A DNA stretch of 64,000 nucleotides from Medicago truncatula (taxonomy: Eukaryota; Streptophyta; Magnoliopsida; Fabales; Fabaceae), in NCBI RefSeq assembly GCF_003473485.1, contig NC_053046.1, positions 33,929,332 through 33,993,331 of the forward strand, read 5' to 3'. Positions 1 through 64,000 of this stretch are shown here, piece by piece; within the stretch, counting starts at the first letter, position 1, and each line of letters starts with the position of its first letter. The position numbers and the translations under genes are program-made. The notes beneath the pieces were generated by a model that was not told the DNA's origin, did not search any database, and saw only the letters and a program-made list of their open reading frames with translations.

Positions 1-639
1 ATCAAGATCAAATTCTTAATGCAACCAAGTATTTTCGGATGGGAAATGCCAAGAAACACAATGTGAAAATTCTATCTTGCAAATTATGTTAATTTTTTTT
101 TTCTTGATAAATATTAGCGCAGCAATTGTTTCTTAAATCAAGTAATCAAATTAATGGATGAATTAGAGAGAGAAGAAAGTGTTGGAAGTTTGTTATAACT
201 AACAAACAAACTTTTAAAACTAACTTTACTAATGATTGTGGATTAATCATCTAATAATAAATACGTGCTATTTGTTAAATCCTTAACACATTTTGATAGA
301 TTAAATTGTTATGACCTTATGAGTTTAACTCAGTTGGTAGAAATAATGTATATTATGTACAAGATTCAGGCTTCAAACTTCAGTCACCACAAAAATAATT
401 AAATAATTCCATTTGGGTCCATCATTTATTTCTAAATATTCAAACCATGGAACATCTTTACTCAAAAAAAAAAAAAAAGACCATGGAACATCAAATCATT
501 CCATTTCACTTCATTCTACCAAACAGCCTCGAAAATCAGTTTAAACAAATGCAGCAGTCAAATGAACGAGAGTCGAAGTTCATCAGAGAAACATCATTGA
601 CCTCCGTTACACCATTTGACTAATTGTGGCAAAAAAAAG
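1..639. other. Intergenic AT-rich DNA
   Basis: No gene is seen. The stretch is AT-rich and holds a degenerate tRNA-derived SINE (listed separately) and short A runs near 463-478. No open frame shows a known domain. Confidence 0.6.
319..395 (+). mobile_element. Degenerate tRNA-derived SINE
   Basis: A box A-like stretch (gtttaactcagttggtag, near 323) is followed about 40 bp later by a decayed box B-like stretch (ggcttcaaacttcagtcacc) and an A-rich end. The arrangement matches the better preserved SINE on the minus strand at 47661-47742, so both probably belong to one family. No target duplication was identified. Confidence 0.5.
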
Positions 640-715
640 TACTCCCTCCGTCCTTATATGTAAATACTTTTTGCCTCTAATAAAAGGGTGTTTACATATA
701 GGAACGGAGAGAGTA
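640..715. mobile_element. Short Stowaway-like MITE
   Basis: A 76-bp element with inverted ends: actccctccgtccttatatg on the left and an imperfect complement ending in ggaacggagagagta on the right, flanked by TA. CTCCCTCCGT ends with a TA target are the hallmark of Tc1/mariner-type Stowaway MITEs in plants. Confidence 0.75.
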
Positions 716-839
716 TTGTATATAATCATGATAAAATAAGAAATAAATATTGGATAAGGAAGCTGTTCTTAATGATATTGTTATCTAGTTGTTGCATATA
801 GAAAATGGTTGTCAAGTGTTGTGTATGTCTTCAAATTTG

Positions 840-1560
840 TGAAGTTGAGAATGATAAGAATCGTGACACGATTTGGCAAGCGTGTCACCATTTCTAGGCA
901 GTGAACATGTTTTGCAAGGTGTCCAATCGTGACACGATTTTGGGAAAACGTGGCACGATTTTCGACTTGCTGGGCAAGTTTTTCAGGATAAGGTTGGTCG
1001 TACCTTGGGTCTTACGCACCAAACGTGTCACGATTTGGGAAAACGTGACATGATTTTGACAGCTGAAAACTGCTATATAAGTGTTCTTTGCAGATTTTGA
1101 AGGAGAGCTTGGAGAGAGAGAAACTTGAGAAATCAAAGGAGGTAACTTTAGGGTTAAGGGTCTTTGATTAGAGTTCTCTTGGGTAGTGAAACATTGTAAA
1201 CACCTTGGGTGAGTGAAAATCATTGAGTGTCTTATTCATTGGTGAGATTGGGAAAATGGGTAGAAATTATGGTTGTTCTTTGTGAACTTGTCAAAGCTAA
1301 TTTCTTGTAACCCATTTGTATCTCTTTGTAAGAACTCTTTGATAGTGGATTGGAGAGATCAATCTCTCCCCCAGATTAGGTCAAGTTGGACCGAACTGGG
1401 TCAACAATCTTTGGTGTGTTTGTTTCTCTCTTCCCTCCCTTTATCTTGTGCTTGTGATTTTGAGTTTTTCACTTTGATTACTAGATTAGATCTAGGTGTT
1501 GTTATTATTGATGTTGCTTGTGTTTAGTGTGAAATTTGTTACTACTTTCCTTTACTCCAC
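840..1560 (+). mobile_element. Possible LTR or promoter remnant of a retroelement
   Basis: Several copies of a cgtgacacgatttgg-type motif lie at about 861-1060. A TATA-like ctatataag follows at about 1073, then a purine-rich leader and a T-rich stretch. This looks like the U3-R-U5 layout of a plant LTR, but no matching partner LTR, primer-binding site or polymerase frame is visible here. It could equally be an old promoter-leader remnant. Confidence 0.3.
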
Positions 1561-1878
1561 ACATCATAGTTTGTATTGGTGTGAGTTTTGAATCCGAATT
1601 CACAATAGTTACCTTTTACATAGAACTTCACAAGCCAATAATCTTCACACCAATCTCTCAACTTCAAAAACAATTTCCTTAATTATTTTGCCCACCTTCA
1701 GACGAAACATAAAAGCAATTTCCATAAAAAAATTAATAAATAAATTATAAACAAACACATATAAACACACACACAACCCTTGCTATCATCAAACTATAAG
1801 CACAAATCTCATAAAAATAACCTAAGTTATATTCATATAAAGTAGCAAAAGATAAAAACTATAAGTATTAAAAAACAA

Positions 1879-3384
1879 GGGTTAATAGTGTTTTTCACCC
1901 CTGTAATATAGGTCATTTCCAGTTTTTGTCCTTATAAAATTTTTGGTTTGATTTGCATCCTTGTAAAACTTTTTTTCTTCCGGAAAACACCCCTCCCCCA
2001 TATGACTGTACATATTTGCTGACGTGGTACACTGTGTGGCATGTTGACTGTGCATATATGCTTATGTGGCGTGCTGACTGTATAATTAATTATATTTTTT
2101 ATTTTTCTAAGGCTACATGTGGCATTTGTGCCTATTTTTTTAAAAAAAATTATAATATAAATTCATTTATATTAATTTAGAAATAAAATAAATTTTAAAA
2201 ATTTGAAAATTAATTTTTGAAAATAAAAAATTCAGGATTTTTTTTTATTACAAAAATATTTTCCAAATTTTTTATTTTATGTTTAAATTAGAAAATAATT
2301 TTTTCCTAAAATTTTAATTTAAAAAATGATTTAATAAAAATCTGGAATAAAATTTTCGAAAAAAAAAATATTAATTTCTTCTAAATTTTTTAAAAAATTT
2401 GTATCCAGATTTTTAAAAATAAAACATTTTTCAGAATTTCTTTTTGTAGAAAAAATTTTAAAACTGTTTTTTATTTCGGGAAAAAAATATGACTTTTTTT
2501 TTTAAAAATTTCGAATTTGTTTTTTTTAATTTAACTTTTTTTTTATTTTGAAAATTAAACTCCAGAATCTTTAAAAAAATTCGAAAAATCTGGAATAAAA
2601 TTTTCGAAAAAAAAATCTGAATTTCTTTTAAACTTTTTAAAAAATTGTATCCAGATTTTTAAAAATAAAACATTTTCCAGAATTTTCTTTTTGTAGAAAA
2701 ATTTTAAAACTGTTTTTTTTTCGGGAAAAAAAATATGACTTTTTTTTTTAATTTCGATTTTTTTTTTCTAATTTAACTTTTTTTATTTTGAAAATTAAAC
2801 TCCAGAATCTTTAAAAAAAAACTGAATTTCTTCTAAATTTTTTTAAAAATTGTATCCAGATTTTTAAAAATAAAACATTTTCCTTAATTTTTTTTTTTGT
2901 AGAAAAATTTTTAAAACTGTTTTTTTTTTCTGGAAAAAAAATATGACTTTTTTTTAAAACCTCGAATTTGTTTTTTCTAATTTTTTGTGATTTTTTAATA
3001 TTTGAATTTAAAAAAAAATCGATATTTCAAAAAAATCTTATCGTTTTTTCTGATTTTTTTAATATTTGAAAAAAAATACTTTTTTTTTTATTTTTAAATT
3101 TTATGGAAAAAAATCTGAATATTTTTCTGATTTTTTTTTATTTTTGAAAATTAATTTTCAAATATTTTAAAAAATAAAATATGATGTAGACAATTAATAA
3201 TAAATAAAAATTAAAAAAAAAAACCAAGTCAGCGCCACATATGCGCATTTGATGAGTTGGATGGAGGAGGGGTGTTTTTCGGAAGAAAAAAAAAGTTTTA
3301 CAAGGATGCAAATCAAATCGAAAATTTTATAGGAACGAAAACTGGAAATGGTCTATATTACAGGGTGAAAAGCAATATTAACCC
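1879..3384. mobile_element. Non-autonomous Mutator-like element with about 120-bp inverted ends
   Basis: The left end (gggttaatagtgtttttcac) and right end (gtgaaaagcaatattaaccc) are inverted copies. The similarity runs inward for roughly 120 bp, including the tttgatttgcatccttgtaa motif. Flanking 9-mers aaaaaacaa and aaaaaataa match at 8 of 9 positions, as expected for a Mutator-type target duplication. The interior is extremely AT-rich and made of diverged repeats (see 2340-2990). No transposase frame is present, so the element is non-autonomous. Confidence 0.75.
2340..2990. repeat. Internal diverged repeats in the Mutator-like element
   Basis: A motif containing gtatccagatttttaaaaat recurs at about 2401, 2648 and 2854. 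It is followed each time by an acattttcc-type stretch, a gtagaaaaa stretch and an A/T-homopolymer spacer. Spacing is about 247 and 206 bp, so the copies are diverged and of unequal length. Confidence 0.6.
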
Positions 3385-3937
3385 AAAAAATAATTTTTTA
3401 AATTGCAAATAGAAGTATAATCATGATGTTTTGCATTGCAATGACAATAGTGAAAGAAAAATGATATTTGTACAATCATTTTGTACAAATTTTGTGACAA
3501 CTTTCTCTCTCATATTCATATTTTATTTTTTATTTTTTCTCTATATTACTTTGATTTTCGTGCTAATACATACTTTTCTTTGTAAAAATAAGATTGTCTA
3601 TTTGATTGTCATGCAAATAGATGTTCAAATAACACTACTTATAGTCGAAAATTGACACCTTCTAGACATTGATATAGAAATAGAATTACATGTAATGCAC
3701 AAATAAAAAAAAAAAAGTAACATTATAAGTTTAAAATGTAAAAGGTTTGGAAGCAAAGAAGAAGATTTTCGTCAAAGAGGATGAAAAATTCGAAAATGAA
3801 AAGACCCTTAATCTTACACCGAAGATTAATTGTATATGGAGCGAAGAAAGAGAAGAGTCTAGAAAAGTAAATGGACTGCAATGGGAGAATTGACGGGACT
3901 GAAATTCATGGAACTATTTTTTTTTAGAGGAACAAGC
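3385..3937. other. Intergenic, nothing recognised
   Basis: AT-rich sequence without a convincing gene. The open frame at 3431-3655 is low-complexity and hydrophobic by composition only. No RNA gene is seen. Confidence 0.5.
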
Positions 3938-4168
3938 TTAATTTATTTCATTAATGATAATAGATTCAATATATGTTGGAATGATATAATGAATACGAAA
4001 ACTAACTTCCGACGTAGCCGTTCTAGCTAGACTATGAGCAATTTTGTTTGCTTGTCTTCTAATTAATTTAATATCAGAGTTCATAAGATATGCACAATTT
4101 TGTTTGCTTGTCTTCCCATATATGCTGTCTGCAACCATCTTGGAATCCACTTCGATGGCCACTTCCAA
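3938..4168 (-). pseudogene. RNase H-like domain fragment (LINE-type)
   Basis: The minus-strand frame encodes EVAIEVDSKMVADSIYG, then IKLIRRQANKIAHSLAR, then a PTYIESIIINEIN tail. This matches the C-terminal half of the RNase H-like domain (RVT_3 type) common in plant LINE-derived proteins, where the QAN-x2-AH-x-LA block is characteristic. The middle is shortened, and a ttttgtttgcttgtctt stretch is duplicated at about 4040 and 4097, suggesting a local rearrangement. No catalytic N-terminal half or reverse transcriptase is adjacent, so this is a remnant. Confidence 0.65.
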
Positions 4169-4698
4169 ATTAATTAGTTAAAATTAATTAATTTAATTTA
4201 TTGCAGAAATTTGGGTGGACTTAAGATTTTGTGGACAAATTATTTTCCCTTAACATATTAAGGATGACGATTAAGGATGAGAGGATCCAAATCCTTCAAA
4301 AATAAAAAGTGAAGGGACGTGGTTCAATCTCCCTTCTTTCTCTCTACTAACCCCAGCCACCAACATCACCTTTCAATGGCTTCTTCTTCTTCCTCTTGAT
4401 TTCAACCCCAAAATCAAATTAAGCAATTATTTAGGTATAGAAACAAGAGTAATTGATATTCAACCGTATCATTTTTTTTTCTTTCTGGGTTGGTGATGTT
4501 TGTTGTTCAGTTCAGTGTTGCGTTTTGATTAGCACAAATCTGGTTGATGACGGCGATTGATCCATCGTGATGATGCTAGATGACGTCGATGGTGGTTGTG
4601 GTGGTGACTGATGGCCTTCAACCTTTTTGTTGAACTTTCTGTTTCTCTGACTTACAAAAAAAATGAACCCTAATTTATCTCTATCCAAATTGTTTTGA
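4169..4698. other. Intergenic, nothing recognised
   Basis: No gene can be supported. The minus-strand frame at 4512-4742 runs into the inverted-repeat element and has no recognisable domain. Confidence 0.5.
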
Positions 4699-5420
4699 TA
4701 GTCACTTTGGTCCCCCTGATTCACTCTGCACCTCACTGTCACATAGGACCATAACTCAGGATTAAATACAAATAAGTCCCTAACTCTAAACTTCTGTTAT
4801 CACTTTAGTCTCTGACGTTAAAAAAATTTGTTAAGTGATGATGTGACACATATAAGGTGTCACAGGGACCAAAGTGAAAGTAGAAAATGGTCACTTTGGT
4901 CCTTGAACCAAAAATCAATATTCCAAAATTGAATATCAAATTCCTAAATCCTTAAATCTCAAATCCCTAAATGTCATCTAATTCTCTCTTTTATTCAAAA
5001 TTAATCTTCCATTAAACACAACTTACTGTTAGGTCCTTGATTGTGCATACTTACTATCAGTTATGTCCCTGACAATGAATTAGCAAATCCATTAGCATCT
5101 ATTACTCTTGATTATTGTTATATTCACATAATAATTCATATCTCTACCCTGTAGGTCTGAGCATACAATAATCAAGAGCTCAAGATATTCTGAAATGATA
5201 ATTCATTTCTATTGAATTTCTTTTAACATAATTTCTAACCCAAAATTTGTTCTACTTAGTAGGTACTAGTGCTACATCTAACATAAGTTGTTTATGTTTT
5301 CAAGTTTATTATCAAATTTCTCAATTTAATTTTTCTTTTATGAGAAGTTAAAGCAACTAAAGCATAAGTTGTTTCATGTAACTTAATAGCATGAATATGA
5401 TATTTGATACTATTGAATCA

Positions 5421-5456
5421 ACACCTTCTTGTACAAATCACCTTCTTGTACAAATC
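5421..5456. repeat. 17-bp tandem duplication
   Basis: The 17-mer caccttcttgtacaaat occurs twice in succession. Confidence 0.8.
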
Positions 5457-5520
5457 TGAATGTCATTGTCTAGGCAACTTCAAACCTGTGTGTTTTAGTA
5501 AGTGAATTTATGCATTAATT

Positions 5521-5690
5521 ATTCAAATCTCTCCACCAAAAATTGGATATTTTTGTTGAAAGACACATCAAAAATCAAGCTATGACTTTAAAATACTTAC
5601 GTGGATTCAAATATCTCCACCAAAAATTGGATATTTTTGTTGAAAGACACATCAAAAATCAAGCTATGACTTTAAAATACTTACGTGGAT
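5521..5690. repeat. 84-bp tandem duplication
   Basis: Two head-to-tail copies of an 84-bp unit start with attcaaatctctccacc at 5521 and attcaaatatctccacc at 5605. They are nearly identical to the shared end acttacgtggat, so the duplication is recent relative to the surrounding element. Confidence 0.85.
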
Positions 5691-6374
5691 TATAATTAAA
5701 CTCACCATTCATAATTCATTTCTCTATATATGTAATCCTGATGCCATTATATACTAAATGGAGAAAGACGTAACAGAACCACAACATTATGGCACTACTA
5801 TAAAACTTCAAACCTTAGCCCAACATTTCATTGCCTCAAGATCAACTTTCAAGCTAAAAAGGTCCCTAATAGCCAGAGACTTTAGTGAAATTTCGTGTTT
5901 ACTGTCAAGGACCTAACTGATAATAAGTATGCACAGTTAGGGACCTAACAGTAGGTTGGTGTTTAATGGAAGATTGATTTTGAACAAAAAAGATAATTAG
6001 ATGACATTAAGGATTTAGGGATTTCATATTCAATTTGGGGATATTGATTTTTGGTTGAGGGATCAAAGTAACCATTTTTTACTTTCATTTGGTCCCTGTG
6101 ATACCTCATATGCGCCACATCATCACTTAACATATTTTTTTAACGTCAGGGATTAAAGTGATAACGGAAGTGCAGAGTCAGCAACTTATTTGTATTTAAT
6201 CTTGAGTAAGGGACCTACGTGACAACGAGCTATTAGATACTAAAGTGGCTATTTGCTCATTAATTTTTTTTTTTGTTTCAATTAGGTTATGTAAACTTGA
6301 GCGGATACACCAAAATTCATTCACTAGTATCATTCTTCCGTCGCTGGCTAGTTGGTCTCTTCCTTTCCTTTGAG

Positions 6375-7636
6375 ATGGAGAAGAAATATGTGACTGCCAC
6401 ACACGAAAAGGTCAGTACCTATATACACGATGATATTACCTTTTCAATTCTATCAAAATTACCTCTTAAATCTTTGTAGCAATTTGAATATGTACGTAAA
6501 TCATGGTCATTTTTGTTTGAAAATCCTCTTTTCATGAACATGGTCAGTAACAATTTCTTATCTGACAACCACGATGTATCTCTCATCTTATCACGGGGTA
6601 TACCTGACATATGGGTGGGAGTCTTGTATTTTTTGTCCGGTGAAAGATTTGAGAATTTAGCCAAATTAAATTTACCACATCCATTTCAAGAAGGAACTGA
6701 AACTCTCAACCATTTTGATATTTTAACTTTCGGCGGTATTTAGATGAGTTTATTTTTGTCAAATGTTTTCTTAAACATAATGGTAAAGTCAATCCTGATG
6801 CAAGATTTGCACTATGGAATCCAGCTACGGACAAATTCAAGGTCATTCCTCATAGTCCGGATATGTTTCAACCGTTTGCTGCAGATGTTAACAGTGATGT
6901 GATTAATTTTCACTCAAGTCGTGATGTTCATGGATTTGGCTACGACATGCGTACACATGACTTTAAGGTGATTAGTCATGTGAGCTTTAGAGCCCCACGG
7001 TTGAATCCACGCAAAGGTTTTGTGGCATTGGGTGATACATCAATAGAACGCTTTTGGGAGATATATAGTTTAAGAAGTAACTCTTGGAGAAAACTTGATG
7101 TTGTTATGCCAACAACAACATATGGGAATGGGATAACGATGGGAGTGTACTTGAATGGACTCTGTCATTGGGGGTGTATTATAGGTCATTTTCACTCTAA
7201 AAGAGAATCAAATTTGGTGTCGTTTGATTTGAGCAATGATGTGTTCTTTACCACACCCATACCCATGGACATAGATCGATGTATTAATGTAGACAATAAG
7301 TGTTCATGGAGAGACTTGGCGGTGTTAAATGGATCCATTGCGTTGATCACATATCAAGAACAAATGGCTACTTTTAACATATCAATTTTGAGTGAATTAA
7401 CTGTGAAGGAATCATGGATCAAACTCTTCATTGTTGGACCTCTGTCATGTGTCGAGCGTCCTTTTGGAGTGGGAAAGGGCAAAATATTCTTCAAAAAAAA
7501 AGTTAAAAAACTAGCTTGGTTTGATTTAAGTACCCAAATGATTGAGGACCTTGATGTTAAAGGAGGAGATAGTCGTGGTTATCGGATAGTAGTTTACAAG
7601 GAAAACCTTCTTCCAATTGGTGGAATAAATAAGTAA
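6375..7636 (+). pseudogene. F-box / F-box-associated domain protein, broken
   Basis: From ATG 6375 the frame gives an F-box (DDITFSILSKLPLKSL). It is interrupted by TAG at 6477-6479, then continues in the same frame with QFEYVRKSWSFLFENPLFM and reaches a second stop at 6741-6743. The remaining protein lies in another frame, starting DEFIFVKCFLKHNG just after 6740, through ALWNPATDKFKVIPHSP and GFGYDMRTHDFKVI, to the stop at 7634-7636. The order is that of plant F-box proteins with an F-box-associated interaction domain, which in intact form recruit substrates to SCF ubiquitin ligases. One nonsense codon and one frameshift make this a likely pseudogene. The long 257-residue 3' frame remains open, so decay is young, or errors in sequence should be excluded. 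Confidence 0.8.
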
Positions 7637-8500
7637 ATCCTTTTCTTGTGTTCACTAGAGGTTTGATGATGAAGGTTATTGGGATATGATATTGCATACA
7701 AACTGATATGGTTTCGATATCAATTAGAATATTCTTTTGCTTTTAGTTTTATGTAAAAATAGTATCTATGCTTATGTGTTTAATTTCGTGCTTTATTTTT
7801 TCTTTTGCATTTCAAATCCAAATGAATAAACTGAATGTGGTTCAAGCTTTATGGTTTAGTTCAAATCAATTAATCTTCTTCACGTCGACATGTTTTTGTT
7901 GAGTTATATTCTGATTCTTGTGTCGTGTAATCTCAGGGTTGGCATTTAAAATAACAATTCATCTTAATTCTGTATCTCTATTTCAATGGTATGCAGTTCT
8001 AATGGTAACAACTCTGAAATGAATACTGATTCCAATCATGTATATGAATGGCAATAATCTCATTAGCCGCTATTTGCGTATCTTTCATATTAGTTGATAT
8101 TTAGCAAAATTGAGAACGCGTCATTTGAAATTTTATAAGCAAACATTCTACACCTTGTCATAGTAAATAGAGCAAAGCTATAGATCACAAAAACAACAAA
8201 AGGAGTAATTATGTTTGAAATATGTTACAGAATTTCAAACTTAAATAGCAACACACATGTCTGTTCGTTGAGTATAAATTTGAAACTTAGAAAACAGTGC
8301 ATGATATTGTCAATCACAACGGTGATTCAATGTCTTCCCTTAGCGAACGAACACTGTGCAATTGATTCACCAGCTTTAAACTTGGTCCCCTAGGTTTCAT
8401 TGACCTGCCACAAAAAATGTTGCAAATTACATAAATGTTAAGTTCTTATATTAGCATTAACCCTAACCAAAGTACTTAGATGGAAAAAATAAGGCACTAT
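7637..8500. other. Intergenic, 3' flanks of convergent genes
   Basis: This separates the 3' end of the F-box pseudogene (+) and the 3' end of the helicase (-). No further exon with a recognisable domain is seen. The open frame at 8211-8393 has no domain signature. Confidence 0.5.
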
Positions 8501-11500
8501 TTAAATAATTAATTGCATGTTACATGAATATTTGAAGAAATGTAGTTTTTGATTACCTTGAAGAAATGTAGTTTCAGATTTTTCACATAGACTGAGTTTC
8601 TTAAATGGTGACTCAGATTCTTCAAGAAGTTCAATCTCAAACAAGACATCATCAATAACTCGAGCCAGTTTCTTGTCCTCATCAGCATTATGATAACAGT
8701 CTCTTCTCTTAGCATCAATAATTAACTTTCTCCAGATAGAATCACTATTGGCTAAAGTAGATGCATTGCCTAATATCCAAAGACAATATCTGCACAAAAA
8801 ATGAACTCAGTTTACAACCAACTTTGAATCTGCAAATACACACGAGGATTCAGAAATAACTCAATGAATACCTAGCCCTTGTCATTGCAACATTAGCTCT
8901 TTGTCTATTTGAAAGAAAACCAACATTACCACTTCCATCTCACGGTAGATATTATTATAATATCTTCCTCACGACCTTGGAAACCGTCAACAGAACGAAC
9001 ATTAACAGAAAAGTCAGAATTAGAATCCCAAGTGTCTTGCTTAACTTTCTCCTGGATTTCATAAACTTGAGCATTATATGGAGATATTATTCCAATGCTA
9101 ACTTTCTTCTTTGTCCTCATAAACTCTACCAAAAGCATAACAAAGTAAAGTGTAAAACATTTGAATGCAGAATGCATACTAAAGATGATGATTTCTTATT
9201 AAAGATAATTAATAAAAATGGTAAAGAAAAAACAACCTTTTCTTAGGTTTTTAATAATCTCAGAAATGACAGCAACTTCAACCATGTTCTTCAAGCTATG
9301 TCCGTGACCAAATTTCTCCTTACCCTTGGATATATTAATAAAAGAATAAGAAGAATACATCTCTCCTTCAAGAAAGCTCTTATTATAGCTTTGATCCTTG
9401 ACAGCTAGGGCATCCAAATTTTTTTCATCATAGAACTCTTTGCAAGGAAACAAGCTTATAGATGGATGCATTCGGTACTGAACATTAAGCATATGCTTCT
9501 TGTATCCTAGCATCACCAATCTCTCAAACATACTTCTTCCAAATCTACAATTGTCCGCAATCTAAAAATATAATAACTTCAAACATATTAGATAATAATC
9601 CTCAGTTATGATGTTTTATTAGCAAATTGAAAAAAACGCAATGATCAAGTTAAGTACCTTGCTTTTCACTAGCGCTGGAAGTTGTTTCTCATCACCTATA
9701 AGAATGCAATGTTGAAGACCCGGGAGCTGTAACGGAATCATGGATTCACATTCTTTCAGCTGTGCTGCTTCATCAATCACTAAAAATTTCACTGGACTCG
9801 TCTCTTCTGAGTAAAGTTTGATAGAACTTGATACAGTACACAAAATTAGACTAGCATCTGACAAGCAAAACTTTTCCACTTGATGTCTCACTTTAAATTC
9901 AGGAAGCGAAATTGAGTTGGAAAGGAAACTTAGTATGCGAAGGCAATCATTTCTTTCCAAACTTGATGGTCCAAAGCAAGCAGGAATGCTTTCTTCTTCA
10001 AAATCATCTACAGTTTGCTTAAATTTGGCTTGACTCAAGGAAATTTCCATTGATTTTAACAAGTCAAGAGCTTGGAGCATATTGTTAACTGAAATTAAAG
10101 ATTTTGGCATGTGGGTGCATAACGTATGTATCAAGAACTTTAGCTTCTCACTTAATTCTCCAAATCTCTGCTTCACAAATTGCTCCATGGTCATGATACT
10201 TTGGTATAGCTCCATAATCTCTTTCCTTGCTCTCTTCACATATCCCTCAAAAGTCAAAGAATCATCATATTTATCATACCCTATATTTTGCTTGTATGCA
10301 CTATATGCAGATACTACGATACTATTTGTAGCAAAATCATCAAGGGACTTGTAACCCATCTTTGAGAAAATTTGATCTCTAGAGTCCTCAAGCAGCTGCA
10401 TTAAGCTTGTATATAAAGTCATGAAGAAATTGACTTTATTCATTCTTAGTTTATCGATTCTCTGTTTCACAAATCGCTCAATTGTCAACATACATTCCTT
10501 TTTGTCATTCTCAACCAATTGGTATAGCTTAGTGATTTCTGTCCGTGCCTTCTGAACATAATCCTCAAACCTCAGATCATGGTTCCCCTTAAGATATGCA
10601 GATACTAAAATCCTATTTTTACCATAACAAAATCCTTTTTGGACTTCTCCAAGAAATATTGTTTACTAGGATCACTAAGAAATTTGATCATTGCTTCAAA
10701 GCTATGGTTCCATTCAGTATAGCACTGCATGAGATTTTTCACGCGATAATCAAGAAAGATATCTTCAAGACCCGGACAACTATCCACTTTCATTCTCTTA
10801 CCATTGCCAAATAGCACAATGTCACCTAAACCATATGTATCATGGTCAGGTGAATCTGTAACTAAACTATGCAACCGAATTGCCACCTGCAAAATTGCAG
10901 TATTAGTTGGAGCACAGGTCAATGTTCTTGATTTCAACTTGAGTAGAGAAAAAAGCAAGCATGCAACAGTCTTTGTTTTTCCAGTCCCTGGTGGTCCCCA
11001 TATCAGTTTGGTATTAGCATGAGAGCAATCTACCATACTAGCACAGCTTGTAACCGCATCTTGTTGGGATTCATTCAGATTCTGAGATCGAATTATGTCT
11101 TTCGTAATGAAAGAAGCTTTACTATTTGATCGAGACATGCAAATTTTGCAGTTCTCTCCACTCTGAAATACAAGCATTATACAGGTTACATTCATATTTA
11201 GCTGCAAAAAAAAGGAAATTGAATAATACATGTAGTATTCAAAGTTCCATACATGCATAATAATTGAAAAAAGTATATTTTGCAAAAAACAGCGCAGTAT
11301 TGCATTTCAAAGTACTTTTCCATTCCATAAAGTATGCATTCAGAATTTGTCCAGTATTATATCAAATAAAGGTGAAACTCATCAAAGAAAGTGATGTGGT
11401 AATTCTTACGATGAGACCAGGTTGCAAAACTTTTTCAATAATGTTGAGATGATCACCCTTTGACTTTGAGTCCAAGGCTTTCCAAATACGAACATTTGTT

Positions 11501-12692
11501 GTCATGTTCATAATGTATACAGCATACATTTTCTGTGTATTGTTTTTCATGGATACAGATTCAACATCCATCTTCATGCATTTGGAAGATAGAACTGTGA
11601 TTCTACCAGAAAATCTATTTTTTGCCCCATTAACATAGGCAATATGGTAGGGACTGTTGAGTGTGTTCAAGTCATTTAAGCTTTTTGGCTTAATGTATGT
11701 AATAGCAATAAGATCTCCTGATGCAGGTTCATAACTTCCACCATTTTCATCTCTATCAGATTCAGTTGTACTCTCCAACCGTATGGTATGATGGAACTGA
11801 ATGAATTGATTTTGAGCTTTGTGAAATTTCAATTGCTTGCTGTTTTCGACTTTCCAGATTTCACAAAGAGAAGCTTGTGACACGCCAGACAAGCTTGAAG
11901 ATAAATCAGCGCGTGTTTCCTCAAACAACAGAGGAATAAAAGAGTTGTTGTAATCTGTTGCTGACTTAAATGTCTCTGGAATCTTATGAACCTGAGAGAA
12001 AACAATTTTCACAATATACTTCAACTTAATAATGCTGCTCTAATCATTCAAATATTATAAGATGGTTGCACTCAATAGAAAATAAAAAGTTTAGATATGT
12101 TTTCCGGGCCTATGCCTATATATATCGAACACACACATAAAAATAATTCCTTGAAATTATTAAGGTTGCTCTATAGGGCGCCCAAGTTGCTAAAGCCTGA
12201 AAAAAAGATCGATCGGAAGATAGCTTCCGATGGGTAAAAAATGATTTGAACGTATCTCCTGATATGTTTGTGTGATCGGTACATAAATTTAAGAAGCTTT
12301 TTAGTAAACATGATGGAACTATATACAGTGACTTTCTTATTGCAACACAATTTTTTATTGCAACTACTAAAAAGGTCATATAAATTAACTATTTTGCAAT
12401 TCTAATCTTAAAATATATAAGAACAAAACTAACAATGAAGTGGAGAAAATCTATATAAACAATCAATCATTATTGAGATTTTAACACCATTTCTTTGTAA
12501 CACAATGAATTTGTACTCTTTCATGTTCAAATTCTTTTTCAAAAACCAAGTTCACTTTTTCATTGTGAGTATTGAAAAGGGTGTAAAAGAAACCTTGTCT
12601 TTGTAAAGATTTTCATTGAGAACATCCTCGAGGGTCCAAGAAAGTACAATATCTATAAGACTCCCACTTCCATTTCTACTCTTCTCCATCAT
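8501..12692 (-). pseudogene. SEN1/UPF1-type superfamily 1 RNA/DNA helicase, frameshifted
   Basis: Six exons can be joined on the minus strand: 12692-12594, 11991-11410, 11162-9658, 9561-9237, 9125-8872 and 8789-8501, all with GT-AG borders. Superfamily 1B helicase motifs appear in order: LNESQQDAV (Q-motif region), GPPGTGKT (Walker A, about residue 283), LVIDEAAQ (Walker B), GDEKQLPA, YRMHPSI, SVDGFQGREED and MTRAR. The family (SEN1, UPF1, plant MAGATAMA3-like) acts on RNA and R-loops. Exon 3 is 1,505 bp and needs one more base to keep phase. Its frame shifts near 10610-10625 in an A run, between EKSKKDF and RILVSAYL. Exon 5 also changes frame near 8937, between ISTVR and SGNVGFLSN, apparently from a short deletion. 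Two breaks argue for a pseudogene. A homopolymer error could explain the first only. The last exon may instead splice at caag/gtaatc near 8558. Confidence 0.8.
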
Positions 12693-14740
12693 TTGCTAAA
12701 CAATCATTAAGAAAAAGTATTAGTACACAATCAACTAAATAATACACAATGTAATAGTGAATGGAACAACAAATATTAAGGTACCAAACAGTTGAAGTAT
12801 ATGTCTGGTTCGACCTTTCAAGTACACATGAAAAGATAAAGACAATAGAGAAGTGTTAAATGATGCACACAACTTTGCAATGATGATGAAAGTGTTAAAT
12901 GACCGTTTAATATAACAGAATATGAGAGGTTAGATCGAGTTACATGCACAGTTAATTAATAAAAATGGCGTATGAGGGTACTTTCATAGGAAATGACAAA
13001 ATGCATGATGCATTGTCTTCTCCTATTCTACAGTTTTTTTTTGGAATAAATACAATCCTTTTCATTTTCATGCATTAACAAGTGTTTTTTCATATTCCTA
13101 TTATTATCGCTATTAGGAAAATGTTAAAGAATGTCCTACAACTTTACAAAAGTGTTAAAATTATTGTTTGCAATGATAAAATTATTGTATCAAAAATGAA
13201 AAGTAAATATCACAAGATTATATATTTATTATTAAATATAAAATGGCGATTTAACATGATAAATGTACCTAGAAATCAATGGTTACTTTTTACAACCCCA
13301 TTTTGTTATCCCATATTCCTACTTTTCCATGCTTTATATTCTTCCTCACCTTGTAGGGAGTAATCACCGAGTGTTTTGAGACAAAAATTATTCGATCCAA
13401 TCCAAAAATAAAATTGTATGTCGTTTTAGATGACTATTACATATGATATAATTTAATGTGATTTAATTTGAATCGATTTTTAGACATCCAATTTACAATT
13501 TGTAACTTTTGTTTTCATAATACTATTATAAATATTTAATAAAAAAATATAATATATGATTTATTAAAAACTAAATAATAGTACAACATAACAATGATTA
13601 ATCATCTTTGAAACATATAAAATAGTAACAAAATTAATGATTAAACTTTTTTTAAGACATATATAAATATGTGTGTGTAGAGAAAGAAACAGGAACAAAT
13701 AATAGTATACTTTATTAAAAAAATACCTGCAAAACTATCATTCCATTGGTTTTGTAGAGGAGAAAGATCTTATAACTTATCATTCACATTAGATGTTCCC
13801 TGCATCATTAGTCAACAAGCAAAATTAGGATAATGAATGTACTTTATCTCTTTGAATATACTTTTCAAAGAAATAAAAAAACAAAATACAATGCTACTAT
13901 TACATCCATTTTGTAAAATCTAGAAAGTTTTTATATTTCAGCCCACTCCATTTCATTTTATACACCAATCCATACATACCTTAAAGTTCAGTTAGCCTGA
14001 ACCAATCAAGATAAAACTAAAGACACTACTAGAATCTCTTGATTTTTCTGCGGATATTGTTAAAAATTCTGCAGGAGAAGAGTTTCCTCGGGATTTTGCC
14101 TAGAAAAGTTGTGACATAAGAGAAAAGTTTTTGAAGAACGGATAACAACTTTATTGATGGAAAAAAGTGGTCTAAACATATCACTTAATATAGTATTTTT
14201 CATAATTGTGCGTAGAGAAAGAAGAATATGAATCAAAGACATCGGAAAATATTTAGTTTGACCCATTGAGGTTACAGGTTCAATCTTTACCATTGACACT
14301 TAATGGACAAATACAATGTTCAAATGTGTGGTTTGACCTAGTATTGTGAAAATGTTCAAGTCTAAAATGTATTTGGATTCCCTTTGATCAATAATTTATG
14401 CATTCATTGCAGTCAGCAAATTTGAACTACTAGATGTTCGAAGACTCATATTAGTTGTTATTTAGAATACGATTTCCTGAAGTCAAAATGTGAGTCATTT
14501 CATCTTCATCAAAGTTGGATTCCAATTTCTTGAGTGCGGTGAATACATACATTTTACCACGAATTTGAGTCTGGTGGATGTATTGTGTGTATGTGTGCGT
14601 GCAAATACAATACTTGTTTGTGATTGTGATTAATTAAAGGTTATTATGAGGAGTCTTGCAACTAACAAATATTTACAATCTTAGCTTACCATTTAAAAGA
14701 TTGAGCAAACTTCCATTGCTTTGATATTTGTAAATGTTAG
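12693..14740. other. Intergenic, promoter side of the helicase
   Basis: AT-rich sequence upstream of the helicase start. No protein domain, tRNA or clear transposon end was recognised. Confidence 0.5.
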
Positions 14741-15013
14741 CTAAACTAACCATTTTAAGCTTTTGGAGTCTGCATAGTGAATCTGCATCAAACATGACAC
14801 TAAGGTCATGTTATGAACCCTTGTCTCTACAATATTTGTAGCATTTGAGTTGCATCTTACACCATTGATCAAGCATGGATGTGATATCTTGATAAGGAAA
14901 CTGAAGAAAGAGTGAGACTCTGATGATAATAACTCACCTCCTGAACATAACATGATCATAAATACCAAAATTAGGACAGAAAAGTGAAATAGCCTCTTTA
15001 GAAATTGAAACAT
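14741..15013 (-). CDS. Possible small secreted peptide, first exon
   Basis: Not recognised as a known family. From ATG 15013 the minus strand encodes a strongly hydrophobic leader (MFQFLKRLFHF then SVLILVFMIMLCSGG) that looks like a signal peptide. Immediately after it, at 14938/14937, is a very good plant splice donor (GGAG/GTGAGT). Signal-peptide exon plus intron is the layout of legume secreted peptide genes, including nodule cysteine-rich ones. The unspliced reading continues to a stop at 14741 with only three more cysteines. A second exon with a cysteine pattern was not found, so this may be a relic or a chance frame. Confidence 0.25.
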   Translation of the reverse strand: MFQFLKRLFHFSVLILVFMIMLCSGGELLSSESHSFFSFLIKISHPCLINGVRCNSNATNIVETRVHNMTLVSCLMQIHYADSKSLKWLV

Positions 15014-15037
15014 TGCAAAATCTATTGTGTCTTGCAT

Positions 15038-15460
15038 TCTTGACTTGTTTGATTAACCTGTCCTTCTTGTTATATTAAAGGGTGACTTGAATGAATCGTT
15101 GAATAAAGAAAGGTTGACACCCTTACACCCTTTTGTATCACTCTGAAAAATTTCAGACTTTCAGCTAGTCCTCCCTTACACGCTTTGTGTGGAAGGACTC
15201 CGTGCGTTTCACTTATTATCATATCTATAATTTTTATTACTTAATGTATTTCTTTTTAAATGTTTAAATTTATTTTCTTCTCTAAAATGATAAATGTATT
15301 TATGGATTCAACAGACATTTTTTATTTAACATAATTTTTTTTATCAATTTTATTTAATTAAACTTGTTTCACTATTCAATATAAATTTTATAAAATTATT
15401 TATTATATAAATCAAGAGCAAGGTCCATTCAGAAAAGCAAGGTAAAAATATGCTCAAAAC

Positions 15461-15463
<3 letters not shown>
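15038..15463. other. Intergenic, nothing recognised
   Basis: No gene is seen. It ends at the poly(A) tract that marks the edge of the SINA array. Confidence 0.5.

Positions 15464-15491
<28 letters not shown>
15464..15491. repeat. 28-nt poly(A) tract
   Basis: An uninterrupted run of about 28 A residues lies directly at the start of the first SINA array unit. It is a natural slippage site. Confidence 0.85.
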
Positions 15492-15493
<2 letters not shown>

Positions 15494-15639
15494 ATTACAC
15501 TTCAAGACAAAACAAGAACAATAGTCAAATCCTTAATAAGAAATGAAAAAGTCAAAGACTCATAAGTTATCAATAACCTAAGATATCTCTACTTATAGGG
15601 TGACTGTCTTCGTGATAACGGTTGCCGATGGCAGCAGAT

Positions 15640-15702
15640 GATGAGGTGGACGGTTGACTTCTCTTGGATATAGTAATCGGCGATGGTGCAGTGGTCATCT
15701 AG
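15640..15702 (-). pseudogene. Remnant of a second ubiquitin repeat in the unit A 3' end
   Basis: Directly after the stop of the ubiquitin-like exon, another frame reads [20 protein letters not shown]. This resembles ubiquitin from about residue 50 to 69 ([20 protein letters not shown]). It overlaps the TAG stop in a different frame. The homologous segment sits in the same place in unit B, so the remnant predates the A/B duplication and suggests a polyubiquitin source. Confidence 0.65.
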
Positions 15703-16949
15703 TCCCCGATGACACGGAGAATGAGGTGAATGGTTGACTTATCTTGGATGATGTAATCGGCAAGGATCCGGCCGTCCTCTAGTTGTTTACCAGCAAAGAT
15801 CAAACGTTGGTCGTACACTGGGGTCTTTTCCTCGTCAACAATCTTCTCCTTCACATTTTCTATGGTGTCCAAACTATTAACCCTCAGGAGGATACACTTT
15901 CTAGTTATGCCCCTTGTGAAAATTCGCAACTGCATTGCAATTGCCAACACATCAATCAATGATTAAAGCAACATAAAGAAAACAAAACCCCTTGCAAAAT
16001 TTATGACGGTACAACAGGGAAAAATAAATTCAAGATCAAATCAAATAAAAGAATTCAAGAACTGATACAAAAATACAAAACCGTAACAACCTTTTTTCGC
16101 AGTTGAAAAAATGATGAATTTCAGATAAACACTAGAGTATAAATTCAAAACATAAAGGAAAAAAAATAGACTTTAATATGAAGAAAAAAAAAAACAAAGC
16201 TAAGAACAGAAAAGGAGATAGTAGGTAGGTACCATGGGGGTTATGGATGCTATGCAAATTTCTAGCTTCAGAGGTTCAGAAGAACCAAATGGAATCACAA
16301 GGAACTCTGATGAAAGATTTGCTGAAGTAACACGTTGGAAATCCTTACCAAAAGACTGTAATTTCAGTTTGCACATCTCAGACCTAGCCAATATATCATA
16401 ACTATATTCAGACTCGTAAAAGTTTGGACCAATGCCGCAAATATTGACTGCATTTCCCATTTGCATAGTTTTATTACTGAGATCAAATAGTTTGCCATAA
16501 CCCGCCTCTTGAAAAACAATGGTTTGATCGTTAGACTTCAAGGAGACAATGAAGGAATGACCATAAAAAAATTTGATTTGAGTATCCCTTTGTTTATTGC
16601 TGAAATGCTTATACAGCACTTCTGATGATGCAACAAAGTGACAACTTGGAACAGGGCAGTAACATGGCGCATGGATGCATTCTTTTTCATGCCTCCTCTT
16701 TCCAATGTAACTTATTTTCTCATTGCAACCATGTTTTGCATTCGGACATGACATTTCAATAGATAGCAATAGATTCTCAGCGGCTTTACAATGTTTTGAG
16801 CTAATGGGCAACGAGCAATTGTGACACTTGTTTCTAAGTTTAGTACTGCAGGTAGAGCAAACAATATGACCATTATCACACTGAATTGCAACATAAAAGA
16901 AAATCATCAAGTTAGACTTTGAACCATTTACTAAAATAAAATAAGACAT
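15699..16949 (-). pseudogene. SINA-type E3 ligase with C-terminal ubiquitin-like domain, unit A (exon 1 lost)
   Basis: The large exon (16880-16233, 216 codons) starts CDNGHIVCSTC and carries the second half of a RING, a SIAH-type zinc-finger region (CPNAKHGCNEKISYIG, HEKECIHAPCYCPVPSC) and the substrate-binding-like region. After a 303-bp intron it joins in phase 0 to 15929-15699. That exon encodes exactly 76 residues, with [14 protein letters not shown] identical to ubiquitin and about 60% identity overall. Lys11, 27, 29 and 48 and Ile44 are kept. Gly76 is Asp, so it cannot be conjugated as ubiquitin is. The first RING exon seen in unit B is absent: the flanking sequence is joined directly at about 17432, deleting it. 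The last His of the SIAH finger is also replaced (HFSNKQ against HFSDKH in B). An upstream in-frame ATG exists at 16949, inside former intron 1. Probably non-functional as a RING ligase. Confidence 0.7.
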
Positions 16950-17631
16950 TTCTTTGTAACATTTTGTCTTTTTTCCCCTATGAATCTACAAAAGCATATT
17001 CATATGCCTTTGAATCAAGAGGAAAGTTTCAAAACAGCAACTAATGAAATATTGCTCAAACTTTAAAAATGTTTTAAGGTACACTGACACTTGCATATGT
17101 TCCCTTTTTCTTTATTTTCTTCAATTCCGACAAATTAGAGAGCTACAACTTTTTCTTTATTTTTTTTTAGATAAAAAAAATTAGAGTCAAACAACAAAAG
17201 AAAAACTTCTCAAAGGAACAACCAAGTATCCTTCAGTATGCAACATTTTTAACATAAAAAACATTTGAAAATTTACAGTTTTGAATAGTTCTGGGCGCTA
17301 ATTGAGGACAAATATTGAAATATAATAGAAAATAGTATCAAATTTAAGGACCAGAAACATACTGCATAAATGACAACAAATTAACTCTTCTCATATGTCA
17401 GAAATAACTTACTAAAAAGAAAATAAAATGCACGTTTCACTAATTAAGAATCACTTAATTTGTTCTTGTTTGTTGAATGTTAGAGAAGAGAGTGTTCAAA
17501 AGAGAATGTTGCTAGCACTACTCTATTAATATTAAGATGATGATAAGTAGGGTCAAACAATATATATCTGCACAAAAAACTACTACCATGGATCAAGTAA
17601 AAACGTGCACCATAGAGTATTTGTAAACAAA

Positions 17632-18338
17632 GTTTTTTTTTTTTTTTTTAAGCAGAATAGAAAATAAAATAAAATGGAAAGGAATTACAAAATTGGGGGG
17701 CATGAACCTGATCCACAAGCTCAAACCCAAATGAGTGATACATTAGTACACAAGTGGTATAAAAAATAACTCTAAACAACACTACCATGAATTGCAAAAA
17801 AAAAAAAAACACAGAAGCGAATGTTCAGAGTATCAAAGTATGAGTATGAATCGTATGCCAATACATAAACGATCCAATATCCAGCAGCTCCCTAAAAACA
17901 TTAGCAAGTCATCAAAGCCCTTTTGGGCCCTTCAATCCAATCGTAGTCCAGGAGAACAAACGTTGGAATTCAGTCCACCGACGGCGCACAAAACAACCGC
18001 AACGGAGGATGCAGTTCTTAAGGTAGACAAATGACAACTGCCGTCAACACGGAGTGTCTACGCACCTAGCCATTTCAAGCAACATCTGGCGTATGTTGAA
18101 TCCAGAACGAGGGACATCCAACAAACACACATAGATGAACAGAACTGTTACAAACCAGATCTTAACTCTGGAAAAACCAGATTTAAGAATAACAACAAAC
18201 ATAGATCATGAGCAAACAACCACCAGCAGCTTCATCTTCCTATTCCTGGAACAAACAAAGAGAAAAGAAAGAAAAAAAAAACAGCGGCTATCACAAAAAA
18301 CTCGGAACACAACAACAGATTCGTAACAGCCGCGTCAA
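17632..18338 (-). mobile_element. LINE-like retroposon 3' fragment with poly(A), inserted upstream of unit A
   Basis: Units B and C run directly from the acgtgc...acaaacaaag motif into gttcatttcatat. In unit A the same two flanks are separated by about 700 bp that begins with a poly(T) run on the plus strand, i.e. a minus-strand poly(A) tail. The flanks taaacaaag and tcaacgaag resemble an imperfect target duplication. The insert is richer in GC than its surroundings and has no intact frame. Confidence 0.6.
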
Positions 18339-19760
18339 CGAAGTTCATTTCATATAGCTAAAAGAAAAATTTGAAAGCAATTCAACGAGGATTTGTATAT
18401 ATACAATATTATTTTAAAGTAAAACATTTCTTCTCATTGACAATATATCAAATATAATATAAATTCTTATATTTTTTAGCGATAATCGCAATTCTTTTTC
18501 TATTTCTAATGCCAAAATGGATTAACGGATAATCTAACTCATGTCCCTAATTTATGTTAAAAATAATTTCACCCCTAGGCTATGAGAATTGTTATTTACA
18601 ATTATAATAACAAGTATGATATATATTACTAATTAATTCAATTATTTAGTAAAGTTTAAGTCTTATTCTTTATGGTTAACAAGTAATAATATAAGCTTAT
18701 CACTACCCTTTTGATATTTCCAATTACATTATTATTTTTTTTACCAAAATACTCTTATTTATTTTGCATCTTTTTCTTCAATGATATTAAACTCTTTTTC
18801 GATATTTAACTTTAAGTTTTAGAGAACTTACCGAAAATTCAGCAGCTTGATTAAGGTTTTAGGCCTAAGGGCTAAGGTGTTTACATGACTATTAAAGCTC
18901 AAAATGTGGTTGAGAACCTGAAAGTATTAGTAGTCTTGAGGTTTGAGTTTCTTCCAGTGAGGTAACTACTGAGTCATTTGCTGCATTAAAGGATGAATAA
19001 TTCAACCAACTAATAAGACTAAGTAGCCAACCAACCTCAGCATCAGAGACTAGACCAAGGATCACTAACAATTTGACATGACTCTTACTTAGGTATGTAA
19101 ATTTCTCTCATTCAGAATCACATGTACATAAGTCCTAATTTCTCTTAATATTCAGAAGTGGATTTAAGTTACTTGACTGTCAAGCTAAATATGTTTTCAA
19201 AGACTCATTCAAGTATTTTAACAACAAAATAATTCATTTAAAAATATTTTTCAAAAACCTAGAACAATATTGATTTTTTTTTTGGCAATTTCTGTTTTGA
19301 AAATTCAGAACATATATGACTTATTGGCAAACCCTCTAGATCAATTTTTGGCATACTGTATTGGGCCTCCAAATCCTTTTACATATCCAACATTGTTTGT
19401 AGCCATACTTATTCTTGCATGAATCAACTAACTAACATATTATCTTCATTTTACACTGCATTTAGCAGAATCGCGGTGTTAACTAAACTTCATCATCATT
19501 CTCGTCTTTCCTCCATATGGTTCTTCTCTCTTCATATACTTTCACAAAGAGAATCACATATAAATCTAACTTTTGTACTTTTATTTAAAAATCAGTGAGT
19601 GGATTCAAGTTAATTGACTTTTTTCAGTTGAATCATACTCTACTGCAGAAATCACGGAATGTATCTCCATGTCAAAATAACTGTACGATTTCAGCTAGTG
19701 TCAAGAAGTAAATATGTTTCTTCAATTGCTGAAAATCATCCCCAGTAAAATAAAATAAAA
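18339..19760. other. Intergenic between SINA units A and B
   Basis: The first part continues the unit A upstream homology (the ctaaaagaaaaatttgaaag stretch near 18357 matches the flank of the transposon in unit B). The rest shows no gene or transposon end I can support. Confidence 0.5.
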
Positions 19761-19895
19761 GAAGCATTATACACTTCAAGATTACACATGAAGAACAAAA
19801 GTCAAATCCTTAATAAGAAATGAAAAAGTCAAAGACTCTTGAGTTATTATCAATAATGTTTGATTTCTCTACTTATAGGGTCGCTGATGGCAGCA

Positions 19896-19960
19896 GACGA
19901 TGCGGTGGATGGTTGACTACTCTTGGATGTAGTAACAGGCGATGATGTGGTGGTCATTTA
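19896..19960 (-). pseudogene. Remnant of a second ubiquitin repeat in the unit B 3' end
   Basis: Immediately after the stop of the unit B ubiquitin-like exon, another frame reads LNDHHIIACYYIQE, stop, STIHR. It aligns with ubiquitin residues about 50-69 and with the equivalent remnant after unit A. Confidence 0.6.
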
Positions 19961-21757
19961 GTCAAACATAATACGGTAATGGAGGAAAATTTGCATAGTT
20001 GATTTCTCTTGGATGTTGTAACTGGCAAGGGTTTGGTGGTTCTCTAGTTGCTTACTAGCAAAGTCCAGACGCTGCTCGTGCACCGGGATCCCTTCCTTGT
20101 CCTGAATCTTCTTCTTCACATCGAGTATTGTGTCTGAACTCTTAACCATTAGAGGGAACCTCTTGTTTTCATACATGATGTCTATGAATATTTGCATCTG
20201 CACCGCAATTGCCAACACATTAATCAGTGATTAAAGCAACAGAAATAGATTAAAACCCCTTGCAAAATGTATTGCAGCACAACAGGTTAAAAGAATCCAA
20301 CATAAAATCAATAAAAGAAAATTTGAGACTGATACAAAAATAGAAAACACTAACAACCTATTTTCGCATTTGAAAAACTGTTGAATTTCAGATATAATGC
20401 CGGAGTATAAATTCAAAACATAAAAGAAAATAATAAGACTTAATACAACGAAAAACAACAAATCAAACGAAAGGAGATAGGAGGTACCATGGGGTTTATG
20501 CAAGTTATGCAAATTTCTAGCTTGAGAGCTTCAAAAGAACCAAATGGAATCACAAGCAACTCCGACGAAAGAGTTGCTAATACAACCGATTGGACATTCT
20601 TCGCGAAAGACTGTAATTTCAAGTTGCACATCTGAGACCTAACCAATATATCGTAACTACATTCAGACTCGAAAGAGTTTGGACCAATACAGCAAATATT
20701 GATAGCATTTCCCAAAAGCGTAGCTCTATTATTGAGAATAAATAGTTTGCCATAACTTTCCTCTTGAAAAACAATGGTTTCATCCTTAGACTTCAAGGAG
20801 ACATTGAAGGAGTCACCATAAGAAAATTTGATTTGAGAATCCTTGTGTTTATCGCTGAAATGCTTAGACAACACTTCGGATGATGCAACAAAGCCACAAC
20901 TTGAAATAGGACAGTAACAGGGCACATGGATGCATTCTTTTTCATGATTCCTCTTTCTGATGTAACTAATTTTCTTGTTGCAACCATATTTTGCATTCGG
21001 ACATGACATTTCAAGAGATACCAATAGATTCTCAATGGCTTTACAATGTTTGGAGCTAGTGGGCAATGAGCACTTGTAACACTTGTTTCCAAGTTTAGGA
21101 CAGCAGGTAGAGCAAACAATATGACCATTGTCACACTGCATTGCAACAAAAAAGAAAACAATCAAATTATACAATGAACCATTTGCTAGAATAAAATAAA
21201 ATAAAATAGGACATTTCTATGTAAAGGCTTGTTAGCAAGCCATGCAATTAAAAGTATAACCAACATATAGTTAATCATTCTCAATTTATTCTTCTCAAAA
21301 TCAATGAACTCAATGACAGACTGTGGCTGGAAGCCGAAAAAGAAAATGCCTTTGAATCAAGAGGAAAATTTCAAAACAGCAACTAATGTAATATTGCTCA
21401 AACTTTCAAAATGTTTAAGGGTCACTTGCATATGTTCCCTTTTTATTTATTTTCTTCAATTCCAACAAACTATAGAGCTACAACTTTTTACATCAAAAAA
21501 GTACAACAACAAAGATTTCATAGATTTATCATAGATAATCACCGTTTAAACAACAAAAGAAAAACTTCTCAAAGGAACAACCAAGTATCCTTCAGCATGC
21601 AACATTGTTCAACAAAAGAAAAACTTCTCAAATGAAATTTGCACCAAAAAAAGAAAAAATAAAATAAAATGCATACCTGGGAGACGGGAATTGTTAAGGG
21701 TTCGCAACAATTGCAGCAAACAAGCAAATCTGGGACGGAAACTATCACAGGCTCCAT
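19958..21757 (-). CDS. SINA-type RING E3 ligase fused to a ubiquitin-like domain, unit B (complete)
   Basis: Three exons in phase 0: 21757-21677 (27 codons), 21135-20488 (216 codons) and 20197-19958 (79 residues plus stop), giving 322 residues. Exon 1 ends PLTIPVSQ and exon 2 opens CDNGHIVCSTC, together making a full RING: Cys14, Cys17, Cys28, His32, Cys35, Cys38, Cys46, Cys49. A SIAH-type zinc-finger region follows (CPNAKYGCNKKISYIR, HEKECIHVPCYCPISSC, KHFSDKH). Exon 3 starts MQIF and carries QDKEGIP and LASYNIQEKST as in ubiquitin. The diglycine tail is missing (ends HYRIMFD) and Ile44 of the binding patch is Asp. SINA proteins are ubiquitin ligases that bind substrates through the C-terminal region. 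A ubiquitin-like tail is not usual for them. An upstream in-frame ATG at 21769 would add MKGV. Reading on past exon 2 without splicing gives only a short tail. The fusion is inferred from splice sites, so transcript support is the open point. Confidence 0.75.
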
Positions 21758-21769
21758 TACACCTTTCAC

Positions 21770-22250
21770 TAATCAAAATATATTAAAAAAACCATTGCAA
21801 CTTTCAAATATAAAAAATAAAATAAAAAAATAAAAAAAATCTAGTTGTTGATCAAAATAACATTTAACAAAAACACTCACAGAGAAATTGTAGACACCAG
21901 GTGCTTTATCTTAACCACTACCGATTACTTTCCTCCGTTTTAAAGCCAATGACACGCATAGTCTAAATGTGTTGTCAATTAATGTGCATCTTTTCCTATT
22001 CTATTTACTATAAAAAAAATTGGTACATGTGCAACTATCCGAATTCTTTTTATTTTTGACGGATCGTATTCTATTAGTATTACTGTTAAGATGATAATTA
22101 AAGTCATACAAATTGAATATATTTGCAAAAAAAACAAAATAAATTAAAAAAAAAACTGCCATGGATCAGGTAAAAACGTGCACTATAGAGTACGAACAAA
22201 CAAAGTTCATTTCATATACCTAAAATGCCTAAAAAAAATCATATATCTAA
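21770..22250. promoter_or_regulatory. Upstream region of SINA unit B
   Basis: This lies upstream of the unit B start. Blocks such as ccgttttaaagccaatgaca and ggatcaggtaaaaacgtgc recur upstream of unit C (about 27610-27890), and the second also upstream of unit A (about 17588). The duplicated unit therefore includes its 5' flank. No specific factor site is claimed. Confidence 0.45.
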
Positions 22251-23004
22251 TGGTGTGTTTGGTTGTGAAAAGAAAGTGTGAAGGGAGAAAAAAGTGAGAA
22301 AGAGTTTGAAAAGAGAGAAATAGATGAGAAATAGAGTAGATTTGATATATTGTTTGGTATATGAGAAGAAAGAGAGAAATAGAAGAGAGAGAAGTGTGTT
22401 TAATTTTTGAAAAGACTAAAATATTCTCGTATTAAAAAACTAATACAATTTATTATCTTAGTAATTTAATTTTATATATAAATTAATGCAGTTTTTTATT
22501 CTAATTTAATTAAGAAATTGAATTGATTATTTTTACACAGAAATTAGACTACTTCTTGATTAATTGTTTAAAATAGTTTAACGTAGTCAATCAATTAAAC
22601 CAATTCATTACAATAGTTTTATCCAAAAAAAAAATACTAGATTATCACGCTATTTATTTTCATTAATCGTATGTTTTTTTTTTCTTTTAAGATTATTTGT
22701 TATTTGGTCATAAAATAAAAAATAAAAGAAAAACTGTTATTTAGCATTAGCCTTTCAAAAGTAACAAGATGGTCTATGTCACTGTTATCTAAGCAAGGGC
22801 GAAATTGAGAAATATCCAAAATAACAACAGCTCCTGCCCTTTCTTCGCTTACATGGAGAGAAAGAATATTGATGTGGGACCCACTGATTTGTGATCTCTC
22901 TCCCCTATTTCTTCTCTCACCAAACAGCTTTGATAGGACACTTATCTCCTTTCTCTCTCCCTTCAACTCCTCTCCTCTCATCTTCTCCTCAACCAAACAG
23001 CCCC
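22251..23004. mobile_element. PIF/Harbinger-like MITE, 754 bp
   Basis: Left end tggtgtgtttggttg and right end caaccaaacagcccc are inverted copies and are flanked on both sides by TAA, the usual Harbinger target. The homologous flank of unit A (ctaaaagaaaaatttg near 18357) lacks the element, giving an empty-site comparison. The interior has TC- and GA-rich arms. Open frames at 22700-22996 and 22869-23210 lie in or across it and are not genes. The start of the 7,977-bp duplicated block falls inside it at about 22675. Confidence 0.75.
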
Positions 23005-23230
23005 TAAAAGAAAATTTTAAAAGTAGTTCAACGAAGATTTATATAGTATATTATACATACCATGTTATTTTAAAGAAAAATATTTCCTCTCTTTACTTTG
23101 GTTTACATTATAAGTCTACAATATGCCAAATCATAATCTTGAACTCCATAGATGAGAGTAAGGAGTTTTCATGTTTTGTCATCAAAGACTCAAACGAATT
23201 GTATTCATAAATCTAAGACTTATCATCTCT

Positions 23231-24017
23231 AAAACCCCGATACTCCAAAAATAATGAAGAATCGTGTCCGACACATATCTGATACTGATACGCTCTGATA
23301 CGTCTCGATACGCATATCAGTTAATATTTATTTCTTTGAAAAAAAATGACTGATACGTGTCAGATACGGCTAACTTACTTGTACTTCGACACGGCTAACT
23401 TATACTCTGATACCGATACTATTGTCTTACATATTTCCTTTTAAGAAAAAGAATAATAAAATAATAAGAAATAAAACTACAAGTCTGGCAACGCTATCAA
23501 AAACATATTGTCTCTTCTAACCCCAAAATATAGGGTTTCTCGTCACCACATAGCGATAGCTATTCCATCTTCTACCCATTACTTATGATTGAATTCTACT
23601 AAGTTTCTCCTCCCTCTAATGTTATGTTTCTTCTGTTCTTCTCTCTAATTGGGAAAAAGCTGTTTGTTTTTTTTATCTAAATTAGTGTTAACTATTAAGT
23701 AGTCAACATTAGACAAAGGTGTTCTCTTTTTTTTTTTTTATATGGTACTTATGATGGTCTCTTTGGATGGTACTAATGATGTTCAACTATATTCTATCTA
23801 ATTTGTGCGAAAAAAAATATGTAATTGTCACTTCTTTTGATTATTTTTATTAATGTGAAAGTTTGTTTAATATCATTTTTAGTTATGTTTATACACTACA
23901 CATTTATACTGTTAATTTTAAATTTAATTTTTTAATAATGTATCGTATCGGGAATTTTGAAATTTTTTACGTATCGGTATCATATCATATACGTATTGTG
24001 TCAGGTATCGGGGTTTC
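23231..24017. mobile_element. Inverted-repeat element with aaaccccgata ends
   Basis: The left end aaaccccgatactcc and right end ggtatcggggttt are inverted. The inner arms contain repeated gatacg/cgtatc motifs on both sides. No transposase is seen, so it is a non-autonomous DNA element or old palindromic repeat. Copy 2 lies at about 31208-31995. Confidence 0.5.
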
Positions 24018-24123
24018 ATAACTTAAGATGTAATGCCTCTACATTTATACTAGCTACGACACTATTCGAACTAAAATTAGTTACAAGTTGCAACTAACTT
24101 TTAAAACTGTATTAGAAAACAAT

Positions 24124-24420
24124 TACTCCATTCGTTCCATAATAAGTGAGTCTTTTGTAAAAAAAATTGTCCTGAAATGATCGACTTATTTTACTTTTCA
24201 ATACAATATTAATTATTTTTTCGATTATAACTCTAATAAATATTACTTTTACCAGTCTCAATTCAATATATTATACTTTGCATTTATAATAATAAGAAAT
24301 GCATAAACATTTAACAAGACACTCAAAATCATTTTTCTTTCTCTTTCATTTATACACTTTTTTTTTAACATGTGTTGAATAAACAAAATACTCACTTATG
24401 GTAAGACGGAGGGAGGAGTA
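24124..24420. mobile_element. Stowaway-like MITE
   Basis: The left end tactccattcgttccataa and right end ttatggtaagacggagggaggagta are inverted, with TA borders, total 297 bp. It sits in the LTR-like flank of a Copia remnant. The second copy of the duplicated block has it at 32101-32396. Confidence 0.75.
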
Positions 24421-24482
24421 ATCAACCACTACCAACAAACTTGTCCATCGTGCTACTTCTACTGATCAACTCTTCCTTCTCA

Positions 24483-24604
24483 ACCTTACGGTAAATATCC
24501 CCCTCAAGTTGGAATAGTTGTCACTTGTCGGCAGTCCAAGCTTGTTGCACAAGGCATTGAATGGATGCGGTTGCAATGATTTTGTCATAATATCTATAAG
24601 TTGT
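24483..24604 (-). pseudogene. Copia polymerase 3' end (RNase H tail) remnant
   Basis: On the minus strand the sequence reads QLIDIMTKSLQPHPFNALCNKLGL, split here as QLIDIMTKSLQ and NALCNKLGL, followed by a purine-rich aacttgagggggat tract. This is the typical end of Copia RNase H followed by the polypurine tract before the LTR. Only about 40 codons remain. Confidence 0.65.
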
Positions 24605-24615
24605 CACTTTTGGTC

Positions 24616-24795
24616 TTTTTAGTTTTACATAATTTCTAAGTTAATCCTTTAAGTTTCGAAAGTTTCAATTATGTTCTTTTAGTTTTACAAAATTCTCAAG
24701 TTAGTCCTTTAAGTTTCAAAAGTTTCAAATAGGTCATTTTAGTTTGACAGAATTCCTAAGTTAGTCCTTTAAGTTTCAAAAGTTTCAAACTAAAT
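24616..24795. repeat. Three 60-bp tandem repeats
   Basis: Units share tttagttttac, aagttagtcctttaagttt and aaagtttcaa at a 60-bp period. The same array is at about 32593-32772 in the second block copy. Confidence 0.8.
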
Positions 24796-24969
24796 GGACT
24801 TATTTGAAACTTTTAAAACGGTGACACTGAAATAGTTTATCAACTAAAAAGAATCACTAATTAAGTGTCTAATAACGATGACATTATACACTTCAAGACA
24901 AAACAACACAAGAACAATAGTCAAATCCTTAATACTCCTTAAGTTATCGATATCGTATGATCTCTCTGT

Positions 24970-25420
24970 AATACGGTTGACTGCTCTTGGATGTTGTAAT
25001 CGGCAAGGGTCCAATCGTCCTCAAGTTGCTTACTGGCAAAGAATATATATTGTTCGTGCACTAGGATCTTTTCCTCGTCAAAAATCTTCTCCTTCACACT
25101 GATTATATTGTGTATGAACTATTAACCCTCAAGGGGATATTCTTTCTAGTCATGGTCATTATGAAAATTTGCATCTGCATCGCAATTGCCAACACATTAA
25201 TCAATGGTAAAAGCAACAGAAAGAAAACACTACAACCGTTATCACACTGAATTGCAACAAAAAAGAAACTCATCAAATTAGACGTTGAACCATTTGCTAG
25301 AATAAAATATAATAAGAAACTCATCAAATTAGTCACAATTTATTCTTCTCAAAATCTATGTACTCAATGACAGATTGTGTCCGGAAGCCAAAATGCTATA
25401 GCAGTATAGCTGGTAGAAGT
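24970..25420 (-). pseudogene. SINA-ubiquitin-like gene remnant with large internal deletion (unit C, part 1)
   Basis: The ubiquitin-like exon starts at 25174 (MQIFIMTMTRKN) and meets a stop at 25103 where ubiquitin has its DTI turn. The rest, VKEKIFDEEK to LADYNIQEQST, continues in another frame down to about 24970. About 60 bp upstream, at 25246-25236, only the first codons of the RING exon (CDNG) survive before intron 1-like sequence. Nearly the whole RING/zinc-finger exon has therefore been deleted. Non-functional. Confidence 0.7.
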
Positions 25421-26340
25421 AGAAGTATGGCCGCTATATCAAAACTTGGGGAAACAATACAAGAAGTTCATACCATACACATATAAAAGCTCAAAAATAG
25501 AAATTCACAATTATTAATCCAATTTCAATGTTGCTAATATCCAAACCCAATGTAAAGCAAATAAGTCTGAACTTCCAAGACTTAAAAGAACTCATCTAAT
25601 CATTTATAACAAACAAAAGTGATTCCTTAAATAGAATCACCATCTCTAACCACTAATTCAGCATCATCATGCTCACTCTCTTTATTTCCAGACCTCGTTT
25701 GTCATGCATTTATCTCCGTTCTTTTCTGCTGCCTACAAAGCTGCATATGATGAATGGGGCAAATAATTTTGTTTTTTGGAAGAATTTGGCTCCTCCGAAG
25801 TAAGAAAATCAAGCGTCTTAATTTAAAAACTCTTGATTGTTATGAAGCACCTCTAGCATCCATCCTTAATGTTCTATTATTGGTTGATAATATTTACTTT
25901 ACCCTCTAAAGTAAATTACTTGTTAAGAGTCTCTCACATTTGGATGAGATAAAGCCTCAATGTGAGTATATGAGTCGGGGAATTCGTCGTCTTACAGACC
26001 AATTTTGTAAGATTGAGTTAGGCCCAACCCAAATTCTAAGATAGTACTAGCGTTTATTCAAAATTAAATCAGGCCACCAACTATCAGTCACTCAGGTCAC
26101 GCTCTAAATGTTCAATTCTGGACTTGTGGTGCTACAGCCACACTACTCAAAACCACAACACATCGGTGTTAAATGATATGAATTTGTTTAAAATGTTTTG
26201 GTTGATGTGGAAAGGAATACAATTTAGATCAAATACAACATGTTATGGTGGATGTAACAATTAGGGGTGTAAGAAGTAATAAATATAGTTGCCATTTTGG
26301 AGCCATGCTTCGGATCATTGAATTACATTGCCTGAGGACT
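25421..26340. other. Intergenic insert between two SINA fragments
   Basis: About 0.9 kb without homology to units A or B and without a recognisable domain. It separates the ubiquitin-like remnant from the truncated SINA exon. Repeated at about 33398-34317. Confidence 0.5.
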
Positions 26341-26367
26341 CTAAGTCACTGACTCTTTTCAATTAAA

Positions 26368-27380
26368 TCAAACTCTACTGCAGGAGTCACTGCACCTATC
26401 TGTGAGAATTACTATAAAAGAAGAACCAAATGGAATCAAAAGGAACTCTGAGGAAGGAGTTGCGAACGCAACACGTTGAACATCCTTTGCAAAAGACTGC
26501 AATTTCAGTTTGCACATCTGAGACCTAGCCAATATATAATATCTATATTCAGACTCGAAAGAGTTTGGACCAATACAGCAAATATTGATAGCATTTCCCA
26601 AAAGTGTAGCTCTATTATAGAGAATAAATAGTTTGCCATAAGTTTCCTCTTGAAAAACAATGGTTTCATCATTAGACTTGATGTAGACAATTAAGGAGTG
26701 ACCATAAGAAAATTTGATATGAGAATCCCCGTGTTTATCGCTGAAATGCTTAGACAACACTTCTGATGATGCAACAAAGTCACAGCTTGAAACAGGGCAG
26801 CAACATGGCACATGGATGCATTCTTCTTCATGCTTCCTCTTTCCAATGCAACTTATTTTCTCATTGCAACCATGATTTACATTCGGACATGACATTTCAA
26901 TAGATAGCAATAGATTCTCAATGGCTTTACAACGTTTTGAGCTAATACGCAACGAGCACTTGTGACGCTTGTTCCCAAGTTTAGGATAGCAGGTAGAGCA
27001 AAAAATATGACCATTATCACACTGTAGTGCAACATAAAAGAAAATAATCAAATTAGACTAAGAACCATTTGCTAGAATAAAATAAAACATATGTTCCCGT
27101 TTTCTTTATTTTCTTCAATTCCAACAAACTATAGAGCTACAACTTTTTACATTAAAAAAGGTACAACAATAAAGAATTCATAGATTCATTCGAAGGAACA
27201 ACCAAGTATCCTTCAGCATGCAACATTTTTAACATAAAAAACATTCGAAAATTTGCAAATGACAAAAATAACTTGTTAAAAAGAAAATGAGATGCATACC
27301 TGAAAGACGGGAATAGTTAAGGGCTGAGAACAATTGCAGCAATCAAGCAATTTTGGGTTGGAATACATCAGATGATCCAT
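26368..27380 (-). pseudogene. SINA-type RING protein lacking the ubiquitin-like exon (unit C, part 2)
   Basis: Exon 1 (27380-27300, 27 codons, ending PLTIPVFQ) and exon 2 (from 27021) follow the unit B layout. RING Cys46 is Arg here (GNKRHKC against GNKCYKC in B), so one zinc ligand is missing. The SIAH zinc-finger region is otherwise kept. The substrate-binding region runs to IPFGSS and is then replaced by a foreign tail (FIVILTDRCSD) ending at 26368, losing the last 15 or so residues and the splice donor to the ubiquitin-like exon. Probably a pseudogene. An identical copy is at 34345-35357. Confidence 0.7.
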
Positions 27381-28407
27381 TACACCTTTTCACTAATCAA
27401 ATCAAAGTTTATTAGAAAAACCATTAAAACTTTCTTATATAATCAAAATCATGTTTTTGACTAAAAAAATAATCAAGTTGTTCTAGTAAAAAAATAATCT
27501 AGTTGCTGCTACAAATATCATTTAACAAAAACACTCACAGAGAAAATGTAGAGTCCAGGTGCTTCATGCATGTGTTACTATCGATGGTTTTAGCCTCTAC
27601 CGATTCCTTTCCTCCGTTTTAAAGCCAATGACACGCATAGCAAAAATGTGTTAATTAATGTGCATCTTTTCCAATTCTATTTACTACTACTATTATTATT
27701 TTTTGGTACATGTGCATCTATTTGTATTCCTTTTATTTTTGACGGATCATATTCTATTAATGTTAAGATAAGATTTTTTTTTTTTGGTGAAGAAAAAATA
27801 TTCTATAATGTTAAGATAAGATGATAATTAGAGTCAAACACTGAATATATCTGCAAAGATAAAAAAAAAATGGATCAGGTAGAAACGTGCGCTATAGTCT
27901 ATATATAGAGTACGGGAACAAACAAAGTTCGTTTCATTTAATATAGCTAAGAAAATTTTGGAAGTGGTTCAATGAAGATTTGTATAGGAAAATGCTAACA
28001 AGTGTTTTTAAGTATACGGTTAATCAATCAAATATAGTAGTATTTATATTGAAAGTTGCGTAGTCAATGAATCGAGTTTAAAATTATGACATTTTCAACT
28101 TAAAATTTTCTCTTTTAAGATACTGGTTAGCAAAACTCTTAGAACTTGTGTATTTTATGTGAAAAATACATAATTTTTTAATAGATGATTGTTGTTTTCA
28201 ATAAAAAGTTAATTATTTTTATTTGTTTTAACGTGTGCAGCATTACATGTGTGAGACAAACCCATAGAAAAATATTTCCTCTCTTTACTTTGGTTTACGT
28301 TTAAGTCTATGAATATGCGAAATCATAAGCTTGAACTACATTGTTGAGAGTGGAGTTTTCATGTTATCAAAGACTCACATGAATTGTATTCATAGATCTA
28401 AAAGACT

Positions 28408-28538
28408 TACTCCCTCCAAAATGTAATATAAATAAAAAATAGTAATTGAAAAGTTGAGGTACGAGAAGTAAATATTTAACCGCATATACATTAACATTTC
28501 AAAACCATTTTTGTTTATATTTCATTCTAGAGGAAGTA
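28408..28538. mobile_element. Stowaway-like MITE
   Basis: The left end tactccctccaaaatgtaat and right end tttcattctagaggaagta are imperfect inverted copies. Second block copy at about 36386-36516. Confidence 0.55.
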
Positions 28539-28570
28539 CAATGTAATGACTCTACCATTTATACTAGCAA

Positions 28571-28782
28571 GGAGGTGCGTTGTCGTCATTCCTTTATCTA
28601 ATAGTGGCGGAAAGCTTCAATATGTTGATGAGGAGGGCAATGGAGGAGGGAAAATTGACAGTATACAGATTTGACATGGAGGAAGACATGTTCACAAACT
28701 TACAATATGCCAACGATACATTGATTATTCGTGAGAAAAAGTGGTCAAATATCAGAATCATCAAGGTAAATTTGCTTCTATT
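28571..28782 (+). pseudogene. LINE reverse transcriptase fragment
   Basis: The frame reads LSSFLYLIVAESFNMLMRRA, then DMFTNLQYANDTLII. This matches the LINE motif around the catalytic YADD box, here YAND with one catalytic Asp replaced. It stops where the CACTA element begins. In the second block copy the missing half resumes at 40939 after the transposon. Confidence 0.75.
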
Positions 28783-29652
28783 CACTACCACAATTTTGGC
28801 TTTTAATAGCATTATTTTAATAGCGTTTCTGGATAAATGCTATTAAAAATGCAACTCATAAACCTGTTATAGCACTTTTCAGAAAGCGCTAAGGAAAACT
28901 TGTTAAAAATTGGGTTAGATAGCGCTTTTCCTGAAACGCTATTATTATTGTTTGCATTAATAGCGCTTTTTCCGAAACACTATTGTTGGAGGGGGTATAG
29001 ATAGCGCTTGTCACAAACGCTATGTTTGGGCTTATTAAATTAAAAAAGGCAGATTAACACTTTCTCTCTCCAACATTGGGATTCAAAGTCAGAACGCTTT
29101 CTACCGTCCTTCTCCTAAATCAAAACCACCTTCTTCTCCATTGCATCAGTGAAAATCTAAACCCAAAACCATCTTCTTGCTTTGGTCTAAATCGAAGTCA
29201 GAGTCACTCTCTCTCTCACAATCGACGTCGGAATCGAAGTCATTCCGTGGTAAGTTTTTCTCTTTCGATTTTTTCGTTTCATAGCTTCCTCAAAATCGCT
29301 CAATGTTTGTTTTTGTGTTGCAGTTCAAGTTCAGCTCTTCCTTTGAAGAGAACGTCAGCAAGTTAGCTCAAGATCTCTACCCAGGTTGTATGAAAATCGA
29401 AACCCCTCAATTTTTTTAGTTTTTTATTTTATTTCTCTGATTTTTATTTTATTGGGTTTCTTGTGAAATGCTGAAAAATTGTTTCTGTTAAATCGAAAGC
29501 CCTTAATTTTGATTGTCATCTGTTTTTATTTTTAAAAATTTACATTTTTTTTTATGAGATTTATAATGTGTGGTTTATGTGTGTTTGATTGTTTGTTTTA
29601 CTTTGTTGTGAAATTTTGGTTTCCAATGATTATTTCTCAAGTGATTTATTAC

Positions 29653-29861
29653 TCTGTTTGGATAAACATAATATTTACAGCTTATCAAGATAAGTAAGCC
29701 CTTATGTATAAGCTTACTTAAGCTTTTTATGTAGTAAAAAATAAATTATGTTAAATTGTTTTTTCATTTGTCATAACTCATAAGCTGTTTTCATTAATTC
29801 TCCCAAAGGGTATCATAAAATTTATGCCAGTAGGAAAGCTTAAATAAGCCAATTCAAACAG
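29653..29861. mobile_element. Small MITE nested in the CACTA element
   Basis: The left end ctgtttggataaac and right end ccaattcaaacag are inverted. Inner agcttac and aagctt motifs also pair. Second copy at about 37631-37838. Confidence 0.5.
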
Positions 29862-30271
29862 TCCTATACACAGTGATGGACTTTTCAGATTTTCATCACA
29901 ATCTCAATAAATTTTGTCTTTTAATAATCACTTTAGAGAACACCAACCCTTAACAGTCCTAACAATAATGTCTTACTATGAGAGATGATAAAATATATTA
30001 TTAACCCTTGAAATAATTATTATGTTCTCATATTAAGTGGTTCATGAGCTAAAGGGCCAATATGTAAATGACAGACATGCTTTAGAAAATAATGAACACA
30101 CACTCATAAGTGTAAATCATTGTTTGAAAAATAATAATATAGTGATCTTTGAAGCCTTGAACTTGTTATGTATTTGGTTGTATGTGTGTGAAGGAATCTG
30201 TGAATGAATTAAGGTACTGTAATAGTAGAAAGTAAAAAGAGACTAAGCTATAATAACTAAATCATCAATGC

Positions 30272-30520
30272 TTAATTCATTGTTTTCTTCATAATCATGC
30301 AAGTACAATATATAAACTTGTTATAACAGAATGGGAAGCATGTGCACAATACATGGTAATTGCGTGACTCATCCCTAGCAACTACAAGTGACTCATCATC
30401 TAGATCTTTCCTCTTACTCTTTGAGCCAACTCTTTTCTTAGTTGTTACATAATCATTGAGATACTTGGCCCTGTTGTGATTCCTCTTGGCCCGCACCTGA
30501 GGTTCTATTTCAACCTCCTC
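30272..30520 (-). pseudogene. Possible Copia-type polyprotein scrap
   Basis: The minus strand reads VEIEPQVRAKRNHNRAKYL then NDYVTTKKR. This resembles the basic spacer ahead of Copia reverse transcriptase (pattern R-x-R-x2-P-x-YL-x-DYV). Too short to be sure. Repeated at 38249-38497. Confidence 0.3.
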
Positions 30521-32100
30521 ACATGGGTCATTTTGGTCCCTAACAGAACTCCAACCCCAACAGTAATGATGAAAAAGCTATTATAGAAAATTTAGGCAAA
30601 ATTTAGCTAAACACAACTTGCTTGATGTGACTGTTAGCTAGTCTAACATACTTTTTTTTTCTTTTAAGATTATTTGTTATTTGGTCATAAAATAAAAAAT
30701 AAAAGAAAAACTGTTATTTAGCATTAGCCTTTCAAAAGTAACAAGATGGTCTATGTCACTGTTATCTAAGCAAGGGCGAAATTGAGAAATATCCAAAATA
30801 ACAACAGCTCCTGCCCTTTCTTCGCTTACATGGAGAGAAAGAATATTGATGTGGGACCCACTGATTTGTGATCTCTCTCCCCTATTTCTTCTCTCACCAA
30901 ACAGCTTTGATAGGACACTTATCTCCTTTCTCTCTCCCTTCAACTCCTCTCCTCTCATCTTCTCCTCAACCAAACAGCCCCTAAAAGAAAATTTTAAAAG
31001 TAGTTCAACGAAGATTTATATAGTATATTATACATACCATGTTATTTTAAAGAAAAATATTTCCTCTCTTTACTTTGGTTTACATTATAAGTCTACAATA
31101 TGCCAAATCATAATCTTGAACTCCATAGATGAGAGTAAGGAGTTTTCATGTTTTGTCATCAAAGACTCAAACGAATTGTATTCATAAATCTAAGACTTAT
31201 CATCTCTAAAACCCCGATACTCCAAAAATAATGAAGAATCGTGTCCGACACATATCTGATACTGATACGCTCTGATACGTCTCGATACGCATATCAGTTA
31301 ATATTTATTTCTTTGAAAAAAAATGACTGATACGTGTCAGATACGGCTAACTTACTTGTACTTCGACACGGCTAACTTATACTCTGATACCGATACTATT
31401 GTCTTACATATTTCCTTTTAAGAAAAAGAATAATAAAATAATAAGAAATAAAACTACAAGTCTGGCAACGCTATCAAAAACATATTGTCTCTTCTAACCC
31501 CAAAATATAGGGTTTCTCGTCACCACATAGCGATAGCTATTCCATCTTCTACCCATTACTTATGATTGAATTCTACTAAGTTTCTCCTCCCTCTAATGTT
31601 ATGTTTCTTCTGTTCTTCTCTCTAATTGGGAAAAAGCTGTTTGTTTTTTTTATCTAAATTAGTGTTAACTATTAAGTAGTCAACATTAGACAAAGGTGTT
31701 CTCTTTTTTTTTTTTTTATATGGTACTTATGATGGTCTCTTTGGATGGTACTAATGATGTTCAACTATATTCTATCTAATTTGTGCGAAAAAAAATATGT
31801 AATTGTCACTTCTTTTGATTATTTTTATTAATGTGAAAGTTTGTTTAATATCATTTTTAGTTATGTTTATACACTACACATTTATACTGTTAATTTTAAA
31901 TTTAATTTTTTAATAATGTATCGTATCGGGAATTTTGAAATTTTTTACGTATCGGTATCATATCATATACGTATTGTGTCAGGTATCGGGGTTTCATAAC
32001 TTAAGATGTAATGCCTCTACATTTATACTAGCTACGACACTATTCGAACTAAAATTAGTTACAAGTTGCAACTAACTTTTAAAACTGTATTAGAAAACAA

Positions 32101-32396
32101 TTACTCCATTCGTTCCATAATAAGTGAGTCTTTTGTAAAAAAAATTGTCCTGAAATGATCGACTTATTTTACTTTTCAATACAATATTAATTATTTTTTC
32201 GATTATAACTCTAATAAATATTACTTTTACCAGTCTCAATTCAATATATTATACTTTGCATTTATAATAATAAGAAATGCATAAACATTTAACAAGACAC
32301 TCAAAATCATTTTTCTTTCTCTTTCATTTATACACTTTTTTTTAACATGTGTTGAATAAACAAAATACTCACTTATGGTAAGACGGAGGGAGGAGT
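32101..32396. mobile_element. Stowaway-like MITE (block copy 2)
   Basis: Same as 24124-24420, with one T fewer in an internal homopolymer. Confidence 0.75.
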
Positions 32397-32459
32397 AATC
32401 AACCACTACCAACAAACTTGTCCATCGTGCTACTTCTACTGATCAACTCTTCCTTCTCA

Positions 32460-32581
32460 ACCTTACGGTAAATATCCCCCTCAAGTTGGAATAGTTGTCA
32501 CTTGTCGGCAGTCCAAGCTTGTTGCACAAGGCATTGAATGGATGCGGTTGCAATGATTTTGTCATAATATCTATAAGTTGT
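32460..32581 (-). pseudogene. Copia RNase H tail remnant (block copy 2)
   Basis: Copy of 24483-24604. Confidence 0.65.
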
Positions 32582-32946
32582 CACTTTTGGTCTTTTTAGT
32601 TTTACATAATTTCTAAGTTAATCCTTTAAGTTTCGAAAGTTTCAATTATGTTCTTTTAGTTTTACAAAATTCTCAAGTTAGTCCTTTAAGTTTCAAAAGT
32701 TTCAAATAGGTCATTTTAGTTTGACAGAATTCCTAAGTTAGTCCTTTAAGTTTCAAAAGTTTCAAACTAAATGGACTTATTTGAAACTTTTAAAACGGTG
32801 ACACTGAAATAGTTTATCAACTAAAAAGAATCACTAATTAAGTGTCTAATAACGATGACATTATACACTTCAAGACAAAACAACACAAGAACAATAGTCA
32901 AATCCTTAATACTCCTTAAGTTATCGATATCGTATGATCTCTCTGT

Positions 32947-33397
32947 AATACGGTTGACTGCTCTTGGATGTTGTAATCGGCAAGGGTCCAATCGTCCTCA
33001 AGTTGCTTACTGGCAAAGAATATATATTGTTCGTGCACTAGGATCTTTTCCTCGTCAAAAATCTTCTCCTTCACACTGATTATATTGTGTATGAACTATT
33101 AACCCTCAAGGGGATATTCTTTCTAGTCATGGTCATTATGAAAATTTGCATCTGCATCGCAATTGCCAACACATTAATCAATGGTAAAAGCAACAGAAAG
33201 AAAACACTACAACCGTTATCACACTGAATTGCAACAAAAAAGAAACTCATCAAATTAGACGTTGAACCATTTGCTAGAATAAAATATAATAAGAAACTCA
33301 TCAAATTAGTCACAATTTATTCTTCTCAAAATCTATGTACTCAATGACAGATTGTGTCCGGAAGCCAAAATGCTATAGCAGTATAGCTGGTAGAAGT
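32947..33397 (-). pseudogene. SINA-ubiquitin-like remnant (block copy 2)
   Basis: Copy of 24970-25420, with the same early stop in the ubiquitin-like exon (33080) and the same deletion. Confidence 0.7.
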
Positions 33398-34344
33398 AGA
33401 AGTATGGCCGCTATATCAAAACTTGGGGAAACAATACAAGAAGTTCATACCATACACATATAAAAGCTCAAAAATAGAAATTCACAATTATTAATCCAAT
33501 TTCAATGTTGCTAATATCCAAACCCAATGTAAAGCAAATAAGTCTGAACTTCCAAGACTTAAAAGAACTCATCTAATCATTTATAACAAACAAAAGTGAT
33601 TCCTTAAATAGAATCACCATCTCTAACCACTAATTCAGCATCATCATGCTCACTCTCTTTATTTCCAGACCTCGTTTGTCATGCATTTATCTCCGTTCTT
33701 TTCTGCTGCCTACAAAGCTGCATATGATGAATGGGGCAAATAATTTTGTTTTTTGGAAGAATTTGGCTCCTCCGAAGTAAGAAAATCAAGCGTCTTAATT
33801 TAAAAACTCTTGATTGTTATGAAGCACCTCTAGCATCCATCCTTAATGTTCTATTATTGGTTGATAATATTTACTTTACCCTCTAAAGTAAATTACTTGT
33901 TAAGAGTCTCTCACATTTGGATGAGATAAAGCCTCAATGTGAGTATATGAGTCGGGGAATTCGTCGTCTTACAGACCAATTTTGTAAGATTGAGTTAGGC
34001 CCAACCCAAATTCTAAGATAGTACTAGCGTTTATTCAAAATTAAATCAGGCCACCAACTATCAGTCACTCAGGTCACGCTCTAAATGTTCAATTCTGGAC
34101 TTGTGGTGCTACAGCCACACTACTCAAAACCACAACACATCGGTGTTAAATGATATGAATTTGTTTAAAATGTTTTGGTTGATGTGGAAAGGAATACAAT
34201 TTAGATCAAATACAACATGTTATGGTGGATGTAACAATTAGGGGTGTAAGAAGTAATAAATATAGTTGCCATTTTGGAGCCATGCTTCGGATCATTGAAT
34301 TACATTGCCTGAGGACTCTAAGTCACTGACTCTTTTCAATTAAA

Positions 34345-35357
34345 TCAAACTCTACTGCAGGAGTCACTGCACCTATCTGTGAGAATTACTATAAAAGAAG
34401 AACCAAATGGAATCAAAAGGAACTCTGAGGAAGGAGTTGCGAACGCAACACGTTGAACATCCTTTGCAAAAGACTGCAATTTCAGTTTGCACATCTGAGA
34501 CCTAGCCAATATATAATATCTATATTCAGACTCGAAAGAGTTTGGACCAATACAGCAAATATTGATAGCATTTCCCAAAAGTGTAGCTCTATTATAGAGA
34601 ATAAATAGTTTGCCATAAGTTTCCTCTTGAAAAACAATGGTTTCATCATTAGACTTGATGTAGACAATTAAGGAGTGACCATAAGAAAATTTGATATGAG
34701 AATCCCCGTGTTTATCGCTGAAATGCTTAGACAACACTTCTGATGATGCAACAAAGTCACAGCTTGAAACAGGGCAGCAACATGGCACATGGATGCATTC
34801 TTCTTCATGCTTCCTCTTTCCAATGCAACTTATTTTCTCATTGCAACCATGATTTACATTCGGACATGACATTTCAATAGATAGCAATAGATTCTCAATG
34901 GCTTTACAACGTTTTGAGCTAATACGCAACGAGCACTTGTGACGCTTGTTCCCAAGTTTAGGATAGCAGGTAGAGCAAAAAATATGACCATTATCACACT
35001 GTAGTGCAACATAAAAGAAAATAATCAAATTAGACTAAGAACCATTTGCTAGAATAAAATAAAACATATGTTCCCGTTTTCTTTATTTTCTTCAATTCCA
35101 ACAAACTATAGAGCTACAACTTTTTACATTAAAAAAGGTACAACAATAAAGAATTCATAGATTCATTCGAAGGAACAACCAAGTATCCTTCAGCATGCAA
35201 CATTTTTAACATAAAAAACATTCGAAAATTTGCAAATGACAAAAATAACTTGTTAAAAAGAAAATGAGATGCATACCTGAAAGACGGGAATAGTTAAGGG
35301 CTGAGAACAATTGCAGCAATCAAGCAATTTTGGGTTGGAATACATCAGATGATCCAT
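34345..35357 (-). pseudogene. SINA-type RING protein lacking the ubiquitin-like exon (block copy 2)
   Basis: Copy of 26368-27380 (exons 35357-35277 and 34998-34345), with the same Cys46-to-Arg loss in the RING and the same replaced C terminus. Confidence 0.7.
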
Positions 35358-36557
35358 TACACCTTTTCACTAATCAAATCAAAGTTTATTAGAAAAACCA
35401 TTAAAACTTTCTTATATAATCAAAATCATGTTTTTGACTAAAAAAATAATCAAGTTGTTCTAGTAAAAAAATAATCTAGTTGCTGCTACAAATATCATTT
35501 AACAAAAACACTCACAGAGAAAATGTAGAGTCCAGGTGCTTCATGCATGTGTTACTATCGATGGTTTTAGCCTCTACCGATTCCTTTCCTCCGTTTTAAA
35601 GCCAATGACACGCATAGCAAAAATGTGTTAATTAATGTGCATCTTTTCCAATTCTATTTACTACTACTATTATTATTTTTTTGGTACATGTGCATCTATT
35701 TGTATTCCTTTTATTTTTGACGGATCATATTCTATTAATGTTAAGATAAGATTTTTTTTTTTTGGTGAAGAAAAAATATTCTATAATGTTAAGATAAGAT
35801 GATAATTAGAGTCAAACACTGAATATATCTGCAAAGATAAAAAAAAAATGGATCAGGTAGAAACGTGCGCTATAGTCTATATATAGAGTACGGGAACAAA
35901 CAAAGTTCGTTTCATTTAATATAGCTAAGAAAATTTTGGAAGTGGTTCAATGAAGATTTGTATAGGAAAATGCTAACAAGTGTTTTTAAGTATACGGTTA
36001 ATCAATCAAATATAGTAGTATTTATATTGAAAGTTGCGTAGTCAATGAATCGAGTTTAAAATTATGACATTTTCAACTTAAAATTTTCTCTTTTAAGATA
36101 CTGGTTAGCAAAACTCTTAGAACTTGTGTATTTTATGTGAAAAATACATAATTTTTTAATAGATGATTGTTGTTTTCAATAAAAAGTTAATTATTTTTAT
36201 TTGTTTTAACGTGTGCAGCATTACATGTGTGAGACAAACCCATAGAAAAATATTTCCTCTCTTTACTTTGGTTTACGTTTAAGTCTATGAATATGCGAAA
36301 TCATAAGCTTGAACTACATTGTTGAGAGTGGAGTTTTCATGTTATCAAAGACTCACATGAATTGTATTCATAGATCTAAAAGACTTACTCCCTCCAAAAT
36401 GTAATATAAATAAAAAATAGTAATTGAAAAGTTGAGGTACGAGAAGTAAATATTTAACCGCATATACATTAACATTTCAAAACCATTTTTGTTTATATTT
36501 CATTCTAGAGGAAGTACAATGTAATGACTCTACCATTTATACTAGCAAGGAGGTGCG

Positions 36558-36760
36558 TTGTCGTCATTCCTTTATCTAATAGTGGCGGAAAGCTTCAATA
36601 TGTTGATGAGGAGGGCAATGGAGGAGGGAAAATTGACAGTATACAGATTTGACATGGAGGAAGACATGTTCACAAACTTACAATATGCCAACGATACATT
36701 GATTATTCGTGAGAAAAAGTGGTCAAATATCAGAATCATCAAGGTAAATTTGCTTCTATT
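36558..36760 (+). pseudogene. LINE reverse transcriptase fragment (block copy 2)
   Basis: Copy of the 28571-28782 fragment. Here the full CACTA insertion follows and the LINE frame resumes at 40939. Removing the transposon and one ATT restores an open LLLFEVISGL reading across the site. Confidence 0.75.
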
Positions 36761-38794
36761 CACTACCACAATTTTGGCTTTTAATAGCATTATTTTAATA
36801 GCGTTTCTGGATAAATGCTATTAAAAATGCAACTCATAAACCTGTTATAGCACTTTTCAGAAAGCGCTAAGGAAAACTTGTTAAAAATTGGGTTAGATAG
36901 CGCTTTTCCTGAAACGCTATTATTATTGTTTGCATTAATAGCGCTTTTTCCGAAACACTATTGTTGGAGGGGGTATAGATAGCGCTTGTCACAAACGCTA
37001 TGTTTGGGCTTATTAAATTAAAAAAGGCAGATTAACACTTTCTCTCTCCAACATTGGGATTCAAAGTCAGAACGCTTTCTACCGTCCTTCTCCTAAATCA
37101 AAACCACCTTCTTCTCCATTGCATCAGTGAAAATCTAAACCCAAAACCATCTTCTTGCTTTGGTCTAAATCGAAGTCAGAGTCACTCTCTCTCTCACAAT
37201 CGACGTCGGAATCGAAGTCATTCCGTGGTAAGTTTTTCTCTTTCGATTTTTTCGTTTCATAGCTTCCTCAAAATCGCTCAATGTTTGTTTTTGTGTTGCA
37301 GTTCAAGTTCAGCTCTTCCTTTGAAGAGAACGTCAGCAAGTTAGCTCAAGATCTCTACCCAGGTTGTATGAAAATCGAAACCCCTCAATTTTTTTAGTTT
37401 TTTATTTTATTTCTCTGATTTTTATTTTATTGGGTTTCTTGTGAAATGCTGAAAAATTGTTTCTGTTAAATCGAAAGCCCTTAATTTTGATTGTCATCTG
37501 TTTTTATTTTTAAAAATTTACATTTTTTTTATGAGATTTATAATGTGTGGTTTATGTGTGTTTGATTGTTTGTTTTACTTTGTTGTGAAATTTTGGTTTC
37601 CAATGATTATTTCTCAAGTGATTTATTACTCTGTTTGGATAAACATAATATTTACAGCTTATCAAGATAAGTAAGCCCTTATGTATAAGCTTACTTAAGC
37701 TTTTTATGTAGTAAAAAATAAATTATGTTAAATTGTTTTTTCATTTGTCATAACTCATAAGCTGTTTTCATTAATTCTCCCAAAGGGTATCATAAAATTT
37801 ATGCCAGTAGGAAAGCTTAAATAAGCCAATTCAAACAGTCCTATACACAGTGATGGACTTTTCAGATTTTCATCACAATCTCAATAAATTTTGTCTTTTA
37901 ATAATCACTTTAGAGAACACCAACCCTTAACAGTCCTAACAATAATGTCTTACTATGAGAGATGATAAAATATATTATTAACCCTTGAAATAATTATTAT
38001 GTTCTCATATTAAGTGGTTCATGAGCTAAAGGGCCAATATGTAAATGACAGACATGCTTTAGAAAATAATGAACACACACTCATAAGTGTAAATCATTGT
38101 TTGAAAAATAATAATATAGTGATCTTTGAAGCCTTGAACTTGTTATGTATTTGGTTGTATGTGTGTGAAGGAATCTGTGAATGAATTAAGGTACTGTAAT
38201 AGTAGAAAGTAAAAAGAGACTAAGCTATAATAACTAAATCATCAATGCTTAATTCATTGTTTTCTTCATAATCATGCAAGTACAATATATAAACTTGTTA
38301 TAACAGAATGGGAAGCATGTGCACAATACATGGTAATTGCGTGACTCATCCCTAGCAACTACAAGTGACTCATCATCTAGATCTTTCCTCTTACTCTTTG
38401 AGCCAACTCTTTTCTTAGTTGTTACATAATCATTGAGATACTTGGCCCTGTTGTGATTCCTCTTGGCCCGCACCTGAGGTTCTATTTCAACCTCCTCACA
38501 TGGGTCATTTTGGTCCCTAACAGAACTCCAACCCCAACAGTAATGATGAAAAAGCTATTATAGAAAATTTAGGCAAAATTTAGCTAAACACAACTTGCTT
38601 GATGTGACTGTTAGCTAGTCTAACATACTTAATTCTATAGAAAATTTAGCTATGTGTAACAGTTAATATGTGTAGAACTGGATGAGAAACCTGATTTCGT
38701 CCAAAAAATTGATTGTGATATTAAATCATTTTCAGTCCGAAATTCCCGATTTAATATCTCAACGATCTCTATCTCTAAATATTCATGAGATTTC

Positions 38795-39108
38795 TAGTAT
38801 GCTTACGATGGGTCAGTAGGTGTTGTTTTTTAGCGCCTGGTTTGTGGTTTGTTGAGGGCTGGGCGGAGGCAGCTTACGATGGGTTGGAACTAATTTTTTT
38901 TGTTTCTGTTTTGGCGCGGTTCTGCTGTGCTGCTGTGTTGTTGTTTTACTGCTATATTGGAGTTTAGAAGTTGCGTATCAGCAGCGTTTTTATGTTGTTG
39001 CAGCAGCTGCTGTGTTTTTTTTTTACCTTGTATGCTTTATCCGACTACCCGTTTAGCACGTCTTGTGCCGAGTGTGTTTCAATAATACATGCTGTTTAAA
39101 AAAAAAAA
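38795..39108 (+). mobile_element. Probable LINE 3' tail nested in the CACTA element
   Basis: A GC-richer, T/G-rich stretch ends in a stop-rich tail with tttcaataatacatgctg followed by about ten A residues (near 39098-39108). It looks like a 5'-truncated LINE end. No domain remains. Confidence 0.4.
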
Positions 39109-39365
39109 CATTTTCGCTGATATAGACTTTCTTAGCAAACTCACTACAAGATTGAACTTACATCGTTGATGGCTACTCCCTTGAAAACTATTTTGTCTCA
39201 AATCCCTTCACAAACTCATTTTTAAGTATACAATCTTGTCTGAAAGCCTTAGGGATGCAGCAAAATTGGTTTATCTAACTCTTGATCTCAATTATGGCTA
39301 GTCTTACTTCTTTTCACTTAAAATTAGTATACTAGAATGGCCAAACTGTATTAATAGTGATATTT

Positions 39366-39455
39366 ACAGGAGATCAAGTCACTAGACTTCTATGTTTCTT
39401 TTTTTTATCATAGATATGAATACAGGAGATCAAATCACTAGACTTCTATGTTTAA
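39366..39455. repeat. 56-bp tandem duplication
   Basis: The stretch acaggagatcaa followed by tcactagacttctatgttt occurs at 39366 and again at 39422. Confidence 0.7.
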
Positions 39456-39910
39456 ATTGTTTTTTCTTAATTCTTATAGCTTCTAATTGTTTATAGCTGC
39501 TGCTTATAGATTCTGCTTTCCTTCAAGGAGCATCCGTCGTGGTCGCCGCCGTTGTCTTTATTTTCCTTCAATAACGGTAAGAAAATGTTGTTTTTGTGTA
39601 TTGTGGTCATAAGTAGTTAAATTGTTGATTGCGGTTGTACTAATATATTCTGGCCAAGATTGATACTCATATTGGGGAGCCCTACTAAATCTAGAATGAA
39701 GATAGGTATTAATAGATAATATGCAATGTTTATAGATAATATGCATGTGTATCAACTGTGCCCTTCATTCCAAGTCAAAATCAAAGTCAAGTATAATCCC
39801 ATGGATGAAAATAAAGGTATTTTCTAATCAATGGTATTGTTTTTGACAACGTAATCAATGGTAATTATAATTCATCATGTGGATGAAATTTTAATTATGT
39901 AATTATTTTC

Positions 39911-40215
39911 CAGTGTCCTATGCAAACGAACGAATGGCATTGACTGTGGCTATTTTGTCATGCAATTTATGAAAGAGATAATATTGGCAAATCAAGACAT
40001 GATCCCCGAAAATGTATGTATGTGATTTTTAATATACTGTTAATTTGTAATCATATATATAACTAGGCATTCTTTTTCTAACTCAATTTTTTGCTACTTT
40101 TATATTTGAATTATTTTGGAGATTACAAATGTAAAACCTATTCTAAATATAAGCTAGTTCAGGTCGAGGAGGATTGGGCAACCTTTATGGTCGAGTATCT
40201 TAGTGAGTTTCATTT
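39911..40215 (+). pseudogene. Ulp1-type cysteine protease fragment in the CACTA element
   Basis: The sequence encodes CPMQTNE, then in a shifted frame NGIDCGYFVMQFMKEII, and after an intron-like gap VEEDWATFMVEYL. This is the C-terminal block of Ulp1/SENP proteases, with the catalytic Cys in DCGYF. Plant CACTA and Mutator elements often carry such a domain. A doubled aacg (caaacgaacgaatggc) causes the shift. The His and Asp of the triad would lie upstream and were not found. Confidence 0.7.
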
Positions 40216-40938
40216 TCTTTTTCAACAATTTTCATTTGCGTTTTTTAATTGAGTTATTTTAAATCGTAATTGGTTGTGCTGGAAATTCTATGTTAATTAA
40301 TTTTTCGTTTCATATTATATGACATAGGAGACTATATTGCTGATAGACTTAAACCATAATTGGTTGTGCTGGACTATATAGCTTGTCACGAGTCCTCTTA
40401 AATTTAGGTGTTTTTTTGTTGATAATTAACTGTGGCTGCTTTTAGGAGTTTTTATTTTTTATTTTTTTTATTGGCAATTGTAGATTGATTAGTATTATGA
40501 CATTCATAATTAAATTTATGATCAATTTGTAATGAGATTATCATGAATGTAATTTGCCACATTCATATTTCAGTATCTTATTATAGCGTTTAATTATAGC
40601 CTTTTTGGTTACCGATTTAAAAAAAAAATAAAAAAATACGCAACTTTTATTAGCGCTTTCAATAAAACGCTAAGAAACCCCTATTTGAGTAGAAAGGCTA
40701 CAATAGCGCTTCTCAGAAAGTGCTAAGAAACAGCAGTTAGAAAAGCTATTTTAATAGCAATGGAATAAGGCTATATTAGCGCTTTTCTGAAAGCGCTATT
40801 AACGTATTGCTATTTAATAGCGTTTGGAAAGCGCTATTATAGGCTCCTGACCTATTATAGCGGGGGCTTTCTTAGCGCTTGGAAAGCGCTATTAACAGCC
40901 AAAATGAGTGCTATTAAAGGGGGTATTTTGTAGTAGTG

Positions 40939-42540
40939 ATTTGAGGTAATATCGGGTCTATGAGTGAACTTTCATAAAAGTTTATTAGTCGGAGTCAATA
41001 TATCCCAGAGGTGGGTGGGAGAGGCGGCTAATGTATTAAAATGTAAAATAGGATTTACTCTGTTTAAGTAACTTGGTTTACCAATCAGAGCAAATCTGAG
41101 GATATTAGATACTTGGCATCCAGTGATTGAGGCTGTCAGATCAACATTGTTGAAGTGGAAGAATAAACAATTGCCCATTGTAGGTCGAATCGTTCTAATA
41201 AAATTAGTCTTGCATGTGCTTCTTGTTTACTATCTTTTCTTTTTCAAGGCTCCGGCAGGTATAATCTCAAAACTTGAATATCTTTTCAAACAATTTTTAT
41301 GGGGAGGAAGTGAGCATGTGAGAAAAATAAACTGGGTTAAATAGGAAAGACCTTATAGCATAGCATCAATCAATGGTGCATAAATCCGAGGGTATGTATG
41401 GGAGTTTTATGGTGACTTGATCACTTGAAGCTTCATAGCAGTTCGTTACTTTAATGTTCTGTTTTTAGGATCATGTTCTGGTGTTGTATTGGTGTCGAAG
41501 AGACGGGACTTGGGAGGAATTGCAAGTGGTTTTTGTGCTAGAAGAGCATAATCCTTTGAGGCAAGTCTTTGTAAGTGTTGCATTGTCTTGTTGTATCTCA
41601 ATATCCCTGTCCGGCTGACTGCGGTTGAAGATTGTGTGTTTTTCATTTTCTTCATAAGCCGGTTAGTTGTTTCTGGCAAGGAACGAGATCCCAAGAGGAC
41701 CATCTCATATCTCAAAGGATTAATCGGCGTCGGGAGTTCTGTGTTAGTTGAGAAGTTTGCTTTTTGTGGCATACGTTTCTATTTTCGGTGTTGTCATTGT
41801 TTTTCGTTCTCATATTGATGTAGGCGTTGCTGAAATGGAGATTGATTGACTTGTATTTAGTGATTTGTTTTGTAGGCAAGTTAGTGAGCATAATTCGTAG
41901 CTACATAATAGAAAGGCTAGCGTGATAGAGAATCTTCCTCATAATTTTATCATCATGTTGTTATGAGATATACAGAATTGTTGACTATCAATGAATTTAT
42001 TACGTGGGTGAAGTCCGTATCAATTTAGACTTTTTGTAAACAGTGCCATCGTGGTTGTATCTTAAAATCCTCGTCTGTTTCATTCCGGATTAGCTGGAGA
42101 TGTTCCTTGCATTTTCTTTGGATCCTGGTAACTTGTTTGTGGATTAGAGTGAGATCCTATGATGTATAGTCTACCGGCAGTTCCTTTGGTCAGTTTCCTG
42201 CTAGATGTATTATGTTGGAGCATTGGTATGCTTGTATTGGTGAAGTTATTCTCTATCTGTAGCTGGTATTATGTTCGCCAATTGACTCAATAGTAGCAGG
42301 TTTTTGTTCGATGTAATGGCTTCTTGGCTGGTGTTGTGGAGTCTTCAAAGGATTTTGGCTTAATTTGGTTCTGTCCGAGGCAGTGATGTTTGCAAAGGTT
42401 GTGGATTGATAATTTTGTTATGCATTCTGTTTCTTTTGCCTTGTTTGTAGTAGCCTCCATCATATATTGTGTTGTTTGGTTTTGTATATTATCTTATCTT
42501 ATTTGAATAAAATTTACTTTCTTTTGCCTCTTAAAAAAAA
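40939..42540 (+). mobile_element. LINE 3' part: end of reverse transcriptase and tail
   Basis: It continues the LINE interrupted by the CACTA element: SKSLLVGVNISQRWVGEAAN, then KWKNKQLPIVGRIVLIKLVL and FKAPAGIISKLEYLF with FLWGGSEHVRKINWVK. These are typical of the plant L1 reverse-transcriptase C-terminal region. In-frame stops (taa near 41070 and 41341) break it. The 3' region ends in ttgaataaaatttactttc and an A run near 42531-42540. Dead element. Confidence 0.8.
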
Positions 42541-42559
42541 CTCCTGAAATTGTATTAGA

Positions 42560-42741
42560 AAACATTTAATCAATAACTACTTCTAACTAACTTGCGCATC
42601 AAGCTACTTCTACACCTTCCCTCTCAACCTTACGGTAAACATTCCCCTCAAGTTGGAATATATGTCAATCATTCTAAGCTTGTTGCGCAAGGCATTTAAT
42701 GGATCCGGATGCAACGATTATGTAAAAATGTCTACAACTCA
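42560..42741 (-). pseudogene. Second Copia RNase H tail remnant
   Basis: Homologous to 24483-24604, including the caaccttacggtaaa and cccctcaagttggaata stretches and the cttgttgcgcaaggcat segment, but diverged. It probably comes from the same Copia family. Confidence 0.6.
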
Positions 42742-44340
42742 AGTTTAGCTCGTTTGTTTAACCAAGTTCAACAAGTTAATTATCGAATCAAAATTCGAAC
42801 TATTGTCGAGTTGACTCGATTGATTGTCAAACATACTGGCCCGTTTAGAAATTATCACGTGATATTACTAAAGGGAGTTGAAATACCTGATTTGCAACAA
42901 TAACAATGTAGCGTTGTGCGACAAAATAGAAAGACATGCGAATGAAACACAAAATTGCAACTACAACTTTTTTTAAAGAAGCTAAATTAGCCCATCCAAA
43001 TTGACACATGGAGAATCAAACATGAGACATTGACGATAAACACACTCCAAAATCCTAAGCCAATACCACCAGGCCAACCCAGGTGGGTTACAAGAAGAAA
43101 AATAGTTCTAACAACTTCATCAACAAACATGATTCAAGTGTTAGTATGTTATTAGTTTTGTTTCATTATTTTACTGTATAATATTGTCGCCAAAACATGC
43201 ATTTGACAGTGAAAAAAGGTATAAAGAAAACATAAAACAAGTCTTAGAATTAACATAATCACGAAAGGGGTCAATAAATAAATTTGTTTGTAAACGAATA
43301 TAAGAGCCTGCAAATAATTGTGGATTGGCCATAGAAGAATATAATTTTAAGCAATCTATTAAAAATTTGAATGATGGAAATCTCATTGATGACAATGGTT
43401 CATGTGTCAAGTATTAATGTATGTATGTATCAATGACCACTTCATCCCTCCTTTAGATATTTATGATCCAAAAAATTGGGGTATTTTTTATATTAAAATC
43501 ATAGACATATTTTAATTGGAAAATAACATATTAAGGAAATGTATCTCACATTTTCCTATCAACATATTTTTTTAGGCATTTTTTGTATTTTTATTTTTCA
43601 AGAAAGATGAGTAATGGAGAAAGTTTTAAAAGAAAATGGGTGGATAAAGTATATTATTATTGTTGTAAATTGTTTACTTCTCAGAATAGCAACCATAGTA
43701 ATATTTTAGCAAGTGATGAAGTTAACGATTGAAAGCAAGTGAGAAACTCAAATAAACCGTGTTAGTTGACAAAATAAAACTAAGTTGAAAAGTAACAAAA
43801 AAAAAAAATTAAATTGATAAGTGGTCCGTAAATCTAGCTTAATTGATAGGTTGAACATCTTTATTCGAATTTAAACCACAAATCTAACAAATACTCCATC
43901 TGTTTTTAAATATAAGCAAAAATCACTTTTTATATTTAAAAACGGAAGGAGTATGTGAATTTTAATTGATGTTTATCACAAGGGATGGCGCTAAGCTGAC
44001 CGATAGAGGATTATGGTCTAGCCTACGTCAGACTTAGGTAGACAAAAGTTTTTTTTAATAGAAAAGAATAATGTTTATCAAATCGGCCATACTTAAATAA
44101 ATTCAAATAACACTTTTTATTACTGTTATTTTATGAAATTTTGTAACTTAGATTAAATTATAAGTTTATTAATTTTTTGAATAATTTAAATCAACAAGTC
44201 TTCAATAATTTTTTCATAAATTTAAATATATTATTTTAAACTAAAATTGAAATATGATATCGTGTATAATCTACCTAAAATGCAATGTTAAATATTTTAA
44301 ACGAGTTTTATCTCACTTGACTATCTTCTTATTCCTAAAC
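42742..44340. other. Intergenic with small MITE and degenerate SINE
   Basis: No gene is seen. A short MITE is at 43892-43953. A SINE-like stretch (ctagcttaattgatagg, then tattcgaatttaaaccac) lies at about 43830-43880. Confidence 0.5.
43892..43953. mobile_element. Very short Stowaway-like MITE
   Basis: A 62-bp near-palindrome: tactccatctgtttttaaat on the left and atttaaaaacggaaggagta on the right. Confidence 0.7.
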
Positions 44341-45345
44341 AAAGCTTTGTTGCCCTAATTTTAACCTAATATTTTAGCAATTTTTCCCTCCATCAAAACC
44401 TAACCATATTTCCTAATTTCCCTCCTCCAAACCCTAACTATGATTTCCTAACTTCACTCCTCCTAAAACCTATCTAATTGATTTCCATAAACCATATCTC
44501 CTAACTCTCCTCCTCCAAACCCTCACCAATATATTTTAATCCTTTCTCCTAAACCGAGATCTCTTTTTAAAACCATACCTTTCACTTAAACCGAAATTTC
44601 TACCTATCTAATTGATTTCGATAAACCATATTTCCTAACTCCCCTCCTCCAAACCCTCACCAATATATTTTAATCCTTTCTCCTAAACCGAAATCTCTTT
44701 TTAAAACCATACCTTTCTCTTAAACCGAAATTTCTACCTATCTAATTGATTTCGATAAACCATGTTTCCTAACTCCCCTCCTCCAAACCCTCACCAATAT
44801 ATTTTAATCATTTATCCTAAACCGAAATCTCTTTTTAAATCCATACCTTTCACTTAAACCGAAATTTCTACCTATCTAATTGATTTCGATAAACCATATT
44901 TCCTAACTCCCCTCCTCCAAACCCTCACCAATATATTTTAATCATTTCTCCTAAACCGAAATCTCTTTTTAAAACCGTACCTTTCTCTTAAACTGAAATT
45001 TCTACCTATCTAATTGATTTCGATAAACCATATTTCCTAACTCCCCTCCTCCAAACCCTCACCAATATATTTTAATCCTTTCTCCTAAACCGAAATCTCT
45101 TTTTAAAACCATACATATTTCCCTAAAAAATTATAGCCATTTTCCCTCCTTCAAAACCTAACCATATTTCCTAATTCTCCTCCTCCAAACCCTAACTATG
45201 ATTTCCTAATTTCCCTCCTCCTAAAACCTAATTCCCCTCCTTCAAAACCTAACCATATTTCCTAATTCCCCTCCTCCAAACCCTAACCATGATTTCCTAA
45301 TTTCCCTCCTCCTAAAACCTATCTAATTGATTTCCATATTTTCTG
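44340..45345. repeat. 134-bp tandem repeat array with related short flanking repeats
   Basis: The motif cctatctaattgattt recurs at 44469, 44603, 44737, 44871 and 45005, exactly 134 bp apart. The unit contains ccctcctccaaaccctcacc, aatatattttaatc and ttaaaccgaaatttcta. About 4.8 copies run to about 45116. On both sides, shorter relatives (ccctcctccaaaccctaac with ccatatttcctaatt) form a looser array. No coding potential is seen. Confidence 0.85.
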
Positions 45346-57586: not shown

Positions 57587-58393
57587 ATTTGCCTAATGTT
57601 CGCAGTTGTTTATATATATAGCTTATCTTTTAACTGCATTAGGTATTGAAACTCTACTGCATTCATGCATGGTGGGGTGTTTCCTTTCATTAAATCAAGT
57701 CAAGGTAATTTATTATTTTAATTCATTCAAGTTCTCAAATTTTGATTAGCATATTCATGATATTGTACCAAGAAAAAAACATATTCATATTAAAAAGATT
57801 GGCAAAATCCAAAGGGCCTAACTCAAATATATATTTGGGTAGTTAAAAATTTATAATGCCAGCTAATTTGTACATTTTTTTTATAAAGAGAAAAGACTCA
57901 TTTTATCTCAATATCGATCTACATGATGGAATGGAGTAAAACATATGAAGGTTATGAACAACTACGTTGATTTACGTCCTTATTGTCTTCACATGGTAGT
58001 TTGGATAACAGAAGAAAATATTTCTGCAATCTTTGACAATTGAGTCATACTAGATTAAGTATTGCATTCAGCTCAAAAATGACATTTTCATATTTTATAA
58101 TCTAATTAATTATTTAAATATGATTTATCAATAAATTATCTGAATTGGCAGTTTTAAGTTCTAATAATAATTAGATTAAAAAAAATGCAGGTTATTATCT
58201 TGAAAAATTCATAAGCTGCACTGGATTTAGACCAATAACTGATTAACCCAAATCAAAAAACAAATAAACAAAATTGCAAAAACCAATATTGGCTACAAAT
58301 TAGTGGTTAATGAATACAAGCCTTATTTCATCATATACAAAATGTGGTTTTCCTTTTTGTGTTTGTCATTACCATTTTTCTACATAATTATAT
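57587..58393. other. Intergenic, upstream of tRNA-Ile and 3' of phytoene synthase
   Basis: AT-rich. It includes the probable phytoene synthase 3' UTR. No gene is seen. Confidence 0.55.
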
Positions 58394-61300
58394 CTATACA
58401 TGAGATAACTTTTTTGATGGAGGAACCATAGATCTAGCATATGCAAGTGGTAAAGAAAGTAACTTCTTTGTTTTGCTCACATAAGCCCTCTTAGTGAAAT
58501 TGTTGTAATCATTAGCTTCTATTTCGTCCAATATTTGTCGATACAATAGCAAAGACGCCCACACCTGCAACACGCACAAAACCCTTTTCCGTCACATACT
58601 AAAATGTCAACTCAATAACAAGAATTTGACCTTGTAACCTCGAGATGAAATTGAAATGAAATCACCTCGAATGACAATTGTAAAATAGTCATTGTTGTCA
58701 TATTGAAGTTAAATGATGAATAGAAAGTAAAGAACCTCAAGCCTTGATCAATGATATCAATTAGTCACAAGTAGAGACAGACATAAGAGCATAACAAATA
58801 TAGTAAAGATGAGATGTAGTTAGTGACGGTGTATATGAATTAAATCCAAAAGTTATTTAATGAATACATGATTATTTATAAAAAAAGTCACATGACCAAT
58901 TAGAAAACTTATATGACAGTTTGTTTTAATCTTTACCATTCATGATTAGACTCAACAGTCAGAATTTACTTCTCTCACTTTCATGCAAAGACATTTTCTA
59001 CACACACATATATACTGCGAAACAGTGAAATTTTGGCCATCATGAAGGTTTTGCATAATGATATTTGTTTGAATTTCTTACCGGCCATCTGCTCTGTTCA
59101 TTAAGCTCTGTCACTCCCTTTTCTGCCTCATCAAAAAACGTTCTCGCCCTTTTAATTTGGCTCTTCATGAAGTTCCTCCACTTGTCCGTCACCTTACCGG
59201 CAAATATGTCGTCATCTGAAAGCCCTGCCAAAGTCAATTCATCTTGTGGTAGATACACTCTTCCTCGCCTGGCACTGTTAAGAAAATTGACCATAAGATA
59301 AGAAGGTTGAAGCCAAAATGAAATGCAGGACCATTGTTTAATTAAGCAACAGTGGAAAAACCAACATTATATTTTCATTTTCATCCATCACAGTTCCAAT
59401 ATCATATTGCAACTTGTACATTAATATGAAAGACTCTATTTGTAAACATATCAAACTTGATAGTCAAGTACTCCATCCGTTCCAAACTAATTGTTGTATT
59501 AGCATACAAAAAGTGAAGCAAAATAACAGTCGCTTTGCTTTTTCAATGTCATTTTTTTTTTCTTTCTAATTCTACCTCTAAATTAATATTGTCTGCATTA
59601 CTTTCAAGTCATTATATTCCACTATACATTTAAGACAATGACTAATGACCAATAGTTAATACGGATGAATTTGTAAACATGCAATATTCTTTAGTTTAGT
59701 TATACATTTTATAAATCTATGTGAAAAACTTAGGACTAGAGTTATTATGGGATGGGGATAATATTTTATCATAAAATTTATGATATGAATTGAACAAACA
59801 TTGGTACTTCTGAACTTACTCCTCTCCAACATCTCTGAGTATGTTGGTAAGCTGATTTGCAATTCCCAAGGCCAAGGCAGCATTGTATACACTCTCTGTT
59901 GTGGCTTGCGAATGTGTTGAAATGCCCATGACCGGAACACTCATTAAACCAACAGTTCCAGCAACATAGTAACAGTAGAGATATAGTTCATCAAAGCTTT
60001 TGTATCTTGACTTCTTAAGATCCATTCTCATTCCTTCTATCATATCTTTAAATGGCTTCATCGACAAAAACAAAAGATTAGGATAAGTCCTCTAACACTG
60101 AAGGCAAACGTAGTTATCTGTTTGTCTATCTATTCAAAGAAAAGTCTTTTTCTAATGACACATGTTCGGAATTTCAACATTTTACCCGCCATTTTTTTTC
60201 TTCAGATATAATGTTCTTTGCATGATAACTTTACTCATTAAACTTGCAAGCTTATTATAAGTAACAAAACATATTTGCATGATCCACAAAATCATTATAT
60301 GTGGGGACAAAAAGAACCTAGGTTGGTTGCAGGAAAGTTCATAAAATCATTCACCACTTGTTGCCTTTCAAGTAGAAAACAACATTAATGATGGTTTTCA
60401 TGTATATATCTAATTTGGTGAACAAAATTAATCAATACCTGGATATCGACAGGAAATCTGTTGACGGTATCTGATAAAGCAGCATCAAGCATATCAAATG
60501 GACGCCCTTGGAAAAGTTCGTCCAATCTTGATTCCCACCTATCCATTGCAGTTGCTGTAATATGTGAAGCATTAGGGCCATCGACAAGTTCATCCGTCCT
60601 CCTACACCAAACTGAAAAAGAAGTAGTATTAGACACTAATTTCTGAAATTTAGAGGACTCATTCAAAACTTCGTATATTTGACATCTGATTGGGGAAATT
60701 GATCTTATTTATGTAGGAGCAGTCAAAATCAGCTTACAAAATGAACTTAGTACATAACGGTATAATGTATAACCAAATGGAATTGGCTACAAGTTACATT
60801 CCAACTTTTGTTGTCTATAAGAAACATAGACACTAATTTCTGAATTTTAGAAGACTCATTCAAAACTTCCATGCATGTAAGTTATTTTAAACATCAATTA
60901 TAAAGAAATATTTTCAAACGAGCAGATCCTATAGCAAAAACTGTCCAGTAGATGAACTTGTCGAACATAAACTTCCCTTGTAAACTTAAAAAATTTACAT
61001 GCAAATTTATAATAGTCAATAGTTATCTGAAAAAAAAATATACTTGTTATCATAATCATAATGAAAACCATATAAGCATGATCACTCACCATATATCGCC
61101 CAAATAGCTCTTCGCCTTTCAGGAGTCATTAGAAGAGTTCCTGAGGGAAAAGAACCCAATATAAATTGCTCAACTCACACCACAAAACCAAAATAATTAA
61201 CATCCTCATTTTAAGGAAAGATAATAGAAAGCTAACCCAAGTAAAATGTTTTAGCATATTCTGCACAAATTTCTCCACATCTATCATATGCTTCACTCAA

Positions 61301-61717
61301 CAAACTCAAATTCCCAGGCAAAACAATTTCCGGTTTCACTTCAAGTTCACCGGTAGAGCTCAGCTTCCTCTTAACCAAAGACGCCTGCTTCAGAACCACA
61401 TCATATACCTTCTGCTCAGACGAAACAGTCACTTCTCCTGCAGTCGGGTTTGCGAGCACATTCGATAACAAAGGGAAGTTACTAGCACTCTCTAAGCCAG
61501 GCTGACCAACACATGCATACTTAATATCTGTACTCAATGAGCAAAATCTCCGTGTCTTTTTCTTATCATTCTTTTTTGCTCTTATTGACACAAAGTCTCT
61601 AGACAAGAACTTCGAAGAATCTACAAGCTTCACAACCCCGAAAGAATCGAGTAAACCATTGGAACAGGAGACCTCTAAGCTAGGAGAGGAAGCAACCCTT
61701 AATAATGTCACAGACAT
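58394..61717 (-). CDS. PSY: Phytoene synthase, plastid precursor
   Basis: Six exons: 61717-61237, 61140-61090, 60611-60439, 60055-59820, 59274-59082 and 58564-58394, all GT-AG, giving 434 residues, close to the usual length. The enzyme joins two geranylgeranyl diphosphates to 15-cis-phytoene, the first committed step of carotenoid synthesis in plastids. Both Asp-rich motifs that hold the diphosphates through Mg are present: DELVD (184-188) and DVGED (310-314). Also present are [32 protein letters not shown], and [13 protein letters not shown] after the second motif. The first 100 or so residues are Ser/Lys/Arg-rich and poorly conserved, as expected for a transit peptide. Conservation begins near [13 protein letters not shown]. 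No internal stop is seen. A 5' UTR intron acceptor may lie at aacacag just upstream of the ATG. Confidence 0.96.
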
Positions 61718-63058
61718 GACTAAACTTTTGCTGTGTTAGGAACCTCCTTGTTAGCTAACCTTAACTTCCTCCTATTCCTCAAATATGAATCCTTGAGAAA
61801 ACCACTAAACTCTCTTCATAGAAAAAACCCAGTTGAAAACACAAACAAACCAATGCAAAGAAATTTGCTTTAATCCAATAAAATCCTTGGAAACACCACT
61901 TTTCCAGCAAGGCTAACTGTGATTAAGCCAACACAAACAATAAAATTTCATATTTAGTATAACAGTAACATAACATCAACATAAAGTAAAAACAAAAACA
62001 ATAAAACTTCATCATGCAACAAGAATCATGGTTTTAAATTGTGATTGGCAATATAAAAGTTTTTGAGGTCTCAGCAATGGCATCGCAATCGCAACCACAA
62101 TTTCAACAACATCAGCAGCATTTTGCTACAATATAAAACTTCATCGCGTAACTGCAACCGCAATTTAAAACCATGACAAAAAACACACAATGGGGATCTG
62201 AATCATAACAGTAAACTAAAAAAAAAAATATTACATTATTCACAAAGAAAGTATGAAGCAACAGCTTATGTTAGCTTATGTTAGCTATGACTTAAAAGTT
62301 AAAACTTTAAATTAATTGAAGCAAAAAAAAAATCACCTTTAAATTAAGAACTTATTAGTACTACACGGAAATTCAACTTAACCACAAAAATGAGCAAGTA
62401 GTAGTAGCTTGAAACAAGGAAACAACAAAGCACACAAAAACAACTTTGTTGGGTGATAATGGTTACAAATTGAATTGACCCACTTAGATGAATTTGCCAT
62501 TAATTGAACATATGTATGAAAACATCAACATCATGGAGCAAAAACTAACAATGGCCACTATAAAAGAGTAATTTATTTTGATTACCTCACAATTTGATAT
62601 GAATAATGTGACCCACTAAATTCTCCACTCTTCCAGAGACCTTGTTTGTAATAATTGTTTTTTTTGAAAGAAATAAAATAATGTGACCCTTTTTGTAGTA
62701 TGAAATGGAATAGCTGTTGAAATTCTTTGTATATGGTTTTGAAGCTTGACCAATGTATGGTTGTGAGTTTCACACGATTGTGTTATCAATTTTTGTAGCT
62801 TTGTATATTAGTTCCATACTGTGCATTGTGTCATCTTTTACACTGTTTTATTACCCCCACCCGTATCAAATGGGTCGGGTTCGCCATCTTCCTGTTTTAT
62901 CGGGTCGGTTGGGAAAATTTGGGACTGAACAAAAACTAAACCAGTCCCAATCAAATTGGAGCATTAGTGTTAATAATAAGTTTTCTCCGACCGTCTTTTT
63001 TTCTCCTTCTTTCGATCTAAATAAATTATGAAAAATGTTAACTTATGTTATTGGATAT
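61718..63058. promoter_or_regulatory. Upstream region of phytoene synthase
   Basis: It contains the leader, a possible leader intron and the presumed promoter. No other gene is seen. Open frames at 62582-62773 and 62753-63031 have no domain. No specific regulatory site is claimed. Confidence 0.4.
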
Positions 63059-63314
63059 TACTTTTTCTGTTTTAAGATGAATGTCGTTTTAACCAATTGC
63101 ACACAAATTAATAAATGAAATGAAATAATCAATTGCCTAAGAAAAAGACAAACCTAAAGTTGCATTGAAAATTGTGCGAGAGAAAAGTTGAAGTATTTAT
63201 TGAGAGTAAAGTTGAGAGAAAAAAATTAAAGTTGTATTTGAAATGTAAAGTGACATTCATTTTGAAATAAATTTTTTTCGCTAATGTGACATTCATTATA
63301 AAACGGAGGGAGTA
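63059..63314. mobile_element. Stowaway-like MITE
   Basis: The left end tactttttctgttttaagatg and right end cattataaaacggagggagta are imperfect inverted copies. gaatgtcg on the left and cgacattc-like gtgacattcat on the right also pair. TA-flanked, 256 bp. Confidence 0.65.
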
Positions 63315-64000
63315 GTTAAGAAAACTAAATTAGAAAGATTGTATTGAGAATTGTGAAAAGTGAGAATTTAACTTTTTAAAAGTCAAGATGTTCTTTTTAA
63401 AAGTTATTGAAAGATCAACCTTAGTCAATCACATGTTCAATCAATGATTTGGACGTCAACGTTGAAGATTTGGGAGTTGATGATTTAGATATAATATTAT
63501 TTATAGACATTTTGCCGTTGTATACTATTAAGTTAAGTGTTGTGAGTTTGTTTGCAGATTCGTCATTTATAATTTGAATGAATGAATACCGTTTTGTTTT
63601 ATAAAAAAAATAAAATAATCTCCTACTCAACACTTAAGTCATTTTAAAAAATCTCATTAATAATTTTATAAGTTTAATTTGTATATATAGTCGGTGTAAA
63701 GTTATTTTACACATAAAATCTTGACACATCATTTTCCTTTTATTCAAATTATTTAAGCTATCTAACCTCTCTAACGTAACAATTAACAAAAAAAACATTT
63801 ATCACAAGAAGACATTATTTTATAAAAATGTCAACTATTTCGATTTCTAATATATAATTACACATACTTTCGTTAAAAAAAAAATTATACCTTATAAAGG
63901 TTTTAAAGAATGCTCAAAAAGCATTCGTTAACATTTCCCTTTAAAAAATCAATAAATTTTACAAAAATATAATCCAATTTTTTCACAAGTCAAACTAAAT
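63315..64000. other. Intergenic, nothing recognised
   Basis: AT-rich sequence to the window edge without a supportable gene. The minus-strand frame at 63421-63633 has no domain. Confidence 0.5.

Follow-up and report, generated by a model that had tools for sequence, protein, structure and literature searches.

SINA ligases have attracted interest for their part in regulating growth, stress and nodulation in plants. In plant SINA and SINA-like E3 proteins, which are of the SIAH type, a C3HC4 RING is followed by SIAH-type zinc fingers with conserved ligands and then by a substrate region. The gene described here, from Medicago truncatula, follows the same order, but in its family a ubiquitin-like exon comes after the substrate region. 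One account of the SINA family gives its members an N-terminal RING and a C-terminal SINA domain (PMC7393226). The main text of one paper on plant SINA proteins has no terms for an extra domain or a fusion (PMC10734943), and that of another has no ubiquitin-like terms (PMC6118397). None of the titles and opening abstract lines listed in literature searches, most of them narrow, concerned a SINA-ubiquitin fusion, and the architecture may already be present in UniProt or InterPro.

A RING ligase that carries a fixed ubiquitin-like domain (UBL) is found in UHRF1. The arrangement of that protein is UBL, Tudor/PHD, SRA and RING, with the UBL at the N-terminus. The UHRF1 ubiquitin-like domain is described as binding a regulatory partner (PMC9464978). 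UHRF1 combines UBL, SRA and RING with no SIAH part and is not homologous, as a fusion, to the protein described here, in which Pfam does not find the UBL, Tudor/PHD, SRA, RING order. In RBR ligases of the Parkin and HOIL-1 type, an intramolecular N-terminal UBL regulates activity. These too are E3 proteins with an intramolecular UBL, but the resemblance is in working principle only, their catalytic type being RBR and their UBL being N-terminal where the tail of the present protein is C-terminal. Polyubiquitin genes are the other point of comparison. The tails of the family are ubiquitin-like, begin at Met1 in 12 of 14 intact copies and have an intron AG at that codon, as polyubiquitin genes do; they differ in being a single unit placed behind an E3, with R74 and G76 lost in all 14.

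A SINA-like gene with a predicted ubiquitin-like last exon

The window, meaning the whole stretch of 64,000 nucleotides that was analysed, covers positions 33,929,332-33,993,331 of NC_053046.1, a contig of 44.8 Mb, and the genome searched comprises 430 Mb in 42 contigs. On the minus strand of the window, three exons join into one open frame of 322 residues plus a stop, in the order RING, SIAH zinc finger, substrate region and ubiquitin-like tail (the focus gene, or unit B). Exon 1 (21677-21757) encodes 27 amino acids from an ATG at 21755-21757, holds the first two RING ligands (C-x2-C) and is recognised by its open frame and its donor, CAG/GTATGCAT. After intron 1 (21136-21676; 541 nt, phase 0; GTATGCAT...CAATGCAG), exon 2 (20488-21135; 216 amino acids) supplies the remaining RING, a SIAH-type double zinc finger and the SINA substrate-binding region, an assignment based on a Pfam Sina_ZnF match above cut-off, on the RING and zinc-finger ligands and on SIAH1/2 matches in the PDB. 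Intron 2 (20198-20487; 290 nt, phase 0; GTACCTCC...CGGTGCAG) lies between the substrate region and the tail, and its borders, CCCATG/GTACCTCC and CGGTGCAG/ATGCAAATA, are common to the family. Exon 3 (19958-20197) encodes the 79-residue tail, with the stop at 19958-19960. Both introns are of the GT...AG type, and the predicted splicing follows from conserved sites and reading frames. An earlier note on this DNA had read the unit as three phase-0 exons with an intact frame and good splice borders, and it is confirmed in this, as it is in its claim of all eight RING ligands, two of which lie in exon 1 and six in exon 2.

In Pfam searches, the spliced protein matches ubiquitin (PF00240) at 68.1 bits against a cut-off of 25.4, which bears out the 79-residue ubiquitin-like domain of the earlier note and gives the tail the sequence signature of a ubiquitin fold; it also matches the SIAH-type zinc finger Sina_ZnF (PF21361) at 39.1 bits (cut-off 32). 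Sina_RING reaches 25.9 bits, under its cut-off of 29.3, and the Sina TRAF-like model gives no match at E<=1 in the same protein, and the ligase half is therefore a divergent SINA-like one. Its substrate region aligns over its length with that of an untailed SINA-like locus, L027. Apart from one sub-threshold Plexin_RBD match, Pfam finds only ubiquitin- and SINA-related families in the spliced protein. The RING has the eight ligands of the C3HC4 type, the six of exon 2 being invariant in 14/14 intact family members, and the zinc-finger ligands are kept in the family with single exceptions in two relatives (L018 and L036a). Among solved sequences in the PDB, SIAH1 and SIAH2 are nearest to the SINA part, and single ubiquitin chains match the focus tail at E ~4e-19, which, with the same arrangement at 19 of 22 loci, places the tail far beyond chance. 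A model of the tail (two window sequences) has the order strand-strand-helix-strand at low confidence (pLDDT 54.3). Judged from its sequence, the gene appears to have a real E3-type architecture, with putative ligase activity and a tail of putative function.

The family in the genome and in the window

A search of the genome with the focus exon-2 protein gave 34 rows, and the clade was defined as the loci with at least 58% identity to focus exon 2. It comprises 22 SINA-like loci, 13 of them on the contig of the window. Eleven rows were set aside, namely eight canonical SINA loci (28-37%), L027 (45%), L028 (30%) and one fragment, and one more row is the second piece of L026. Nineteen of the 22 clade loci are followed, on their own strand, by a ubiquitin-like exon, and the three tail-less ones (L029, L030 and L033) are themselves interrupted. 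No match to the tail exon was found within 5 kb of the eight canonical SINA loci, nor in the stretches of L027 and L028 that were examined, and no relative was found among the viral contigs scanned. The arrangement is thus common to a multi-locus family and is no peculiarity of unit B.

Exon 2 and the tail are both open at 14 of the 19 tailed loci, where the GTA donor, in phase 0, and the AG acceptor occupy matching positions. These 14 copies, chosen for being intact, are the ones used in the selection tests, which leave out L017, L025, L026, L034 and L035. Five of the 19 are interrupted in exon 2 or in the tail, and the tail is broken in four; the decayed remnant of a SINA part in L014, next to a tail with a frameshift, is not counted among the 22. 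For 12 of the 14 intact copies an exon 1 was located that carries half of the RING and a phase-0 donor, and it has an ATG in 10 of the 14. No in-frame ATG was seen in exon 1 of L013 and L021, and no exon 1 was found for L019 and L036a within the stretch searched.

The window holds four units, all on the minus strand, and the focus gene alone is complete. In unit A, an open SINA-like exon 2 (16233-16880) is followed by a ubiquitin-like exon (15699-15929) of 76 amino acids plus a stop, whose first codon is TTG and whose acceptor AG is kept; no exon 1 was found upstream. Unit C has an exon 1 located by tblastn (27300-27380), an exon 2 (26410-27021) whose substrate region is without its C-terminal end and in which one RING Cys has become Arg, and a decayed ubiquitin-like exon with internal stops (24972-25151). 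In unit D, exon 2 (34387-34998) is a copy of that of unit C, and it is accompanied by an exon 1 (35277-35357; tblastn) and by a decayed ubiquitin-like exon with internal stops (32949-33128). Units C and D, both broken, lie one each in two head-to-tail copies of ~7.98 kb (22675-30653 and 30652-38630) that are 99.95% identical, a pair that is due to duplication in the very recent past or else to the assembly. Elsewhere in the window are a CCTCCTCCAAAACCTAACC-like tandem array at 44383-45321, with units of 34-35 nt and of 134 nt (the 134-mer in 4.8 copies at 96%), and two facing tRNA genes at 57369-57440 (+) and 57513-57586 (-), ~70 nt apart.

Residues, selection and possible roles of the tail

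The focus tail is identical to ubiquitin of the same genome at 43 of 76 positions, and the 14 tails are identical at 40-54 of 74-76. Gly75 is kept in 11 of the 14, and a C-terminal Gly-Gly in none. Ubiquitin chemistry is such that, without this Gly-Gly, a domain is neither conjugated nor cleaved as ubiquitin is. The tails are therefore fixed domains, with the features of a fixed UBL and not of a conjugatable (type I) modifier, and a conjugatable or cleavable ubiquitin tail can be rejected on the loss of G76 in all copies. Lys27 and Arg72 are kept in every tail, Arg42 in 13, and Ile44 and Lys48 in 11 each. In the focus tail, Asp stands in the place of Ile44 and Met at position 8, and the last strand is altered and contains an insert of two residues. 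The Asp makes classical receptor binding by the focus tail doubtful, and the functional options of the earlier note, which had proposed binding to the enzyme's own surface, recruitment of ubiquitin-binding partners or the proteasome, or a decoy, fit only in part: receptor recruitment via the Ile44 patch is unlikely for the focus protein itself. From the residues kept, the Ile44 face could serve in most copies, and in the focus copy probably not in the usual way.

The reading we prefer, with a probability of about 0.6, is that of a SINA-like RING ligase with a captured ubiquitin unit as its last exon, the tail being a fixed docking module. This module would most likely sit beside the RING and the substrate domain, where the kept core, Arg42 and Arg72 and, in most copies, Ile44 would hold the fold and contact an E2, an E2-ubiquitin or a receptor. 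The fast-changing loops would tune the partner, and binding to an E2 may activate the ligase. In the focus copy, with its altered Ile44 patch, the tail probably either makes contact through a different face or no longer makes the ancestral one. A whole branch of SINA proteins with a fixed ubiquitin fold would be a natural system in which to study the effect of an intramolecular UBL on a RING ligase.

Selection was analysed with codon models in our own implementation, not PAML. Pairwise omega has a median of 0.75 in the tail (77 of 91 pairs below 1) and of 0.52 in the SINA exon (91 of 91). On the tree, omega is 0.63 for the SINA exon (2dlnL 26.9) and 0.85 for the tail over all sites, the latter not different from 1 (2dlnL 1.7, p 0.19). 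Constraint was not detected over the whole tail and appeared only when buried sites were separated, and it therefore rests on a subset of sites. The tail was split by a list of 16 ubiquitin positions taken to be buried; at these, omega is 0.30 (2dlnL 42 against omega 1), at the remaining sites it is 1.0, and random sets of 16 sites are as low in 5 of 20000 draws. Together with the multi-locus family and the matching splice sites, this purifying selection on buried fold positions supports the central claim of the earlier note, a SINA-like E3 with a fused ubiquitin-like tail. In neutral simulation a mean of 2.9 of 14 tails, and at most 8 in 300 runs, are without a stop; the observed 14 of 14 were chosen for being open, and the unselected count is 15 of 19.

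A second class of tail sites appears to evolve rapidly. M2a is preferred over M1a in the tail (2dlnL 38.7), with omega2 of 3.6 at ~14% of sites, and the maximum in 23 null simulations of this test is 3.9. Ubiquitin positions 6, 7, 9, 12, 24, 35 and 54 have a posterior above 0.9. The SINA exon and the tail give conflicting trees, each rejecting that of the other in AU tests (p 0.0002 and 0.0004), and tails or SINA parts have therefore been exchanged, or converted, between copies. The tail signal remains on the SINA topology (53.8), and a similar but weaker one is present in the SINA exon (23.9); exchange or recombination may inflate the omega>1 signal of the tail. These results also bear on a more tentative reading, in which the E3 ligases form a lineage-specific family and the tail is a permanently attached pseudo-ubiquitin whose fold is kept, whose loops are positively selected and which is swapped between copies as a variable surface for recognition or evasion in an arms race. 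Such a surface, directed for instance at proteins through which microbes act on the ubiquitin system of their host, would be no generic ubiquitin-receptor handle, and we hold this reading to be possible but unlikely.

Arg42 and Arg72 lie on the E1- and E2-facing side of ubiquitin, and Parkin is held off by its UBL. A tail that occupied its own RING or E2 in the place of the donor ubiquitin, so that the ligase is off until the tail is displaced, would account for the retention of R72 in 14/14 tails and of R42 in 13/14 though G76 is gone in all. However, the tail-only model is of low confidence (pLDDT 54) and Ile44 is lost in the focus copy, and autoinhibition of this kind appears doubtful. We give a similarly low probability to the view that the family is a decaying tandem one, with the focus gene a pseudogene or weakly expressed relic in which the tail is functionless. 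The broken tails of units C and D, the lack of a found exon 1 in unit A, the interruption of 5 of 19 tailed loci, the Asp at Ile44, the changed C-terminus and a whole-tail omega near 1 all point in that direction. Against it, the three exons, splice sites and zinc ligands of the focus gene are all intact, the buried positions are constrained across the family, and omega on the focus branch (0.51 in the SINA exon, 0.56 in the tail) is not significantly different from that of the rest.

Splice borders, orphan exons and origin of the tail

The AG acceptor directly before the tail and the phase-0 GTA donor are kept in all 14 intact copies. In two of these (L019 and L036a) the ATG of the tail is gone while the acceptor and the frame persist, which is evidence against a tail protein translated from a start of its own. 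The untailed L027 stops three residues past the part of the substrate region that it last shares with the tailed copies, at the point where these enter the splice site. This end point and the two ATG-less tails speak for an internal exon rather than for an independent gene. Tail exons also occur as orphans without a SINA part (twice each at L009 and L014, and once each at L015, L031 and L032). Several of them are open with the AG acceptor kept. In 6 of the 7, the match to the focus gene extends from the tail into intron 2 for about ten to several hundred bases, and in a tail tree without L014iii the focus tail groups with the orphans L014i, L009i and L009ii (support 100/99).

These orphans lend some weight to the view that the two features are adjacent but not fused, the SINA part ending within intron 2 by read-through (in the focus gene at ...NPMVPPISFRLICCFSLY) and the tail exon being a separate or orphan one with its own ATG. 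Intron 2 can be read in frame for a few codons, and exon 3 starts with ATG in 12 of the 14 copies; that ATG, however, is accounted for as the inherited first codon of ubiquitin, and the read-through ends vary in length and sequence between copies. Set against the acceptor and donor retained in 14/14 copies, and against L019 and L036a, where acceptor and frame outlast the ATG, the view of two separate features is quite improbable. A chance frame or gene-prediction artefact is rejected, the arrangement being present at 19 of 22 loci with splice borders common to all 14 intact copies.

For the captured ubiquitin exon of the preferred reading, a polyubiquitin gene is the proposed source. In the ancestor of the clade, the first polyubiquitin unit would have come to lie behind a SINA-like gene, with its leader-intron acceptor exactly at the ATG. 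The end of the substrate region would then have been spliced into the captured exon, leading into the ubiquitin fold via a linker of ~3-8 residues, as the anatomy of the gene and comparison between copies suggest. The terminal Gly-Gly would have been lost next, a loss that can be read directly from the tails, and the gene would have multiplied, probably with the exchange between copies to which the conflicting trees point. Among 14 ubiquitin loci examined, a subset of those detected in the genome, the first ATG is immediately preceded by AG in 11, as in the tail exon, which suggests exon capture. A first ubiquitin unit with a leader-intron acceptor at its ATG thus forms a phase-0 exon that is ready for use, in agreement with the tail exon. 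If the capture took place in this way, it would be a clear case of exon capture eased by a polyubiquitin leader intron that ends exactly at the first codon.

Leader introns of switchgrass polyubiquitin genes are described as having cag/ATG borders (PMC3161867), and the same source says that a 5' UTR intron is a common feature of the genes of this kind that have been isolated from monocots and dicots (PMC3161867). In 10 of the 11 loci above, a CAAG/GTA donor lies 461-1235 nt upstream, a donor similarity no greater than the general splice consensus would give, and two ubiquitin-ribosomal fusions, not counted here, also end in aag/ATG. Compared with 8 of the 11 leader introns, the ends of intron 2 have a mean score of 20.2, against 18.3 (sd 0.7) for resampled sequence and 18.1 for the ends of intron 1, a likeness that is weak and at most suggestive. 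Three polyubiquitin loci (L042, L044 and L052) have an apparent internal frameshift or stop in a unit.
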